Positions 1 to 64,000 of a stretch of 64,000 nt of DNA are shown here, piece by piece. The number at the start of each line of letters is the position of its first letter. Position 1 is the stretch's first letter. A program made the translations under genes and the position numbers. This DNA comes from Arthrobacter sp. PvP023 (lineage in GTDB: Bacteria; Actinomycetota; Actinomycetes; Actinomycetales; Micrococcaceae): contig NZ_JAFIBI010000001.1 in NCBI RefSeq assembly GCF_017832975.1, positions 4,464,001 through 4,528,000 of the forward strand. Direction: 5' to 3'. The notes beneath the pieces were generated by a model. It was not told the origin of the DNA, searched no databases, and saw only the letters and a list, made by a program, of their open reading frames with translations.

Positions 1-429
1 GACGCCGGTGACGCGGCCGCCGTCGAACATTAGCGACGTGGCTTCATGCTCCATCAGGAGCGTGAACGTGGGTTCGCTCGCGGCCTCGGTGGCCAGGAAG
101 TTCAGGAAGTCCCACTGCGGCATCATGGCGATGTAGTTGTACGGGGGCTTCAGGGTCGCGAAATCGCCCAGCGTGACCAGTCCGACGCCCGGGATGGGGA
201 AGGCGACGTTGTTCAGTTTGCTCTGCGGGAGCTTGCGGAATCCGTCGCCCAGCCCGAGCTCGTCGATCAGCCTGATGGTGGAGGCGTGCACGGTGTCGCC
301 GCGGAAGTCCCGGAGGAAGTCGCCGTGTTTTTCGAGGACCGTGACCTCCACCCCGGCCCGGGCCAGCAGCAGTCCCAGCATCATGCCCGCCGGGCCTCCC
401 CCGACAACAGCGCACCCCGTTCGCTCCAT
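1..429 (-). CDS. FAD-dependent aromatic-hydroxylase-type monooxygenase (5' part, cut by window edge)
   Basis: The frame is open from an ATG at 429 to the window edge, giving 143 codons. Residues 10-15 read GGGPAG, the dinucleotide-binding loop of flavoprotein hydroxylases, followed by VTVLEK, where the acidic residue would bind the FAD ribose, and by RGDTVHAST near residue 43, typical of the p-hydroxybenzoate-hydroxylase fold. The family inserts one oxygen atom into aromatic or other substrates using NAD(P)H; the substrate cannot be told from this fragment. It is separated from the next minus-strand gene by a strong hairpin, so it is probably transcribed alone. The C-terminal substrate domain lies outside the window. 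Confidence 0.85.
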   Translation of the reverse strand, partial: MERTGCAVVGGGPAGMMLGLLLARAGVEVTVLEKHGDFLRDFRGDTVHASTIRLIDELGLGDGFRKLPQSKLNNVAFPIPGVGLVTLGDFATLKPPYNYIAMMPQWDFLNFLATEAASEPTFTLLMEHEATSLMFDGGRVTGV

Positions 430-453
430 GCACCCACGCTACGCCGGACGCAC

Positions 454-490
454 AAAAGCCGCACGCACAATTGCTGCGCGTGCGGCTTTT
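454..490. terminator. Perfect 13-bp hairpin terminator
   Basis: AAAAGCCGCACGC (454-466) pairs perfectly with GCGTGCGGCTTTT (478-490) around an 11-nt loop. The A/T tracts make it work as an intrinsic terminator in either direction. It lies just downstream of the gluconokinase/GH3 gene and should end that minus-strand operon. Confidence 0.85.
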
Positions 491-510
491 AGCGTGCTGC
501 CGGAGCAGGG

Positions 511-2838
511 TCAGAGCCGGGTGTCGAAGGAATCGCAGAAGACGTTCTCGTTGAACGTTCCCTGGAATTCCGAGGTGCCCATGATTTTCTCGATGGTCGC
601 CCGGATGGCTTCCGGGGTTCCCGCGTGGGCGTGGATGGCGGTCTTGACCATCGGCACGTCAATCAGGTGGTTGGGCTGGTTGAGCGAGACGAACACTGTG
701 GGGACCTCGGTGACGTACCACGGGATCTCCGCGGCCATCGGGGTGGACCATTTGATCCGGATTGCGGCTTCCTGGGCAAAACCCTTCACATTGGCGAACA
801 CGAAGGCGGCATCATACTTGTCCGCGTAGTCGCCGGTGGCTTCCTCCGAGATGACCGACATGAAGTTCACGCCGGTTTCCCCCGCCGCCTCGCGCTGGTC
901 CGCCGTCTTGAACAAGTGGACCTCGAAGCCGGCGTTTTCCAGTTCCGCTTTGACGGTGTCCAGGTAGGCCAGCGGGTCGGCGCGGGTGAAGTCCGCACCG
1001 CCGGAGATGCCGTAGAGGCGGATCCGTTTGTGCGTCTCCGGCGTGATGGGCAGGTTGTGGGCGGTGTCCTTGACCAGGGTGACGGTCTTGTCCGCGATCT
1101 CTGCGGCAATGGCGCGGTGCGCGTCGCTTCCGATCACGCCGAGTGCTTCCGCCGGCGGCACCAGCCCGTTGCGTGCCTTCCGGTGCAGCCCCAGGCTTGC
1201 TTTGAGGGCCAGGATCCGGCGGAGCGCATCGTGCAGGCGCTGCTCGGTGATGACGCCGGATTTGTAGCCGTCCATCATGTATTGGAAATCTTCCGCGGGG
1301 TTGCGGAAGAACAGGAACATGTCGCAGCCGGCGGCAATGGTGGCCGGCACCAGGTCTTTGCGCTTCATGGCCTGGGTCAGGCCGATCATCTGCGAAGCGT
1401 CGGTGAGGATCAGGCCGTTGAAGCCAAGTTCGCCGCGGAGCAGGTCCTGGAGCAGTTCGGGCGCCAGCGTGGCCGGCCGGATGTCCTTGTCCGCCAGGCC
1501 GGGACGGAAGTGGCGGGAAAGTTCCGGCGCACCGATGTGCCCGATCATGATGGACTGCACGCCGTGGCCGATCATTTCCCGGTACACGTGCCCGTAGCTC
1601 CGGTTCCACTCCTCGTAACCGAGGGTGTTGTAGGACGTGACCACGTGCTGGTCGCGTTCGTCCACGCCGTCGCCCGGGAAGTGCTTCATGGCGCAGGCGG
1701 TGGGCGACTCGCTGATGCCGTCGAAGTACTCCTTGGCGCGCTCCACCACGATCTCCGGTGTGTTGCCGAAGGCCCGGGTGGAGATCACCGTGTTCCGCCA
1801 GTTGTAGTGGATGTCCACGATCGGCGCGAACGCCCAGTTACAGCCCAGCGCCGCGGTTTCCACGCCGGCAACCTGCCCCATCTGCCGGGCGATGGACTTG
1901 TCCGGATGCGAGCCGGCCTGCAGGTGCGTGGACACAAACGTGCCGTCGTCGCAGCTTCCGGCTCCCCCCATTTCCGGGTTCGAGGCCACCAGCAATGGGA
2001 TGCGGGTCCTGGACTGCGCGTAGCGGATATGTTCCTGCACCGCGGCAGAGGGGCCCGGCCGGTAGCGCATGCCGCCCACGTGGTAGCTCTCCAGGACGCC
2101 GTCCAGGTACTCCGGGGAGTAGTCGTTGTTGTGGTTGATGAACAGCTGCCCGATCTTTTCCTCGAGGCTCATCCCGGCGATCGTGGAATCCACCCACGCC
2201 ACGGCGTCGTCGTCGAGGTTGAACGGCGCGGCATGGAGGTCGACGTCGAACCGGCGCGGCTGGGTGCCCGCCACGCCTTCGCTGCTCCGGGCGGGAGTTA
2301 CGACGGCGGCCGCAATGCCTGCGAGCGCTTCGGTCACCACCTGGCTGACAGGGGCCGCGATGTCGACCACGATGCCGGCTTCGTCGGCGTCGAGCGGTTC
2401 CAGCGTTGCGAGCTGCGAATCAAGGAGGGCGGGCGGCATGAAGTGGCCGGTGCGCCCTTCAGTGCGTGCCCGGAGCACTTCTTTGCTGCCGTGCAGGTGC
2501 AGGAACACGGTGTCCGGTGCCTGCTCCCGGATGGCGTCGCGGTAGCTGCGCCGCAGGGCAGAGCACGCGAGCACCAGGCCGCCGTCGCCGGCGTTGGCGA
2601 GCTCGGCGCCCACGGTGGCCAGCCAGGGCCACCGGTCCTCGTCGGTCAGCGGCGTGCCGGCCGCCATCTTGGCCACGTTTTCCACTGGGTGGAGGGAGTC
2701 GCCGTCGAGGAACGGTACGCCCAATTCTCGGGCCACGAGGTCGCCGATGGTGGTCTTGCCGCAGCCGGAGACCCCCATGACGATGATGCGGTGCTTTGCA
2801 GTGCCGTGCGGTGACACAGCCCGGGCCTCACCAGTCAT
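511..2838 (-). CDS. Gluconokinase - GH3 glycoside hydrolase fusion
   Basis: About 775 aa with two unrelated enzymes in one frame. Residues ~15-165 are a gluconokinase of the GntK type: P-loop [25 protein letters not shown] and GHFMP motifs; the family phosphorylates D-gluconate. Residues ~195-540 are a glycoside hydrolase family 3 domain with KHFPGDG followed by DxH, as in NagZ-like enzymes, and a TDASQM nucleophile motif. A ~200-residue C-terminal domain follows. A longer frame begins with TTG at 2856, but the ATG at 2838, overlapping the manD stop, is preferred. It is the last gene of the uronate operon. No signal peptide is visible, so both activities should be cytoplasmic, perhaps splitting an imported glucuronide or oligosaccharide. 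The join is clear; the substrates are inferred. Confidence 0.85.
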
Positions 2839-4057
2839 GGACGGTGCCGTCAACAAGGCGGTTGTACGGGAGGTAAGCCTGCTGGTACGGGAACGCGGCC
2901 GCGGCTTCCTCGTTGAATTCGACGCCGATGCCGGGCTTGTCCCCCGGGTGCAGGTAGCCGTCCACGAACGTCATGGACTGCTCGAAGACCTCGTTGGTCT
3001 TGTCCGAGTGCTGCATGTATTCCTGGATGCCGTAGTTGTGGATGGCCAGGCCCACATGAAGCTGCGCGGCGAAGCCGACCGGGGAGATGTCGGTGGGGCC
3101 GTGGAAGCCGGACTTGATCTGGTACTGCGCGGCGAAGTCCATGACCTTCTTCAGCGGGGAGATGCCGCCGAAGTGCGTGGAGGCTGCCCGGACGTAGTCG
3201 ATCAGCTGTTCCTTGATGATGGTCTGGTAGTCATACACGGTGTTGAAGACTTCACCGATGGCCAGCGGGGTGGTGGTGTGCTGGCGGACCAGGCGCAGCG
3301 CCTCCTGGTTCTCGGCCGGGGTGCAGTCCTCGAGCCAGAACAAGTCATAGGGTTCCAGCGCCTTGCCCAGCTTGGCGGCCTGGATCGGGGTCATGCGGTG
3401 GTGTCCGTCGTGCAGCAGCGGCAGTTCCGGGCCGAACTCGTTCCGGACGGCTTCGAACACGGTGGGCAGGTGGCGCAGGTACGCGCGGGTGTCCCAGTCC
3501 TCTTCCACCGGGAACGCGCCGCGGCCGGCGGGCTCGTAGTCGTAGCGCTCACCGGAGGCCTGTGCCTGGGCGGCCACACCGTAGACGGCCTTGATGCCGG
3601 GAACGGCGGTCTGGATGCGGACCGACTTGTAGCCGAGTTCCAGGTGCTCGCGGACGGAGTCGAACAGCGAGGGGATGTCCGCGCCGGAGGCGTGCCCGTA
3701 CGCCCGCAGGCCGTTGCGGGAAGCCCCGCCGAGGAGCTGGTAGACCGGCATGCCGGCCATTTTGCCCTTGATGTCCCAGAGCGCCATGTCCACGGCTGCG
3801 ATCGCGGCCATGGTCACCGGGCCGCGGCGCCAGTAGGAGCTGCGGTACAGGAACTGCCAGGTGTCCTCGATCCGGTGTGGGTCCTTGCCGATCAGCAGCT
3901 GCGCAACGTGTTCCTTGAGGTAGGCGGCCACTGCGAGCTCGCGGCCGTTCAGGGTGGCGTCACCGATACCGGTCACGCCGTCCTCCGTGGTGATCCGGAG
4001 GGTCACGAAGTTGCGGGACGGGCTGGTGACGAAAACTTCTGCTGCAACGATCTTCAT
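2828..4057 (-). CDS. manD: Mannonate dehydratase, enolase-superfamily ManD type
   Basis: 409 aa, usual ManD/RspA length. It should dehydrate D-mannonate to 2-keto-3-deoxygluconate. Diagnostic blocks are [56 protein letters not shown] and the C-terminal [13 protein letters not shown], which are close to characterised ManD enzymes. The metal-binding Asp/Glu residues sit in the LED and IGE segments. It follows uxuB by 5 nt in the operon and precedes the kinase fusion, which matches the pathway order glucuronate, fructuronate, mannonate, KDG. Some ManD relatives are weak gluconate dehydratases, so mannonate specificity rests on the neighbouring uxaC and uxuB. Confidence 0.9.
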
Positions 4058-4062
4058 GAACT

Positions 4063-5502
4063 TCAGCTGTTCCTTCCAGGAATCAGGTGGGCAGGTGTGA
4101 CGGTCTTGGACGACGTGTCCGTGGTGAAAGTTCCGCTCAGACCGGCTACCAAAGCAACGACCTGCGGGTCTTCGCCCAGTTGCGGGCTGATGAGGTTGAG
4201 GAGGGCGGCCACCCTCTCAGGGCCGCGGCCCCCGTTTGCCGCGCCGATTGCCGCGGAGAACGGGTCCTGAATCTCGTTGCGTACGGCCACGAAGTCGATC
4301 CAGGCGGCCAGCATAAGGGCGCTCCCGGCACCGGAGCGGCCCTCGGATCTCTCGGCGGCGAGGACCGGGAGTGCCCGCATGCGGAGTTTCGTGGTGCCGT
4401 CGGCGGCAATTTGCGACAGATGATGCGCGATGCGGCCGTTGCCGAACCTGCCGCGGAGTGCATCCCGATATTCCGGGATGTGAAGATCGTCGCCCTGAAG
4501 ATGCGCCGCCGCCTCGTCCCAAAAGGCTTCCACAGCCTTCCGGCACTCTGGATCTTCGAGTGCCTGGGCCACCGTGGTGTGCCCCCGGAGCAGACCGGCA
4601 TATGCCAGGAGCGAATGGGCACCGTTCAGGAGCCACAGCTTGCGGTTCTCGTAGGGTTCAATATCGTCCACCAAAACGGCGCCGGCGTCCTCCCAGCGGG
4701 GCCTGCCCTTCGGGAAATCCCCGCTGATGACCCAGTCCCGGAATGGTTCCGCGACCACAGGCGAGCTGTCCAGGTAGCCGCACGCCTGCTCCACCTCGGC
4801 GATGTCCGCATCGGTGGTCCGCGGAGTGATCCGGTCCACGGACGTGCTGACAAAACTGACGTTCTCCACGATCCAGCGTGCAAGCTCGCCATCCCAGGCC
4901 TCCGCCATTCCCGTGACGGCGCGGCGGGCAACGTCTCCGTTGCCTGAGAGGTTATCGCAACTGACGACGGCGATCGGTCCCGCCCCGGCGTCCCTGCGGC
5001 CGGCGAGGGCTGAGACCAGCCGGCCCAGCGGCGTCATGGGTTTCCCCCCTTCACCGGCAGCATCAGCCAGCAGGGCCAGATCGCCGGCAACGCCGGCAAC
5101 ACCTGCGTCGAAGCTGCCGTCCGAAGCCAGGCCGTACGCCGCCTCCGTGATGGTCAGCGTCACTATGGCGGTCGCCGGCTCGGAGACGAGTTCGCGGAGG
5201 CGGCCGACGTCGGCTCCGTCCACGGCTTCGGCAATGCTTCCGATGACTTCGAAACTGTCCCCGCTGCCGGAACGCTCGATCAGCGTGAACAGCCCGTCCT
5301 GCGCGGCCAGCGCCACGGCTGCGTCGGGCCGCCGGCCGGTGAACGCCGCGATGCCCCATTCGGCACCGTCGCCGGCATGTTGCGTGTACCAGGCCTCGTG
5401 CGAACGGTGGAATGCTCCGAGGCCCAGATGTACGATCCGCACCGGGGCCTTGGGCAGCGGCATCAGCGCACGGTTCAGCACCGGCACTTTGTTGGCGCTC
5501 AC
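4063..5502 (-). CDS. uxuB: Fructuronate reductase / mannitol dehydrogenase family
   Basis: About 479 aa when started at the GTG at 5502, which overlaps the uxaC stop as GTGA. The frame stays open further upstream, but that extension has shadow-frame composition. The N-terminal [19 protein letters not shown] is the NAD-binding start of long-chain mannitol/uronate dehydrogenases, with DRITPRT and [10 protein letters not shown] as further family blocks. It should reduce D-fructuronate to D-mannonate with NADH. The mannitol or tagaturonate versions of the family are possible on sequence alone; the flanking uxaC and manD favour fructuronate. Confidence 0.88.
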
Positions 5503-6902
5503 AGCTTGAACACCCTGCGCGGAGAGGCATCCACGATGTCCACGATCAGCTCGCGGGCGCGTTCTTCGCTGATCCGGTGCTCGGCCACAAGCCGCGCCAA
5601 AAATGAGGACTCGATCCTGCGCGAGGTGTCGTGGCGGGCCGGGATGGAGCAGAACGCGCGGGTATCGTCGATGAACCCGGAGGACCGGGAGAAGCCGGCC
5701 GTTTCCGTCACCGCCGCCCGGAAGCGCAGCATCGCATCCGGCGCGTCCAGGAACCACCACGGAGCGCCTATGTACACGGACGGATAGAAACCCGCCAAAG
5801 GCGCCAGTTCCCGTGAGAACACGGTCTCGTCGAGGGTGAACAGCACCAGGTGGAAGTCCTTGGCGGTGCCGAAGTCCTGCAGCAGGGGCCGGATAGCCTC
5901 GGTGTAGTTCACTGCGAACGGAATGTCGTGACCCGTATCCGCGCCAAAGGCCTCGAAGGTGGGGCCGTGATGGTTGCGGTACGAGCCGGGGTGGATTGTC
6001 ATGACCAGTCCGTCTTCCACGGACATCCTGGCCATCTGGTACATCATGTGGGCCTCGAATGCCTCGCGGTCCTCCGGGCTGGCTTTGCCCGCCCGGGCGC
6101 GCTCAAACAGCCGCTCCGCGTCGGCAGCGTCCAGCTTCAGGGTTGCGGGCGTTCGGACGCCGTGGTCAGCGGACACCGCACCGTTTTCCACGAAGTGGCG
6201 CCGTCTTGATTCCAGTGCACTGATGTAGCCCGCATATCCGGACGCACCCGAACCGCCGACGCCGATGAGGCGTTCCACGTTGTCCTGCCATTCCGGATGG
6301 GCGATGTTCACGTAAGGGTCCGGACGGAAGGTTGGCAGGACGCGGCCGGCGAAGGCGGGGTCCGCGGCCAGAGCTGCATGGCTGTCCAGGGAGTCCAGCG
6401 GATCGTCCGTGGTGGCCAGCACCTCAATGTTGAACTCTTTGAACAGCTGCCGTGGCCGGAATCCCGGTTCGGAAAGTTTGGCCGAAATAGCGTCGAAGAT
6501 CCTGTCGGCATTCTCCGCGGTCGGTTCGTCGTGCAGGCCGAAGACGTGCTCGAATTCCTGCCGGATCCAATACCCGGAGGCCGTGCCCTCAAAGTCAGGC
6601 CACGCGGCACAGAAGTTGCGCCAGACCTGGCGCGAGCCCGCAGCGGATTCGCCGAGGCCCAGCTGGTCCATCGGGACACCCCCTGCGTGGATCAACCTGG
6701 TCACGTAGTGGTCAGGTGTGACCAGCAGGGCCGCGGGATCGGGGAAGGGCAGGTTCTGTTCAATCACCGCAGCGTCTACGTGTCCGTGCGGGGAGATGAT
6801 CGGAAGACCCTCCACCAGGTTGTACAGCGAGCGGGCTATGTCCCGGACGCCGGGCTCCGCAGGAAGGAGCCGGTCCGGGTGGGCTGCCATAGAGTGCACC
6901 AT
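5499..6902 (-). CDS. uxaC: Glucuronate isomerase (uronate isomerase)
   Basis: About 467 aa, matching the ~470-aa UxaC family. It carries the amidohydrolase-like metal motif ISPHGHVDA near the N terminus, LATTDDPLDSLDSH in the middle, and HPGSYRNHH towards the C terminus. It interconverts D-glucuronate and D-fructuronate (or galacturonate and tagaturonate). The ATG at 6902 is 4 nt from the stop of the preceding gene; an ATG at 6890 is an alternative. The frame continues upstream only as shadow of the neighbouring gene. First catabolic step of the cluster. Confidence 0.92.
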   Translation of the reverse strand: MVHSMAAHPDRLLPAEPGVRDIARSLYNLVEGLPIISPHGHVDAAVIEQNLPFPDPAALLVTPDHYVTRLIHAGGVPMDQLGLGESAAGSRQVWRNFCAAWPDFEGTASGYWIRQEFEHVFGLHDEPTAENADRIFDAISAKLSEPGFRPRQLFKEFNIEVLATTDDPLDSLDSHAALAADPAFAGRVLPTFRPDPYVNIAHPEWQDNVERLIGVGGSGASGYAGYISALESRRRHFVENGAVSADHGVRTPATLKLDAADAERLFERARAGKASPEDREAFEAHMMYQMARMSVEDGLVMTIHPGSYRNHHGPTFEAFGADTGHDIPFAVNYTEAIRPLLQDFGTAKDFHLVLFTLDETVFSRELAPLAGFYPSVYIGAPWWFLDAPDAMLRFRAAVTETAGFSRSSGFIDDTRAFCSIPARHDTSRRIESSFLARLVAEHRISEERARELIVDIVDASPRRVFKL

Positions 6903-6906
6903 GGTC

Positions 6907-7812
6907 TCAGCGTGCCCCTGCCCCTGCGGTAAGCCCGGCGAGAGCCGCCGTGCGCCGCAGATAGTCAAGGTTCCCGGCAGTACGTTCAGCCAGGGGAAGT
7001 TCCGTGGAGAAGTCTTCCACCGTGACCCAGCCGTCGTAGCCATGGGCTGCCAACGCCTTGAAGTATTCAAGGACGCTGCCCTGTCCGGACTGCAGCGGTG
7101 CCCATTCGTTCTGGAACACTGCGGCACCGGAGGCATCCCTCTCATCCCGGCGGACCCAGACGGCGTTCTTGACGTGGATATGCGCCAGGTACTCCCCCAG
7201 CAGTTCGAAAGCCGGCAGGTAGTCTTCCTGCCCCTCGATCAGCAGGTTGCCCAGGTCGTGGATTACTCCCACGTGCCGGGGATCCAGGCCTTCCAGCAGA
7301 CGCCGGGCCGATGAAGCTGACGCCGTAATGGTGCGGTGGTGCAGTTCAACCAGCGCCTTCACCCCGTGGTGGGCAGCACGTTCCGCTACCCATTCGAAAT
7401 CCCGGCGGGCCGCGTCAAACAGGACAGGGTAGGGGATGCCGCTCGGCTCTTCGTTCCCCCAACCGGCAGATCCCAGCGGCAGGGTTGTCACACGAACCTG
7501 GCCCGCACCCAACGCGGCGGTGGCCGCCAGCATGCGTTCGACGTCGTCGTGGTTGTCACACCGCGCATAGCCACCGATACCGGAGAACTCCAGGCCGGCA
7601 TCGCGGGTGATGGAGGCGATCCGCTCCAGGTTGCCTTCAAGGCCGGTCATGGGGATGGTGGCTTTGTTGCCGGCCCAGAAACCGGGCTCGGGCGCCTCTG
7701 CCTGGTCCGTGATCCGCCATTCGATCCCGTCCCAACCCTGCGCGGCCAGGTTGGTGACGGCTTCCTCCGGAGTCCAGTCAGGCGTGGAGGCCGTGAATAC
7801 TGAGAATTTCAT
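6907..7812 (-). CDS. Sugar phosphate isomerase/epimerase-like TIM barrel
   Basis: About 301 aa starting MKFSVFTASTPDW, just after the upstream stop codon. The AP-endonuclease-2 TIM-barrel fold is suggested by GWDGIEWR, ALVELHH, GVIHDLGNL, HIHVKNAVW and a C-terminal GYDGWVTVEDF, where the Glu, Asp and His residues form the usual metal site. Such proteins isomerise or epimerise sugars or inositols, but specificity varies. It sits between the Gfo/Idh oxidoreductase and uxaC, so a side reaction feeding a sugar acid into the uronate pathway is likely. The exact substrate is unknown. Confidence 0.8.
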   Translation of the reverse strand: MKFSVFTASTPDWTPEEAVTNLAAQGWDGIEWRITDQAEAPEPGFWAGNKATIPMTGLEGNLERIASITRDAGLEFSGIGGYARCDNHDDVERMLAATAALGAGQVRVTTLPLGSAGWGNEEPSGIPYPVLFDAARRDFEWVAERAAHHGVKALVELHHRTITASASSARRLLEGLDPRHVGVIHDLGNLLIEGQEDYLPAFELLGEYLAHIHVKNAVWVRRDERDASGAAVFQNEWAPLQSGQGSVLEYFKALAAHGYDGWVTVEDFSTELPLAERTAGNLDYLRRTAALAGLTAGAGAR

Positions 7813-7816
7813 CGCG

Positions 7817-8983
7817 TCAGGCGCTTTCTGTCGAAGTGGATCCTGTACGGACTTCAAGGTCGTTGTACTTGCCCGCCAGGACGTCTTCGAAGAGGACCGC
7901 CTGGTTCAGGGTGGCCGACACATAGACGGCGCGCACGGTGGCCAGGGCATTGACTGCATCGCTCACGGTCACGCCAGGCTGGCGGCCCTCGGCGATGGCT
8001 CCCAGGATGTCGCGGTACTGACGGACATGCCCGGCCGGATACACCGTGGGATCCTTGGCCTCATAGTCCTCCGCCGGGTACTTGGACAGTTCTTCCCGGG
8101 CCTGGTTCCCGCCGCCCTGCAGCCCCATGTCGGCCGAAGCGCCGCCGGCGTCCCTGGCGTGGAAATACTGCAACTGGTCGTTGTCCACCACCGCGGAGCC
8201 TTCCGAGCCCATCAGCTGGACCCGCACTGTCAGCCCCGGGTACGCGGCCGTGGTGGCATGCAGGACTGCCAGGCCGCCGTTCTCGAACGTGACAGTGGCA
8301 ACGGCGGTGTCCTCCACCTCGATCCGCTCGTGTGCCAGCCGGGCCGTGTGGGCGTGGATCTCCACCGGCCGGCCCATGAACCAGAGCAGCAAGTCAACCG
8401 TGTGGACGCCTTGGTTCATCAGGGCTCCCCCGCCGTCCATGGACCACGTACCGCGCCAGTCGCCGGAATCGTAGTAGCCCTGCCCGCGCCACCACGCAAC
8501 GGAAGCGATGGCCGAGGTCAGCCGGCCAAAACGGCCCTTTGCGACTGCGTCCGCAACGGCCACGCTGGCCTGGTCAAAGCGGTGCTGGCTGATCACCGAA
8601 GCAACGACGCCCTGCCGCGCTGCTTCGGTGGCCGCCGCCTCGATCTCCTGGGCGCGGCTCAGATCGACGTCCAGCGGCTTTTCGATGACCACATGCTTGC
8701 CGGCCGCAAGGACTTCGAGGCCCTGCTGGATGTGCAGTCCGCTGGGAGTTGCAAGGGCCACCAGGTCAATGTCGGCCGCTGCGAAGGCGCCCTCTAGGGA
8801 GGTGTGCACGGAGGGCCTTGGCCTTCCGCTCGACTCGATGAAGTCCGCCAGCGACTCGGCCGCATCGGGGATGGCGTCAACCAGCGCCACGATGCTGGTT
8901 CCGGGGAATTCCTGCAGGGCAACCGCGTGGGTGCGGCCGATGACGCCGCACCCGGTGATGGCCACCTTCAATGTCTGACTCAT
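7817..8983 (-). CDS. Gfo/Idh/MocA family oxidoreductase
   Basis: 388 aa. The N-terminal Rossmann domain begins VAITGCGVIGRTHA (GxGxxG), followed by the family-typical EKPLDVD, whose Lys is the catalytic lysine of GFO_IDH_MocA enzymes. A C-terminal alpha/beta domain contains MDGGGALMNQGVHTVDLLLW. The family oxidises or reduces sugars and inositols with NAD(P). Its start overlaps the stop of the upstream TIM-barrel gene by 4 nt, so the two are translationally coupled and may act on the same sugar. Substrate not determinable. Confidence 0.85.
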   Translation of the reverse strand: MSQTLKVAITGCGVIGRTHAVALQEFPGTSIVALVDAIPDAAESLADFIESSGRPRPSVHTSLEGAFAAADIDLVALATPSGLHIQQGLEVLAAGKHVVIEKPLDVDLSRAQEIEAAATEAARQGVVASVISQHRFDQASVAVADAVAKGRFGRLTSAIASVAWWRGQGYYDSGDWRGTWSMDGGGALMNQGVHTVDLLLWFMGRPVEIHAHTARLAHERIEVEDTAVATVTFENGGLAVLHATTAAYPGLTVRVQLMGSEGSAVVDNDQLQYFHARDAGGASADMGLQGGGNQAREELSKYPAEDYEAKDPTVYPAGHVRQYRDILGAIAEGRQPGVTVSDAVNALATVRAVYVSATLNQAVLFEDVLAGKYNDLEVRTGSTSTESA

Positions 8984-9828
8984 ACCGTCTGGACTCCTGC
9001 TTCTGCTGTGACTTTGGCAAACGCCCGGGCGGCAATGCCGAACGCCGTGGGGCCGGAAAATCCGCCGAGGCCGTGAGCGCCGGCAAGATGCGGTTCAAGG
9101 GAAGCGAAGCCGTTGAACCCGTCAGCTTTAAGAGCCTCCACGGTGCGCTGCACGTCGCCATCACCCTCGCCTGCGGGAACAACATGCCCGTTTGAAAAGA
9201 GCGCGTCCTTGACCTGCAGGTACTCCAGATGCGGGCGCAACTTCTCGTAAGCCTCGTCAAAGGGCTTCACACCTACCTGCACGAAGTTGGCCGCATCCCA
9301 GGCCACCTTCAACGCCGGCGAGTTCACGGATTCGATGATGTCGAGCACACGGTCCGGAACATCCCCGAAGATGTCCTTCTCGTTCTCATGCAGGAGGATC
9401 ACCCCTTCTTTCTCGGCCACGTCGGCCAGCGCACGCATCCGCTCCAGGACGGCATCGCGGATGCTGTCCACCGGCACGGATTCGCCGTAGTAGAAGGAGA
9501 AGATGCGGATGTACTTCGCGTCCAGGACCTTGGCTGCGTTGGCAGCCCGGCGCAGGCGCTCCACTTCGTGCTCCACCGGAAGGCTGACATCGACCTTGCC
9601 GATCGGCGAGGCAATCGCCGACACCTTCATTCCCTTTGCCGTCAGCAGGTCGGCAAGTGAACGGAGCTGGTCATCGGACAGGTCCACGATGTTCGTGCCC
9701 CAAGCGCTGCGCACTTCGATGTGGTTGGCGCCCAGCGCCTGCAGCACGGCGATCTGGACGGCGGGGTCGTCGTCGATCTCATCCCCGAAGCCCGACAGGG
9801 GCCACGAGGCCTGAGTGGTTGAAACCAT
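8980..9828 (-). CDS. Sugar phosphate isomerase/epimerase-like TIM barrel
   Basis: 282 aa with the same fold class as the gene at 6907-7812 but clearly different in sequence. Visible blocks are GANHIEVRSAWG, ILLHENEKDIFGD, KVAWDAANF and a C-terminal GFNGFASLEPH, which supply the likely metal ligands (Glu, His, Asp). The ATG lies 2 nt downstream of the permease stop codon. It is coupled to the Gfo/Idh oxidoreductase by a 4-nt overlap. Isomerase/dehydrogenase pairs like this occur in inositol and rare-sugar pathways; which one applies here is not visible. Confidence 0.8.
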   Translation of the reverse strand: MVSTTQASWPLSGFGDEIDDDPAVQIAVLQALGANHIEVRSAWGTNIVDLSDDQLRSLADLLTAKGMKVSAIASPIGKVDVSLPVEHEVERLRRAANAAKVLDAKYIRIFSFYYGESVPVDSIRDAVLERMRALADVAEKEGVILLHENEKDIFGDVPDRVLDIIESVNSPALKVAWDAANFVQVGVKPFDEAYEKLRPHLEYLQVKDALFSNGHVVPAGEGDGDVQRTVEALKADGFNGFASLEPHLAGAHGLGGFSGPTAFGIAARAFAKVTAEAGVQTV

Positions 9829-9830
9829 GG

Positions 9831-10763
9831 TTACTTAACTCCTCCGGCGGTCAGGCCGCCAACTAGATAACGCTGGAAAATCAGGTACAGAATGACCACG
9901 GGTGCCGCGCAGACAAGTGCGGCGGCCATCATCTGGCCGTAGTACGGGATAGCGCCTCCTTCTTGGGAGGCTCCGAAAATCTGCAGGGCAACGGCGGCCG
10001 TCTGGCTTTCCGGCCGGGTCATCACGGATGCAAACAGGACGTCGTTCCACCCCAGGAGGAACGCAAAGATGCCCGAAACTACGATGCCTGGCCAGCTCAG
10101 GGGCAGGATGATCCTGAACAGGACGCCGAGGTTGCTGGCGCCGTCGATCCGGGCCGCTTCCTCGAGTTCGCGGGGAAGCCCGCGAAGGTAGGTGACCATG
10201 ACCCAGGTGGAGAACGGCATGGCGAACGTCAGGTACGTGACGAACAACCCCCACTGCGTTCCGATCACTTGGATGCCGAGGTACGTTGCAGCCGAGGAGA
10301 ACAGCACAAACACGGGGAGCACCATCAGGGTTCCGGGCACCGACTGCAGGGCAAGGAGCCCGCGGAGGATCGCGAGACGGCCCCGGAAGGTGTAGCGCAC
10401 CAGTACGAATGCGGTTGACACGGACATGGCGGCCGAGACAACCGCCGTTGCGCCGGCCACGAGGACACTGTTCGCCAGTCCCGTCGCCAGGCCCACGCTG
10501 GTCCAGATCTTCGAGTAGTTCTCAAGGGTGAAGCTTGAGGGCCAGAACTCACCGTTGGCTACACCGATGTCCGAGTTCACCGAGGCAAGGAAGATGTACA
10601 GCACAGGGATCAGGACAAGGGCACCAAGGAACACCAGAATAAATGCGAGGAGCGGACGGGGCAGCAAGCGTGTCACTTCATGCTGCCGGGACGACCCGGG
10701 CCGGAGAACGGCGGCACTGGTGTTACCGGCTTTACGGACCCTGCCGGCGGTGGAGGTGCTCAT
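9831..10763 (-). CDS. Carbohydrate ABC transporter permease, MalG-like
   Basis: 310 aa with about six hydrophobic segments and the CUT1 permease EAA loop (LEEAARIDGASNLGVLF, then ILPLSWPG), the contact for the ATPase. It forms the membrane channel with the MalF-like permease encoded immediately upstream (4-nt overlap). No ATP-binding subunit is present, so it probably uses a shared MsmK/MsiK-type ATPase encoded elsewhere, as is common for actinobacterial CUT1 importers. Substrate is probably a hexuronate or a glucuronide, inferred from the operon. Confidence 0.9.
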   Translation of the reverse strand: MSTSTAGRVRKAGNTSAAVLRPGSSRQHEVTRLLPRPLLAFILVFLGALVLIPVLYIFLASVNSDIGVANGEFWPSSFTLENYSKIWTSVGLATGLANSVLVAGATAVVSAAMSVSTAFVLVRYTFRGRLAILRGLLALQSVPGTLMVLPVFVLFSSAATYLGIQVIGTQWGLFVTYLTFAMPFSTWVMVTYLRGLPRELEEAARIDGASNLGVLFRIILPLSWPGIVVSGIFAFLLGWNDVLFASVMTRPESQTAAVALQIFGASQEGGAIPYYGQMMAAALVCAAPVVILYLIFQRYLVGGLTAGGVK

Positions 10764-11773
10764 TTCTTGGCTCCAGGTGACTCGGCGTCGTCGAGCTTGA
10801 CGGCGCGAAGATAAACAAACAGCGGAATGGCGATCAGCACCAGGGAGACGAAAGCCATGGCGGCGCTCAGGCCGAAGCGGAAGCTTTGGAAGCTGGTGAC
10901 GTAGGTAAGGATGGGGAGCACTTCGACGTCCGCTGGAGCCGGGACTCCGAACAGCACGAAGGGAAGAGTGAAATTGTTGATGTGGTGCAGCATGCCGATC
11001 AGGAAGGCGAGGGCAAGCGGTCCCTTAAGGTACGGGAAGATGACGAATCGAAGCTTGTTCCACCACAGGGCTCCGTCCAGTGCTGATGCCTCATGGACCT
11101 CGTGGTCCACGGATTGCAGTCCGGACAGCGCAAGCAAGTAGATAAACGGCCAGGAGGCCCAGATCTGGACCAGAACCAGCGTCCAGAAGGTCTGGGGCCC
11201 GTTGAGCCACAGCCCTGTTTCGATGCCCACGGTTCCCAGGGCCTTGTCCACGATGCCGTCCGGCTGGAACATGGTGCGCCAGATCGTCGCGACCACAAAG
11301 GACGGGAGCACGTACGGGATCAGGAAGATGGACCGGACCACGGCGCGTCCCCTGAAAGCATTCTGGGTTGCCACGGCAGCCGCGATTCCGAGCGGAAGTG
11401 TGACCACCATGGCCAGCAGGGAATAGCTGACGCTCAGCCAGGTCGCGTGGAGGAGCGGCGACGAAGTGAGCGCTTCGACGAAGTTCTCCACGCCGATGAA
11501 CGGTGAACTGATCCAGCGCCGCAGCGTGTACTGGTCCAGGTTGAGGGTGGACATGTAGATGCCCAGCACAAGCGGCACCACGATGATGATGAACATCAGT
11601 GCCCCGCCCGGGATGAGCATCCACAGCGGGCGGTTGCGTTCACTCAGGCCCTTGCGGCGGCCCTTGCTCTCGCCGGCAGGCGGCGGACCAGCCACGGAAG
11701 AGGTGGTCCGGGAGGCCCGGGTTGCGGCGGAGTCCGCCGCAACCCGGACTTCATTGGAAGCGTCTGTAGACAT
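10760..11773 (-). CDS. Carbohydrate ABC transporter permease, MalF-like
   Basis: 337 aa. A charged ~45-residue N-terminal tail (GRRKGLSERNRPL) precedes six predicted membrane segments. The EAA-like loop reads EVHEASALDGALWWNKLRFVIFPYLKGP. Partner of the MalG-like permease. It begins 6 nt after the stop of the solute-binding protein gene, the usual order for CUT1 importers (binding protein, MalF, MalG). Confidence 0.9.
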   Translation of the reverse strand: MSTDASNEVRVAADSAATRASRTTSSVAGPPPAGESKGRRKGLSERNRPLWMLIPGGALMFIIIVVPLVLGIYMSTLNLDQYTLRRWISSPFIGVENFVEALTSSPLLHATWLSVSYSLLAMVVTLPLGIAAAVATQNAFRGRAVVRSIFLIPYVLPSFVVATIWRTMFQPDGIVDKALGTVGIETGLWLNGPQTFWTLVLVQIWASWPFIYLLALSGLQSVDHEVHEASALDGALWWNKLRFVIFPYLKGPLALAFLIGMLHHINNFTLPFVLFGVPAPADVEVLPILTYVTSFQSFRFGLSAAMAFVSLVLIAIPLFVYLRAVKLDDAESPGAKK

Positions 11774-11779
11774 CAGAAC

Positions 11780-13141
11780 TTATCCCTTGGCAGCCCGGTC
11801 AAGGGACGCCCGGCCCTTGGTCTGGGCGTCCTTGATCCGAGCCTCGAGGGCTGAGTCGTCGAGCCTGCCGCTGGAAAGATCCGGAATCGACTGAACAGTG
11901 ACGTTGAGCAGGCCGAGCTGGATGTCGCCCCAGGCACCTGTAAACGGGGTGGCCTTGGACTTTGCGGCGGCATCGGCGATTGGCTTCAGCTTGGGATCAG
12001 TGAGGCTGGCCAACGCCTCGGCGTTTGCCGGCAGGTCGCCGAAGGTCTTTTGATAGTTCAGCTGCTCCTCTTTCGAGGTGATCAGCTTGATGTAGGCGAA
12101 GGCGAGATCCTTCTCCTTCGAGTAGTCAGCCACCACGAGGTTATCCCCGGAGAGGATGCTTGCGGCTTCCCCGCCGTCACTCTTGGGGCTGGATTCACCC
12201 GGAGCGGTCGTGGGCATCAGTGCGTATTCGTACTTCCCTGCCACGGCCGACTTATCCAGCGTCGGAATGGAGCTCGACGTCGTCATCATCAGATATCCGG
12301 CTTTTCCGCTGGCAAAGGCAGCAACGGCGTTGCTGTTGCTCCACCCGACGGAGGCAGGGTCCACGACTTTGTCGTCGGTCAGCCAGCCGAAGTAAGTCTC
12401 GTAAGCCTTCTTGACGGTGGGATCATCCATCTTGAGGTTGTTGCCGTCCACCAGCGGATTGCCGGCTTGGACTGACATGGCCCAGATGAACTTCCACGGG
12501 TCATAGGAGTCCTTGTAACCGGTGGCAATGCCGAACGTGCCGTCCTTGGTCATTTTCTTCGCCTGTTCGGCAAGCTCGTCCCAGCTGGTGGCAGGCTTCT
12601 CAATGCCTGCAGCCGCCAACAGCTCCTTGTTGTACGCCATCACGAAGGGGCGGCTGACGAAGGGGATGCCGGCCTGGTGCCCCTCGTCCGGGCCGGAGAT
12701 GCCCAAGGCTGCAGGGTTGAAGCGGTCCTTGCCGCCGACCTTCTTCCAGTCGTCGTCGGACAAGGTCACAAAGGCTTTGGTGGCGAAGGCGGTCGGCGTG
12801 AACGTGGTGCCGAGCCCGTAGACGTCCGGGCCCTGCCCTGAAACAACGGAGGTCTGGATGCGAGTCAGCTCGTCATTGGCCGAGGCGAAGGTTTCAAACT
12901 TCACGTCGGCCCCGGTCTCTGCTTTGAACTTGGCTGCGATATCGCTTTGCCACTTCTTCTGCTGCTCCGGGTACTGGCTCAGGACGCCGACCAGGACGTT
13001 GAGGGTCTTACCCGTGCCATCCACCTTTCCGTCGGCGTTTGTTGAACTGCCAGTAGTGCCTGAGCCCGCGCCGCAGCCGGTCATTGCCAAGGCCGCAGCC
13101 GTAACGATTGCCGCAAGCCCGGAAGACGATCTAAACCTCAT
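11780..13141 (-). CDS. Extracellular sugar-binding lipoprotein of ABC importer
   Basis: About 453 aa from ATG 13141, which has a good ribosome site (GGAG about 8 nt upstream); an upstream in-frame start at 13165 lacks one. The N terminus MRFRSSSGLAAIVTAAALAMTGCGAG is a lipoprotein signal with lipobox MTGC. The rest matches family 1 solute-binding proteins. It should be anchored outside the membrane and deliver its ligand to the two permeases. First gene of the minus-strand uronate operon, divergent from the LacI regulator. Confidence 0.92.
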   Translation of the reverse strand: MRFRSSSGLAAIVTAAALAMTGCGAGSGTTGSSTNADGKVDGTGKTLNVLVGVLSQYPEQQKKWQSDIAAKFKAETGADVKFETFASANDELTRIQTSVVSGQGPDVYGLGTTFTPTAFATKAFVTLSDDDWKKVGGKDRFNPAALGISGPDEGHQAGIPFVSRPFVMAYNKELLAAAGIEKPATSWDELAEQAKKMTKDGTFGIATGYKDSYDPWKFIWAMSVQAGNPLVDGNNLKMDDPTVKKAYETYFGWLTDDKVVDPASVGWSNSNAVAAFASGKAGYLMMTTSSSIPTLDKSAVAGKYEYALMPTTAPGESSPKSDGGEAASILSGDNLVVADYSKEKDLAFAYIKLITSKEEQLNYQKTFGDLPANAEALASLTDPKLKPIADAAAKSKATPFTGAWGDIQLGLLNVTVQSIPDLSSGRLDDSALEARIKDAQTKGRASLDRAAKG

Positions 13142-13239
13142 TGTTTTCTCCTCTAGGACACCCACATGGCCACAACGTCATGTGGCGCACATCACTGCAG
13201 GCGATTCGGAACCCAGTCTAGAGACGGGGCAACATTGCA

Positions 13240-13267
13240 GCAAGCGATTGCCAAAAGTTGCCAAAAG
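13240..13267. promoter_or_regulatory. Candidate LacI operator with adjoining direct repeat
   Basis: GCAAGCGATTGC (13240-13251) is a near-palindrome with central CG (10 of 12 positions symmetric), the shape of LacI/GalR-family operators. It runs into a perfect tandem repeat, TTGCCAAAAG twice (13248-13257 and 13258-13267). It lies in the 214-bp divergent region between the transporter operon and the lacI-type gene, where it could control both. Function is inferred from position and symmetry. Confidence 0.55.
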
Positions 13268-13355
13268 TGTTGAGATGATAGCCATAGGCACGGCACCCAA
13301 GCCCGCCGCGCACACTGCCCGGGGCGATGCGTCGGCCCCATGAAAGGACTTATCC

Positions 13356-14420
13356 ATGAGCTCTGCGGTGGTGGATGCAGGGGAGAACGGGTCGGCTGAC
13401 CGCAGGCCCCCCGCCGAAAGAATGCCGACAATCAAGGACGTAGCCGAGCTGGCCGGAGTGGCCACCTCCACGGTTTCGCGCGCATTGTCCAAGCCGGACC
13501 GCGTAAACCGGCACACCCGGGAACGGATCGAAGAGGCCGCGGCCCGGCTCAACTACGTGCCCAGCTCGCAGGCGAGGGGACTCAGTTCGGGTCGCACCGA
13601 CACCGTAGCGGTCCTGGTGCCGGACATCACCAACCCCTTCTATTTCGACATCATCCGGGGGACGCAGCACCAGCTCAAGGCCGCCGGCCTTACCCAGCTC
13701 CTGGTAGACACCGAAGAGTCCAGCGAGATGGAGCTTGAGGCACTTCACAAAATGCGGCGGTCAGCGGACGGATTTATCCTGGCGGCATCGCGCCTGACGG
13801 ACGCGCAGCTTGCCGAGGTGTCCGGTTCGCAGCCACTGGTTACCATCAATCGCGCCTCAGCGAACGCGCCCACCGTGGTGATCGATACGCCGTCCGCCAT
13901 GATCCAGGCACTGGAACACCTCGTCTCTCTCGGCCATCACCGGATCTGCTACGTGAGCGGCCCGCCGACTTCGTGGTCCAACTTGCGGCGCTGGAAAATC
14001 TTCGAGGAGGACTCCGCCCAAAGAGGACTCGAAACGCACAGGATCGGCCCCTTCACACCGAAAACCACGTCCGGAGCGGCAGCCGCTGACGCCGCCGTGC
14101 GCACCGGGGCCACGGCATGCATCGTCTTCAATGACCTGCTGGCCATAGGCATGCTGCAGCGATTGCGCGAGAGGGGCATCCGCGTGCCCGAGGACATGAG
14201 CATTGTGGGATGCGACGATATTTTCGGCGCTGATTTCTGCAACCCTCCGCTGACAACCATCTCTTCACCGATCGAGCAGGCTGGCCGCGTTGCGGTTTCG
14301 ATGCTCCTTTCACAGTTGAATCCGCTCCACGGTGGAACCACCCGGCGCCTGGCCGTGATGCCCACCCACCTCACGGTCCGCGGCTCCACGGGGCCTGCGC
14401 CGGAGCCCGGCGCGCGGTAG
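13356..14420 (+). CDS. LacI-family transcriptional regulator
   Basis: 354 aa. The N-terminal helix-turn-helix begins at about residue 24 (PTIKDVAELAGVATSTVSRALS) followed by the hinge YVPSSQARGLSSGRTDTVAVLVPD, then a periplasmic-binding-protein-like effector domain (ITNPFYFDIIRG, VGCDDIFGADFCNPPLTTI). AAAGGA sits ahead of the ATG. An unusual 22-residue extension precedes the HTH. Divergently transcribed from the uronate operon, so it is the likely repressor of that operon, with a uronate-pathway intermediate as inducer (inference). Confidence 0.9.
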   Translation: MSSAVVDAGENGSADRRPPAERMPTIKDVAELAGVATSTVSRALSKPDRVNRHTRERIEEAAARLNYVPSSQARGLSSGRTDTVAVLVPDITNPFYFDIIRGTQHQLKAAGLTQLLVDTEESSEMELEALHKMRRSADGFILAASRLTDAQLAEVSGSQPLVTINRASANAPTVVIDTPSAMIQALEHLVSLGHHRICYVSGPPTSWSNLRRWKIFEEDSAQRGLETHRIGPFTPKTTSGAAAADAAVRTGATACIVFNDLLAIGMLQRLRERGIRVPEDMSIVGCDDIFGADFCNPPLTTISSPIEQAGRVAVSMLLSQLNPLHGGTTRRLAVMPTHLTVRGSTGPAPEPGAR

Positions 14421-14447
14421 TTCCCGGCCGGATCCAGGCGGACACAG

Positions 14448-14484
14448 TTGAGCATGGTTGACACTGCTGGCTAGTCTGGATCAC
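14448..14484 (+). promoter_or_regulatory. Candidate promoter giving a leaderless nadE mRNA
   Basis: TTGAGC (14448-14453), an 18-nt spacer and TAGTCT (14472-14477) form a plausible -35/-10 pair. A start 7-8 nt downstream would fall at the nadE ATG (14485). No Shine-Dalgarno sequence precedes that ATG, which agrees with leaderless translation. Confidence 0.45.
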
Positions 14485-15306
14485 ATGCGCGAACTCCAGG
14501 CCAGGATCATTGAAGAAATGGGCGTCCAGCCCCGGATCGACCCCGCCGGGGAGGTGCGCAAACGCGTCACGTTCCTGAAGGAATACCTCAAGGCAACGCA
14601 CACCAAGGGCTTCGTCCTGGGCATCTCCGGAGGCCTTGATTCCTCGCTCGCGGGCCGGCTTGCCCAGCTTGCCGTCGAAGAGCTGACCGCGGAAGGGACG
14701 GAAGCCAACTTCGTGGCGGTCCGTCTTCCGTACGGCGTGCAGCACGATGAGGACGACGCCCAGGCGGCCCTGGACTTCATCCAGGCCAAGACCGAGTGGA
14801 CGTTCAACATCTCCGCCGCGGTGGACGGTTTCGAGGACGAGTTCGAGAAGACCGTGGGTAACGGCATCTCCGATTTCCACAAGGGCAACACCAAGGCCCG
14901 CACCCGCATGATCGCACAGTACGCCCTCGCGGGCGAGCACAACTACCTGGTCATCGGCACGGACCACGGCGCTGAATCCGTCACCGGCTTCTTCACGAAA
15001 TACGGCGACGGCGGCGCGGACATCCTGCCGCTGTTCGGCTTGAACAAACGCCAGAACAGGGCACTCCTCGCGGAACTCGGCGCCCCGGCACGGATCTGGG
15101 AGAAGGTCCCCACGGCCGATCTCCTTGACGGCAAGCCCGGCCGCACGGACGAAGAAGAACTGGGCCTGAGCTACGACCAGATCGACGATTACCTCGAGGG
15201 CCGCGACGTCCCGGACGCCGTCGCCGAATCGATCGAGCAGAAATACCTCCGCACCCGCCACAAGCGCACCGTCCCGGTCACCATCTTCGACACCTGGTGG
15301 AAGTAG
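14485..15306 (+). CDS. nadE: Ammonia-dependent NAD synthetase
   Basis: 273 aa, the usual length for the single-domain, ammonia-using enzyme. The PP-loop ATP-binding motif reads GISGGLDSS; other blocks are [55 protein letters not shown] and the C terminus [14 protein letters not shown]. It adenylates deamido-NAD and amidates it to NAD. An in-frame TTG exists upstream at 14458, but ATG 14485 fits the family N terminus (MRELQARII). Housekeeping gene unrelated to its neighbours. Confidence 0.95.
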
Positions 15307-15325
15307 CCTGACTCTGGGAGCCCGG

Positions 15326-15357
15326 GTAGGCCTGTAGGCCTGTAGGCCTGTAGGCCG
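15326..15357. repeat. Tandem GTAGGCCT 8-bp repeat
   Basis: Three exact copies of GTAGGCCT and a partial fourth, directly after nadE. The last copy runs into the terminator stem. Copy number may vary between strains by slippage. Confidence 0.9.
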
Positions 15358-15397
15358 AAACGGGGCACTTTGAGCCTTGGTTGGCCCGTTTCGGCCT
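15352..15397. terminator. nadE terminator hairpin
   Basis: AGGCCGAAACGGG (15352-15364) is a perfect inverted match of CCCGTTTCGGCCT (15385-15397) with a 20-nt loop. A competing pair, CGGGGCACTT (15361-15370) with AAGTGCCCCG (15421-15430), shares part of the same strand. It lies between two converging genes. Confidence 0.65.
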
Positions 15398-15493
15398 CAA
15401 TTGCCGGCGTGTCCGTGTCGAAGTGCCCCGCGGCGGCCGGGCCGGACCAACTCCCGGCCGCCGGATTCATTCACTAGCGTCTTCCGGTCCCGG

Positions 15494-16450
15494 TCAGTCC
15501 CGGACTTCCACGGTGCCCTTCATCCCCATGAAGTCGTGGAGGGCACAGATGTAATCGAACTCCCCGGCCTTGTTGAACTTCACGGTGAAGGTGCTCTTCG
15601 GCAGCATCAGGCCGGAACTGAGGTCACCGCCGGTGAAGTCGGCAGGATCGCCCACGGATGCAAACTCGTCGGCCGGTTCCTCGCCGAAGGTTACGGTGTG
15701 CGGGGCTCCCATGCCGTCATTTACGAAGGTCACTTCGTCGCCAACATGGACCACGATATGGGAGCGGACGAACCGCATCAGCATGGCCGTCTCATTGTCG
15801 GTGCCTGCGATGACGGTATGGTCATCGGCTTTGGCCCGCGCTGCGTCCCACTGCTCGTAGCCGTCGCGCAGGATCTTCCGCTCCTGTTTGTTCGACTGAC
15901 GGTCGTACTGCGACTGGGTGTAGGGGTAGTCAGTGCCGGCATCCCGCACGTGAACGGTCCCCTTCATGGCCATGCCATGAACCAGGCAGTAGTAGGTGAA
16001 CTCGCCCGTGTCCGGGAATTTCAGCGTGTAGCGTCCCACTTCATTGAAGCCGCTGTCTGACACGTTCGTCATGACACCTGAGTTGTAGTACGACTTTCCG
16101 TCGTAGGACTTACCGCCCTGCGCTTCAACGTACTGGGGATTGCCCGGGTTGAACGGCTGCGTGGACTCCAGCGACTGGCCTTCGGCAAGGAACGTCACGG
16201 TATGGATTTCTGCCGCGTTCGCTTCCCAGGTGATCTTGTCGCCGGCATTGATGTAGATATTTTCCGGGAGGAAGGACATCCCCTGGATCGCCTGGTCCGA
16301 TGACTCGGAACCGACCTGGACAGTCCAGGTCCTGGGTGATTTTCCGCCATCCGCGACGGCGGTGCCGCTAAGTGCCACCGGCATAAGCAGCGAGATTAAC
16401 GCCGCCAGGAGCGCGCGCACCATTCGGCGGCTTTCTTTTTGGAGAGCCAT
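15494..16450 (-). CDS. Secreted protein with two plastocyanin-like copper domains
   Basis: About 318 aa from ATG 16450, which has AGAAGGA 9 nt upstream. A signal peptide ends near SGTAVADG. Domain 1 has EIHTVTF and YYCLVHGMAMKG; domain 2 has APHTVTF and YICALHDFMGMKG. In each, His plus Cys-x2-His and a nearby Met match type 1 copper ligands. It is probably an exported blue-copper electron carrier or copper-binding protein. Two cupredoxin domains without a multicopper oxidase trinuclear centre is less common than a single one. No obvious redox partner is adjacent. Confidence 0.8.
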   Translation of the reverse strand: MALQKESRRMVRALLAALISLLMPVALSGTAVADGGKSPRTWTVQVGSESSDQAIQGMSFLPENIYINAGDKITWEANAAEIHTVTFLAEGQSLESTQPFNPGNPQYVEAQGGKSYDGKSYYNSGVMTNVSDSGFNEVGRYTLKFPDTGEFTYYCLVHGMAMKGTVHVRDAGTDYPYTQSQYDRQSNKQERKILRDGYEQWDAARAKADDHTVIAGTDNETAMLMRFVRSHIVVHVGDEVTFVNDGMGAPHTVTFGEEPADEFASVGDPADFTGGDLSSGLMLPKSTFTVKFNKAGEFDYICALHDFMGMKGTVEVRD

Positions 16451-16767
16451 AAGACTCATTCCTTCTGTATGTTTCCCTGTGTTCTCGTTTGAGGCCGGGA
16501 GACCGGTCTGACGGTTCCGGCTGTCGTCAACGACGTCGGCCCGGTGCCCGCCCGGCATGCGCCGGCCACGTGCCTCCTCCCCCGCGGCTACCCAGGCTCA
16601 AGGCGGGAAAGAAGTGATGAGGATCCGACGCGCCACCCGTTATGAGGCGTGACGCGGTTCCTGTGAATTTCAGAGGTCCTACTAGTTCGCAGCTACCGCA
16701 CTCGGAGCCGACGATACAGTCCAATCGTGCTCCGGGCCCTGGGATTTGTCGATACTCCAGCGCAACG
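16451..16767. other. Intergenic region without recognisable features
   Basis: About 317 bp between the start of the cupredoxin gene and the stop of the IclR gene (both minus strand). No convincing ORF, strong hairpin or repeat was seen. It should hold the cupredoxin promoter. Confidence 0.5.
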
Positions 16768-17553
16768 TCAGGCGCCAGCCGGCGAACGGGTCAGCAGCGT
16801 GGAGATCCGGTGCGCTTCTTCCAGCAGGAGGCGGCCCAGCATCTCCTGCCGCTCCCCCTTGAATCGGGGCTCAATCCCGGTCAGCGACAAGGCCCAGGCC
16901 GGGCGTCCGCGCTGGTCGAAAACCGCTGCACCCATGCCCCAGCTGCCTTCCAGCACCAGCCCGGGGTTGACTGAGTAGCCGGCCTGCCGGGTCCTGGCCA
17001 GGTTCTCCCGGACCAGCGCCTCGGTGTGCGCGGCCGCAAAACCGCCCGCGTGCTTGGGCCAGTCCGCCAGAAGCTCCTCCTGCTCCGCCTCGGGAAGGAA
17101 CGCCATGATCGCGGTTCCGGCGGACGCTACCCCCAGCGGGAACCGGACGCCTTCGTGCAGCACAAAGGAGCGCACCGGGAAGCTGCCTTCTTCGCGGAGC
17201 AGGCACACCGTTTCCGATCCGCGGCGGACGGAGAAGAAGGCGCTCTCCCCGCTCTCCTCGGCCAGCCGGCGGAGGCTGGGCCGGGCGATATCCTCCAGCG
17301 GGAAACGGGCGGAGGCCACGGAACCCATCAGCAGGATCTCCGGGCCAAGCACCCAGTTGCCGCTCTGGGGGTCCTGATCCAGCAGGCCCTCTGAGGCCAG
17401 CGAGCTCAGCAGCCGGTGAACCGTAGGCCGGGTAAGGCCCGATTCCCGGACCAGTTCAACGAGCGGACTGCCTTGGGGCTGCCGTCCCACGATCCGCAGC
17501 AGGGCGGCAACCCTGCTGACCACCTGGGCGCCCTGGACCGGCACGGAATTCAT
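16768..17553 (-). CDS. IclR-family regulator (PcaR/PobR-like)
   Basis: 261 aa. The N-terminal winged helix (ESGLTRPTVHRLLSSLASEGLL, residues ~38-60) is followed by an IclR effector domain containing GVASAGTAIMAFL and GYSVNPGLVLEGSWGMGAAVFD. Divergent from the CoA-transferase/thiolase operon, with repeated TCCACA sites in between. IclR proteins of this context usually respond to an aromatic or keto-acid catabolite and act as activator or repressor. The ligand here is unknown. Confidence 0.88.
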   Translation of the reverse strand: MNSVPVQGAQVVSRVAALLRIVGRQPQGSPLVELVRESGLTRPTVHRLLSSLASEGLLDQDPQSGNWVLGPEILLMGSVASARFPLEDIARPSLRRLAEESGESAFFSVRRGSETVCLLREEGSFPVRSFVLHEGVRFPLGVASAGTAIMAFLPEAEQEELLADWPKHAGGFAAAHTEALVRENLARTRQAGYSVNPGLVLEGSWGMGAAVFDQRGRPAWALSLTGIEPRFKGERQEMLGRLLLEEAHRISTLLTRSPAGA

Positions 17554-17580
17554 CTTTTCCCTTCGAAACGCTGTTAATTA

Positions 17581-17713
17581 TCCACAATATGGACACATCC
17601 AAGCTTACCGTCCACACTGTAAATACGCCCTACATTCGGGCAAAATACCGCCTTGACAGCCTCTTTGAGCGCCCCGTACGCTCCTTTTCCAGAACAACAG
17701 TCCACAAAGTGGA
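17581..17713 (+). promoter_or_regulatory. Promoter with three phased TCCACA operator sites
   Basis: TCCACAATATGGA (17581), TCCACACTGTAAA (17611) and TCCACAAAGTGGA (17701) share TCCACA, and the first and third are inverted repeats. Their spacings of 30 and 90 bp are whole helical turns. Between them TTGACA (17653-17658), 18 nt and TACGCT (17677-17682) form a promoter whose start would lie just before the third site. This is a good layout for IclR control of the operon that starts at 17771. Confidence 0.6.
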
Positions 17714-17770
17714 TTGCCGGCGTCGCAGCCCACTGTCCGCGCCGGACTGCCAGCTCAATGAGGAGATGCA

Positions 17771-18490
17771 ATGTCAAAGGTGAAATCCGGTGCGGCCGCC
17801 GCGCTGCAGGACGTGTTGCGGGACGGCATGACCCTCGCCGTCGGAGGCTTTGGCCTCAGCGGCATCCCGGCGGACCTGATCGAGGCCGTCCGCGATTCCG
17901 GCGTCAAAGACCTCACCGTCGTATCCAACAACATGGGCGTGGACGGCAAAGGCCTCGGCATCCTGATCGAAGCCGGACAGGTCCGCAAGGTCATCGCCTC
18001 CTATGTGGGCGAGAACAAACTTTTCGCCGAGCAGTACCTTGCCGGCAAGCTGGAGGTGGAGTTCACCCCGCAGGGCACCCTCGCCGAACGCCTCCGCGCC
18101 GGCGGCGCCGGCATCCCCGCGTTCTTCACCAAAACCGGCGTCGGGACCCTTGTTGCTGAAGGCAAGCCGCTCGCGGAGTTCGACGGCGAGACGTACGTCC
18201 AGGAACGCGCCATCAAGGCCGACGTCGCGCTGGTCCACGCGCACACGGCCGATACCGACGGCAACCTGATCTACCGCTACACGGCCCAGAACTTCAACCC
18301 GGTGGTGGCTACGGCCGGAGCCGTCACGGTGGCCGAGGCCGAGGTGATTGTGGAGCCCGGCCGGCTGGACCCGAACCACATCATCACCCCCGGCGTTTTC
18401 GTCCAGCGCCTGGTGCAGGCCAGCGGCAGGGCCAAGGACATCGAGCAGCGCACGGTGCGCTCCCGCACCACCGAGCCTGTCCCCGCCTGA
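17771..18490 (+). CDS. 3-oxoacid CoA-transferase subunit A
   Basis: 239 aa. It begins with GAAAALQDVLRDGMTLAVGGFGLSGIPADLIEAV, containing the GGFGLxGxP CoA-binding segment of family I CoA-transferase alpha subunits, and has GNLIYRYTAQNFNPVVATA, which is also typical. With subunit B it transfers CoA from succinyl-CoA to a 3-oxo acid (acetoacetate or 3-oxoadipate; ScoA or PcaI). GAGGAG precedes the ATG. Which substrate is used cannot be decided from sequence. Confidence 0.88.
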   Translation: MSKVKSGAAAALQDVLRDGMTLAVGGFGLSGIPADLIEAVRDSGVKDLTVVSNNMGVDGKGLGILIEAGQVRKVIASYVGENKLFAEQYLAGKLEVEFTPQGTLAERLRAGGAGIPAFFTKTGVGTLVAEGKPLAEFDGETYVQERAIKADVALVHAHTADTDGNLIYRYTAQNFNPVVATAGAVTVAEAEVIVEPGRLDPNHIITPGVFVQRLVQASGRAKDIEQRTVRSRTTEPVPA

Positions 18491-18561
18491 CACCCCCGCC
18501 CGGCGCCACAGCGCGAACAAACACTTAAGCCCCAGAGACTTCAAGACCCAAGGAGAACCCC

Positions 18562-19266
18562 ATGGCCTGGACCAGGGATGAAATGGCTGCCATCGCGGCC
18601 GAAGAACTGCACGACGGCGACTATGTGAACCTCGGGATCGGCATTCCCACGCTGGTGGCCAACAACCTGCCCGACGGCGTCCGCGTTGTCCTGCAGAGCG
18701 AGAACGGCCTTCTCGGCATGGGCCCCTTCCCCTTCGAGGGCGAGGAGGACGCCGACCTCATCAACGCCGGCAAGCAGACAGTCACGGTCCTCCCCGGCGG
18801 CAGCATCTTCGATTCCGCCACGTCCTTCGGCATGATCCGCGGCGGGCACGTGAAAGTCGCCATCCTCGGCGCCATGCAGGTCTCCGGCGGCGGCGACCTC
18901 GCCAACTGGACCATCCCCGGCAAGATGGTCAAGGGCATGGGCGGCGCCATGGACCTCGTGGCCGGGACCCCGCGCGTGGTGGTCCTCACCGAACACAACG
19001 CCAAGGACGGCACCGCCAAGATCGTGAAGGAATGCACCCTGCCCCTCACCGGTTTGAGCTGCGTGGACCGGATCATCAGCGATCTCGCCGTTTTTGATCT
19101 TGAAAAGACGGACGACGGCGGCCGGCGGCTCACGCTGACCCGCCTCGCCCCCGGCGTTACCGTCGAGGAGATCCGCGGGAAGACCGAAGCCGCCTTCGGC
19201 GTCGCCCCCTCCCTCGACGCAACCACGACCATTGAAGCCAGCACCCTTGAAGGAGCCACAGCATGA
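18562..19266 (+). CDS. 3-oxoacid CoA-transferase subunit B
   Basis: 234 aa. [12 protein letters not shown] holds the Glu that forms the enzyme-CoA thioester in family I transferases, and [13 protein letters not shown] and [15 protein letters not shown] are further beta-subunit signatures. Works as an alpha-beta complex with the preceding product. Its stop overlaps the thiolase start (ATGA), so the two are translationally coupled, supporting a two-step 3-oxo-acid activation and cleavage pathway. Confidence 0.9.
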
Positions 19267-20459
19267 GCCTCAAAGACCAGTTCGGCAAGGATGTCCTGCT
19301 CACCGGCTGGGGCCACAGCCGCTTCGGCAAGCTCACGGACGAGACCCTCGAGTCCCTGATCGTCCAGGTCGCCACGGAGGCGATCGGCAACGCCGGGATC
19401 GAACCGGGCCAGATCGATGAGATCTACCTGGGCCAGTTCAACTCCGGCATGATGCCGCTGGCGTTCCCGTCCTCGCTGGCCCTGCAGGTCTCGGAGCAGC
19501 TGGCCAACGTCCCGTCCACCCGTGTGGAGAACGCCTGCGCATCCGGCTCGGCCGCGTTCCAGCAGGGCACCAAGTCGCTGCTGGCCGGAACCGCGAAGAC
19601 CGTCCTGGTGATCGGGGCCGAGAAGATGACCCAGGCAGGCGCCGACGTCGTCGGAGCCGCCCTCCTGGGCGCCGACTACGACATGGCCGGCAAAGCTTCC
19701 ACCACCGGCTTCACCGGCCTGTTCGCCGAGGTGGCCAAGCACTACGAGAAGCGCTATGGCGCTGGCGCAGGGAACCTCTCCGATGTCCTCGGCAGCATCG
19801 CGGCGAAGAACCACCGCAACGGCGTGGACAACCCCTACGCCCAGCTCCGCAAGGACCTCGGCGAGGAGTTCTGCCGCACCGTCTCGGACAAGAACCCGAT
19901 GGTGGCGGACCCGCTGCGCCGCACCGACTGCTCCCCCGTGTCCGACGGCGCCGCCGCCGTCGTGCTTTCCGTCTCGCCCACCGGCGGGGCCACCGCCCCG
20001 GTACGGCTCGCCGGCTTCGGCCACGCGAACGACTTCTTCCCCACCGAACGCCGCGACCCCACCGCATTCGCGGCGACGCGGATGTCCTGGCAGCGGGCGC
20101 TGGGGATGGCCGGCGCCGGGCTTGACGACCTGGACTTTGCCGAAGTGCACGACTGCTTCACCATTGCCGAGCTGCTCATGTATGAGGCCATGGGACTGAC
20201 CGAGCCGGGCCAGGGATCCCGCGCCATCGAGGAAGGCTGGGTGTTCAAGGACGGCAGGCTGCCAGTCAACGTCTCCGGCGGACTCAAGGCGAAGGGCCAC
20301 CCGGTCGGCGCCACCGGGGTATCCCAGCACGTCATCGCCGCGATGCAGCTCACCGGCACAGCTGGCGACATGCAGCTCGCCAGTCCGCGCCGCGCAGCCG
20401 TCCAGAACATGGGCGGAGTGGGCATCGCCAACTACGTCAGTGTGCTCGAGGCAGTCTAA
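19263..20459 (+). CDS. Thiolase (acetyl-CoA acetyltransferase, SCP-x-like)
   Basis: 398 aa. The acyl-accepting Cys is in [15 protein letters not shown] (residue ~90), with HDCFTIAE and [11 protein letters not shown] later and [12 protein letters not shown] at the C terminus. The last two motifs are of the SCP2/SCP-x thiolase type rather than the CxG ending of classic biosynthetic thiolases. It probably cleaves the 3-oxoacyl-CoA made by the CoA-transferase to acetyl-CoA. If the pathway is 3-oxoadipate, the product would be succinyl-CoA plus acetyl-CoA. Confidence 0.85.
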
Positions 20460-20504
20460 CCGGGAAGCCGCCCGTCCTGACCTTCTTTTGTCCTCCGACA
20501 TGCG

Positions 20505-20530
20505 CGACACGCGAACGTGCCAGCGTGTCG
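20505..20530. terminator. Bidirectional hairpin between converging genes
   Basis: CGACACGC (20505-20512) pairs with GCGTGTCG (20523-20530) around a 10-nt loop, between the thiolase stop and the stop of the ankyrin gene. Confidence 0.5.
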
Positions 20531-20598
20531 GCTCGTGAGGGCTGCGAATGAAGGTCAAGACGGCGGCACGGCCAAAGCGGGCCAGTGCAGCTGCCCCG

Positions 20599-21288
20599 TC
20601 AGCCGTTAGCCCGGATCAGGGCCGCGATCCCGCTGAACCCCAGCCGATCCGCGTTCTCCAGGGCGGTGCGGCCCTGCGGATCGCGGATGCCGGGTTCGGC
20701 GCCGGCTTCGAGCAGCAACCGGACCACGTCCTGCTGACTTGGCCCGCCGTCGTTGAGCAGGATGGCTTCCTGCAGGGCGGTCCAGCCCAGGTTGTTGACA
20801 TGGTTCACCGGCACGCCGGCGGCGATGAGGATCCGCACAGTCTCCACGTGGCCGTGTTCGCTTGCAGGGATGAGCGCCGTACCGCCGAAGCGGTTGGTGC
20901 TTCGAACGTCCGCGCCGGCAGACAGCGTCAGCTGAAGCACCTCGTTGAACCCCTCGGCCCCGGCATAGAGGAATGCCGAATCCTGCATGGCGTCCTTGGC
21001 ATTGACGTCGCCGCCGGCGCTGATCAGTTCCGCCACCGCGCCGGCATCATTGGCTTTCGCGGCAAGGATCAGCCGCTGGTCGAGCTCAGCCTGGGCCTCG
21101 GGGGATAACGACGGACGTGTCGCGGTGGCCGTTTCCGTCACCGGTGCGGTACTGACGTGAACGGTCGACGGCGGGGAGTCCAGCGGCTCCGGCTGCCCCG
21201 GGCCCGCCTGGCAGGCAGCCAGGCAACCAGCCACGCAGACGGCCGCCGGAAGCAGCCCCCACCTGTGCCACGTCCTGAACCGCACCAT
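20599..21288 (-). CDS. Ankyrin-repeat lipoprotein
   Basis: 229 aa from ATG 21288. The N terminus has a lipoprotein signal (LLPAAVCVAGCLAAC) and a Pro/Thr-rich linker, then about four ankyrin repeats from residue ~75 (DAGAVAELISAGGDVNAKD, GFNEVLQLTLSAGADVRSTN, GHVETVRILIAAGVPVNHVN, QQDVVRLLLEAGAEPGIRD). A surface-anchored protein-binding scaffold is likely. It lies 10 nt downstream of the HbpS/GlcG-like gene, so the pair is probably one operon, and such ankyrin/catalase-type pairs are known in oxidative-stress contexts. Partner unknown. Confidence 0.85.
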   Translation of the reverse strand: MVRFRTWHRWGLLPAAVCVAGCLAACQAGPGQPEPLDSPPSTVHVSTAPVTETATATRPSLSPEAQAELDQRLILAAKANDAGAVAELISAGGDVNAKDAMQDSAFLYAGAEGFNEVLQLTLSAGADVRSTNRFGGTALIPASEHGHVETVRILIAAGVPVNHVNNLGWTALQEAILLNDGGPSQQDVVRLLLEAGAEPGIRDPQGRTALENADRLGFSGIAALIRANG

Positions 21289-21298
21289 GAACCTGAGC

Positions 21299-21883
21299 CT
21301 ACTTCGCAGTCCCGGCAGCGATGGCCTCGGCACCGGCTGTTGCGCAGGCCTCGTCCAGGGCGCCGTCCGGGGCTCCGCCCACGCCGATGCCCGCGACGGA
21401 CACCCCGTTGACCTTGAGCGGGACGCCGCCGGCGAGGAAGAGGGTGCCGGGGAGGTCCGCGATGCTGGGGCCGTTGCCATTGATGCGCTTGGCCAGCTCG
21501 CTGGTGGGCGTACCGAAAGCGGCTGCGGTGTAGGCCTTCTGCTGCGCCGCTTCAATGGTGTGCTCGGCAGCGTTGTCGCCGCGGAGGAGCGCCTGCACGG
21601 TTCCGAACCTGTCCACCAGGGCCACGGTGACGAACGGCAGCTTGTCCGCCTGGCACTTGGCGAGGGCAGCCTTGACCGCGTCCGCGGAGGCACCGACGCT
21701 GATCCGGTTTTGGGCCACCACGGTTTCCGGGGCCGGCTGGATATCGACGGCGGGCACGGCGGCGGCCTCGGCCGCGGGAACAGCCACAGCTGAGGTCCCG
21801 GCGTTGGCGGCAGCCGTCAGCCCTCCGGTCAGGAGCAGTGCTCCGGCGGCGGCAACGGCGGCGATCTTGTTGGACTTCTTCAC
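21299..21883 (-). CDS. Secreted GlcG/HbpS-family protein
   Basis: 194 aa from the GTG at 21883, which has GGAGA in front; the longer frame upstream is not supported by a ribosome site. A signal peptide (KIAAVAAAGALLLTGGLTAAANAG) precedes the GlcG/HbpS domain: VTVALVDRFGTVQALLRGDNA, KAYTAAAFGTPTSEL, GGVPLKVNGVSVAGIGVGGAPDG. Streptomyces HbpS binds haem and modulates a sensor kinase. Next to it, divergent, is a histidine kinase/response regulator pair (22098-23881), which makes a similar accessory-sensor role attractive but unproven. Confidence 0.82.
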   Translation of the reverse strand: MKKSNKIAAVAAAGALLLTGGLTAAANAGTSAVAVPAAEAAAVPAVDIQPAPETVVAQNRISVGASADAVKAALAKCQADKLPFVTVALVDRFGTVQALLRGDNAAEHTIEAAQQKAYTAAAFGTPTSELAKRINGNGPSIADLPGTLFLAGGVPLKVNGVSVAGIGVGGAPDGALDEACATAGAEAIAAGTAK

Positions 21884-22016
21884 GGGTTCTCCTTGGACTT
21901 GAACTTTCCGGGCTTCCCGGAAGCACTTACCGGGGCTGCAAACCATCCTTGCCGCGCCGGACCCCGCCGGCATCGGGCATTGGTCTGCTGCAGCCTCCCC
22001 CATCGGGCTGGAGGTA

Positions 22017-22032
22017 TCAGCCAAAAGGCTGA
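22017..22032. promoter_or_regulatory. Short palindrome in divergent promoter region
   Basis: TCAGCC, AAAA, GGCTGA form a perfect 6-bp inverted repeat between the HbpS-like gene and the histidine kinase gene; a possible binding site for the response regulator encoded alongside. Confidence 0.35.
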
Positions 22033-22097
22033 GAGACCAGCAACGGCGCGGGCCCTAGCATTGTGAGGAGAACTCCTCCACAGGAACCGGACCCCCC

Positions 22098-23258
22098 ATG
22101 CCCTCCTCCCCGCCAGCCCCGCCGACGCCGCTCGGCCGCATTGACGCCGTCGTCCATCTTGGTTTTGCCGTGCTGCTGGTGGCGTCGGCTGTCCGGTACG
22201 TCATGCGGCACAGCCCCGCGGACAACCTGTGGGTGCTGGCCCTGGCGGCTGCCGTGTGTTCGCTCTACGCCGTGATCGCCGTGCTGTCCCAGCGGCGCCG
22301 GCCGTGGGCTGTGTGGATGTTCGTCCTGGTGGCCCTGTGGGCAGTGCTGGTGATCGCCGCGCCCAGCTTTGCGTGGTGCTCGTTCGCGCTGTTCTTCCTG
22401 TGCCGCACCGCCTTCAGCGGCTGGGTGGGGTACCTGGCGGGAGGCGCGACGGCGGCGGCCACCGCCGTCGGGCTGTTCCGGCTGAGCGGCGGCAGCGATG
22501 TTGCCATGCTCCTGGGGCCGTTGGCGGTGGGCGTCATGCTGACGCTGATTTACGACCGGATTGAGCAGGACGCCGCGGAGCAGCGCCGCCTCCACGCCGA
22601 GGTGTCGCTCGCGCAGGGGCGGCTGGCGGCCAGCGAGCGCCGGGCCGGCACCATTGAGGAGCGCGAGCGGGTGTCCCGGGAAATCCACGACACCGTAACG
22701 CAGGGATTGGCCAGCAGCCTCCTCCTGCTGGAAGCCGCGAACCGGTCCTGGCCCGCCGAGGCCGCGCGGGAGGACGTGCTCAACGCCAGCGGGATGCTGC
22801 GCCGCAACCTTGCGGACACCCGCAGCCTGGTCCACGAACTCGCCTCCCCCGGGCTGGACACCGCGCCCCTGCCGGATGCGCTGCTGCAGGCAGCGTCCCA
22901 GTACGTTCCGGGCATGCGCCTGCTGGTCACCGGCGAACCGCGGCCCGTCCCGGCCGATGTCCGGCATGCGCTGCTGCGCGTGGTCCAGAGCGCCGCCGCG
23001 AACACGCAGCTGCATGCGGGGGCGGCGAACGCCAATGTGACGCTGGGCTTCCTGCCGGGAGCCGTCACCCTGGATGTGTACGACGACGGCGCCGGCTTCG
23101 ACCCGCAGTCGCTGGCACCGCCGTCGGACGCGGGAGGCTACGGGCTCCGGGCCATGCGCCAGAGGGTGGAACAGCTGGGCGGCGTATTCTCAGTGGAAAG
23201 CAGGCCCGGGGAAGGGACGATCGTGGCCGCGCAACTGCCCACAGGGGAGGAACAGTGA
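22098..23258 (+). CDS. Sensor histidine kinase, NarL/DesK-type
   Basis: 386 aa. Five or six membrane segments occupy residues ~15-160, then a coiled linker (IEQDAAEQRRLHAEVSLAQGRL). The HisKA_3 phospho-acceptor is His in VSREIHDTVTQG (residue ~197). The ATPase domain has a degenerate N box (SAAANTQLHAG), DDGAGFD and GGYGLRAMRQR. With no large extracytoplasmic domain, it probably senses a membrane or accessory-protein signal. Stop overlaps the response regulator start (GTGA). Confidence 0.9.
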   Translation: MPSSPPAPPTPLGRIDAVVHLGFAVLLVASAVRYVMRHSPADNLWVLALAAAVCSLYAVIAVLSQRRRPWAVWMFVLVALWAVLVIAAPSFAWCSFALFFLCRTAFSGWVGYLAGGATAAATAVGLFRLSGGSDVAMLLGPLAVGVMLTLIYDRIEQDAAEQRRLHAEVSLAQGRLAASERRAGTIEERERVSREIHDTVTQGLASSLLLLEAANRSWPAEAAREDVLNASGMLRRNLADTRSLVHELASPGLDTAPLPDALLQAASQYVPGMRLLVTGEPRPVPADVRHALLRVVQSAAANTQLHAGAANANVTLGFLPGAVTLDVYDDGAGFDPQSLAPPSDAGGYGLRAMRQRVEQLGGVFSVESRPGEGTIVAAQLPTGEEQ

Positions 23259-23881
23259 GGCCCATTACCGTGCTGCTGGTGGATGATCATCTGGTGGTCC
23301 GCAGCGGGCTCAACGCACTGCTGGGAACGCAGCCGGACATTGAGGTGGTGGCGGAGGCGGCATCCGGGGAGGACGCGCTGGACCTTACTGAGCAGCTCAG
23401 CCCGGACGTGGTGGTAATGGACCTGGCCATGGGCGCGGGGATGGACGGCATCGAGGCCATCAAGCGGCTGCGGCGCCAAAACAGCAGGCAGGCCGTGCTG
23501 GTGTTCACCACCTACGATTCGGACGCCGACATTGTCCGGGCCGTCGACGCGGGAGCCATGGGCTACCTGCTCAAGGACGCGGCGCCGGAGGAGATTTTCG
23601 CCGCGATCCGCGGCGCGGTGCAGGGCAGGAGCGTGATGAGCGCACCGGTGGCCTCGCGGCTCTTCCAGCAGCTGCGGAACCCGGACGAGATCCTGACTCC
23701 GCGTGAGGCGGAGCTGCTGAGCCTGCTGACAGAAGGCCTCAGCAACCGGGAGCTCGGCCAGCGGCTGTTCATCTCCGAGGCCACCGTAAAGACCCATCTG
23801 GCGCACATCTACGCCAAGCTCGGCGTGGAAACCCGGGCCGCCGCGATCGCCACGGCAATCCGGCGCGAGGGGATGCGCTAG
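23255..23881 (+). CDS. LuxR-family response regulator
   Basis: 208 aa starting at GTG. The receiver domain has VDDH (acidic pocket), the phospho-acceptor Asp in PDVVVMDLAMG (residue ~53) and a Lys in LLKDAAPEEI. The C-terminal LuxR helix-turn-helix reads LTPREAELLSLL and LFISEATVKTHLAHIYAKLGV. Partner of the preceding kinase. Its 3' end overlaps the stop of the converging iclR gene by 4 nt. Confidence 0.93.
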   Translation: MRPITVLLVDDHLVVRSGLNALLGTQPDIEVVAEAASGEDALDLTEQLSPDVVVMDLAMGAGMDGIEAIKRLRRQNSRQAVLVFTTYDSDADIVRAVDAGAMGYLLKDAAPEEIFAAIRGAVQGRSVMSAPVASRLFQQLRNPDEILTPREAELLSLLTEGLSNRELGQRLFISEATVKTHLAHIYAKLGVETRAAAIATAIRREGMR

Positions 23882-24690
23882 CGGATTCCGGCCGCCCGGA
23901 GCGTCGCCGCCAGTTCGGCCGCGGCACCCTTCAGGGTGTCGACGACGTCGCTGAGCACTTGCTCGGTTGCCAGCTCCGTGGGTATGGAGCAACTAATCGC
24001 ATCCGTTCCGGGGATCCGATACGGAACGACGATTCCAACGCAGCAGAGTCCCACCGTGTTTTGCTCGCGCTCGAGTGAATAGCCCGCCTTGCGGAAGTCT
24101 GCGAGCTCGGTTTGGAGCGCGGCGAAGTCCGGCACCGAGTTCGGGGTGAGCAGAGGATAGGGTCCCTCACCGAGCCTGTCGCGCACTTCAGCGTCAGTCA
24201 GTTCGGCCAGGATGGCCTTGCCCAGGGCTGTCACCTGCGCTGGCAGCTTGCGTCCCACACGGGACGAAAGGCGCCGGCGGTCCACGGCTTGCCGTGTGGC
24301 CAGGTAGATGACGTCCGAACGGTCCAGCCGCGCATAGTGCGTTGTGAACGTGGTGGCGTTCCGAACCTTTTCGAGCACGCCGGAGACGTGTTCCATGACC
24401 GGGTCCCTGTCCAGGTACGCCGTTCCGCACAGCAGGGCGTGCGTGCCGATCCGGTACCCGCCTTCGGGACTCTGCTCGATCCAGTTCAGTTCAAGCAAGG
24501 TCAGCAGCAGCCAGTGCAGGCTCGACCTCGGATAGCCGGTCTCCTTGTAGATTTCGGCTGTGGTCAGCGGTTTCGGTGCCGACGCAAGCATTTCCAAAAT
24601 GGCGATCGTTCTTTCGGCCGATTTGACCAGCTTCACGTCTCCTGCCGCCCCGGCTGGCGCGGCCTGTGCCGGATTGATCACTGCGTTCAT
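23878..24690 (-). CDS. IclR-family regulator of the oxidative uronate cluster
   Basis: About 270 aa from the ATG at 24690, which follows a G-rich ribosome site (GGAGTGGGGG). N-terminal winged helix (TTAEIYKETGYPRSSLHWLLLTLLEL) and IclR effector domain (VTALGKAILAELTDAEVRDRL, GYSLEREQNTVGLCCVGIVVPYRI). It lies 27 nt downstream of udh on the same strand, so the regulator and uronate dehydrogenase are co-transcribed. It probably controls its own operon and the divergent ABC/gudD operon, with a uronate or aldarate as ligand (inference). Confidence 0.85.
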   Translation of the reverse strand: MNAVINPAQAAPAGAAGDVKLVKSAERTIAILEMLASAPKPLTTAEIYKETGYPRSSLHWLLLTLLELNWIEQSPEGGYRIGTHALLCGTAYLDRDPVMEHVSGVLEKVRNATTFTTHYARLDRSDVIYLATRQAVDRRRLSSRVGRKLPAQVTALGKAILAELTDAEVRDRLGEGPYPLLTPNSVPDFAALQTELADFRKAGYSLEREQNTVGLCCVGIVVPYRIPGTDAISCSIPTELATEQVLSDVVDTLKGAAAELAATLRAAGIR

Positions 24691-24717
24691 GTCCCCCACT
24701 CCGCTAACCTGGTCCGT

Positions 24718-25554
24718 TCACTTCGGCTCAAGCTCAGGATAATTGTCCACACCGAGACGGTGGCTTGAACTGGCCCAGAAGCCGCCCAGCAGGCCGTCCC
24801 ATCCTGCTGACACCGAAGCCTCGGGAATCTGGTCAGCATAGTCCTCCGCATCGTCAAGAGGCTCGAAGCCGATGCGTTTTCCCGCAGACAGGTCCGCCCA
24901 GCCCCTCGTGTTGTTTGAAACCGCCCAGACAACATGGTGGCCCGGCGCCCCTTTTTCGCTGAGGGTGGCCTCCACGAGGCGGAACGAGTCCCCGGGCGAA
25001 AGCCACGAGGACAGGCTCCTGATATTGCCCGGCCGCTCGCCCCCGGTTCCGATCCGCGCGCTGACCACCTTCATGCCGAACTTGTCCGCATAGAGGCCCC
25101 CCAAGGCTTCCATGGCCGCCTTGCTCACGCCGTAATACGTGTCCGGCCGCGGCGGCAGCGCATGGTCCCGCGCGGCCTCCGCCGTCGGAGTGAACCCTAC
25201 GGCGTGGGTGGAACTTGCGAGCAGGACCCTGCTGACGCCGTTGCTCCGCGCCGCTTCCAGTGTCACCTGGGTCCCGGTGATGTTCGTTCGGACAATATCG
25301 CCCCAAGCCTTTTCCCGGTGGATTCCGCCGAGATGAACCACAGCATCCACATCCGCCAGGGCCGCTGTCATGAAGGCGCTGTCATCCACGGAGCCAATCA
25401 GCACGGATTCGTTAGCGGCCGGGCTGGCGGGCTCGGCAATGTCGATCAGCCGCACCGCGTAGCCGGCGTCCATCAGGTGCGGGCGCAGCAGGGTGGCCAT
25501 CATTCCGGCGCCACCGGTCACGGCAATGGTGACCGGCTTCGACTCTGCTGACAT
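24718..25554 (-). CDS. udh: NAD-dependent uronate dehydrogenase (SDR family)
   Basis: 278 aa from ATG 25554 (GGGAGGAAGAA in front). Extended SDR signature: GGAGMMATLLRPHL for NAD binding, D in RLIDIAEP, catalytic SSTHAVG and YYGVSKAAMEAL (YxxxK), then RIGTGGERPGNIRSLSSWLSPGD. Length and motifs fit uronate dehydrogenases, which oxidise glucuronate or galacturonate to the aldarolactone. Divergent from an ABC importer and glucarate dehydratase, which together give a coherent oxidative pathway. Confidence 0.85.
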   Translation of the reverse strand: MSAESKPVTIAVTGGAGMMATLLRPHLMDAGYAVRLIDIAEPASPAANESVLIGSVDDSAFMTAALADVDAVVHLGGIHREKAWGDIVRTNITGTQVTLEAARSNGVSRVLLASSTHAVGFTPTAEAARDHALPPRPDTYYGVSKAAMEALGGLYADKFGMKVVSARIGTGGERPGNIRSLSSWLSPGDSFRLVEATLSEKGAPGHHVVWAVSNNTRGWADLSAGKRIGFEPLDDAEDYADQIPEASVSAGWDGLLGGFWASSSHRLGVDNYPELEPK

Positions 25555-25600
25555 TTCTTCCTCCCGATATTGACACCCTGTGATCCCGATCATACTCTCA

Positions 25601-25642
25601 TGAAGTACGTTTCACATAGTAACAGTCATTTACATATGTAAA
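25601..25642. promoter_or_regulatory. Operator-like palindromes in udh/ABC divergent region
   Basis: TTTACATATGTAAA (25629-25642) is a perfect 14-bp palindrome directly ahead of the ribosome site of the binding-protein gene. Upstream, TGAAGTACGTTTCA (25601-25614) has TGAA/TTCA arms. Both are AT-rich islands in GC-rich DNA and are candidate sites for the nearby IclR regulator. Confidence 0.55.
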
Positions 25643-25656
25643 AAGGGAGAATCAAA

Positions 25657-26988
25657 GTGGATTCCAAGATCAGGTTCCGAGCACGGGTTGCCGTGGCCCT
25701 GTCCATAGCCTCAGCGGCCGCACTGACCGGCTGCGGGGGCGGGTCGTCCGCCCCGGCCGCCACGGACGACGGCCAGCCCATCGAAGTGTGGGCACGCGCC
25801 GGCACCGACGCCGCCACCACCTACGCCGCCATGTTCAAGGAATTCACGGCGAAGACCGGCGTGCAGGTCAATTTCCAGGGGGTTCCGGACCTGGACCAGC
25901 AACTGCAGACCCGCGCGGCATCCAAGAAGCTGCCGGACATTGTCATCAACGACTCCGCCGCACTGGGCAACTACACGGCGCAGGGCTACCTCCAAAAAAT
26001 CGACAAGTCCTCGGTGACCGGCAATGACCGGATTTCCGATTCGCTGTGGAAGGAGACTGAAGGCCTGGACGGAGCGAGCTACGGAGTTCCGTTCTCCCGC
26101 CAGACCATGGTCACCATGATCCGCAAGGACTGGCGCGAAAAGCTGGGGCTTCCCATCCCCAAGACGCTTGAGGACCTGGCGAAGCTCGCCACGGCCTTCG
26201 CCACCCAGGACCCGGACGGCAACGGCCAGGCAGACACCTACGGCATGGCCGTTCCCGGCTCCACCGAACGCGGATACCTGGGCTGGTGGGCTTCCTCGTA
26301 CATCTGGCAGGACGGCGGCAGCTACCTGAAGGATGAGGGCAACGGAAAGTACTCGTCCAACGCTTCCTCCCAGGAAACCCAGGCAGGCGTCAACTGGGTC
26401 AAGCAGCAGTTCTGTACTCCGGGAAATACGCAGCCGGGTGCCCTGACCGCAGCCACCAGCGTGGCCTCCCCGTTCTTCCAGACCGGGAAGGCCGGCATCA
26501 TCCTCACCGGCCCCTACAACTTCTCGTCGTTCGACAAGACTCCGGGCAAGGACGTCTACGAGGTCATTGAAGCGCCCAAGGGCTCCAAGGACAACACCGT
26601 GCTGGCCGAGGGCGAGAACATCTACGTCACGGCAAGCAACGGCAAGAAGGACCAGACCAAGCAGGTCATCGACTACCTGGTGTCCGAGGACGGCCAGAAG
26701 GCCGGCATGACCGCCGGCAAGCAGCCGATCGTCCGCGTACCGGTGAATTCCGACGTCGATGCTGCCGCCGTCTACAAGGATCCACGATGGTCTGTGGTGC
26801 AGGAGGCACTGAAGTCGTCGTCCAAGGCCTTCGCGTCCGCCATCAACTTCGTTCCATTCCGGCAGGCCGCGGCTGAAGCGCTGAACAAGATCGTGGCCGA
26901 CTGCCCTGCGGACAACGTGGCCTCCGGCCTGCAGGCCCTGGACACCGCGATCAATGACGAACTGAACAGCCAGAACGCCAAGTCATGA
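25657..26988 (+). CDS. Extracellular sugar-binding lipoprotein of ABC importer
   Basis: 443 aa starting with GTG (AAAGGGAG in front). Lipoprotein signal with lipobox ALTGCGGG near residue 25, then a family 1 solute-binding fold (EVWARAGTDAATTYAAMFKEF, DRNGQADTYG-like DPDGNGQADTYGMAVPG, GKAGIILTGPYNFS). First gene of the plus-strand operon with two permeases and gudD, so the ligand is probably a uronate or aldarate. Confidence 0.92.
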   Translation: MDSKIRFRARVAVALSIASAAALTGCGGGSSAPAATDDGQPIEVWARAGTDAATTYAAMFKEFTAKTGVQVNFQGVPDLDQQLQTRAASKKLPDIVINDSAALGNYTAQGYLQKIDKSSVTGNDRISDSLWKETEGLDGASYGVPFSRQTMVTMIRKDWREKLGLPIPKTLEDLAKLATAFATQDPDGNGQADTYGMAVPGSTERGYLGWWASSYIWQDGGSYLKDEGNGKYSSNASSQETQAGVNWVKQQFCTPGNTQPGALTAATSVASPFFQTGKAGIILTGPYNFSSFDKTPGKDVYEVIEAPKGSKDNTVLAEGENIYVTASNGKKDQTKQVIDYLVSEDGQKAGMTAGKQPIVRVPVNSDVDAAAVYKDPRWSVVQEALKSSSKAFASAINFVPFRQAAAEALNKIVADCPADNVASGLQALDTAINDELNSQNAKS

Positions 26989-27935
26989 CAGCAACTCCAA
27001 CGAAAACCACGGTCTCACGGCCGGCGCCTCCCACCCCCAAACCGGCGGGAGGCGCCCGGAAACGCAGGGGCAGCAAACAGTCGCTCGCCGTCTGGATGTT
27101 CCTGCTCCCGGCGGCAGTGCTAGGCCTGTATTTCAAGTTCATCCCCATGTTCGAGGGCGTCCGGCTGAGCCTCTTCAAGGTCCAGCCGTTCCTCGGGGAC
27201 GTCTTCGTGGGCTTCGAGAACTATGCCAAGGTCATCGGCGACCAGCGGTTCATGGAGGCGCTGGGACACACCGTATTCCTCGGCGTCACCCAGACCCTGG
27301 GCGCATTGCTGGTGGGGTTCGTCCTGGCACTGCTGCTGGAGGGCCAGGCGCGTTCACTCTGGTTCCTCCGGACGGCCATCTTCCTTCCCGTCGTCACCGC
27401 CCTGGCCGTGGTGGGCGAGATCTGGCGGATCTTGTACTTTCCCACGGCCGACGGGCCGCTGAACTCCATCCTCGGCTGGCTGGGCCTGGGCCCGCTGCAG
27501 TTCCTCAACGGCACCGACACTGCACTGTGGTCCATCGCCGTTGTGGGAATCTGGAGCGGCGCGCCGTACAACATGGTGATCATCCTGGCAGGGCTGACCG
27601 GGGTGGACCGCTCCCTCTACGAATCAGCAGGGGTTGACGGAGCCACTGTCTGGCAGAGGCTGCGTTACATCACCCTGCCTGCGCTGCGTCCCTCGCTGGT
27701 CATCGTCCTCACCCTGGCCGCGATCCGGAGCCTGCGCAGCTTCACGGAAGTGTACGTGCTCACCGGCGGCGGACCGGCCGGCTCCACCGAAGTCTGGATG
27801 ACCCGGATGTACTCGCTCGGGTTCCAGCGCAACGACATCGGCGTCGCATCAGCGGCCGCCGTGCTTCTGCTGGTTGTCACTCTGCTGCTGACAGTCGGAA
27901 CCCAGTACCTTGCCAAACGGAAGGCCGACCGATGA
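26985..27935 (+). CDS. Carbohydrate ABC transporter permease, MalF-like
   Basis: 316 aa, start overlapping the previous stop (ATGA). Positively charged N-terminal tail, then six membrane segments; the EAA loop is YESAGVDGATVWQRLRYITLPALRP. Forms the channel with the next permease. No ATPase gene in the cluster, as for the first importer. Confidence 0.92.
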   Translation: MTATPTKTTVSRPAPPTPKPAGGARKRRGSKQSLAVWMFLLPAAVLGLYFKFIPMFEGVRLSLFKVQPFLGDVFVGFENYAKVIGDQRFMEALGHTVFLGVTQTLGALLVGFVLALLLEGQARSLWFLRTAIFLPVVTALAVVGEIWRILYFPTADGPLNSILGWLGLGPLQFLNGTDTALWSIAVVGIWSGAPYNMVIILAGLTGVDRSLYESAGVDGATVWQRLRYITLPALRPSLVIVLTLAAIRSLRSFTEVYVLTGGGPAGSTEVWMTRMYSLGFQRNDIGVASAAAVLLLVVTLLLTVGTQYLAKRKADR

Positions 27936-28840
27936 CCCCGCCCCGCACAACAACCGCTCCCCGGCGCCGTCCTTCCCCGTCAGCCCGGTTTGATACGGCA
28001 CTTGGCTGGTCGCCGCAGTTCGGCGCCAACATGGTCCTGCGAATCGCCCTCTGCGTTCTGGTGTTCTGCATCTTCGCACTGCCGTTCGTGGCAATCATCT
28101 CGGCGGCGTTCGACCGGAACTCCAGCCCCACGGAAATTTCACTGCTGCCGAAGACCTTCACCCTGCAGAACTTCGAGGTGGCGCAGCAGCAGGGCCTCTG
28201 GGGCTATCTGCTGAATTCGCTGGTCATCGCGGGCGGCGGACTGCTGCTTCAGATGACGGTCTCGGTGTTCGCGGCCTACAGCCTGAGCCGGAAGAAGTTC
28301 CGCGGCCAGGCCCTGGTGCTGCTGCTGGTCCTCATGACCATGATGCTGCCGGAAGAAGTGATCGGCATTCCGCTGTCCCTCGTTCTTGGCGACCTGCCGC
28401 TGCTCGGCATCAGCCTGAAGGGCAGCGTCCTGGCCGTCATCCTGCCGGTGGGCATCTGGGGATTCTCCATCTTCATCATGAGCGAGTTCATGAAGGAGAT
28501 CCCCGGTGAAATCGAGGAGGCCGCCAGGCTGGACGGGGTGGGCGAATTCCGGATGCTTTTCACCATCATCCTGCCGCTCTGCAAGCCCGCACTGGGCGTG
28601 ATCGGAATCTTCGGCTTCATGATGGTGTGGGACCAGTACCTGCTCCCCCTGATCGCGGCCAACGATCCCAGCGACTACACACTCACTGTGGCACTTTCCG
28701 TGCTCCGCAACGACACAACGGTTGGTCCCGGAGTCCTGGTTGCCGGCGCAGTGATGGCCATGATCCCCAGCCTGCTGGTGTACCTCTTCCTGCAACGTTC
28801 CATGATCCGCGGCATTACCTCCGGCGCCACCAAGGGATAA
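27932..28840 (+). CDS. Carbohydrate ABC transporter permease, MalG-like
   Basis: 302 aa, overlapping the previous gene by 4 nt. Six membrane segments with EAA loop EIEEAARLDGVGEFRMLFTIILPLCKP. Second channel subunit of the importer. Confidence 0.92.
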   Translation: MTPPRTTTAPRRRPSPSARFDTALGWSPQFGANMVLRIALCVLVFCIFALPFVAIISAAFDRNSSPTEISLLPKTFTLQNFEVAQQQGLWGYLLNSLVIAGGGLLLQMTVSVFAAYSLSRKKFRGQALVLLLVLMTMMLPEEVIGIPLSLVLGDLPLLGISLKGSVLAVILPVGIWGFSIFIMSEFMKEIPGEIEEAARLDGVGEFRMLFTIILPLCKPALGVIGIFGFMMVWDQYLLPLIAANDPSDYTLTVALSVLRNDTTVGPGVLVAGAVMAMIPSLLVYLFLQRSMIRGITSGATKG

Positions 28841-28890
28841 GGCACGCCGGCGCGGCAGCCCCCTTCCCTACCTTCCCCGAAAGAAGCTCA

Positions 28891-30180
28891 ATGAACACCA
28901 GCACCACCTTCCAGGCCATCAGCACTCCCACTGCCGCGGACCTCAAGATCACTGACATCACCATCACCCCCATCGCCTTCTCCGACCCCCCGCTGCTCAA
29001 CGCCGTCGGCGTCCATGAACCGCTGGTCCACCGGGTGGTGATCGAGATCCGCACCGCAAACGGCCTGCTCGGCCTGGGCGAATGCGCCGGCGGGCAAAGC
29101 CGGCTGGCGAACCTGGCCGTCGGGGCCCGGGCCGTCACGGGCGTGAGCGTCTTCGACACCACCCTGATGGAGCTGCTCATCAATGAAGCGCTCGCTGGCG
29201 AGCCCTCAGTATTTGAGCGGGCAGCCGTGTTCTCAGCCTTCGAAGTGGCAGCGCTGGACATCCAGGGCCATGCAACGGGCCGGAGCGTCAGCGAACTGCT
29301 GGGCGGAACGGTCCGGGACGAGGTTCCGTTCAGCGCCTACCTTTTCTACAAGTGGGCGGAACACCCGGCTTGGGACGGAAAGCCCGCCATTTCCGATGAA
29401 TGGGGTGAAGCCCTGGACCCGGAGGGCATCGTCCGGCAGGCCCGCAAGATGATCTCCGAGTACGGCTTCAAATCAATCAAGCTCAAGGGCGGCGTATTTC
29501 CGCCAGCCCAGGAGATTGAAGCAATCAAGGCGCTCCGCCGGGCCTTCCCCGGCCTGCCGCTGCGGCTCGACCCCAACACAGCCTGGACCGTGGAGACCTC
29601 GCGCTGGGTAGCCCAGGAAACGTCAGGGCTGCTTGAATACCTCGAGGACCCCACTCCGGGCCTTGACGGCATGGCGGAGGTGGCTGCGACCGCCGGCATG
29701 CCGCTGGCCACCAACATGTGCGTGGTGGCTTTCGACCACATCAAGCGCAGCGTGGAACTTGGCTCGGTGCAGGTGATCCTCGGCGACCATCACTACTGGG
29801 GAGGGCTGCGGCACACCCGTGAACTCGGAGCGATCTGCCAGACGTTCGGGATCGGCCTGTCGATGCATTCCAACTCGCACCTGGGAATCAGCCTGGCGGC
29901 GATGGTTCATGTCGCCGCCTCGACCCCGGCGCTCACCTACGCCTGCGACACCCACTATCCGTGGAACGGCCACAACGACGTCGTGAAACCGGGCGCCCTG
30001 CGGTTTGTTGACGGCAGCGTCAAGGTCCCGGCCGGTCCCGGACTGGGCGTTCAGCTGGACCGGGAGAAGCTGGCAGAACTCCACCAGCAATACCTTGACG
30101 CCAGCATGACGGCGAGGGACGACACCGGCTACATGCAGAGGTTCGTCCCGGACTACACCGCGGACCTTCCGCGCTGGTGA
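28891..30180 (+). CDS. gudD: Glucarate dehydratase
   Basis: 429 aa from ATG 28891; the open frame extends upstream over the permease 3' end, but only as shadow. Enolase superfamily: FKSIKLKGGVF (catalytic KxK), LDPNTAWT, LEDPTPG for metal binding, ATNMCVVAFDH, and a catalytic His segment SMHSNSHLGISLAAMVHVAA. These match GudD, which dehydrates D-glucarate to 5-keto-4-deoxyglucarate. It takes the product of uronate dehydrogenase. The downstream aldolase or second dehydratase is not in the window. Confidence 0.92.
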   Translation: MNTSTTFQAISTPTAADLKITDITITPIAFSDPPLLNAVGVHEPLVHRVVIEIRTANGLLGLGECAGGQSRLANLAVGARAVTGVSVFDTTLMELLINEALAGEPSVFERAAVFSAFEVAALDIQGHATGRSVSELLGGTVRDEVPFSAYLFYKWAEHPAWDGKPAISDEWGEALDPEGIVRQARKMISEYGFKSIKLKGGVFPPAQEIEAIKALRRAFPGLPLRLDPNTAWTVETSRWVAQETSGLLEYLEDPTPGLDGMAEVAATAGMPLATNMCVVAFDHIKRSVELGSVQVILGDHHYWGGLRHTRELGAICQTFGIGLSMHSNSHLGISLAAMVHVAASTPALTYACDTHYPWNGHNDVVKPGALRFVDGSVKVPAGPGLGVQLDREKLAELHQQYLDASMTARDDTGYMQRFVPDYTADLPRW

Positions 30181-31403
30181 ATGATGCGAGAGCCAGCGTC
30201 ACCGGCTACCTCTACCCCTGGGACGTTTTGGGTGATCCCGGCGCCGCAGCGGATGTCGCGGCACTGGGCGTGGACCGGGTTGCCCTGGCTGCTTCCTACC
30301 ATTCGGTGCGGGCGGCAACACCCCGCCACCCCCGACGCCGCGTTGTGGACGCCCGCACGGCGGCCCTGTACGTCCCGGTGACCGACGCATGGTCGGGCCA
30401 GGACCTGGTACCCACGGAGGGCACAGGCTGGACCGGAACCAGTGATGCCTTTGGCGAAGCTGCCCGGGAGCTTCGGTCCGCAGGTGTTCCGGTGGATGCC
30501 TGGACTGTGCTGACCCACTCCAGCTTCCTGGGTGCAAGGCATCCGCAGTTGTGCGTCCGCAACGCCTTTGGGGAAACATACCTCCATGCCTTGTGCCCCT
30601 CGAACGAGGCGGTCCGGAATTACTCGCGCATGGTCGTGGGCCAGGTACTGCGGCACGGACATCCGGACGGCCTGGTGCTCGAGGCTGCCGGGCCCCTGGG
30701 CTTCAGCCACCAGAACCAGCATGAAAAGACCGAGGGTGCGGATTACTCGCCATGGGTCCAGGCCCTGCTTTCCCTTTGCTTCTGCGATGCCTGCCGCAGC
30801 TGGTACGGACGCCGCGGCATGGATGCCGGCGGCATGGCGGTGAAAGTCAGGTCCGCGGTGCTGTCAGATTCCCTGGAGACCGGCGGGGATCACCGTCTGC
30901 AGTTGGGAGCAGGCGGTAAGGCAGACGAGTTCGTCCCGCTCCTGGAATGCCGGTGGGATGCCACCGCCAGGCTGCTGAACGGTGTCCTGGCGGTGGCAGC
31001 AGCACGGCCGGAGGTCCGGCTTTCGATCCATGCCTCCCCGGACCCTTGGTCCACCGGGCCGTTCGCGTCCCTGCGCGCGCTGGAGCGCAGCAAACTGTGG
31101 GACAGCTTTCCGGGCGTGACGGCGGTGCTCCCGTGCTGGGGTGCCGCAACGGACAGCGCCGCAGCGCTGAGGTCCTTCCGGAGCGATGCGCCGGCGGCTG
31201 CAACCGGCGCCTACGTGCTCGCGCTGCCGCCAAAGTCCGCAGACAGCCGTGCCCTCTGGCAGGAATGGAAGGCACTACTGGACGAGGGCTGCACCGAGCT
31301 TCACCTTTATCACCTGGGGCTCGCCTCGACCCGTCGGAGGGAGGCAGTCGCAGGTGCCCTGGGGCTGCTTCGCGGCCGGGAAGGGACGGAGCCGATGGAA
31401 TGA
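30177..31403 (+). CDS. Uncharacterised TIM-barrel-like protein of the glucarate operon
   Basis: 408 aa starting with GTG in a 4-nt overlap with gudD, so it is co-translated. No catalytic family recognised with certainty. It has a conserved-looking CFCDACRSWYGRRGMD segment near residue 200, reminiscent of a Cys cluster in uncharacterised glycosidase-like TIM barrels, preceded by PDGLVLEAAGPLGFSHQNQHEK and followed by RLSIHASPDPW. No signal peptide. A role in processing an imported uronate-containing sugar is a guess from context. Confidence 0.7.
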   Translation: MNDARASVTGYLYPWDVLGDPGAAADVAALGVDRVALAASYHSVRAATPRHPRRRVVDARTAALYVPVTDAWSGQDLVPTEGTGWTGTSDAFGEAARELRSAGVPVDAWTVLTHSSFLGARHPQLCVRNAFGETYLHALCPSNEAVRNYSRMVVGQVLRHGHPDGLVLEAAGPLGFSHQNQHEKTEGADYSPWVQALLSLCFCDACRSWYGRRGMDAGGMAVKVRSAVLSDSLETGGDHRLQLGAGGKADEFVPLLECRWDATARLLNGVLAVAAARPEVRLSIHASPDPWSTGPFASLRALERSKLWDSFPGVTAVLPCWGAATDSAAALRSFRSDAPAAATGAYVLALPPKSADSRALWQEWKALLDEGCTELHLYHLGLASTRRREAVAGALGLLRGREGTEPME

Positions 31404-31466
31404 CCGGCCGCCCGGAGCCGGGTTTAGACTCAGTCCTAGCCCAGCACTCGTTCGAAGGAGCCCCCC

Positions 31467-32522
31467 ATGCGTGCCACCATCATCCACGGCCCTGGAGACA
31501 TCCGGGTTGAAGACCGGGACTATCCCACCATCCAGCTGCCCACGGACGTGGTGGTCAAGGTGACGGCATCCTGCGTCTGCGGCTCGGACCTGTGGCCCTA
31601 CCGCGGCGTCAGGCCCACACGCAGGCCCACAGCCATCGGCCACGAATTCGTCGGCGTGGTGGAGAGCGTCGGCGAAGGCGTGACTGAGCTGGCGGTAGGT
31701 GATTTCGTCATCGCACCGTTCGTGGTCAGCTGCGGCGAGTGCCCGCAGTGCCTCAACGGCGTCACCGTTGCCTGCGACCACCTGGCCGGCTGGGGCGGCC
31801 GGGACGACACCGGCCACAAGATCGACGGCGGCCAGGGCCAGGCTGTCCGGGTTCCGATGGCCGAGAGCACCCTGGTCAAGGTTCCGGGCGTCACCGAACC
31901 GGACGCTGAACTGACCGCCAACCTGCTGACGCTGTCCGACGTCATGGCCACCGGCCACCACGCGGCGCTGGCCGCTAAAGTGGCGCCCGGCCGCACCGTC
32001 GTAGTGGTGGGCGACGGCGCCGTCGGGCTTTGCGGTGTCCTTGCGGCCAAGCGGCTCGGGGCCGAGCGGATCATTGCCATGTCCCGCCACGCCGACCGGC
32101 AGGCGCTGGCCCGGGAGTTCGGCGCCACGGACATCGTGGAGGAACGGGGCGACGACGGCGTGGCCAAGGTCCGCGCGTTGCTGGGCGGCGTGCTGGCCGA
32201 CTCGGTCCTGGAATGCGTGGGCACCAAGGAATCCATGGAGCAGGCTTTGCACTGCGTCCGTCCGGGCGGCGCGCTCGGTTTTGTGGGCGTCCCCACCGGC
32301 GGGGGCGAGGTCCCGCTGCGGTACCTTTTCGACTCCAACGTTTCCATCGCCGGGGGCATGGCGCCCGCGCGGACCTATATCCCCGAACTGCTGGAGGATG
32401 TGCTGGCAGGTACCATCCACCCCGGCCGCGTTTTCGACTCCGTCATGCCGCTGGAGGAAGCGCCGGAAGCCTACAAGGCCATGGATGAACGCCGCGCCAT
32501 CAAGGTGCTGCTCACGCCCTGA
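31467..32522 (+). CDS. Zinc-dependent alcohol dehydrogenase (MDR family)
   Basis: 351 aa. Catalytic zinc ligands in CVCGSDLWPYRG and GHEFVGVVESVG; structural zinc cluster CGECPQCLNGVTVAC; NAD(P) loop VVVVGDGAVGLCGVLAAKRLGA. Similar enzymes act on alcohols, polyols or formaldehyde-type substrates. Its ribosome site GAAGGAG is clear. It sits 63 nt after the glucarate operon and may be separate. Confidence 0.9.
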   Translation: MRATIIHGPGDIRVEDRDYPTIQLPTDVVVKVTASCVCGSDLWPYRGVRPTRRPTAIGHEFVGVVESVGEGVTELAVGDFVIAPFVVSCGECPQCLNGVTVACDHLAGWGGRDDTGHKIDGGQGQAVRVPMAESTLVKVPGVTEPDAELTANLLTLSDVMATGHHAALAAKVAPGRTVVVVGDGAVGLCGVLAAKRLGAERIIAMSRHADRQALAREFGATDIVEERGDDGVAKVRALLGGVLADSVLECVGTKESMEQALHCVRPGGALGFVGVPTGGGEVPLRYLFDSNVSIAGGMAPARTYIPELLEDVLAGTIHPGRVFDSVMPLEEAPEAYKAMDERRAIKVLLTP

Positions 32523-32561
32523 CCCGGCCGGCGCCTCCGGGTGCGATACTAAGTCTGCGGG

Positions 32562-32588
32562 ACCCGGTCCGCGAACGGTCCGGGTTTT
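32562..32588 (+). terminator. Intrinsic terminator after alcohol dehydrogenase gene
   Basis: ACCCGGTCCG (32562-32571) and CGGTCCGGGT (32576-32585) form a 10-bp stem with one mismatch and a CGAA loop, followed by a T run. Terminates the dehydrogenase transcript before the diguanylate cyclase gene. Confidence 0.75.
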
Positions 32589-32615
32589 CGCTTGGTTGCG
32601 AAGTGGGGGAACTGA

Positions 32616-33767
32616 ATGCAACTTGACACCTTGACCCTCCGGGTTGCCTTCGCCATTGTGGCGTTCACGTTGGCGCTCTTGTTCTATTTCGCTGCGTACC
32701 GGAGCACGCGGTCCCCTTACAGCGCCTGGTGGTGCGTGGCCCTGACGTTATTCCTTGCCGGGTCAGCGGCCTACCTCTTCAACGGAACACCGCACCAGGT
32801 GTGGGCCAATCCGCTGGGGAACTGCCTGCTGGTTGCCGGCGGAGCGTGCGTCTGGGCCGGTGCCCGGTCCCTGCGGGCAGCACGGCCGCGTTCCTGGCAA
32901 CTGGCGGCCGGTCCCGCCGTGGTGACGGTGTCATCAGCCCTTGAAAACCCGGGGGTGAACATCTGGGCCGGAGGTGCAGTGTTCCTTGCCCTCATGAGCC
33001 TGATGCTGGGCCTGGCGTCCCGCGAGCTCTGGCGGTTGGAGCCCGGTTACTCCAGGGTCCGGATTCCGCTGGCCATCGCGGCGGCTTTCTTCTCGGCGTT
33101 CTACTTCTGCCGCCTGACCGTTTACCTGGGAGAAGGCCCGAACGGCCTCGTCTTCGTCACCTACTTTGGCTCTGCGGTGACCACCTTGGTGACCATGGTG
33201 CTGCTGGTGGTGGTGTCCTTCAGCATGGCGGCGCTCAGCAGCGAACAGCAAACACGAGCACTCCGGGCGGTGGCCACCCAGGACGGCCTCACGGGGCTTC
33301 TCAACCGGGCGGCATTCCTGGACCTCGCCGCCGAGGAGCTGCTGCGGCTGCGGCACACCCGGGCGCACGGCACCCTGGTCCTGGCCGACCTGGACCACTT
33401 CAAGGCCGTCAACGATACCTACGGCCACGCGGCCGGCGACGCTGCGCTGCAGTCTTTCGCCTCCGCCTGCAACGAGACGGTCCGCTCAACCGACCTTGTG
33501 GGACGCTACGGCGGAGAGGAATTCATCTTCCTGCTGCCCGGCGTGAGCGCGGACCGGGCAGAGGCCATCACCGCGGAGATCAACAAGCAGCTCCAAGCGG
33601 TTCGGGGCCCGGACGGTTCCCGGATGCCCACGGTCAGTTACGGCATCGCACCTATCGGCAAAGGAACGTCCGGCCTTGATGAGCTGATCGCGACGGCGGA
33701 CGCCGCCTTGTACCGGGCCAAATCGCTGGGCCGCAACCGCACGGTCCGCGGGATCCATACTCCGTAG
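32616..33767 (+). CDS. Membrane diguanylate cyclase (GGDEF domain)
   Basis: 383 aa. Residues 1-200 contain six or seven hydrophobic segments with no recognisable sensor; residues ~215-380 form a GGDEF domain with DGLTGLLNR, LADLDHFKAVND and the active GGEEF motif at 299-303. An RxxD inhibitory site (RSTD, 291-294) precedes it. It should make cyclic di-GMP from GTP with product inhibition. No phosphodiesterase domain and no partner gene nearby. Confidence 0.92.
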   Translation: MQLDTLTLRVAFAIVAFTLALLFYFAAYRSTRSPYSAWWCVALTLFLAGSAAYLFNGTPHQVWANPLGNCLLVAGGACVWAGARSLRAARPRSWQLAAGPAVVTVSSALENPGVNIWAGGAVFLALMSLMLGLASRELWRLEPGYSRVRIPLAIAAAFFSAFYFCRLTVYLGEGPNGLVFVTYFGSAVTTLVTMVLLVVVSFSMAALSSEQQTRALRAVATQDGLTGLLNRAAFLDLAAEELLRLRHTRAHGTLVLADLDHFKAVNDTYGHAAGDAALQSFASACNETVRSTDLVGRYGGEEFIFLLPGVSADRAEAITAEINKQLQAVRGPDGSRMPTVSYGIAPIGKGTSGLDELIATADAALYRAKSLGRNRTVRGIHTP

Positions 33768-33875
33768 TCCGCACAGGAACTAGTCCGCAAAGTAGGGCAT
33801 TTCTCCCCTTTGCGCTCACCCGCGGCCGGGTCTAGCGTGATCCGCATCAGCATCCACCGCCGTCGAGGAGCCGTC

Positions 33876-34193
33876 ATGGCCGGTTTTGTGCAGATCATCG
33901 AATTCCAGACCTCCCGCATCGAGGAGATAGAACAGCTGGGCCGGCCGTCACGGACCGAGGGAGGCACCCCGTCCACGTTCCGCCGCATCGTGGCCACGGC
34001 GGACAGGGACCGCCCCGGGACCTACTTCACCATCGTCGACTTCGATTCCTATGAATCGGCGATGGAGAATTCCAACCGGCCGGAGACGTCGGAATTTGCC
34101 GCGAAAATGACGGCACTATGCGACGGGCCACTGATCTTCCGCAACCTGGACGTCATGTGGGAAGACACCGGAGAGGGCGCGGAAAACGTCTAG
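33876..34193 (+). CDS. Small protein, ABM/dimeric alpha-beta barrel-like
   Basis: 105 aa from ATG 33876 (GAGGAG in front). Pattern VQIIEFQTSRIEEIEQL ... GTYFTIVDFDSYESAMENSNRPET resembles small ferredoxin-like dimeric alpha-beta barrel proteins (antibiotic biosynthesis monooxygenase-like). 9 nt upstream of the rifampin-phosphotransferase-like gene, so they may share a transcript. Function unknown. Confidence 0.75.
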   Translation: MAGFVQIIEFQTSRIEEIEQLGRPSRTEGGTPSTFRRIVATADRDRPGTYFTIVDFDSYESAMENSNRPETSEFAAKMTALCDGPLIFRNLDVMWEDTGEGAENV

Positions 34194-34202
34194 GAGCCGG
34201 AC

Positions 34203-36917
34203 ATGGCCCTTGTAAGCCCCGCCCCGGAGCCAGTTGGCGGCGACGGGAACAGCCTGGTGGTTGATCTTGGCCGGCTGGCATCAGGATCGCTGGCGCTGGT
34301 GGGCGGCAAGGCCCTGAACCTCGGAAAGCTCGCCGCCGCGGGCTTCCCGGTGCCGGCGGGATTCTGCCTGACCACAACGGGCTACCGGTTGGCCGCGCCT
34401 GCGGAACTGGACTCCATCGCCGCCCGCCTGGACGGTGTGCACGGCCCGGACAGGGCGGAGTTCGACGGCGCGCCCGGGTTGCCGGACGACCAGCGGGACG
34501 GGCTCGCGCGGCAGGCCCGCGAGGCGATGGCCGCAGCGCCGGTTCCGCCCGACGTCGAGGCCGCCGTCCGCGGCGCCTATGCCTCGATGGGCAACGCTCC
34601 TGTGGCGGTGCGGTCTTCCGCCACCGCGGAGGACCTGCCCTTTGCCAGCTTCGCTGGGCAGCAGGACTCCTTCATGGACGTCGTCGGTGCCGACGCCGTC
34701 GTCGAGGCCGTCAGGCGCTGCTGGGCGTCGCTGTGGACGGACCGCGCGGTGGCCTACCGTACAGCGAACGGGATCAGCAACCGGGACGCGGGCCTCGCCG
34801 TCGTCGTTCAACACATGGTCCACGCCGGCACGGCGGGAGTGCTGTTCACCGCCAACCCGGTGACGGGCACGCGGACCGAGAGCGTCATCGACGCCAGCCC
34901 CGGGCCGGGACAGGCGGTGGTGTCCGGTGCGGTTAATCCGGACCACTTCGTTGTGCACACGGCCACTGCCCGGATCCTGAAGGGGCCGCAGGGCAACGGG
35001 ACCAGTTTGGACCCGGCCCAGGTGCGCGAACTGACTTCCCTCGGTGATGCTGCCCAGCGGCTGTTTGGTGCGCCCCAGGACGTGGAATGGGTGATCGACG
35101 CCGACGGCAAGGCCTGGCTGACCCAGTCGCGGCCCATCACCACGCTGTATCCGCTGCCGGAGGACGAATCACCGGGCCCCGGCGGCGCGGACCGCGCAGC
35201 CGGCGGGGACACACGCGTCTACCTGTGCGGCACGCTGCTCCAGGGACTTACCCGCCCCCTCACGCCGATGGGCCTCTCCGTGCTGGGCCTCATGCGGAAC
35301 AGCAAGGGGCCGTGGAAATACGTGAACCCGGGGTTGCGGATGTACGTGGACCTGACTCCTATCGTCCGCAGCAAGTCCGGCCGCAAGGCGCTGTTGAGGT
35401 TGCTGCCGCTGGCTGACGGGAGGTCGGCAGCGGTCTTCCCCGCGCTCCTGGAGGACCCGCGGTTCAGCATTGTCCGGCCGGCCCGGAGGAAGCCGGGCCG
35501 GAAGCGCACGCAGCGCCGCGCCGGGACAGAAGCGAAGGGCACTGAGGGAGCCCAGAGCCTGGGCCTGATGGCGGGGCTCCTTCCGGCCATGGTCAGGACG
35601 CTGTTGTGGCCGGACGTGGAACTGCGCCGGGCGCGGCGCTACCAGGACCGCCTCGAAGCCCAGCTGGCGCTCCCCCTGCCTGCGACCCCGGCACGGCGGC
35701 TGCAGCACGCGGAGGACGTCCTGGGAAGCACGGTCAACGGGATCATCCAGGCAACCATGCCCGCTCCGTCCGCGGGATACCTCATGCTGGCCGCGGCCCG
35801 CAGGCTGTTGCGCGGTATTGCCAAACCGCGCGAGCTTGAGGCGGTCCTGCGGGGGCTTCCCCACAACGTGACCACCATTATGGACCTGGAACTGTGGCAG
35901 CTGGCGGTGTCGTTTGGCCGGGACCCGGAGGCCCGCAGGGTGTTCACGGAGCTGGGGCCGGATGAGCTTGCGGCGCTCTACAAGGCGGCCACTTTGCCCG
36001 GCGTTGCACAGGCCGGCCTGCGGAAGTTCCTGTCCAAGTACGGCCACCGTGCTGTGGCGGAGATCGACCTGGGGATGCCGCGGTGGGCCGAGGAACCGGA
36101 CCACCTGCTGGGGATGATCTCGAACTATCTCCGGGTCGAGGATGCGGAGCAGGCCCCGGACCGCCAGTTTGCCCGCGCCGCCGATCATGCGGAAGCGCGG
36201 GTCAGCGAGCTCGTGGAACGGGCGGCAGCCAGGAGCCGGCTGCGGGGGCGGCTGGTGGCGCTGTGCCTGCGCCGGGCACGGCAGCTGTCCGGACTGCGGG
36301 AACTGCCCAAGTTCTACATCGTGATGGTGCTGGCGGAGATGCACCGGCAGCTCACCGCCGTCGGCGAGGAACTGACGCGGACCGGCACCATCGCGGCAGC
36401 CGGCGACGTTTTCTTCCTGGACTTTGAAGAGCTGCGTGTTGCCCTCCGCGGTGCGGACCTGAAGGAAGTGGTCGCCGTCCGCCGTCGGATGTACGACGTC
36501 GAACTGCGGCGGCGGCGCGTTCCGCGCCTTTTGCTCTCGGACGGCACCGACGTCGAAGCCGCCATGATGGCGGCGGCCGCCGCGCTGCCCCAGTCGGCTG
36601 CCGCGGACCGCCTCACGGGAACTCCGGCCTCGGCCGGCACCGCCACCGGGAAGGTCAGGGTGGTCATGGATCCGGTGGGTGCCCACGTAGAACCAGGCGA
36701 AATTCTGGTGGCCCCCTCCACTGATCCCGGCTGGACGCCGCTCTTCCTCACCGCGGGTGCCCTGGTGATGGAGATGGGCGGCGTCATTTCCCATGGCGCG
36801 GTGGTGGCCCGGGAGTACGGCATCCCCGCCGTGGTGGGTGTCGCTGATGCCACCGTGCGGCTGCGCGACGGGCAGACGGTCACCGTGGACGGTGCGGCCG
36901 GAACCGTGACGTGGTAA
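34203..36917 (+). CDS. Rifampin phosphotransferase / PEP synthase-like protein
   Basis: 904 aa. The N-terminal ATP-grasp domain has LVGGKALNLGKLAAAGFPVPAGF, VRSSATAEDLPFASFAGQQDSF and QSRPIT (end of ATP domain, ~residue 310). A long central domain follows, and the C-terminal swivelling domain ends with MGGVISHGAVVAREYGIPAVVG, whose His would carry phosphate. The order ATP domain, substrate domain, His domain matches rifampin phosphotransferase rather than PEP synthase, which has the His domain in the middle. It may inactivate a rifamycin or phosphorylate another metabolite. Confidence 0.8.
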   Translation: MALVSPAPEPVGGDGNSLVVDLGRLASGSLALVGGKALNLGKLAAAGFPVPAGFCLTTTGYRLAAPAELDSIAARLDGVHGPDRAEFDGAPGLPDDQRDGLARQAREAMAAAPVPPDVEAAVRGAYASMGNAPVAVRSSATAEDLPFASFAGQQDSFMDVVGADAVVEAVRRCWASLWTDRAVAYRTANGISNRDAGLAVVVQHMVHAGTAGVLFTANPVTGTRTESVIDASPGPGQAVVSGAVNPDHFVVHTATARILKGPQGNGTSLDPAQVRELTSLGDAAQRLFGAPQDVEWVIDADGKAWLTQSRPITTLYPLPEDESPGPGGADRAAGGDTRVYLCGTLLQGLTRPLTPMGLSVLGLMRNSKGPWKYVNPGLRMYVDLTPIVRSKSGRKALLRLLPLADGRSAAVFPALLEDPRFSIVRPARRKPGRKRTQRRAGTEAKGTEGAQSLGLMAGLLPAMVRTLLWPDVELRRARRYQDRLEAQLALPLPATPARRLQHAEDVLGSTVNGIIQATMPAPSAGYLMLAAARRLLRGIAKPRELEAVLRGLPHNVTTIMDLELWQLAVSFGRDPEARRVFTELGPDELAALYKAATLPGVAQAGLRKFLSKYGHRAVAEIDLGMPRWAEEPDHLLGMISNYLRVEDAEQAPDRQFARAADHAEARVSELVERAAARSRLRGRLVALCLRRARQLSGLRELPKFYIVMVLAEMHRQLTAVGEELTRTGTIAAAGDVFFLDFEELRVALRGADLKEVVAVRRRMYDVELRRRRVPRLLLSDGTDVEAAMMAAAAALPQSAAADRLTGTPASAGTATGKVRVVMDPVGAHVEPGEILVAPSTDPGWTPLFLTAGALVMEMGGVISHGAVVAREYGIPAVVGVADATVRLRDGQTVTVDGAAGTVTW

Positions 36918-37795
36918 TGGATGACGCGACGCTGAAGGATGCGGAGATCCGCGACTGGAACTGGGCCGTCCTTCCCAAAGGCTCGGTGAGCACCCGTTTT
37001 GCGGCGCCGAGCGGGAGCCTTGCGATGGTGGCCATGGGAAAGCCTCAGAACCCGCGGGTGGTGCTGGTTCCCGGTGCCACGGGCTCCAAAGAGGATTTCG
37101 CCGTGATGATGCCGGAACTTTCCGAAGCCGGGTTCTATGTGCTGAGTTACGATCTGGCCGGCCAGTACGAATCGGCAGGTGCCGGCCCGGAGAACCTCGT
37201 CCCGCCCCGCAGGCATTACGACTACGAGCTCTTCGTGAACGATTTCATCGCCGTCCTCGAGTCGGGCGAAGTTCCTGCCCATGTGGTGGGGTACTCCTTC
37301 GCCGCCATCGTGGCGCAGATTGCCTATTCGAAGCGTCCGGAGCTGTTCCGCAGCTTTACCCTCCTAAGCTGCCCGCCCCTGGCTGGGCAGTGCTTCCGGG
37401 GAATCAGCGGGTTCGGGCGGTTCACCGGCTGGGCTAACGGCCGGCTGGGTGCTGCGCTCATGATCTGGGGCATCCGCCGGAACGTCAACAAGGTCTCCCC
37501 CAACCGGCTGCGGTTTGTCCGGAACCGGTTCAGGTTTACGCGGCGCCAGTCCGTGCGGGACATCTACGTGCTGATGAAGAATGTCCCCGACCTGCGGCAG
37601 ACGCTTGCGTCCGCGACTGTGCCGAAATTCGTGGCCGTGGGCGAGCATGATCTCTGGCCGCTGAGCCTGCACCGGCAGTTCGCACAGTCTATTGGCGCCC
37701 GAATTTTGGTGTACCAGGGCGGGCACAGCCCCTCGGAAACGTCACCGCATCAGTTCGGCCGGGACCTGCTTGCCATGTACGCCGATGGCAGCTGA
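36917..37795 (+). CDS. Alpha/beta-hydrolase family protein
   Basis: About 292 aa from ATG 36917 (TAATG overlap with the preceding gene; GTG 36911 is an alternative). Oxyanion region VVLVPGATGSKEDF, nucleophile elbow VVGYSFAA with Ser, an acidic residue in VAVGEHDLWPL and His in YQGGHSPSE complete a catalytic triad. Co-translated with the phosphotransferase-like gene. Substrate unknown. Confidence 0.85.
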   Translation: MDDATLKDAEIRDWNWAVLPKGSVSTRFAAPSGSLAMVAMGKPQNPRVVLVPGATGSKEDFAVMMPELSEAGFYVLSYDLAGQYESAGAGPENLVPPRRHYDYELFVNDFIAVLESGEVPAHVVGYSFAAIVAQIAYSKRPELFRSFTLLSCPPLAGQCFRGISGFGRFTGWANGRLGAALMIWGIRRNVNKVSPNRLRFVRNRFRFTRRQSVRDIYVLMKNVPDLRQTLASATVPKFVAVGEHDLWPLSLHRQFAQSIGARILVYQGGHSPSETSPHQFGRDLLAMYADGS

Positions 37796-37812
37796 GCGGG
37801 ACATATAGTGTC

Positions 37813-37834
37813 GCAAGGGCACTTATACCCTTGC
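37813..37834. terminator. Hairpin after alpha/beta-hydrolase gene
   Basis: GCAAGGG and CCCTTGC form a perfect 7-bp stem around an 8-nt loop, 18 nt after the stop codon. A terminator or an operator within the cold-shock gene promoter region. Confidence 0.4.
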
Positions 37835-37938
37835 AAGCAGGGCGTCGGCCCCGTACGTTGGGGACAGCGGGGGACGTTCTCCGCTCTGCGGCCGACGTGT
37901 CTGCAGAGAGAATCAGAGTCACATAAAGGAATGCAGCC

Positions 37939-38142
37939 ATGGCAACAGGCACAGTTAAATGGTTCAACGCCGAAAAGGGTTTTGGCTTCATTGCCCCCGA
38001 TGACGGATCAGCTGACGTTTTCGCCCACTACTCGGCGATCGCAACCAGCGGTTACCGTTCACTGGATGAAAACCAGAAGGTCGAATTCGATGTGACCCAG
38101 GGTCCGAAGGGCCCTCAGGCAGAGAACATCCGCCCTCTCTAA
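37939..38142 (+). CDS. Cold-shock protein, CspA family
   Basis: 67 aa, the canonical size. RNA-binding motifs KGFGFIAP (RNP1) and DVFAHYSAI (RNP2-like), start [13 protein letters not shown]. Acts as a single-stranded nucleic-acid chaperone. A long gap (~140 nt) after the previous gene allows an extended 5' UTR, a usual regulatory feature of csp genes. Confidence 0.97.
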
Positions 38143-38190
38143 AGGCTTAGGGTAACGGTTACGGCATCTAGCCGGACCACCCTGCACCAA

Positions 38191-38231
38191 CAACAGCCCC
38201 TCCGAACCATTCCGGTCCGGAGGGGCTGTTG
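38191..38231. terminator. Strong terminator after cold-shock gene
   Basis: CAACAGCCCCTCCG (38191-38204) and CGGAGGGGCTGTTG (38218-38231) form a perfect 14-bp stem with a 13-nt loop. It also lies downstream of the converging resolvase gene and can serve both. Confidence 0.85.
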
Positions 38232-38254
38232 CGTTGGCTTCGCTAATCTTCCGG

Positions 38255-38848
38255 TTAGCGGGCTGGTCCTGACTTGTGGCGGGCGCGTTGCACCGCCCGG
38301 TACACCGTGGACCTGGGCACGGAAAAGAGTTCTGCGAGTTCCCCGGTGGTGTGCTCCCCGGCGTCGTGCAGCTTGACCAGGTGGGCTTCCTGCGACGGAG
38401 ACAGCTTGGGTTTCTTGCCTTTCAGGCGGCCCTTGGCCTTGGCGATTTTCATGCCCTCGCGAGTACGGGCCCGGATCAGGTCGCTCTCGAATTCGGCCAC
38501 CATGGCCAGGACGTTGAACAGCAGCTTTCCAACGGGGTCCGTGGGGTCGTGCACCGATCCGCCGATGCTGAGTTTCACGTTCCGCTGGGCGAGCTCGTCG
38601 ACGATTTCGTGGGCATCCCGAACGGACCTGGCGAGGCGGTCCAACTTGGTAACCACGAACGTGTCACCGTCCCGGCAGGCCGCCATCGCTTCCCGGAGGC
38701 CCGGACGGTTCCGGTCAGTGCCGGTCAGCCCGTGATCCACGTAGATCCGGTCCGCGGTGATCCCCATAGCTGACAATGCGTCGCGCTGCGCCGTTAGGTC
38801 CTGCTGCTCCGTGGACACCCGCGCGTAGCCGACCAGCAAAGCGGTCAT
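38255..38848 (-). CDS. Serine recombinase (resolvase/invertase family)
   Basis: 197 aa from ATG 38848. Catalytic N-terminal domain with YARVSTEQQDL (active Ser), DHGLTGTDRNRPGL, TKLDRLARSV and FNVLAMVAEFESDLIRARTREG; C-terminal helix-turn-helix (GELAELFSVPRSTVYRAVQ). Typical small resolvase length. It is close to the decayed resolvase at 52412-52985. The region just upstream, where the res site is expected, is interrupted by the transposon end at 38961. Confidence 0.92.
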   Translation of the reverse strand: MTALLVGYARVSTEQQDLTAQRDALSAMGITADRIYVDHGLTGTDRNRPGLREAMAACRDGDTFVVTKLDRLARSVRDAHEIVDELAQRNVKLSIGGSVHDPTDPVGKLLFNVLAMVAEFESDLIRARTREGMKIAKAKGRLKGKKPKLSPSQEAHLVKLHDAGEHTTGELAELFSVPRSTVYRAVQRARHKSGPAR

Positions 38849-38960
38849 GCGCAACAGTGTGCCACGCGTCCTTTTGGTGGACCAGATATGCCACCATCAC
38901 CGGGCAGTTCAGCGGACGGGTCTTACGGTGGGGGTGCCCTGTCGAAGCTGCGTTTGCGCT
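38849..38960. other. Probable residual res site region of the resolvase
   Basis: 112 bp between the resolvase start and the transposon terminus. It contains TGGTGG (38875-38880) and CCACCA (38891-38896), an inverted pair around ATAT-containing DNA, as expected for a recombinase subsite. Assignment rests on position and the weak symmetry. Confidence 0.35.
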
Positions 38961-39010
38961 TGTCATTTTCAGGAGTCGTCTGCACTGAATGTCAGAAGTC
39001 GTCTGCACTG
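38961..39010 (+). repeat. Left terminal repeats of the Tn402-like element
   Basis: 25-bp terminal inverted repeat 38961-38985, then a 19-bp subterminal repeat (38990-39008) sharing AGTCGTCTGCACTG. In Tn5053-type elements such repeats bind the TniA transposase. Confidence 0.75.
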
Positions 39011-39028
39011 CGCTCATCAGGCAGGGAC

Positions 39029-39540
39029 TTACTGCGTCCTTACATGCGGCGATTCTGCCAATTCACCCTCCGGCACGAACGCCTCGATCCGCGCCACGTG
39101 CCCTTCAGTGATCCCATTCTCGGGGTCGGGCTGTTCCAAGTGCACCAGCTGGTCATGCTCCGTGGCCCACTTCCTGGCGTCGGTCCCGAGGACGTCGTCA
39201 ATCCACACGACGGAGTCCCAGTCCGATTCCTCGGTGACGCTCATGCGGTATAGCCACCTTGTCACTGATGTCAGTTTCGGGGTCGGGGACTCTGTGTCGG
39301 CTGGGCGAAACACCATGGTGACTCGGAGAGGATCTACATCGAGTCCAAGCTGGGCTTCCAGTCCGGCCACCATGTCTGCCGGCCAGGTCGACACCCAGGC
39401 GATCCGCCCGCTGCGGGCCAGTCGCCGGACCAGCGCGCGTTTCTCGTGTGAGAGCCGCAACAGGGGCCGGTCGCCGCCACTGCCTGGGCAGACCGTCGGA
39501 TTGAGGACCCCGTCGATGTCGAGCAGATAACCGGTTTCAC
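39029..39540 (-). pseudogene. HAD-superfamily hydrolase-like gene with a frameshift near its start
   Basis: In frame to the stop at 39029 the translation holds HAD motif I, LLDIDGVLNP, then WVSTWP (motif II Ser) and VVWIDDVLGTDARKW (motif IV), about 165 aa in all. That frame has no start codon before the first motif. A GTG with a good ribosome site (AGGA) is at 39540 but in another frame; restoring one G in the CCGG run near 39531-39534 would give a normal start, MKPGYLLDIDG. Hence a 1-nt deletion or a sequencing error. A TTG at 39460 would only give a product without motif I. Confidence 0.7.
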
Positions 39541-39571
39541 AGGGTCCTATCGTCCTGGCTCGAGGGAAGCT

Positions 39572-40207
39572 TCACGCAGTGGCCCGCCGCAGCGTCTCGC
39601 CGGGAATCACCTGTGCGCTTGAGAAGTGCACCCAGTCATCGGTCCGGCCCTCATCGAATAGGCGGCGTGCCGTCATCTGGCACTCCTGCATGTCCCGTCG
39701 TGAGCCGCGGGGATCGTAGCCGACGGCGCCACCCAGAGTATTCTGATCCACTAGTCGGGTCACACCAGGTGCGGTCATCACCTCGTACATGGCGCGGCCG
39801 CGCCGGAAGGGCCACTTGCCCGCTGGGGTCTCAACCAGGCGAAGGTAGGTGTATCCGTGGGCGAACATCGTGTTCCCCATCTGCTGGATCAGCGGCGACA
39901 ACGGCTCGGGCCCGCCATTAGCGAAGTCGGCCATCTTCTGCAGCAGTTCCATATATTGCTGGGTGAGCACCCTATCCACCGCCCCGTCCGTCTTCTGCAC
40001 GTACATGTCACCTAGGCCACCAGCACCTCCCTGAAGTGTCAGGCGAACCCATGCACGGGTTTCCTCAACATCTTCGGCTGCAGGATGGGATAGAAGATAC
40101 TTCGCCCGTGCCTCATAGTTCTCGGCCAACTGCGGCTGACCGATGATCCGAAGCAGCCCGGAAAACGTGAGCATATCGAGGGCCAGCGCATTTACGTCCG
40201 TCGTCAT
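39572..40207 (-). CDS. Unknown soluble protein, transposon cargo
   Basis: 211 aa from ATG 40207 (GGAG ahead). No family recognised. The sequence is rich in charged and helical stretches (LLRIIGQPQLAENYEARAKYLL, TQQYMELLQKMADFANGG), with no signal peptide or membrane segment. It starts 20 nt after the membrane-anchored protein gene and is probably expressed with it. Possible members of one toxin/immunity-like or defence module, but nothing here proves it. Confidence 0.6.
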   Translation of the reverse strand: MTTDVNALALDMLTFSGLLRIIGQPQLAENYEARAKYLLSHPAAEDVEETRAWVRLTLQGGAGGLGDMYVQKTDGAVDRVLTQQYMELLQKMADFANGGPEPLSPLIQQMGNTMFAHGYTYLRLVETPAGKWPFRRGRAMYEVMTAPGVTRLVDQNTLGGAVGYDPRGSRRDMQECQMTARRLFDEGRTDDWVHFSSAQVIPGETLRRATA

Positions 40208-40227
40208 CTGCGACTCCAATTCAGTTG

Positions 40228-40968
40228 TTATGCGCTGAGGCGCAGGTCGAATGCAATCTCTGCCGTGTCCCACTCCGGACCGAGTGACGCTGCCGTCGGA
40301 TTCTTCAAGAACTCTTTCAGCGCCTCATCAACGGTCCCAATGTCGCTGACATAGCGGGAGGGAATGAAGCCTTCGATTCGTCCGATCGGGACCTCTACCG
40401 ACCTGTCCTCTGCTTGCTCGTGGCTTTGCAGGACCGCCCACGAAAAATCATTGTCCGCATCATAATTGCGATGGCACACCACGTTCGATGGCAGGCTTCC
40501 GGCGACTTCGAAACGGGCGGGACCATGTTCCACTACCAAGCGGTGGTGGCGTTCCCCGTCCAAAATATCCAGCTCCTGCTTGGCAGCCTGGCGAGCCTCA
40601 GTCAGGGTATCGGTTTCCCGCCCGTTTACAGTCCATGTGGCTTTCATCTCGGACTTTTTAACAGCGAGCCTCCAGGCAACACCGAACTGTGCGCCTGCAA
40701 GATAGCCGCCCATCCACATGAGTCCGGGTTGCCCCAGCAGCATGCCGACGATAAGGAACGACGCAAGGAACAGGAAGTTCAGCCACTTCCAGGGCAAGCC
40801 GAAGCGGAATACACAGATGCTGAGAGCCAGCCCCGCAATAAGCGGCCCGATGTCCGCTGACACCGACGAGTTCACGCCGAATAGCATGAGGGCAACAGTT
40901 CCGGCCAGCACTACCGCCCCGAAGATGGAGTAAGACCAGATCTCATTCCGGGTATTCTTCCCCGCCAT
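40228..40968 (-). CDS. Membrane protein with Imm1-like cytoplasmic domain, transposon cargo
   Basis: 246 aa from ATG 40968 (AAAGGG ahead). Three or four hydrophobic segments lie between residues ~10 and 100, followed by a soluble domain containing ETDTLTEARQAAKQEL, HRLVVEHGPARFEVAG and a C-terminal TVDEALKEFLKNPT-ASLGPEWD. The ending resembles Imm1-type immunity proteins, a tentative reading from short motifs. Operon with the gene at 39572-40207. Confidence 0.6.
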   Translation of the reverse strand: MAGKNTRNEIWSYSIFGAVVLAGTVALMLFGVNSSVSADIGPLIAGLALSICVFRFGLPWKWLNFLFLASFLIVGMLLGQPGLMWMGGYLAGAQFGVAWRLAVKKSEMKATWTVNGRETDTLTEARQAAKQELDILDGERHHRLVVEHGPARFEVAGSLPSNVVCHRNYDADNDFSWAVLQSHEQAEDRSVEVPIGRIEGFIPSRYVSDIGTVDEALKEFLKNPTAASLGPEWDTAEIAFDLRLSA

Positions 40969-41269
40969 GCTTAACCCTTTTCCTAGCCTTGGTGTTGTTT
41001 CCCGCTCATCGCCCAATCTACTTGGCACTCCAACTCGGACCCCCAAGCCAGGGTGCGGTGAGTCCTGTTCTTGAAAACGAAGGATTTCAAGAACGCCTTG
41101 AAACGAGAATGGCGGCGCTTGCCGTGAGGCGCCGGAACACCCCGCCGTTCTGCGGGAAACCGCCATTCTGATGAGAAGCCCCGCCCCGGCGGGCGGTTCT
41201 CACAAATAGTTCTCGGAACTGTACAGTCGACCCAGGAGTCCGAATCGAGTTTTGAGAAGAGAAACCCAT

Positions 41270-41851
41270 ATGGCGGCACACCGTATCGGCTATGCCAGAG
41301 TATCCACGCGCGACCAGAACCTTGATCTGCAGTTGGCTGCCTTAAATAGTGCAGGATGCGATCGCATCTTTGAAGACACAATGAGCGGCACCAAGGCCGG
41401 CCGCCCCGGTCTAGCCAAGGCGCTGGAAGCACTCCGTGAGGGAGACACTCTCATTGTGTGGAAGCTGGACCGTCTTGGCCGTAGCGTGAAGGACCTCCTG
41501 GATTTCGCCGGAGGCCTGAACGAGCGCGGAATTGGTTTTGTCAGCCTCACCGACTCGATCGACACCACCACCGCCTCCGGACGCTTCTTCTTCAACGTGA
41601 TGGCCTCCCTGGCGCAGATGGAACGCGAGCTCATGGTCGAACGCACCCAGGCGGGCCTCCAGGCAGCGCGCGAACAGGGCCGGGTCGGCGGACGCAAGCG
41701 TGTAATGACGGAGGCCAAGATCCGCTCAGCTCGGAAGCTTCTCAGCCAGGGAACGCCGCCCAAGGAAGTTGCCGCCAGCCTCGGGGTCTCGGTGCCCACG
41801 CTGTACCGCTGGGTCCCGGCGACGAACCCTGAAGCAGTTGCAGTCCCGTAG
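41270..41851 (+). CDS. Serine resolvase (TniR position)
   Basis: 193 aa from ATG 41270 (AGAAGAG ahead). Catalytic YARVSTRDQNLDLQL, DTMSGTKAGRPGL, WKLDRLGRSVKDLL, FNVMASLAQMERELMVERTQAG, and C-terminal HTH (PPKEVAASLGVSVPTLYRWV). It differs clearly from the resolvase at 38255 (Tn3/TniR-like rather than the GGS-HDPTDPVG type). Its place next to the right transposon end fits tniR, the cointegrate resolvase of Tn402-type elements. Confidence 0.9.
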   Translation: MAAHRIGYARVSTRDQNLDLQLAALNSAGCDRIFEDTMSGTKAGRPGLAKALEALREGDTLIVWKLDRLGRSVKDLLDFAGGLNERGIGFVSLTDSIDTTTASGRFFFNVMASLAQMERELMVERTQAGLQAAREQGRVGGRKRVMTEAKIRSARKLLSQGTPPKEVAASLGVSVPTLYRWVPATNPEAVAVP

Positions 41852-41862
41852 CTCGGCCTTTG

Positions 41863-41987
41863 GTGCAGACGACTCTTGAAAAAATGCATGACGGTGCAGA
41901 GGACTGCTGACATCCCGATGTCAGCAGTCCTCTGCACTCGCCCCGTACTTCCGCGGGATCCAGTGCAGACGACTTCTGAAACTGACA
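41863..41987 (-). repeat. Right terminal repeats of the Tn402-like element
   Basis: Includes GTGCAGACGACT at 41863, a perfect 21-bp-arm hairpin 41894-41914/41917-41937 built of two inverted copies of the 19-bp subterminal repeat (GTGCAGAGGACTGCTGACA and its complement), and the 25-bp terminal repeat 41963-41987. Confidence 0.75.
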
Positions 41988-41991
41988 CGGA

Positions 41992-42016
41992 CGTCATTTT
42001 CCAAAGTCGTCTGCAC
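41992..42016 (+). repeat. Second Tn402-like end, pointing right
   Basis: CGTCATTTTCCAAAGTCGTC followed by TGCAC, a 25-bp match (21 of 25 to the left terminus), in the same orientation as the left end at 38961 and only 4 bp after the right end. No matching right terminus was found further on, so the second element is truncated or the copy is a relic. Confidence 0.6.
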
Positions 42017-42184
42017 AGCCACAAAGGGGCGTTTTTGCCTGTGACCCAGGTCCTCGGCCGACTAATTCCCACTGCGACCGGATGCCCACAAAACGGCCTG
42101 GAGGCGACAAGTTGGACCTTCGCCCGCGTCCGCTCATCCGTAGGCCTGCCGCCCGCCGATGAAATGTGGAGATAGCATCGGGCT

Positions 42185-42511
42185 GTGAGTGCAATCCAGT
42201 CGGCCCAAAGCGATTTCCGCGTCATTGAAGAACTCCTGCGAAGGACATATGGGATCAAGCATCTTGAACCCCTTGAATCTGCACGCGACGAGTACGACGA
42301 CGGGGCCGCATCTCGTGAGTCCGGGGACGGCAATAGCGACGACTGGCGCGTCGTAACGATCATCCGCTCCGGACAGATTCGACTGATCTACAGAGACGGC
42401 ATCTTTTGGGGTGCACAAAAGGGGTACGGTCAGCCGAAACCCTTGGCTGACCAATTCACTTCTTTGAAGGAACAGGCCGCGTCGCCCGCCTTAGTAGAAG
42501 GTGCTTTGTAG
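42185..42511 (+). CDS. Small hypothetical protein
   Basis: 108 aa starting at GTG. Not recognised. Acidic middle (ARDEYDDGAASRESGDGNSDD) and a hydrophobic, possibly beta-strand segment RVVTIIRSGQIRLIYRDGIFWG. Lower GC than the core. The ribosome site is weak, so the start is uncertain. Confidence 0.5.
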   Translation: MSAIQSAQSDFRVIEELLRRTYGIKHLEPLESARDEYDDGAASRESGDGNSDDWRVVTIIRSGQIRLIYRDGIFWGAQKGYGQPKPLADQFTSLKEQAASPALVEGAL

Positions 42512-42620
42512 AACGAGCCAGCTCCTAATGGTTTAGTGGCTGAAGAGCATAGAAGCTATTTTGGGCCGAAAACACGGGGTTAATGCCCGAGTTCAACCCG
42601 CAGACATAGGGGGACCGACA

Positions 42621-43289
42621 GTGACTGTCAACGAAAAATCATGCTTGGCCGAAATCGTGAAAGCTCAAGCTCACATCAATGAACTCATCGGCGCTGGGAA
42701 TACCTTTGGAGAGATCGGCGAACGAGTTGCCGCTAAAGTCTCTGGCAGCACTCGAATCACCGGCACCGGCAATGACTTGGTCCGCCAAGCAGAACCTGGG
42801 TGGGTGCGTCCTACGCCCCTGGGCATCGCAGCGGAGACAATCGGTCCCCGGACCGCACCAACCAAGGAGATTCTTGAAGCGCGCGCTCTTACCAACCCCC
42901 TAAAACGCAGCTCCCTAAAACGATATGATTCTTGGGTCCTCGGTCAGCACCAGCTCGGTGAGGTTAAAACGAGACAGATGGATCGCCGCTTCTCGGACAG
43001 TCAGCTGTTGGACACTCGCAATGGTGGCCCTAGAACCGATTTCACTCCCTTGGTCGATTTCTACATCTTCAACATTTTCGACACAACTGGGGACCTCCGA
43101 AAATGTATCGAAGTCCCTCTCGGCGAACTCGTGGATTACGTTAAATCCGATGTGGGACGTGGTGGGGCTTGGAACTACAAGGTTTGCATTGGACTCTGGA
43201 TGGAGATCGGCATCGATAAGACCCAAGAGGCCCTCGAGGTCCTACACTCTCTCAAGGCTGTCCCAGAACTGAAGGGTCGCCGTTCTTGA
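42621..43289 (+). CDS. Hypothetical protein of the low-GC island
   Basis: 222 aa from GTG 42621, with GGGGGA ahead; a TTG further upstream at 42561 keeps the frame open. No family recognised. Predicted soluble: a helical N-terminal third (CLAEIVKAQAHINELIGAGNTFGEI) and a C-terminal part with NYKVCIGLWMEIGIDKTQEALEVLHSL. GC is lower than in flanking chromosomal genes. It precedes the RloC-like gene by ~350 bp on the same strand. Confidence 0.6.
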   Translation: MTVNEKSCLAEIVKAQAHINELIGAGNTFGEIGERVAAKVSGSTRITGTGNDLVRQAEPGWVRPTPLGIAAETIGPRTAPTKEILEARALTNPLKRSSLKRYDSWVLGQHQLGEVKTRQMDRRFSDSQLLDTRNGGPRTDFTPLVDFYIFNIFDTTGDLRKCIEVPLGELVDYVKSDVGRGGAWNYKVCIGLWMEIGIDKTQEALEVLHSLKAVPELKGRRS

Positions 43290-43526
43290 ACCTTGAGAAA
43301 GGCCGCTGGAGTCGAAGCCCTGACAAGCCCTAGACCCCTGCGTATCTCGGATCAGAGAAAACGGCTCCACTCGCGGACGGCGCGGGGCGAAAAGCCATGA
43401 TTGGCCTAGCCGGGTGCCGCAGGTTCACGACCAGGACTGCTGCTCCGATGAACTCGCAGCGAGGTCTGATTTTCTGAAAACTGATTCACCGCGGCGCGAC
43501 CGATCCCGCCTATTCCCTTAGGGCAA

Positions 43527-43538
43527 AACGGTACCGTT
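43527..43538. promoter_or_regulatory. Perfect palindrome upstream of RloC-like gene
   Basis: AACGGTACCGTT is a perfect 12-bp palindrome about 100 bp before the ATPase start codon; candidate operator. Confidence 0.4.
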
Positions 43539-43545
43539 CATAGAA

Positions 43546-43580
43546 GGTTCAAGTCCGATGCAAATCGTCGGACTTGAACC
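43546..43580. promoter_or_regulatory. 13-bp-stem hairpin upstream of RloC-like gene
   Basis: GGTTCAAGTCCGA (43546-43558) and TCGGACTTGAACC (43568-43580) pair perfectly around 9 nt, ending 56 nt before the start codon. No T-run follows, so it is more likely an operator or mRNA structure than a terminator. The GGTTCAAGTCC string resembles a tRNA T-loop but no tRNA is present. Confidence 0.5.
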
Positions 43581-43636
43581 GAGTGTCCGTAATGGCAGTC
43601 AATGCAGATCGTCATGAAACTAATAGGGGGTGGGCC

Positions 43637-45823
43637 ATGACTGAGCCCGAGATTGTTGCTGTGAAAGTGGAATCAAACGTGCCAGCTGATTATCAAATCA
43701 GGATCAAGGATTGCAACAGTATTGGCGAGGCGCATATCTCCCTTCGCCGGTCATCTCTAAACATCAAGTACGGGCCCAACGGCCTCGGCAAGAGCACGAT
43801 CGCTCGAGCGCTCACTCTACGTACCGAGGGCGGAGACTTGGATGAATTGACCCCCTTCAAGTACCGGGCAAAAGCCGACGGCCCGCGACCGGTCGTAGAA
43901 GGCGCCGAAGAGATCAACAGCGTGCTGACCTTCAACGATGCCTACGTATCGCAGTTTGTGTTCCAGCCTGACGAGGTACTCAAAAACAGCTTCGAGATTT
44001 TCATCAACACAGACGACTACAAGCAGGGACTCGAAAAGATCGAGTCCATGTTCCAGTCTCTGAAGGAGACGTTTGCGCAGCAGACAGAGTTCAATGAAGC
44101 TCTGATCAGCTTCACTGAGCTGCGTGATGCTTTCAACGTTACAAAGACAGGTGTCGTCGCAAAGACCAGCCGAGGATTCAAAGCCCTGGGAGTTGGCGGC
44201 AAGCTCAAGAACATTCCCGCGCCGCTACAGGGCTACACAGGTTTTCTGCAAAGCAGTGATCCAGCGGGTTGGATCACCTGGCAATCGAAGGGGAAGACTT
44301 TCCTCGAACTCTCCGAAAACTGCCCGTTCTGCTCGGTCCAGAGTGTGGACAAGGCCATTGCAACCCAGGTATCTGCGGAATACGAGTCCGCCGCGGTCAA
44401 GAACATGAGTGCGCTGCGGAACGCCATAGATAAGCTCGGCCGCTACTTTGAGCCCGGCTACCTAAAGCAGCTAGAAGCCTTGACGACATCCCTCACTGAA
44501 ATCACACCGGAGGAGGGCCTCTTCCTTGCCACATTGAGAGGGCAGGTGGAGACGCTCCTCCTAAAGCTTTCCTCGCTGCAAGGACTGTCGTTTCATGCCC
44601 TGCGAGACGAAAAAGATGTGGGGGCCGTCCTAAATGACCTCAAGGTCGATCTGTCCCTACTGCACGCACTCAACTCGGACGCAACTACGTTGGTCGTAGA
44701 CCTGATCAACGCGAAGCTTGACGAAGTGGCAATCCAGATCATCGATGTTCGGCGCAGCATTTCAGAACAGAAGAGGAGGGTTGCGAACCTCATTCGGGTC
44801 AATCAAGCATCGATAAATGAGTTCCTCAGTTCCGCGGGCTATCAGTACTCGGTCCGGATTGAGGCCACCGGGGATTCATATCGCATGCTCCTGGAACACA
44901 AGGACGCTCCCGGACATCTGGAGTCTGCGTCGAGTCATTTGAGCTATGGCGAGAAGAACGCCTTTGCGCTCGTGTTGTTCATGCATCATGTCAATCGGGA
45001 GCAACCTGACTTGGTTGTGCTGGACGATCCGATCTCCAGCTTCGATAAGACGAAGAAGTTCGCAATCCTCCACCAGCTGTTCCACGGTAAGAACAGTCTC
45101 CGCGATGTTACATCGCTTCTTCTTACTCACGATATCGAACCGGCCGTAGACATCGTGCTGACCGGAACGTCGGGTCAGTTCACGGCGGCAGATCCTGCTG
45201 TGCACTTCCTTAGCGGCCGGTTAGGTCTGGTGAGCGAGAAGCCCATCGAGGCCAACGACATCAATACGTTCTCCCAGGTATGCGACTCCAATATTGCGTC
45301 AGCCAGCGATGATGCCATCAAGTGCATCTACCTGCGACGCCGGTTCGAGGTGCACGGTTCCCGCGGCGGTGAGTACGACCTCCTTTCGAGCCTGCTTCAT
45401 CTGCGGGAGGTCCCGACACAAAAGACGGGAACCCAGCAGACGCCACTCACAGACGCAGGCATCCTCGAAGCTACCGAAGCCGTCAAAGAGCACATCCCCG
45501 GCTTTGACTACGCGCGGATCCTTTCGGAGCTCAAGGACGCCGTTGCCCTAAAGGCCAAGTTTGACGCTACGGACGTGGGCTATGAAAAGGTGCAACTTTT
45601 TAGAATCATGTCCGAGCTAAACCCCATCGCATTGAAGGGGGACAAAGTCTTTACGAAATTCGTCAACGAGACCTATCACATCGAAAACGAGTATGTGATG
45701 CAGCTCAATCCAAGAGACTTCGACGCTGTTCCGGAGTACGTCATCGCTGCGTGCACCGCGCTTGTGAACGGCGCGTTTGCGGAGGACGGGGATTCGGAGG
45801 ACGAGGACGAGGCTGCGGCTTAA
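43637..45823 (+). CDS. RloC/PrrC-like ATPase, candidate anticodon nuclease
   Basis: 728 aa from ATG 43637 (GGGGGT ahead); TTG 43574 and ATG 43592 are in frame but lack a ribosome site. Walker A GPNGLGKST at residues 46-54, a CPFC pair at 229-232 flanked by helical coiled regions (zinc-hook-like), ABC signature LSYGEKNAF, and Walker B VVLDDPISSFD with D463-D464. This order is that of AAA_13 proteins such as RloC. In the C-terminal third, R567-x3-E571 with H573 and further His residues echoes the Arg-Glu-His site of PrrC/RloC anticodon nucleases. Likely an anti-phage or stress nuclease; nuclease activity is inferred. No restriction genes adjoin it. Confidence 0.75.
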   Translation: MTEPEIVAVKVESNVPADYQIRIKDCNSIGEAHISLRRSSLNIKYGPNGLGKSTIARALTLRTEGGDLDELTPFKYRAKADGPRPVVEGAEEINSVLTFNDAYVSQFVFQPDEVLKNSFEIFINTDDYKQGLEKIESMFQSLKETFAQQTEFNEALISFTELRDAFNVTKTGVVAKTSRGFKALGVGGKLKNIPAPLQGYTGFLQSSDPAGWITWQSKGKTFLELSENCPFCSVQSVDKAIATQVSAEYESAAVKNMSALRNAIDKLGRYFEPGYLKQLEALTTSLTEITPEEGLFLATLRGQVETLLLKLSSLQGLSFHALRDEKDVGAVLNDLKVDLSLLHALNSDATTLVVDLINAKLDEVAIQIIDVRRSISEQKRRVANLIRVNQASINEFLSSAGYQYSVRIEATGDSYRMLLEHKDAPGHLESASSHLSYGEKNAFALVLFMHHVNREQPDLVVLDDPISSFDKTKKFAILHQLFHGKNSLRDVTSLLLTHDIEPAVDIVLTGTSGQFTAADPAVHFLSGRLGLVSEKPIEANDINTFSQVCDSNIASASDDAIKCIYLRRRFEVHGSRGGEYDLLSSLLHLREVPTQKTGTQQTPLTDAGILEATEAVKEHIPGFDYARILSELKDAVALKAKFDATDVGYEKVQLFRIMSELNPIALKGDKVFTKFVNETYHIENEYVMQLNPRDFDAVPEYVIAACTALVNGAFAEDGDSEDEDEAAA

Positions 45824-45872
45824 CTGACGCGCCGCGGTTCACGATCCCGACCACGCCACACTGATGTAATGC

Positions 45873-45904
45873 GGAAGGGCCGGCACATATGTGCCGGCCC
45901 TTCC
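45873..45904 (+). terminator. Perfect 32-bp palindromic terminator
   Basis: GGAAGGGCCGGCACAT and its exact complement ATGTGCCGGCCCTTCC, followed by TGTTT, 50 bp after the ATPase stop. Confidence 0.85.
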
Positions 45905-46130
45905 TGTTTCCCTCTGCAAAGGAAATCTGTGGTTCAGCGTAGCTGAACTGGTTTGTGGTGCTGCCGCGGGGTGGGTACCTCGTTGTTCCTGGTCCCGCGG
46001 GGTTGGTGGTGTGCTGGTGCGTGGTCGCGGTTAATGGCGGTCCGTCGCTGGTGAGTGGCTGCTGTGGTTCGCCCTGGGCGGCGGACCGCGCCACGTCTGC
46101 AAGGTTCCTGGCCCCTGCTGGGTGAGTGGG

Positions 46131-46162
46131 CCGGGCGGCTGCCTCTGGGTACAGCCGCCCGG
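46131..46162 (-). terminator. Terminator of ParB-like gene
   Basis: CCGGGCGGCTG (46131-46141) pairs with CAGCCGCCCGG (46152-46162), 12 nt after the ParB-like stop codon. Further on (46026-46087) GGCGGTCCG and CGGACCGC repeat the type of hairpin also found after the DprA-like gene. Confidence 0.65.
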
Positions 46163-46174
46163 TTCCCCGTCACA

Positions 46175-47518
46175 TTACTCGGTGTCGGCGGTGTGCTTGT
46201 CGAGGATGATCTGCTCCACGGCACTTGCGGTGTAACCCCAAACGGTGAGCTGGTTCAGGTAGTGGAAGTGCCGCTTCTCGGCGGACCGCCATGAGTCTTT
46301 CTGGATGGTCTTTTCATACCCGGCGCAGATCAGGGCGATGAGGGAGAACTCGGGCCGGGCGGTGGTTTTGGCGGTGTGGTCCCGCAACGGGTTCCAGCCC
46401 CACCGGTCGGTGTCCTCCCCGGTCTTGGCCCCGATCATCTCGGTGGCGACCTTGCCGTCGTAGCCGCTGGCGGTTTCGGGGTCGTGGGTGATGGCGTGGA
46501 CAGTGAAGTACTGCCAGCCCTTCGGCGCGGTCTTCCGCGACAGCAGGGTCTTCACGAATTCACGCCTGACCTTGGTGGCACTTTCCATCTCGCGGTTATT
46601 GGCGATCAGGGTCTTCCGCTCGGCTTTCTGTTCCTCGGTCATCGGGCCTTTCTGGGCCTGCGTGCCGCCGTCGTAGCGTTCGTACTTCGGGGTGAAGCCC
46701 AGATCCTTCCAGCCGATGATGACTGGCTGAGCGTTGTGCTGGCCCCGGTAGTCGGTGCTGATCAGGTAGGCGTTGGCGTCCTCGTCGGTGGCCGGTTCCC
46801 CGTCGGCCCGCTTCGCGGCCGAGACGTACAGGTTCTCTTCGTTGGCGTAGTGCCCGGCGTCCTCCACGATGGTCTTGCCCTGCGCCTCGAGCTCGGCGAT
46901 GAGGGCGGCAAGGGCGGCGGCGCGGTCGCGGCGGTCCCGGAGCATCTGCGCGACGTGCAAGAGCTGATCGGGTTCGTCCGCGATCACGGACTCCAACTCC
47001 TCCGTAGCGTCCTGGCTCCCTTCAAACTCGGCCATGATGAGCGCTTCATCGATGGTGTATCCCTTGCCCAGGGCGGCGGATCCGGCGTTCGAGGCTTTGG
47101 CCTTCAATGCCCCTTCCACGGTGGTCTTGGTCCGCCCGGTCTTCTTGGCGATCGCGGCGGCTGACACGCCGATCAGGGACAGCTGGTGGTAGGCGTCGGC
47201 CTCGTCCGCTTCGGTCAGTTCGGCGCGCTGGATGTTCTCCACGACCTGCGTCACGATGCGCTCGGCTTCCTCGGGGGACTCGATGATCATCACCGGGATG
47301 CTGGTGCGCCCGGCTTCAACAGCCGCGCGGGTGCGGCGCTGTCCCATCAGGACATGCACCACGCCGTCGTCCTTGCGGTGGGCGATGACCGGTTCCATCA
47401 CGCCGTGCTCTTTGATGCTGGCAATGAAATCCGGGGTCAGGGCGGCGTCTTTGCGGACGTTGATGTCCACGGTTAAGGCGGCCGGGTCGAGCATTTCGAG
47501 GGTGGGTGTGGTGTTCAT
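46175..47518 (-). CDS. ParB/RepB/Spo0J-like protein
   Basis: 447 aa from ATG 47518 (AAAGGAG ahead). The N-terminal ParB/sulfiredoxin-type domain has NVRKDAALTPDFIASIKEHGVMEPV and GQRRTRAAVEAGRTSIPVMI, the nucleotide-binding RR motif; a helix-turn-helix follows (AAAIAKKTGRTKTTVEGAL, ~115-135). The ~280-residue C-terminal part is specific to plasmid and integrative-element versions. No parA is near, which argues against ordinary chromosome partition and for a transfer-related or regulatory role. Its leader is shared with the DprA-like gene. Confidence 0.88.
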   Translation of the reverse strand: MNTTPTLEMLDPAALTVDINVRKDAALTPDFIASIKEHGVMEPVIAHRKDDGVVHVLMGQRRTRAAVEAGRTSIPVMIIESPEEAERIVTQVVENIQRAELTEADEADAYHQLSLIGVSAAAIAKKTGRTKTTVEGALKAKASNAGSAALGKGYTIDEALIMAEFEGSQDATEELESVIADEPDQLLHVAQMLRDRRDRAAALAALIAELEAQGKTIVEDAGHYANEENLYVSAAKRADGEPATDEDANAYLISTDYRGQHNAQPVIIGWKDLGFTPKYERYDGGTQAQKGPMTEEQKAERKTLIANNREMESATKVRREFVKTLLSRKTAPKGWQYFTVHAITHDPETASGYDGKVATEMIGAKTGEDTDRWGWNPLRDHTAKTTARPEFSLIALICAGYEKTIQKDSWRSAEKRHFHYLNQLTVWGYTASAVEQIILDKHTADTE

Positions 47519-47563
47519 GGTGTTGCTCCTTTTGCAGAGGATTCCGGTGGGTGGGGCGGCTCA

Positions 47564-47897
47564 GGTGACCGGCCAGCTTCCCCTCTCCCCCCGACGCTTC
47601 TATGTCTGTCAAGCGGGCGGGAAACGGGTGCGGGCGCGGGCGCGGACCAAGTTGTCGCCTGGGGCGGTTTTGGTGACCGGCCAGCGTCCCCTCTCCCCCC
47701 GTTGTTTTGGCGGCTGGCGAAGCTTGCGGAGCTGTGGCCGACGGAGGCCCGTCTACCCGCAGGGCAAGGGGCGGGAAAATTCCCGGAGGAAATCAGCGAC
47801 GAAGGAGCGCCGCAGGGACATTCCCGTCACGCGGGCCCCGACGAAGGAGGGGCTAGACGGGCCGGAGCGGACACGTACAATCCGTCAGGACAGCAGC
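47564..47897 (-). promoter_or_regulatory. Conserved structured leader of the ParB-like gene (copy P)
   Basis: Ends 45 bp before the ATG. Contains two copies of GGTGACCGGCCAGC plus a C-rich CCCCTCTCCCCC box (plus-strand reading, 47564-47594 and 47672-47701), a long-range inverted repeat GGCCCGTCTA/TAGACGGGCC (47746-47755, 47854-47863), a CCC-GCA-GGG mini-hairpin (47756-47764), and the block GGAGCGGACACGTAC (47864-47878). All recur, in the same order, before the DprA-like gene. TTGACA (minus strand, between the two boxes) may be part of a promoter. Confidence 0.7.
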
Positions 47898-48135
47898 CAA
47901 AACGGTAATACTGGAACAGTCCTTGAGCCGGCATGACCCAGCCAAAAGTTGACGTGCCTGGCGGCACTGTCTTCCCGACGATCTGTCTGCCGGCTCAAGG
48001 TCCGTTAAAAGGGGTGTCGAGCCAGGCGGACATGACCTCATAGGAGCCTGATACGACCAGTCCCATTACCGTTTTGTCTGCCCACCTGGCCCGCGCCCGA
48101 TCAGTATCGAACTCGACTGAGGGGCAATTTCCATC
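47898..48135 (+). ncRNA. Candidate IS110 bridge RNA region
   Basis: The non-coding flank before the IS110 transposase contains nested inverted repeats: CAAAACGGTAAT (47898-47909) with ATTACCGTTTTG (48065-48076); inside it CCTTGAGCCGGCA (47921-47933) with TGCCGGCTCAAGG (47988-48000), enclosing GTGCC-TGGC-GGCAC (47954-47967); and a second hairpin CAGGC (48023-48027) with GCCTG (48046-48050) and an 18-nt loop. Two loop-bearing hairpins upstream of the recombinase is the layout of IS110-type bridge RNAs, which specify target and donor DNA. Guide pairing could not be tested. Confidence 0.55.
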
Positions 48136-49404
48136 GTGGCAAGCGAACCAACAAAAATCATCGCGGGTATCGACACCCACGCCGACACACACCACGTAGC
48201 CGTCATCAACGAACACGGCAAACCCCTCGCGGACAGGGAATTCCTAGCCGTGGGATCCGGATACCGGAAAATCATCGACTTCATCACCTCCTACGGCACA
48301 GTCATCGCCGTCGGGGTCGAAGGAACAGGATCCTACGGCGCCGAGCTCGCCAGGACTCTCCGGGGTGAAGGGATCACCGTGCTGGAGGTCAACCGCCCGA
48401 ACCGGGCCGCCCGCCGACTCAAGGGAAAGTCCGACCCGCTGGATGCCTACCAGGCCGCCAAGTCCGTACTCGAGGGACGGACGAAGGCGATCCCAAAGGC
48501 CAAAGACGGCCCCGTTGAATGCCTGCGGATCCTACGTTCCGGGCGCACATCAGCCATCAAGGCCCGCACCGCGGCCATCAACCAAATCAAGGCCCTCCCC
48601 GTATCGGCACCGGACAAAATCCGGGCGAAATACCGGGCACTGGCCACCTCCGCGCTCATTACTGCCCAGCAGCGAAACAGGCCCTCAGGACACATGGCTG
48701 ACCCCGAGTACGTGACCCTGCTGACGCTCAAGGCATTGGCAGCCCGCTGCAAGGCGCTGGGAGCAGAAATCGAGGCTGCCGACGCGGCACTCAAGGAAAT
48801 CCTGGACAGCTACGCCCCGATGCTCTGCGATCTCCCAGGAGTCGGTACCGAAGTAGCCAGCCAGCTGTTGATCACCTTCGGGGACAACCCGGACCGGCTG
48901 GGAAACGAAGCCCAATTCGCCTCGCTCGTCGGAGTCGCACCCGTACCAGCCTCATCAGGCAAGACAACCCGCCACCGGCTCAGCCGAGGCGGCGACCGCA
49001 ACGCCAACAATGCCCTGCATCAGGTAGTCCTGGTCCGCATGGCCTCATGCCAACGAACCAAGGATTACGTGGCCAAACGCACGACCGAGGGCAAGAGCAA
49101 ACGCGAAATCATGCGCTGCCTCAAACGCTACGCAGCCCGCGAAATCTACCGCCAGATCACCAACCCCCGGCCAGCACCTAACAACTCAGACCTCCGACGC
49201 ATGCGGACCGAACTCGGGCTCACCATCACGACCGTAGCCGGCGAACTCGGCCAATGGGTGTCAATCATTTCGCGCCTGGAACGCGGACACATCCGAAATG
49301 ACGACCTGGCCGCGACCTACCGCCAATGGCTCAGCCAGCAAACGGCAGCCCATCTACACGCCAGGGAAGCTGGCAGTGAAGTCGAAGGAAGCCTGGTGTC
49401 TTAG
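48136..49404 (+). CDS. IS110-family transposase with C-terminal HTH
   Basis: 422 aa starting at GTG. The N-terminal DEDD domain has GIDTHADTHHVAV, VGVEGTGSYGAELA and KSDPLDAYQAAK (catalytic acids); the Tnp20 domain has LPGVGTEVASQLLITFGD and VPASSGKTTRHRLSRGGDRNANNAL, which includes the catalytic Ser. A final ~60 residues (LRRMRTELGLTITTVAGELGQWVSIISRLERG) read as an XRE-type helix-turn-helix, unusual for this family. Moves by RNA-guided recombination in characterised relatives. The gene appears intact. Confidence 0.92.
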   Translation: MASEPTKIIAGIDTHADTHHVAVINEHGKPLADREFLAVGSGYRKIIDFITSYGTVIAVGVEGTGSYGAELARTLRGEGITVLEVNRPNRAARRLKGKSDPLDAYQAAKSVLEGRTKAIPKAKDGPVECLRILRSGRTSAIKARTAAINQIKALPVSAPDKIRAKYRALATSALITAQQRNRPSGHMADPEYVTLLTLKALAARCKALGAEIEAADAALKEILDSYAPMLCDLPGVGTEVASQLLITFGDNPDRLGNEAQFASLVGVAPVPASSGKTTRHRLSRGGDRNANNALHQVVLVRMASCQRTKDYVAKRTTEGKSKREIMRCLKRYAAREIYRQITNPRPAPNNSDLRRMRTELGLTITTVAGELGQWVSIISRLERGHIRNDDLAATYRQWLSQQTAAHLHAREAGSEVEGSLVS

Positions 49405-49582
49405 GGACACTGCTGAACAGCAAGCCTTTGCGCCGGCCTCACAGTGCCGGCGCTGCCGGCATGCCAAAACGTCAAGGCCAGAAAGGTCGTATCGACCAAT
49501 GAGCTGCCCCGGCGGTCCGACGCCTATGACATCGGTGCTTGGGATGAGATTTAGCAGGAACTCGGCACAAACGAGATGCAGT

Positions 49583-49616
49583 TGGAGGCCGGACTGCAGC
49601 TTCAGTCCGGCCTCCA
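49583..49616. terminator. 14-bp-stem terminator
   Basis: TGGAGGCCGGACTG (49583-49596) and CAGTCCGGCCTCCA (49603-49616) with a 6-nt loop, between the IS110 gene and the converging small membrane-protein gene. Confidence 0.8.
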
Positions 49617-49633
49617 GAAGTGGTGCCCGATGG

Positions 49634-49858
49634 TTACAAGCGGTTATTCGTTGGCGAGGCTGACGACGAGGCCCGGCGCACAAGCGAGCGAATCACAAGG
49701 ACCTCGTAGACGAGGAATAACCCGACCAATAGGAAGTCGTACCACTCGGCTTGAAGACGAATCAGCAACGCGCCCAGACCGACTACTCCCAGAAGTTGAG
49801 TAATCAAAATGACAGACCAGGGAGTCGGCTCGATTTTCTTATCCACAGGAGATAACAA
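49634..49858 (-). CDS. Small two-TM membrane protein
   Basis: About 74 aa from TTG 49858 (AGGAGG 5 nt ahead); GTG 49864 and GTG 49846 are other possible starts. Two hydrophobic helices (WSVILITQLLGVVGLGALLI and YDFLLVGLFLVYEVLVI) and an Arg/Ser-rich tail. It overlaps the 3' end of the secreted-protein gene, so the two are translationally linked. An immunity or export helper for that protein would fit, but no family is recognised. Confidence 0.6.
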   Translation of the reverse strand: MLSPVDKKIEPTPWSVILITQLLGVVGLGALLIRLQAEWYDFLLVGLFLVYEVLVIRSLVRRASSSASPTNNRL

Positions 49859-50468
49859 TGCCACCTCCTGCATACAGCACGCCACTGCCATAAGCAGCCC
49901 ATCCAATGGAGCCCACGGGCATGGTAAGAGACACAATCACTCCGATCGCAGCATATGCACAGCCGACCGAAACAGGGTATCCCCGGGGAATCAAGTCGGG
50001 GCTATAGTGGGCGACATGCCGTCCGGAAATGTATGAATCCAGCCAGCCGTGGCAGGCGAGAATCTCTTTTCCGTACCACCCCATCGTCACACCGTTGTAC
50101 GCGGTGCAGTAGTTATCGTACTCGCCTGTTGCCATCAGAGTCAGATCTGAACCCTCAGTTGGTCCAGGCACCTCTACCCTCTGGAAGTCGCCCCGCGCTT
50201 CGAGGCGACGTCTCAACTCCTGCTGAACAGCCGCCGACTGAGGCCCGTTCAACAACGCTTCCAACCTACTGTTTTCGCCTCGAAATGCTTCGTCAACCGC
50301 TCGCACGATTGCATCACTTTTCGGATCAGCGTTTGTGATCCTGGACTCTTGCGAAGTTGCGTTACTAGCGGCGCGTTGTGGGACTGCGTTGGCGCCGCTT
50401 CCTCCCAGCAGTAGCGCAGCGCATGTGGCCAGAACAATGCTCGCTCTTCTGATTCGGCTCTGATACAT
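49839..50468 (-). CDS. Secreted protein with Gly-rich hydrophobic C terminus
   Basis: 209 aa, GGGGGAG before the ATG. Signal peptide RRASIVLATCAALLLGGSGANA, a charged helical middle (DAIVRAVDEAFRGENSRLEALL), then Cys-containing YDNYCTAYNGVTMGWYGKEILACHGWLD and a C-terminal stretch (GVIVSLTMPVGSIGWAAYGSGVLYAGGGIVISCG) rich in Gly and hydrophobic residues. Family unknown. The layout (exported protein plus coupled small membrane protein) recalls bacteriocin/immunity pairs. Confidence 0.7.
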   Translation of the reverse strand: MYQSRIRRASIVLATCAALLLGGSGANAVPQRAASNATSQESRITNADPKSDAIVRAVDEAFRGENSRLEALLNGPQSAAVQQELRRRLEARGDFQRVEVPGPTEGSDLTLMATGEYDNYCTAYNGVTMGWYGKEILACHGWLDSYISGRHVAHYSPDLIPRGYPVSVGCAYAAIGVIVSLTMPVGSIGWAAYGSGVLYAGGGIVISCG

Positions 50469-51022
50469 CTTTCTCCCCCATGAGTAATGAATCGAACCTC
50501 GACCATATGCCTAATCGATGGATTTTCCTTCGCATTAGAAATTTTGTAATTACTCCGTTACTAGAATTGACAAGCCCATGCCGTCCTGCGGATGCGCCAT
50601 GGCGACCGGGGCCGATCCTGCGCGGCGCCAAACCGGCAGCCGAAGGTCCAGTCCGGAATTTTGTCGGCGTATAGCTAGTACCGTCGCGGAGCATGGTCCA
50701 GAGGACTTCGAACAGAACGAATAGGTTTGACAGCTATAGGAGCATCGTCTTCAATAAGACAGGGCCGGGGGCGGCGGAGCCGGCGCTGGACCCGCAGCCG
50801 GCCGCGCCAGCGGACGCCCTTTCCTAGTGAGTCCTGCGAACCCTCCATCAGCACCCCGGGTCTTCTTTCGGCTTCCCTGGCTTCGGCGCCCCGCGCGCCC
50901 CGGTCGCCCGGCACTCAGTGTGCGAACGGCGGTCCGCCGCAGCCGACCCACAGCGCAAGCCGGCCACAACGGCGGACCGCCAGCGGTGACCGCCCCGGCA
51001 ATGGGACGGCCACCTGAAGCGA
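50469..51022. other. Gene-free stretch with a possible terminator
   Basis: 554 bp between the secreted-protein gene and the DprA-like stop codon. No convincing gene was found on either strand. GGCGGTCCGCC (50928-50938) and GGCGGACCGCC (50971-50981) are inverted copies that could terminate the DprA-like transcript. The 5' part is AT-richer and probably holds the secreted-protein promoter. Confidence 0.5.
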
Positions 51023-51931
51023 CTAGCCTGCGAGGAGTTCGACCAGTTCGGCCGCATCGGACACCAGCACCGCCGCGCCTTCTTTCAGGAGCCGGTGGCA
51101 TCCTGCCGAGTTGGCGCTGTGCACGCTCCCGGGGACGGCCGCGACATGCCGGGCAATGGTTTCGGCGTGGTGTGCAGTGTTCAGCGCCCCTGAGCGCCAG
51201 CGAGCTTCCACGACACAGGTGACCCCGGCGAGGGCGGCGATGATGCGGTTCCTCTGCAAAAAGCGGTGCCGGGTCGGGGCGGAACCGGGCGGGAGCTCTG
51301 AGAGCGTCAGCCCGTTGCCGCGGATCGCGGCCGCGAGGTCAGCGTTCCCTGACGGGTAGTCACGGTCAAGGCCTCCGGCCAGTACCGCAAGGGTCGCCGG
51401 TCCTTCTCCCTGGCTCCCGGCCAACGCGGCCCGGTGCGCGTGCGCATCGATGCCGTAGGCCAGCCCGGAGATCACGCAGATTCCACGTTGGGCCAACCCG
51501 TATGCCATATCCCCTGTAACGGAGGCGCCGTAGCTGGTCGAGTCCCGGGATCCGGTCAGGGCCACACACTTCGAAGGCGCTGGGATGCCGTTGTCGATGT
51601 TGCCCCGGTACCAAAGCCCGTACGGGGCGTCGGGCAGGTCGTTCAAGCCTTCAGGCCAGTGCTCATCTCCTGGGTCGAGGAACCCGCCGCCGAGGTGTTC
51701 GATGGTGGCCAGGTCCTTCTCCGGGTCGACCTCCGGAACCCGTGGAGCCCATCGTCTCAACGCTTCTGACAGTTCTTCGACCGTGGCTTCAGGGATGGCG
51801 TGGACGGGCTGGGCGCCGGTGGCAAGCCTCAACGCGGCGTACGCGCCGAGCCTGCCCACGAGGGCCCGGCCGACATGGTCGCCGGGTTCGAAGAGTCGGG
51901 TCAGGGCTGCGCGTGCAATGCGATCGTTCAT
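51023..51931 (-). CDS. DprA-like DNA-processing protein
   Basis: 302 aa from ATG 51931 (AAAGGA ahead). The DprA Rossmann domain is complete: CVALTGSRDSTSYG, VISGLAYGIDAHAHRAAL, TLAVLAGGLDRDYPSGNADL, LSELPPGSAPTRHRFLQRNRIIAAL and ALNTAHHAETIARHVAAVPG. DprA binds single-stranded DNA and loads RecA during natural transformation; shorter paralogues occur on mobile elements. It lacks the usual C-terminal winged helix and rpsB/topA-type chromosomal neighbours. The shared leader with the ParB-like gene suggests a mobile-element function. Confidence 0.88.
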   Translation of the reverse strand: MNDRIARAALTRLFEPGDHVGRALVGRLGAYAALRLATGAQPVHAIPEATVEELSEALRRWAPRVPEVDPEKDLATIEHLGGGFLDPGDEHWPEGLNDLPDAPYGLWYRGNIDNGIPAPSKCVALTGSRDSTSYGASVTGDMAYGLAQRGICVISGLAYGIDAHAHRAALAGSQGEGPATLAVLAGGLDRDYPSGNADLAAAIRGNGLTLSELPPGSAPTRHRFLQRNRIIAALAGVTCVVEARWRSGALNTAHHAETIARHVAAVPGSVHSANSAGCHRLLKEGAAVLVSDAAELVELLAG

Positions 51932-51978
51932 GGTTTCTCTCGTCCTTTGCTGAGGATCCGGTGGGCGGGGGCGGCTGT

Positions 51979-52197
51979 GGTGACCGGCCAGCTCCCCCTC
52001 TCCCCCGGGATGTTTGCCTGCTGGCGGAGCAGCGCGTAGCTGTGCCCGACGGAGCCGGGGCAACCCGAAGGGCAAGCAGCGGATGGGTTGTGGGAGGAAA
52101 TAAGCGCAGCGCCGACACAAGGCATCGGCTGCGCAGCCGTCCGCAGGACGGTTGAGCCGGTGGAGCGGACACGTACGATCCGCAGGACAGCAGCAAA
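51979..52197 (-). promoter_or_regulatory. Conserved structured leader of the DprA-like gene (copy D)
   Basis: Ends 47 bp before the ATG. Same elements as copy P: GGTGACCGGCCAGC with C-rich box (51979-52008), CGACGGAG (52047-52054), a long-range arm pair CCGGGGCAACC (52055-52065) with GGTTGAGCCGG (52150-52160; 9 of 11 pairs), CCC-GAA-GGG mini-hairpin (52064-52072) and GGAGCGGACACGTAC (52162-52176). It also contains CGGCTGCGCAGCCG (52126-52139), a perfect palindrome, and CCGTCC-GCA-GGACGG. The sequence between box and ATG is also conserved. Confidence 0.7.
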
Positions 52198-52411
52198 AAT
52201 AGAAAAATGCTTTTACAGTCCGAGCGAAGTGAGGTCCGTGCAGTAGACCTGGGCGCTAGCTGGGCGAGGGCCGGAAACCGGATTCTTCAGACAGCGCGTG
52301 GTTTCCGGGCTACGTTGTGGTGCTCGCGCGTTCAGCACCGGCTTGCTGGTGGCGGGCCGTCTTCTTGCAGCGCTAAGTGGCACTCCCAGCAGGGGGCGCC
52401 GCAACGAAACC

Positions 52412-52985
52412 TCACATGATGCGCCTTTGGAGCTCGCGGTAAACAGTCGTCCGTGAGACCCGGAACAGTTCGGCCAGTTCGGCCTGCGTGTGCTCGCCGG
52501 CGTCGTGCAGTGTCAGGAGATGATCCCGCTGCGTCTTGGACAATTTTGGCTGCTTGCCCTTCAGCCGCCCCTTCCCTTTGGCGACCGACATGCCCTCGCG
52601 GGTGCGCGCCCGGATTGGATCCGCCTCAAACTCTGCCACCATTCCCAGGACGTTGAACAGCAGCCGTCCTACGGGGTCAGTCGGATCGTGGGTGCTGCCG
52701 CCGAGACTAAGCACAACACCCTTGGCCGTCAGCTCATCGGCTATATCCCGGGCATCGGAAAGAGAGCGCCAGCCGGTCGAGCTTGGTCACCACGAGCGTA
52801 TCGCCGGCCCGGCATGCCGCCATCGCTTCACGGAGTCCAGGGCGCACCCGGTTAGATCCCGTCAGTCCGTGATCAACGAAGATCTGCTTCTCTTCAACGC
52901 CTAGGGCAAGGAGAGCGTTTTGTTGGGCGGTTAGGTCCTGGTTGTTTGTCGAGACCCTGGCATAACCGATCTTCATTCCAGTCAT
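52412..52985 (-). pseudogene. Serine resolvase, frameshifted
   Basis: The N-terminal half (KIGYARVSTNNQDLTAQQNA ... TKLDRLA) is in one frame from ATG 52985; the C-terminal half (LSLGGSTHDPTDPVGRLLFN ... ELAELFRVSRTTVYREL) is in another. The frames join near 52764-52773, where CGGCTGGCGCTCTC lacks two bases of an expected GC run. Close relative of the intact resolvase at 38255-38848. Confidence 0.88.
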
Positions 52986-53208
52986 GAGGAACAGGGTTGC
53001 AGTAATCCCCCGTCACCGTGCATTTGACCGTGTGGGTCTTACGTACATGGCCTGGGCCAGTAACTGCACGGGACCTGCGGCACGTTTCCTGGGCACGGTG
53101 ATCGACCGGCTTACGGGCGGTATGCAAGGTGAGCGGCGATCGAATCGGACCGCAATAGTAGGGTGCGAGGTGAACCAGACGGGCAGGCTTGTAGGCGAAG
53201 GGGGAACC

Positions 53209-54075
53209 GTGATCTCAGCGCTCAATCAACTCGTCGATTTCATCGACGGTCACCTCACTGAGGAGATCGACATTGATGACTTGGCGGTCAGTCTCGGCAC
53301 AACGGAGTACCACCTCCGCCGAATGTTCTCATCGCTGGCCGGTATGCCGCTCTCCGAGTACGTCCGCAGGCGCCGCATGACGGTGGCTGCAACGGACGTT
53401 CTCGAAAAGGGCGAGCTGCTGGCAATCGCGGTGCGGTATGGCTACGGCTCGACCGAGGCTTTCAGTCGGGCATTCCGATCAGTGCATGGCGTCGGCCCCG
53501 GCGACGTGCGCCGGGACGGAGGCCCCCTTCGCACGCAGCCGCAGCTCAGGTTCCGCCTGACCGTAGAAGGGAACACCACAATGGACACTCGCATCGCAGA
53601 TCGGCCGGCATTCCGACTCATCGGCCATTCGGCCCGCGTGCCGCTTATCTACCACGGCCCAAACCCGCACATCCAGGCGCACATCGCCTCACTACCAGCA
53701 GCAGAGCACGCCCGGCTCAAGGAATTGAACAACACAGACCCCGCTGGCCTGCTCCAGGTGAGCGCCGACGTCGACCCGGACTACACGGAGGGCAGCGAGC
53801 TGACCTACCTCCATGGCGTCGCCGTCACCGAAACTACAACGGTGCCCGAGGAGCTCGACGCGATCGAGGTCCCCGCGGGCATCTGGGCGGTGTTCCACGC
53901 CGAAGGGGCGTACCCGGCGGTTCTGCAGTCCGTCTGGGCCTCCACTGCCACCGATTGGTTCCCGTCCAACCCGTGGCGACTGCGCCCGGGCCCCTCGATC
54001 GTGGCAGTCCTTGATCGCGCCGCCGACTTCAGCACAGCGAGCTGCGAATTGTGGCTCCCAGTAGAACGCGCCTGA
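53209..54075 (+). CDS. AraC-family regulator with GyrI-like effector domain
   Basis: 288 aa from the GTG at 53209 (AAGGGGGAACC ahead); the open frame extends ~75 codons upstream but without a ribosome site. AraC DNA-binding domain at residues ~10-105 (DIDDLAVSLGTTEYHLRRMFSSLAGMPLSEYVRRRRM, AIAVRYGYGSTEAFSRAFRSVHG), then a GyrI-like small-molecule-binding domain (RPAFRLIGHSARVPL, IEVPAGIWAVFHAEGAYPAVLQSVW). Such regulators respond to drugs or hydrophobic compounds. No target operon is evident next to it. Confidence 0.9.
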   Translation: MISALNQLVDFIDGHLTEEIDIDDLAVSLGTTEYHLRRMFSSLAGMPLSEYVRRRRMTVAATDVLEKGELLAIAVRYGYGSTEAFSRAFRSVHGVGPGDVRRDGGPLRTQPQLRFRLTVEGNTTMDTRIADRPAFRLIGHSARVPLIYHGPNPHIQAHIASLPAAEHARLKELNNTDPAGLLQVSADVDPDYTEGSELTYLHGVAVTETTTVPEELDAIEVPAGIWAVFHAEGAYPAVLQSVWASTATDWFPSNPWRLRPGPSIVAVLDRAADFSTASCELWLPVERA

Positions 54076-54249
54076 CGGATCAGCCCGCCTGCAGGACAAT
54101 GATCATGCCGGCGGGCGCACGGCTTACTTTCCTACGGGGTTCGAGTGCCCGGTGAAGGATCCCCATTCGGGATGGCTGCGGTGGGCGGACTCCGGATTTA
54201 GTTGCTACGGTGCCTGCACCATGGCGGGGCCTTGAAGTGAAAGGCTTGG

Positions 54250-55140
54250 CTACTGCCCGGGACGGTTAGGAACGTCGGCGTCCCATGTCAGGTCTGCTTC
54301 CTCGTTCACGGGCAGCGCTTCGATGGCGGGGTCCCGCACTAGTGCCGATACGAGTTCATGGCTGCCGGCGACCACCGTGGAGTCGAAGTCTATTTCCGTC
54401 ACCACGACCCAGCTTCTGTCCGCCGGCCACAGGATGCTCGGTGACTGCGGGAATTGCGGGGAATGGTGCCAGGGCGCTTGATTCACCCACCCGGGGTGAC
54501 GGTAAAACTGTGGCGCAGCATTGAAAAGGTAGTAGGCGCGCCCCGGCAAGTTCAGTGTTTCTCCGTTGACCACCTCTGCCGGTAGAAGGCCCGAACCAGG
54601 TCCGGTGTCCAACGCGGCAGAATCGGAAGTTTTTTCCAGGGGAGTCCAGTCATTTGAAAAAGTGAGCTGGGCATAGCCGATGGAACTTGTTAGGCCTCCC
54701 CATCCTTCCCATATGGCGGACACGCCCTTGGCAGGCGTGGAGGTGTGTTCACAGAGGCGGGCAGCCACTGCTGCCAGTATGTCCGGTGCGAGGTTGCCGG
54801 TTAGGGGTTCCGAGTAACGCCAGCCCTCGCTGTCCAGTATTTCCTGCCGGCTCGGTGCTTGCCCAAGGAGGCGGTGGAATTGGGCTAATGGGTGCATCTT
54901 GGTCCCGAACGCACCCGCCACGACAGACCAGCGGACCTGTTCCTCGTCGAGGGGGAAGACGTCCGTCCGGGGATGTCCGTGCCACGTGCCGGTGTCCTGC
55001 GGGCGATCCCGCGTCACCTGATGGAAGATCCTGGCGTAGGCGGGGTAGCCCCGTGGCACGACAGCGTGCATGTCATGCCACACGGTATCCATCAATGGCT
55101 TGAGCCATTCACCAGGGGCAGCATCGGGCAAGGATTCCAT
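54250..55140 (-). CDS. Conserved hypothetical protein
   Basis: 296 aa, Trp-rich soluble protein of unknown function. Notable segments: LPDAAPGEWLKPLMDTVWHDMHAVVPRGYPAYARIFH, a central WEGWGGLTSS, and YYLFNAAPQFYRHPGWVNQAPWHHSPQFPQSPSILWPADRSWVVVTEIDFDST-like blocks towards the C terminus. No signal peptide or metal motif recognised. Single transcription unit. Confidence 0.8.
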   Translation of the reverse strand: MESLPDAAPGEWLKPLMDTVWHDMHAVVPRGYPAYARIFHQVTRDRPQDTGTWHGHPRTDVFPLDEEQVRWSVVAGAFGTKMHPLAQFHRLLGQAPSRQEILDSEGWRYSEPLTGNLAPDILAAVAARLCEHTSTPAKGVSAIWEGWGGLTSSIGYAQLTFSNDWTPLEKTSDSAALDTGPGSGLLPAEVVNGETLNLPGRAYYLFNAAPQFYRHPGWVNQAPWHHSPQFPQSPSILWPADRSWVVVTEIDFDSTVVAGSHELVSALVRDPAIEALPVNEEADLTWDADVPNRPGQ

Positions 55141-55252
55141 GGCGTCAGCCTAGTCGCCGTATGAGCGCTCCAACCCCCGTCTCTCCTGACCACCCTTGTA
55201 CCGCATGGGGATTCCCGATTCGAACGGTCAGCGGTGATGGTAGTCAGATGGA

Positions 55253-55492
55253 TCAGGATTTTCCGCTGGCGTTGCAGCGGGCTGCGTGGACAGTCACGCC
55301 GACACTTACTAACAAGCTCAGGAACAGGGCCAGGAATCCGGCTGCGGCGGCGACATAGTAGCTTGCCGGATCGGGCACTGTATCGACTACTGGTTCCATG
55401 TAGAACCAGATGGTGGAGCCGGCGCTCACACCCAGCAAAGCGATCACGCCAGTCAGGAGCCACGCGGTTATAGCAAGAATGACCATCTTCAT
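55253..55492 (-). CDS. Small membrane protein
   Basis: 79 aa, GGGGGAG just ahead of the ATG. Two hydrophobic helices (VILAITAWLLTGVIALLGVS and AAAAGFLALFLSLLVSVGVTV). Unknown function. Confidence 0.7.
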   Translation of the reverse strand: MKMVILAITAWLLTGVIALLGVSAGSTIWFYMEPVVDTVPDPASYYVAAAAGFLALFLSLLVSVGVTVHAARCNASGKS

Positions 55493-55631
55493 ATCTCCCC
55501 CAATTTTGGGCCGGCTGCAACCCGTTGTGCCCTGATCCTAGCCGTGGGCATAATTTCGGCGGATGTGTCCCGGTGAGGGTTCGGCCCCTGGGGTGGGGGA
55601 AGACAGCGAGAGGTGCCTGTAAGAATGGGGC

Positions 55632-56354
55632 ATGCACGCGCGTAACTTTCCGATCAGACGGCTGGCCGAAGACCCGGCCCACGTTCTCGACCGCGGTCGG
55701 TGGCCTGGTGTCCTGCCTCCTGTCGCCCAGGTTCTAGACCAGGGGCTCGACCTGACTCCTGCCACTATCTTCGTAGGCGAAAATGGGTCGGGAAAATCCA
55801 CTCTCGTGGAAGCCATCGCGCTGGCTTATGGTTTGTCTCCTGAAGGCGGATCTACAGGGGCCCGCCACAGCACCAGGTCTACCGAATCCGTACTCGCCGA
55901 TCACCTGCAGCTTGTCCGAAACGCCGGCGCGACAAGACGCGGCTACTTCCTGCGGGCTGAAACCATGCACGGCTTCTTCACCTACCTCGAGAAAAACCCG
56001 AGCACCTCGGGTCCGGACATCTCGTTCCACGACATGTCACACGGAGAATCGTTCTTGGAACTGGCAGTGGATCGCTTCCGGGGACGCGGATTGTGGGTGC
56101 TCGATGAACCGGAATCCGCCCTGTCCTTCGCAGGATGCCTCAGCCTCCTGGCGGTCCTAAAGGATCTTCTTGCCGAAGGCTCCTCGCAAGTCATCATGTC
56201 CACACACTCCCCAGTTCTTGCAGCACTTCCCGGCGCACAGATTCTCGAAGTCGGCCCCTGGGGACTTCGGCAGCAGGAATGGTCGGACCTCGATTTGGTT
56301 TCCAACTGGCGATCATTCCTGGACTCACCTGAAAGGTACCTGCGGCACCTCTAA
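55632..56354 (+). CDS. Small ABC-type ATPase (AAA_21-like)
   Basis: 240 aa. Walker A GENGSGKSTLVEAI near residue 50, signature MSHGESFLEL, Walker B GLWVLDEPESALS and switch His in IMSTHSPVLAALPGA. No membrane partner and no coiled-coil arm, so a soluble OLD/RecF-like or chaperone-like ATPase is more likely than a transporter. Stand-alone gene; some relatives are defence or DNA-repair components, which is not provable here. Confidence 0.85.
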   Translation: MHARNFPIRRLAEDPAHVLDRGRWPGVLPPVAQVLDQGLDLTPATIFVGENGSGKSTLVEAIALAYGLSPEGGSTGARHSTRSTESVLADHLQLVRNAGATRRGYFLRAETMHGFFTYLEKNPSTSGPDISFHDMSHGESFLELAVDRFRGRGLWVLDEPESALSFAGCLSLLAVLKDLLAEGSSQVIMSTHSPVLAALPGAQILEVGPWGLRQQEWSDLDLVSNWRSFLDSPERYLRHL

Positions 56355-56375
56355 GGCAGGTCCGTTCAGGGTTGG

Positions 56376-56624
56376 CTAGGGACGCTCCACGCGGTCGGCA
56401 ACGATGGAGAATTCATCCTGCTGCGCCTCATGCCAGCTGACCATTACGTCCTCGCCGGGGACAAGCTCAAGAAACTCATTCTCCCTCTGAACGATGCTCG
56501 AAAAATGGGCGAAGCATTCTGCGGCCACTCCCTCAATTTGTATAGAACCCCACCCTTCCTCGCGGTACCAAGTCTTCACGGTTCCCTTGCTCAGAGGCAT
56601 ATCCATGTCACCGATGATAGCCAC
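56376..56624 (-). CDS. Divergent cold-shock-domain protein
   Basis: 82 aa from GTG 56624 (AGGAACGAA ahead). Pattern KGTVKTWYREEGWGSIQIEG ... CFAHFSSIV ... LVPGEDVMVSWHEAQQDEFSIVADRVERP follows the CspA order but the RNP1 aromatic residues are changed (EGWGSI instead of GFGFI). Probably an OB-fold nucleic-acid-binding protein. Converges with the ATPase gene. Confidence 0.75.
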   Translation of the reverse strand: MAIIGDMDMPLSKGTVKTWYREEGWGSIQIEGVAAECFAHFSSIVQRENEFLELVPGEDVMVSWHEAQQDEFSIVADRVERP

Positions 56625-56821
56625 TTCGTTCCTGGCCCTTTTCGGCCGCTGATGGTGGAAGGCCGATCCTCCGCCCGGTAAGGGTTCGGCTCACGATCCC
56701 CAGCGTGACGCCACTGGGGCATCGCTGACGTGGAAGCTGCGCTCGTTAACCGGCGTCTAGCCCGGAGCTCGTCCCACGGCGGAATCTGTACGCACGACTT
56801 TTTCGGTGCAACACTGCGTTG

Positions 56822-57055
56822 ATGAAGATCCTCGAGTGGTGGCCTCTGGTCGATGCGGAAACACGCGGCTGGCTCATTGAGCACAACGGCGAGCCGCTGC
56901 CGCCGCATGTCATCGCCGACATCATGGCGGCTACGGGCGGCGCGACCGATTCTGGGTGGTGGGCTGGCGAATCAGCAGACGGTCCCCAGCTTTCCGACGA
57001 GGCTGTGGATTGGATCGAGGCTGTCGCCAACGATGAGGAGCCGACTACCGGCTGA
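56822..57055 (+). CDS. Small hypothetical protein, DAETRGWL family
   Basis: 77 aa. Contains LVDAETRGWLIEHNGEPLPPHVIADI and an acidic tail. The first part resembles the N terminus of the protein at 62189-62548 (LDSETRTWLLENPGCLVVPRTVSAKI), suggesting a small paralogous family. Function unknown. Confidence 0.6.
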   Translation: MKILEWWPLVDAETRGWLIEHNGEPLPPHVIADIMAATGGATDSGWWAGESADGPQLSDEAVDWIEAVANDEEPTTG

Positions 57056-57121
57056 TATCTTCCTCCGCGTCCCGCTGAGCGTTCCAAGACCGACGTCGCA
57101 CTGGCCGCTGGCGGAACCGAC

Positions 57122-57440
57122 TTACGCAACGTTCTGAACCAGAGATTGGGACTCAGGCGCCGGCTTGCCTGTTCGCGGCCCGAGCGGCCTGGTGAGGGTG
57201 GACATGCTCACGCTGAGAGTCTCCGCGATCTCCTGCAGTTTCTTTCCCTGACGCCGCAGGTCCCTGGCTGCCGCAAGTTTCGTCGCCGGGTCATCGCCGG
57301 CGGACGTCCGCCGAGTCGTCCCATGGCTTTCGCGGCCGCTAACCCTGCCCTCGTGCGTTCGGACAATCGGGAGCGTTCGTACTCTGCCAGAGACGGGAAC
57401 ATGTCGAAGATCAGCTTCCCGTGCGCGCTGGTCGTGTCCA
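57122..57440 (-). pseudogene. C-terminal fragment of a serine resolvase
   Basis: Reads LDTTSAHGKLIFDMFPSLAEYERSRLSERTRAGLAAAKAMGRLGGRPP in one frame, then DDPATKLAAARDLRRQGKKLQEIAETLSVSMSTLTR in another, ending at TAA 57122. The catalytic N-terminal half is missing and the two parts are separated by a frameshift. A third, unrelated resolvase relic in the window. Confidence 0.8.
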
Positions 57441-57808
57441 GCCAGGGTTTCGGCTCACGATTCCCTTACGGGACAGCTCCATCCCGGGGTCTCACAACCT
57501 CAGTGCCGCGTATCCCCAGGGTTTTGCGATGCCGTCGCGGGCACCGCAATCGCGAGGCTTCCGGCGGCGACAGCGATCACCGCTCTAGTACGGTCAATGG
57601 TCTTGCGACACTTCGGGGATTCTCTGGAAAGAGGCTGGAACTAAAATGACCAAACTATCAGCGCGGACAAGGGGCTTGACTGGGCAGGGATGTCCATAGC
57701 ATCAATGAATTCAAAAGGATATTCAAGCGCCCGTTTCATTAGGTGTGGGGCACGACTGACCGGCTCGGTTCCGGTGGGCCCCAGCTCGCTGCAGCAAGCC
57801 TTTCGGAC
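57441..57808. other. Gene-free stretch, repeat copy at its left edge
   Basis: No convincing gene. It begins with AGGGTTTCGGCTCACGATTC (57444-57463), a near copy of AGGGTTCGGCTCACGATCCC at 56681-56700, exactly where the resolvase fragment starts. Confidence 0.4.
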
Positions 57809-58057
57809 TTATCTCTTGTCTGCGTTTTCCATGGCAGCCCGTCGAGACCTGGTGACTGCTAGTCCGGTAGCGCTTCCTGCTGCGGCCAGGAAGAAGAGCA
57901 GCACCAGCAACGGACCGGACATCCCTGGGAAGAGCGGGTTGCGGCCGGTAAGGAAGATTGAAGCCAGTAAGCCCACGATCGAGATGCAAAATATCAGACC
58001 TAGTGCTCTCTGGATGCGGCGCTGGCGAGTCGGCAATGACTTGTTAGAAGTAGTCAT
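57809..58057 (-). CDS. Small membrane protein
   Basis: 82 aa. Basic N terminus (SLPTRQRRIQRAL), two hydrophobic helices (GLIFCISIVGLLASIFLTG and PLLVLLFFLAAAGSATGLAV), basic C-terminal tail. Unknown function. Confidence 0.7.
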   Translation of the reverse strand: MTTSNKSLPTRQRRIQRALGLIFCISIVGLLASIFLTGRNPLFPGMSGPLLVLLFFLAAAGSATGLAVTRSRRAAMENADKR

Positions 58058-58312
58058 GGACTTATTCTATCCGGTTGACTGTTAGCAAAATTGACAAGCT
58101 TGTAAATAATGGGGGAGTTTGCATTAAAATACGAAAGCTTGTTGGAATTCTGTCTGCTGGATTTCTCGTCGTCGCTGGCGCCACTGCTACTTCGCTGATG
58201 GAGGCGAAAGAGGCCTAAGCCTCGATTTGTGGGTACTCACAAGAGGTCCGCACCTACAACTCCATGCTCGCCTGGCTGGGTGTCGCATCCATACTCGTTC
58301 CTTGGGGGGAAC

Positions 58313-58762
58313 ATGAAAATGATCAAAACAATGCTGACTGCCACCCTTGTCGCAGGCCTCACCGGATGTTCCTACACCGGTGCACCGGAGGACTCGGCAA
58401 CCGACAGTCCTGTCGACCCCACCTCAACCTCCACTCCCGCACCGGAGAGCGGCCAGCCGCAGGTATTTGAGGGAAAATTCGTGTCACAGGCAGCCATGAC
58501 GCGCGGCACTGTCACCCTGACGGTAACTCCCTCGAAGGTGGAACTGGAACTGGCTGAGTTCTCGACCGGAGACGCCGAGGATCTGTACGTGCATCTCAAC
58601 CCTGGCACGCTGGAGCCTTCGGCCATCGGAGAACTCGGACTAAATACCCCGTAGACATTTGTCGTGGCACCCCTGAAGTCCCGAATGGCAACCCAGTACT
58701 ACGATCTGACGGCCGAGTGGCCGTCTCTGCCGAGGACAGGAAGCGTAACCATCTACAGATAA
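58313..58762 (+). pseudogene. DM13-domain lipoprotein interrupted by an in-frame TAG
   Basis: From ATG 58313 (GGGGGGAAC ahead) a lipoprotein signal with lipobox LTGC is followed by a Ser/Thr/Pro linker and a DM13 domain (VFEGKFVSQAAMTRGTVTL, AEFSTGDAEDLYVHLNPG). The frame stops at TAG 58652-58654 after 113 codons, but the same frame goes on (FVVAPLKSRMATQYYDLTAEW ... GSVTIYR) to TAA at 58760-58762, completing the domain. A single point change therefore truncates it, unless the stop is read through or is a sequencing error. Confidence 0.8.
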
Positions 58763-59007
58763 GCTCAGAGTTGGAACTGAAACCAGACCGCCCAGGCGTG
58801 AATCACTATCTTCCCGTTGGTCGTGGCTTCCCCGTTGGCGTTTCAATCCTCCGAACGCCCATTCTTGGCCGCTATGGGCGATATGTGCTGAAGTGCGCAT
58901 TTTTCGGTCGGTCGGGGTTCTCGTTCCATGACTCGCTGAAGGTGAGCATTTGCACCTGCAGTAGGCTTGCGATGTCTTCGGACAAGCGAATCTTTGGGGG
59001 AAGAACT

Positions 59008-59172
59008 ATGGATATTGTCGTGGCTGCCGTATTTATGGCCATTTTCTTTTATGTCCTGTATGGGGTTATCCGTGCGGCGACGCGCGACGGAATCATTGCT
59101 GCCCGGCAAAGCTGGAAGGCTGATGCTACTCAGGATTTCCAAGAGGTGACGCATGACGAGCCCGCATCTTGA
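59008..59172 (+). CDS. Small single-TM protein
   Basis: 54 aa from ATG 59008 (GGGGGAAGAA ahead). One hydrophobic helix (VVAAVFMAIFFYVLYGVI) and a charged cytoplasmic tail. Overlaps the start of the DUF1990 gene by 20 nt; probably co-translated. Confidence 0.6.
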   Translation: MDIVVAAVFMAIFFYVLYGVIRAATRDGIIAARQSWKADATQDFQEVTHDEPAS

Positions 59173-59626
59173 CCAGTGGACTCTCAGCGACCACAATTAC
59201 CGCCGTTCAGAAGTGACGGCTTTCGTCGGGAGCGGCGACGTGGTTTGGCAGCGTGTCGCTCAGGAAGTGCTCCTCTGGAAGATAAAAACCGCGAGTGGGT
59301 TTCTCGTAGACCCCCCGGGCCCTGTATCGCCGGGCGACCGGGTCGTCGTAACTGCGCGCCTGGGTGGCCTCACCGTCGTCGAACCAGTCCAAGTCATCGA
59401 CGTGGTCCAAGAACCCGGGAGATCCGGGTTTTCGTACCGCACCATGCCTGGGCACCCCGTCGATGGAGAGGAAGCGTTTTTCGTTCACCGTCGTGGCGAG
59501 GAAGTGCACCTCACCGTTCGCTCGCTCACGCGAGCGGCATCACGACAGCCATGGCGGCGACTCTTCCCGCTCCTCCTGATTGCACAGCGGCTTGTTCGGA
59601 GGCGGTACCTACGCGCGCTGCGGTGA
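59153..59626 (+). CDS. DUF1990-family protein
   Basis: 157 aa. Family-typical AQEVLLWKIKTASGFLVDPPGPVSPGDRVVV, GFSYRTMPGHPVDGEEAFFVHR and a C-terminal LLIAQRLVRRRYLRALR. The family fold is unclear and its function unknown; full domain length is present. Confidence 0.85.
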   Translation: MTSPHLDQWTLSDHNYRRSEVTAFVGSGDVVWQRVAQEVLLWKIKTASGFLVDPPGPVSPGDRVVVTARLGGLTVVEPVQVIDVVQEPGRSGFSYRTMPGHPVDGEEAFFVHRRGEEVHLTVRSLTRAASRQPWRRLFPLLLIAQRLVRRRYLRALR

Positions 59627-59880
59627 CGGACGGAACGGCTGCAACCGGGGGCCCGGCCTGTGCACTGGGTTGATTGACGCTGTTCCACAAGGGGTTCCGT
59701 TCCCTCGAACCGCTCGTTCTTGGCCGCTGTGGGCTCGTTGAAGCGGAAGGCACCGCGAGTCATCGTGGGCTGCCATCGCTGATGGGCTTCAGGATCCGCC
59801 ATGTGCCGAGGCTACAAGCGGCCTCGAGATTTGCGAAGCAATCCCCTGGATTGGTGGCTCCTGTGACTCGCGGCGCCTTT

Positions 59881-60417
59881 TTATCCGTCGGTAATTCTTA
59901 CGCCGGCGACGGCCCCAGTCCAAGGACCCGTCGGGTCGTGTCGCATCAGCATTGCGGCGACGTATCCCTCCTGCAACTCAACAACCTGCGACAAGGCGCC
60001 TGAGCAATCAAGATCGAGCGACAACAGCTCCTTTGACCCGGGGCGGGAGAGGAACACCTGCGCGTCCGGAATACCCACGCAAGCCGCCGTGACGGTGTAC
60101 CGGCCAGCGGTCTGCACTTTTACGGTCTTGCTGAAACCAACCCCTGGTCCGTCGGCAGGGCCGGAGTCTTCAAGGAGCACGGAGCCTTGGGCCACTGCGA
60201 GGCTCTTCTCCAGTTCGGCGTAGTTGCGCGTTTCGGCATCCAGTATCTCCGGACCCTTCGTTGGGACGGAAGGAGCGGGGCGACTGCTGCGTTCCGCGGT
60301 TGCCGTCGGATCGCCGACATCCTCATAGGTGCAGGCTGCCAGGACACCTGCCAGCAGCATGCTCAGGACTGTCGCCGCAGCACTACGGACTAGTCTCGTT
60401 CCCCCACGACCTGACAT
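59881..60417 (-). CDS. Lipoprotein of unknown function
   Basis: 178 aa. Lipoprotein signal VRSAAATVLSMLLAGVLAACTYED; a Pro/Thr/Ser linker; then a beta-rich domain with KTVKVQTAGRYTVTAACVGIPDAQVFL and a VVELQEGYVAAMLMRHDPTGPWTGAVAGVRI ending. Probably an exposed cell-envelope protein. Confidence 0.8.
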   Translation of the reverse strand: MSGRGGTRLVRSAAATVLSMLLAGVLAACTYEDVGDPTATAERSSRPAPSVPTKGPEILDAETRNYAELEKSLAVAQGSVLLEDSGPADGPGVGFSKTVKVQTAGRYTVTAACVGIPDAQVFLSRPGSKELLSLDLDCSGALSQVVELQEGYVAAMLMRHDPTGPWTGAVAGVRITDG

Positions 60418-60691
60418 GGGCTGAGTCTACGGTCCGTTCGCCGAAAGGCAAGTCACACGCGTTCCGATAGCGTCGTGATCCCAAAGCGGCGAAGAGCGTG
60501 CGGAATGGGTGGCATCAAAAGAACGTCAACTGCCGATTTCCTCTAAATCAGGGTTGCAATAATCGTCGAGAGGACGGTGGCGATTCCAGTGGCTATCGCG
60601 GGCCTGTTCCACTGGGAAATGGTGCTTCCTTGTTCAGTCGAGTCCAGGCTCGCCTCTGGAGCTAATCAGTCCGCTTTGGTAGCTTCAACGC

Positions 60692-61129
60692 ATGGCCATC
60701 AAACTTGAGAACGTTGGTATCGCCGTTCGCGACCTCGAAGCAACAATCGCCTTTTTCACCGACCTTGGGCTCACGGTCGTCGGGCGCGACACGGTCAGCG
60801 GCGAGTGGACCGATACTGCCGTCGGGCTGGATGGCAACCACGCCAAGATTGCGATGCTGCAGACCCCCGACGGTCATGGTCAACTTGAGCTCTTCGAATA
60901 CATCCACCCCAAAGCGATCGAGTCGAACCCAACTCGTCCCAACGACATCGGCATGCACCGCGTGGCCTTCTCGGTCGACGACATAGACAAAGCCCTTGAG
61001 ATAGCTGCGAAGCACGGATGCCGTCCGCTACGCGGCGTGGCGACCTACCGCGACGAATACAAACTCACGTACCTCCGCGGTCCCAGCGGAATCCTCGTAA
61101 TGCTCGCCGAGAAACTGAAGAAAGACTGA
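60692..61129 (+). CDS. VOC-family (glyoxalase/bleomycin-resistance fold) protein
   Basis: 145 aa. Two beta-alpha-beta-beta-beta modules: KLENVGIAVRDLEATIAFFTDLGLTVVGRD and MHRVAFSVDDIDKALEIAAKHGC, ending YLRGPSGILVMLAEKL. Putative metal ligands are Glu in QLELFEY and a His in MHRVAF. Dioxygenase, lyase or binding role not determinable. Confidence 0.88.
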   Translation: MAIKLENVGIAVRDLEATIAFFTDLGLTVVGRDTVSGEWTDTAVGLDGNHAKIAMLQTPDGHGQLELFEYIHPKAIESNPTRPNDIGMHRVAFSVDDIDKALEIAAKHGCRPLRGVATYRDEYKLTYLRGPSGILVMLAEKLKKD

Positions 61130-61254
61130 CACCCGGACCGGCCCGCTCTCCCCGATCCTTCCAGTTTTCTGGGCGTGGGTGGACGGGGCGGAAGTGTGCC
61201 ATTAACTATCCAAAACCGTTGCTGTCCGGGCCTCCCGCAGGGCACCATCGAGAC

Positions 61255-61593
61255 ATGACCAAATACCTCATCTCTTTCCCGAGCAAAGCCATGGTGCTAA
61301 CCGCCGAGGAGTTCCCGATCGTCGTCGCAGAATCCCACGCTGTGATCGAGGATGCGAAGGCTGCGGGCGTCTACGTATTCGGCGGTGGGATCGACGAGGA
61401 AGTCGATCCCGTGCTGGTCTCCGCTGACGGGTCGGTGAGCCCCGAGATCTATCCAGGCTCCGAACTCAAGGGCGGGTTCACCGTGTTGGAGCTCCCGACG
61501 CGCGACGACGCGGTCGAGTGGGCAAGGAAGATCGCGGTGGCCTGCCGTTGCTCGCAAGAACTCCGCGAGTTCGGGTATGACCCGGCGAGCTAG
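61255..61593 (+). CDS. YCII-related domain protein
   Basis: 112 aa from ATG 61255. YLISFPSKAM, VVAESHAVIEDAKAAGVYVFGGGI and GGFTVLELPTRDDAVEWARKIA follow the YCII pattern of small dimeric alpha-beta barrel proteins; function unknown. Confidence 0.8.
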   Translation: MTKYLISFPSKAMVLTAEEFPIVVAESHAVIEDAKAAGVYVFGGGIDEEVDPVLVSADGSVSPEIYPGSELKGGFTVLELPTRDDAVEWARKIAVACRCSQELREFGYDPAS

Positions 61594-61785
61594 CCGCAAC
61601 TGCTTTCGGCCCAGGCGGTCCCGTTGCACACAGCGTCGGCTGCCTGATAGCTTTCCGGTCAATCGGCAGGAGGTGAGAGCCATGAACGCAGTATCCAGGT
61701 GGGCGCTCCCCTGCATTCCACCACCGCGCGACTGAGGTAGTCGTCGCCGGGAGCGCCGACAGGCAATCCCCGAAAGGCGACTCCC

Positions 61786-62175
61786 ATGGACACAACCGCA
61801 AGACGGATGAGCGCCGCGGGTAAGCGAGCGCTGGTCCTGGGTGGTGGCGGATCGACAGGCAATGCGTGGGTGATCGGCGTCATCGCCGGCCTGTTCAACA
61901 CGGGGCTGGACGTCACCACAGCCGACCTCACCATTGGGACGTCAGCAGGCTCGACGGCGGCGGCCCAGATAGCTGGCGCGACCCCGGCCGAGCTACTCGC
62001 CGCCGTTCTTGCTGCTGTGCTCCCACAACGGACTGGTCCGGCCAGGTCCGACGGTGGACGCGTTCCCATTGGGCCGGTGGCCGACCAGATGCGGAGACAC
62101 CCGATATATCGACGGCGAGCTGGTTACGGCCAAGGCAGAGCCCTTGCCGAGCAGCTCACCGAATTCTGGCGCTGA
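61786..62175 (+). pseudogene. Patatin-like phospholipase, internally deleted
   Basis: 129 aa in frame against ~280 usual. The N terminus is intact: oxyanion loop LVLGGGGSTGNAWVIGVIAGL and nucleophile GTSAGS. After PVADQMR (about 62095) the frame joins DNA whose +1 frame reads GDTRYIDGE, the Asp-Gly end of the patatin catalytic dyad. So the middle, including ~150 residues, was deleted and the rest shifted out of frame. Probably non-functional. Confidence 0.8.
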
Positions 62176-62188
62176 GGCCCTGCCATGG

Positions 62189-62548
62189 TTAGTCACCGCG
62201 TTCTTCTATGCCCGCACTTGGCTGGTCCTGCTGAACTTCCTCCGGTGACATTGCGGCATGCCTTCCGGACGGCGCTCTCCTGACAACGGGCACAGCTGCT
62301 GTGTCGAAGAACTGAAATTCCGTCGCGGGGACGCGGATTGTTCCAGCGGCTTCTGCCTTCCCCCGGATGAAATCGTGGTCGTCTCGCGAAAGTACAATCT
62401 GCCCGTGTTGATCGTGCTCAATGGCTTCGTGGGCGCCTTTGCTGATTTTGGCCGACACAGTACGGGGCACGACCAGGCATCCGGGATTTTCCAGAAGCCA
62501 GGTCCGGGTCTCGGAATCGAGACGGTCCCACTCGTCCTTAAGGCTCAT
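62189..62548 (-). CDS. Hypothetical protein, DSETRTWL family
   Basis: 119 aa. LDSETRTWLLENPGCLVVPRTVSAKISKGA resembles the small protein at 56822; the second half (HGQIVLSRDDHDFIRGKAEAAG) is charged. Unknown function. Confidence 0.65.
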   Translation of the reverse strand: MSLKDEWDRLDSETRTWLLENPGCLVVPRTVSAKISKGAHEAIEHDQHGQIVLSRDDHDFIRGKAEAAGTIRVPATEFQFFDTAAVPVVRRAPSGRHAAMSPEEVQQDQPSAGIEERGD

Positions 62549-62694
62549 ACCCGTGCCCGCCCTTCCATTCCGGCTTGTCTTGAGGTGAATTCCGTCCAGA
62601 GTACGCCTCCAGTCAATCGGTTGACAGTTCTTTCACCGTTCCGGGTAACGCCAGTCCCTCCCTCGTCCCGGGGCGAAGGCGCAGCGTGAAAGCC

Positions 62695-63154
62695 ATGACA
62701 CACAGTGAGGAGGTTCGGAGGTTCCTGACGTCCCGCCGCGCAAGGATTACGCCAGACGAGGCCGAAACGGCCCACCTTCCTGAACCCGAAGGCGCGGGAC
62801 TTCTTCGCCGACTGGGAACGCGCGGCGGATGACATCGTCGCTGTCCTGCGGTCCACCGCCGGCAAAAACCCGTACGACAAGGACCTCACGGACCTGATCG
62901 GTGAACTCTCGACCCGAAGCGAAGAGTTCCGGACCCGGTGGGCACGGCACGATGTGAAGTACCACCGCGCCGGCCGGAAGCGGCTCCACCACCCGGTCGT
63001 GGGGGATCTTGACTTGAGCTTCGAAGCGCTTGAACTGCCCGCAGACCCGGGAGTGCGCATCAACGTCTACACAGCAGACCCAGGGACACCCTCCGAAGAC
63101 GCGCTCAACGCCCTCGCCAGCTGGCCCGCCGGACGGATGACCGGGCTGCCCTAA
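62695..63154 (+). pseudogene. MmyB-type XRE regulator with internal deletion
   Basis: From ATG 62695 the first ~21 codons (EEVRRFLTSRRARITPDEA) match the start of MmyB-like regulators. At about 62756-62765 the sequence jumps to another frame, which gives the end of the ligand-binding domain: FLNPKARDFFADWERAADDIVAVLRS, LTDLIGELSTRSEEFRTRWARHDV, HHPVVGDLDLSFEALELP, ending at 63154. The helix-turn-helix and half the sensor domain are missing. Confidence 0.82.
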
Positions 63155-63735
63155 TCAACCCGGCGTAGGAGGCTCGCGGCAGCGAGCTGTTCTGAAACGT
63201 AGAACACGAAGGGCGGGATGTCACCGGTCCTTGCCAGGACGGCGCCGGAGCCGAGTGCGGCGAGGCCTACGGCGGTGGCTTCCTTCCCCCTGCCGGGCAG
63301 GGAAGCCAAGGTACCGGAAAGTGAACCCAGGGCGGCCACGTGCAGCCACGAGTAGGCAAGGAACGGCCACCCGGGAAGGCCGTGCGCGGCGAAGCGCTCA
63401 AGATCCGAAGCGCGCATGGCGAGCTGGGACACGAACAACGGCGCCCCCGCGGCGAGCGCGACGGCGGCGGCGGCCGCAAAGACCCTTGACCTTCCGGGGG
63501 GAAGGGCAAGAGCCACCCGCGCGAAGGCGGCAGGCACGGCCGCGGTGCCTGCCGCGGCGATGTGCTGCCCGAGGACCCATGAACGCTTCCCTCTGCGGAG
63601 CATCTCGAGCCGTCGAACGGAGTCCTGCTCGAGGTACACGCCCGGCACCGGGCTGATGCCGACCAGCCACACGCCAGCCGAGACGAGGGCCGCAGCCGCC
63701 GGCCTCCTGACGCGTTCCAAGTCGATGCTGGGCAT
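63151..63735 (-). CDS. Hypothetical integral membrane protein
   Basis: 194 aa from ATG 63735 (GGAAGGGGAACG ahead). Four or five hydrophobic segments (AAAALVSAGVWLVGISPVPGVYL, VFAAAAAVALAAGAPLFVSQLA, PFLAYSWLHVAALGSLSGTLA). Unknown function; its stop overlaps that of the converging regulator relic. Confidence 0.75.
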   Translation of the reverse strand: MPSIDLERVRRPAAAALVSAGVWLVGISPVPGVYLEQDSVRRLEMLRRGKRSWVLGQHIAAAGTAAVPAAFARVALALPPGRSRVFAAAAAVALAAGAPLFVSQLAMRASDLERFAAHGLPGWPFLAYSWLHVAALGSLSGTLASLPGRGKEATAVGLAALGSGAVLARTGDIPPFVFYVSEQLAAASLLRRVD

Positions 63736-63855
63736 TCCGTTCCCCTTCCGCGGCTCCCCGTTTAGGCCAAGGATGGGGCATGGAACTATCCAAGACAAGG
63801 GCCAAACCTCCGCGGGCGCGCGGGTGTCCGGAGCACATCGATCGCAGGGCGAGAG

Positions 63856-64000
63856 TCACCCTCCCGGGCCGGCGTCGGAAGTTGTGAGGATGACGAGTTG
63901 CCTCGTCGCGCGGGTCATCGCGACGTAGCGGTCCACGGCTCCTTCGATGCCCGCGCCAAACGCCTCCGGGTCGATGAGGACCACCAGGTCAAACTCCAGT
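63856..64000 (-). CDS. UvrD/HelD-like helicase, C-terminal 47 residues only
   Basis: The last 47 codons read LEFDLVVLIDPEAFGAGIEG, then AVDRYVAMTRATRQLVILTT and a short tail. LEFDLVVLIDP and YVAMTRATRQLVIL are motifs V and VI of superfamily 1 helicases; the spacing fits HelD/HelR-type RNA polymerase-recycling ATPases or UvrD-like proteins. The rest lies beyond the window. Confidence 0.85.
   Translation of the reverse strand, partial: LEFDLVVLIDPEAFGAGIEGAVDRYVAMTRATRQLVILTTSDAGPGG

Follow-up and report, generated by a model that had tools for sequence, protein, structure and literature searches.

Locus and module copies

The window analysed here (64,000 nucleotides of the Arthrobacter sp. 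PvP023 genome) contains a ParB-like gene and a DprA-like gene, each preceded by a copy of the same structured module, designated copy P and copy D, respectively (Table 1). This shared leader had been described in a sequence-only reading and is real: every element named there, including the arms, the CCC-N3-GGG mini-hairpin and CGACGGAG, was found where it had been placed. GGAGCGGACACGTAC occurs in both copies (47864-47878 and 52162-52176), a 21-base block gave 2 matches versus 0.02 expected by chance, and GGTGACCGGCCAGC was located at positions 47564, 47672 and 51979, with no further occurrence of GGTGACCGGCCAGC with a C-rich tail across the 4.7-Mb genome. The layout is shared as described, but the structure is larger than reported (~215 nt) and copy P carries a duplicated box and C-run, the two lying 108 bp apart. 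A spacer (CTTGACAGACATAGAAGCGTC) resembling that of copy P lies between the boxes of pChr15, pSI-1 and NicSoilB11. The insertion site of the IS110-family element beside copy P is identical in three plasmids.

Table 1. Features of the two module copies and neighbouring genes (window positions)
Feature	Position	Strand	Evidence or pairing partner
ParB-like gene (ParB_N domain), downstream of copy P	46175..47518	-	Pfam PF02195, E 4e-11
Leader with AAAAGGAG, Shine-Dalgarno-like, before ATG of ParB-like gene	47519..47563	-	sequence
Copy P distal box GCTGGCCGGTCACC (gene sense) and G/A-rich run	47564..47592	-
Copy P spacer separating the duplicated boxes	47593..47671	-
Copy P proximal box and G/A-rich run, adjoining structure foot	47672..47701	-
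Copy P structured module core	47693..47913	gene sense -, predicted folding strand +	covariance model R1, 221 bits
Copy P outer stem, gene-side arm	47704..47716	.	47891-47903; 12/13 pairs Watson-Crick
Copy P helix 3, gene-side arm	47734..47742	.	47867-47874
Copy P arm of the sequence-only reading, GGCCCGTCTA	47746..47756	.	47854-47863
Copy P CCC-N3-GGG mini-hairpin	47756..47764	.
Copy P long central hairpin, conserved apical loop (gene sense CGGCGCT..CGCTGATTTCCTC)	47772..47827	.
Copy P CCCC/GGGG hairpin	47835..47853	.
Copy P outer stem, far arm	47891..47903	.	47704..47716
IS110-family transposase gene, element inserted at outer-stem foot of copy P	48136..49404	+	PF01548, PF02371
DprA-like gene, downstream of copy D	51023..51931	-	PF02481, E 2e-63
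Copy D box and G/A-rich run	51979..52008	-
Copy D structured module core	52000..52210	-	R1, 162 bits
Copy D outer stem, gene-side arm	52011..52023	.	52188-52200; 9/13 pairs (model alignment)
Copy D arm of the sequence-only reading, CCGGGGCAACC	52054..52065	.	52151-52161, imperfect
Copy D long central hairpin, sequence unlike copy P, loop the same (CGGCGCTGCGCTTATTTCCTC, gene sense)	52079..52129	.
Copy D outer stem, far arm	52188..52200	.	52011..52023

Conserved structure

The module is closed by an outer T-run/A-run stem (gene sense: left arm, TTTTGGCTGCTG; right arm, CAGC(A/C)GCCAAAA), which is followed by the G/A-rich run and then by the GCTGGCCGGTCACC box, and the structures of both window copies fall inside the core intervals listed in Table 1. 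Beyond the arms described earlier, there is an adjoining second stem, and a long hairpin at the centre of the fold carries a conserved loop. The arms had been proposed to pair in both copies; this holds for copy P, and pairing in copy D is imperfect. Two window copies were insufficient to prove the structure, because the single-sequence fold z-scores were weak (template strand: -2.1 and -1.2; sense RNA: -0.3 and -1.1). Further copies gave strong support to the proposal that pairing has been kept while the letters change. An alignment of 36 copies built using MAFFT contained 192 compensatory cells, compared to 66 in shuffled and up to 75 in slid controls, and an alignment of 127 copies contained 940 compensatory cells, compared to 277 in shuffled and up to 203 in slid controls, with both-sided changes at 48 of 55 pairs. 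Coding conservation was ruled out as an explanation because the indels between copies are not in threes and the pattern of change is compensatory.

Distribution and position relative to relaxase genes

By BLAST, the module was found in ~65 plasmids of Arthrobacter, Paenarthrobacter, Pseudarthrobacter and Citricoccus, with matches in Micrococcaceae plasmids only; by covariance model, it was found in 142 of 395 Micrococcaceae genomes. Behind the covariance model matches lie ParB-like, DprA, DUF4192, ArdC and SSB-operon genes (encoded domains: ParB_N, DprA, DUF4192 and ArdC N-domain, together with operons containing SSB), which are genes of the leading-region kind. The distance from module to start codon has a median of 66 nt across copies (IQR 62-69), and several near-identical copies are often present on one plasmid. 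Directly ahead of some copies there is a terminator-like hairpin with a T-run, so that a duplex promoter could hardly be accommodated upstream.

Mixed strands were found in 0 of 42 contigs with multiple copies. All 74 copies with a relaxase gene no more than 30 kb away (37 contigs, relaxases of both MOBF and MOBP) are on the same strand as the relaxase, 70 of the 74 are upstream of it, towards the relaxase start region and the presumed oriT, and the order of module and relaxase is identical in 11 annotated plasmids. Strand and upstream position give the geometry of leading-region genes templated by the transferred strand. This places the module in the leading region of conjugative elements, the position of oriT being presumed, and from the relaxase position we infer that the strand transferred is the template strand. 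No PF08751 or PF03432 relaxase was found in the genome to which the window belongs, so the two copies there are stranded, and the window holds a chromosomal remnant of such a plasmid that lacks the relaxase.

Folding strand

The folding strand was assessed by a wobble test, in which A.C and G.T were counted on the sense strand at pairs common to the sense and template folds; an A.C on the sense strand is a G.T on the template strand. The A.C:G.T ratio of the module was 68:31 across 36 copies, 206:115 across 112 copies and 97:47 when tree-based events were counted, the last including both G>A and T>C changes, of which unpaired sites explain only part. After correction by unpaired sites the G>A excess alone was marginal (p 0.09) and the T>C excess was not marginal. 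The Frpo of plasmid F, used as a control for a single-stranded-DNA promoter, gave 17:5, and three RNA controls drawn from the same bacterial family as the module gave 37:145 (RNase P), 23:94 (tmRNA) and 20:37 (glycine riboswitch). A TPP riboswitch control was set aside, as its direction was discordant (8 A.C to 2 G.T) and it offered only 10 informative cells; because it ran the wrong way, the strand test is regarded as unreliable with small samples. The cobalamin riboswitch, sought as an additional RNA control, was absent from the Micrococcaceae genomes examined. Mutational bias was rejected as the source of the asymmetry: T>C exceeds A>G in A-T pairs, and the reverse holds at unpaired sites. 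Folding energy gave the template strand as more stable than the sense strand with RNA and DNA parameters alike, and the same was observed in Frpo. Covariation and template-strand wobble, read against these controls, point to a secondary structure that is conserved and into which the transferred strand folds when single. The same wobble preference would be equally expected from an antisense RNA.

Interpretation and alternative explanations

On balance, the module is likely to act as a single-stranded-DNA promoter in the leading region of conjugative plasmids of actinobacteria, which would work like Frpo with an unrelated sequence; having evolved to fold in the strand that would enter the new cell, it probably switches on the first plasmid genes there. 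Direct support exists for the conserved structure, for where it lies and which way it points with respect to relaxase genes, and for selection for template-strand pairing; from these we infer that the module promotes transcription and where the start site would lie. During transfer, the plasmid strand that enters first would be the template strand of the leading-region genes, and in this single strand the modules would fold into a branched structure closed by the T-run/A-run stem. RNA polymerase would start at or just outside the foot of the structure, on the purine-rich run, and, copying the single strand, would read into the gene that begins ~66 nt further downstream. The predicted outcome is that ParB-like, DprA, DUF4192, ArdC and SSB-operon genes are expressed early, for as long as the complementary strand has not been made.

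A promoter of the Frpo kind had been named as a candidate in the sequence-only reading, and position, orientation, gene content, template wobble and the limited room for an upstream promoter are in its favour. A sigma70-type -35/-10 pair was looked for in the stem and was not found, the one hint being a TAGACA/TTGACA-like hexamer in an inner stem without a -10 at fitting spacing. Tentatively, and with less confidence than the promoter role itself, the module could belong to a separate promoter class without sigma70-type boxes that is read via the apical loop (gene sense CGGCGCT-N-CGCTTATTTCCTC) and the AT-rich outer stem. The recogniser would then be RNA polymerase with another factor, and the class would be widespread in actinobacterial conjugative plasmids.

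The module shares with the Frpo/ssi elements of F, ColIb-P9 and related plasmids (Masai and Arai 1997; PMC9849209; PMC11541004) its leading-region location, its several near-identical copies per plasmid a few kb apart (Frpo1 and Frpo2 of plasmid F are 92% identical; PMC9849209), its place directly before ssb, ParB-like and anti-restriction genes, its reading towards oriT in all copies (Frpo of F faces oriT as well), and its template (transferred) strand fold with the same wobble bias. It differs in its GC-rich branched fold, in its own conserved loop, in its occurrence in another phylum and, as a putative promoter, in the lack of a recognisable -35/-10. The R1 covariance model had no match in the F leading region and BLAST matches were confined to Micrococcaceae plasmids, so we describe the module as working like Frpo and not as its homologue.

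Four other explanations were weighed against a single-stranded-DNA promoter. Complementary-strand synthesis on the transferred strand could begin at the module, which would make it an initiation or priming site (ssi/sso type) and not mainly a promoter; template-strand folding and leading-region position fit this, and Frpo also yields primer RNA for replication (Masai and Arai 1997, as cited in PMC11541004 and PMC9849209). This is nevertheless unlikely, as the module is often multi-copy and the spacing from each copy to a start codon and its Shine-Dalgarno sequence is fixed, whereas a site used purely for priming would have no need to keep step with genes. Slightly less probable still is that the leading-region genes are controlled by a structured 5' leader RNA, a riboswitch or regulator transcribed from a conventional promoter ahead of the module. 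A cis-acting RNA had been the other candidate of the sequence-only reading, and the module does lie directly before start codons with a sense strand that can also fold; it is disfavoured because the transcript strand prefers A.C over G.T, the reverse of what RNase P, tmRNA and the glycine riboswitch show in the same bacterial family. The template strand is also more stable in all parameter sets, the T-run adjoins the module, and no Rfam family matched in the window at gathering thresholds.

The EGeRS1 sequences of the Bacillus pLS20 family (PMC8708921) are also multi-copy, GC-rich inverted repeats in a Gram-positive host, located directly before the ribosome-binding sites of establishment operons including ardC, with no sigmaA promoter found. 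They are 400-600 bp long and of another sequence; BLAST with EGeRS1-B matched 64 Bacillus plasmids and 1 Paenalkalicoccus plasmid, and no Arthrobacter. In that system read-through is reported to be blocked in a reporter experiment, and the authors ruled out a single-strand promoter because the nicked, transferred strand is reported to be the coding strand (PMC8708921). It is very unlikely that the Arthrobacter module is of this kind, blocking read-through in the donor and allowing transient expression in the recipient by a mechanism that is not single-stranded, as its position and wobble indicate the template strand. In five EGeRS1 copies, however, the template strand folds better there too, and EGeRS1 and the module may be one kind. 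Least probable, to the point of being hardly credible, is a repeat that has no promoter role and is bound by a protein, whether as a binding or partition site of the leading-region ParB-like protein or otherwise. A 2016 report, as cited in PMC10494377, links these repeats to plasmid partitioning and conjugation, yet binding to duplex DNA would leave the compensatory pairing, the strand-specific wobble bias and the placement before many kinds of gene unexplained.

Relation to earlier work and significance

The repeats reported in 2016 are almost certainly those of the module, as far as can be judged from the citing literature, which places them in the same plasmid group and with the same three genes. 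There they serve as markers for a common partitioning and conjugation system (PMC10494377), and no mention of fold, strand or promoter role was found in the two citing papers. Against that literature, the repeats have been known since 2016, and their fold, strand and leading-region logic appear to be new.

Single-stranded-DNA promoters account for the expression of anti-defence genes by incoming plasmids that are not yet double-stranded. To our knowledge, such a role has so far been shown only for plasmids of gut-type bacteria. The published surveys consulted look for these promoters via similarity to enterobacterial Frpo or via its -35/-10 boxes (PMC11541004; PMC12826799). The wobble-asymmetry strand test is general, in that it distinguishes structures of RNA from those of single-stranded DNA using nothing but sequence comparison, and would open the question to testing in other repeats such as EGeRS1. 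If the module does represent a separate promoter class, leading-region transcription from single strands would have arisen more than once. A covarying, strand-tested family in Actinomycetota would carry the principle into another phylum, would define the leading-region genes there (ParB-like, DprA, DUF4192 and ArdC) and would provide a model for finding more.

Composition of the module

The sequence-only reading had placed a shared leader before the ParB-like gene (46175-47518; copy P) and the DprA-like gene (51023-51931; copy D). Both leaders are present where it placed them, but their size was understated, as the actual unit comprises about 215 nt of structure. In gene sense (- strand), the module opens with a T-run and TGGCTGCTG and closes with CAGCAGCCAAAA, spanning about 215 nt; a G/A-rich run, the GCTGGCCGGTCACC box and a leader with a Shine-Dalgarno sequence follow, up to the ATG. 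The window has two matches to the 21-base block GGAGCGGACACGTACRATCCG, where chance would give 0.02. Genome-wide (4.7 Mb), there are three instances of the GGTGACCGGCCAGC box plus C-rich tail, every one of them inside the window, and copy P has the box twice. In several plasmids the purine run and box likewise occur twice downstream of the module, and in most of these plasmids the intervening spacer ends in CTTGACAGACATAGAAGCGTC. Many modules are preceded, 60-100 nt upstream, by another conserved hairpin domain (GGCCGGCTGTTG...GCCGGCC around a variable stem), so the full element may reach about 300-350 nt.

Parts of the module and associated features (L-numbers are other DNA records used for comparison)
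Feature	Pairing	Coordinates
Outer stem	13 pairs, T-run with A-run	
Second stem	GTGCCCG with CGGGCAC	
Further helices	arms of the sequence-only reading; CCCC/GGGG hairpin; long central hairpin; CCC-N3-GGG mini-hairpin	
IS110-family element at outer-stem foot		window 47904-49404; L007 12246-13690; L019 8297-9789; L012 19886-21379
Duplicated purine run/box spacer		window 47593-47671; L004 25224-25310; L005 21837-21903; L007 13936-13988; L008 14583-14679
Upstream second hairpin domain (examples)		L006 before 25198; L098 before 1501; L100 before 1501
16-bp palindrome	GGAAGGGCCGGCACAT/ATGTGCCGGCCCTTCC	window 45873-45904

Covariation and strand of folding

The case for the predicted structure rests on covariation; z-scores of single-sequence folds were modest. 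Across the 55 pairs, a MAFFT alignment of 36 copies gave 192 cells with two-sided change, against 66 when shuffled and at most 75 with partners slid. An alignment of 127 copies, which was fitted to the model and hence biased towards it, gave 940 against 277 shuffled and at most 203 slid, with double changes in 48 of 55 pairs. These counts uphold the proposal that structure has been kept though sequence differs.

The strand under selection was assessed by wobble counts, since a G-C pair that has drifted to A.C, as read on the transcript strand, corresponds to G.T on the template strand. Counts were limited to pairs common to four folds (sense or template strand, RNA or DNA energies), and RNA controls were taken from the same bacterial family through the same pipeline. 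On the sense strand of the module, A.C exceeded G.T in 36 copies (68 vs 31), in 112 copies aligned with MAFFT (206 vs 115) and in tree-based events (97 vs 47, or 85.7 vs 34.5 on the model-fitted alignment). The corresponding G.T/A.C counts were 145/37 for RNase P, 94/23 for tmRNA, 37/20 for the glycine riboswitch and 5/17 for F-type Frpo, the single-stranded-DNA promoter of the F plasmid; the TPP control was discordant (2/8, very few informative cells). Fold energies agreed with the wobble test on the template strand for the module. They also favoured the template strand for Frpo and the sense strand for RNase P and tmRNA, and were near even for the glycine riboswitch.

Both G>A and T>C contribute to the A.C excess, which speaks against simple deamination of cytosines on the transferred strand as the cause of the asymmetry. 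Unpaired sites show a trend opposite to the T>C excess; corrected for such sites, the G>A excess taken by itself is marginal.

Position on plasmids and downstream genes

None of the 42 contigs with several copies (107 copies) carried them on mixed strands. A relaxase gene (PF08751 or PF03432) lay within 30 kb of 74 copies. Every one of these copies was on the strand of the relaxase gene, and 70 were upstream of it at roughly 3-27 kb; the other four, on two contigs, showed the reversed order, possibly by circular permutation. The same module-relaxase order was found in 11 annotated plasmids with MOBF or MOBP relaxases. As the relaxase gene typically lies on the lagging side (PMC11541004), module genes would belong to the leading region and be oriented towards oriT, like the leading genes behind Frpo in F; we infer from this relaxase position that the transferred strand is their template.

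The R1 match (R1 being the covariance model built for the module) ended a median of 66 nt from the start codon (IQR 62-69), and 113 of 127 copies had a downstream ORF with a Shine-Dalgarno-like sequence. The genes behind the module are of leading-region kinds: 70 downstream proteins included 21 DUF4192, 15 ParB_N, 9 DprA, 2 ArdC N-domain and 2 DUF3560 proteins, and other downstream genes stand first in operons that also encode glutaredoxin and SSB.

The chromosome holding the window (4,464,001-4,528,000) was found to have neither a MOBF nor a MOBP relaxase, so the module region is a leading-region fragment left stranded there. The outer stems of the window copies are slightly decayed, and copy P has an IS110 element at the foot of its structure. 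IS110-family elements with transposases 81-100% identical share the exact insertion point ...CAGTATTACCG|TTTT in four different contexts and one common orientation, as if targeting the module. The perfect palindrome, 3' of a + strand ATPase gene, is probably a terminator.

Distribution

BLAST placed the module at about 178 places on about 65 plasmids, all from Arthrobacter, Paenarthrobacter, Pseudarthrobacter or Citricoccus. Among 395 Micrococcaceae genomes, 142 had an R1 match; they represent 17 of 32 genera. When 396 genomes were sampled from the order, 8 outside the family had weaker matches, as had a few genomes from another family of the class; in some of these, the central hairpin with loop CGGCGCT..CGCTTATTTCC is alone recognisable and the flanking stems are quite different. 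Records L059, L062, L065, L066, L067 and L070, from other Micrococcales families and another actinobacterial family, keep the loop CGGCGCT..CGCTTATTTCCTC between entirely different stems, so this loop may be the recognition element.

Interpretation and comparison with known systems

Of the two candidates in the sequence-only reading, a Frpo-like single-strand promoter is the best-supported account of the module, and a cis-acting RNA leader is disfavoured because the strand test runs against it. The transferred strand would fold at the module and RNA polymerase would initiate at the purine-rich run, close to the base of the fold; transcription would then proceed along the single-stranded template until its complement is synthesised. 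Some copies have a terminator-like hairpin and T-run immediately 5' of the module, which leaves little room for an ordinary upstream promoter; that no -35/-10 pair was found in the module is a weak point of the single-strand promoter account. Rival readings are a protein site, an element like EGeRS1 (the repeat before establishment operons of pLS20-family Bacillus plasmids) and a priming site, the last favoured by the primer RNA that Frpo also makes.

The module would resemble Frpo in its mode of action but is not a homologue; R1 matched nothing in the leading region of F. The Frpo surveys examined searched by likeness to known Frpo or to Frpo promoter boxes. The module repeats have almost certainly been known since 2016, when Mihasan and Brandsch, as cited in PMC10494377 and PMC6305408, reported conserved DNA repeats 5' of DUF4192, DprA and ParB genes on 12 plasmids.

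Among Gram-positive systems EGeRS1 comes closest; its authors weighed a single-strand promoter and rejected it on strand grounds (PMC8708921). In five EGeRS1 copies of pLS20 (L227 44008-46400, and L228), the template strand folded better (RNA energies -367 vs -334) and common pairs showed A.C over G.T by 5:1 in this small sample, a preference that conflicts with the published dismissal. Given these template-favouring folds, the EGeRS1 strand question merits re-examination.
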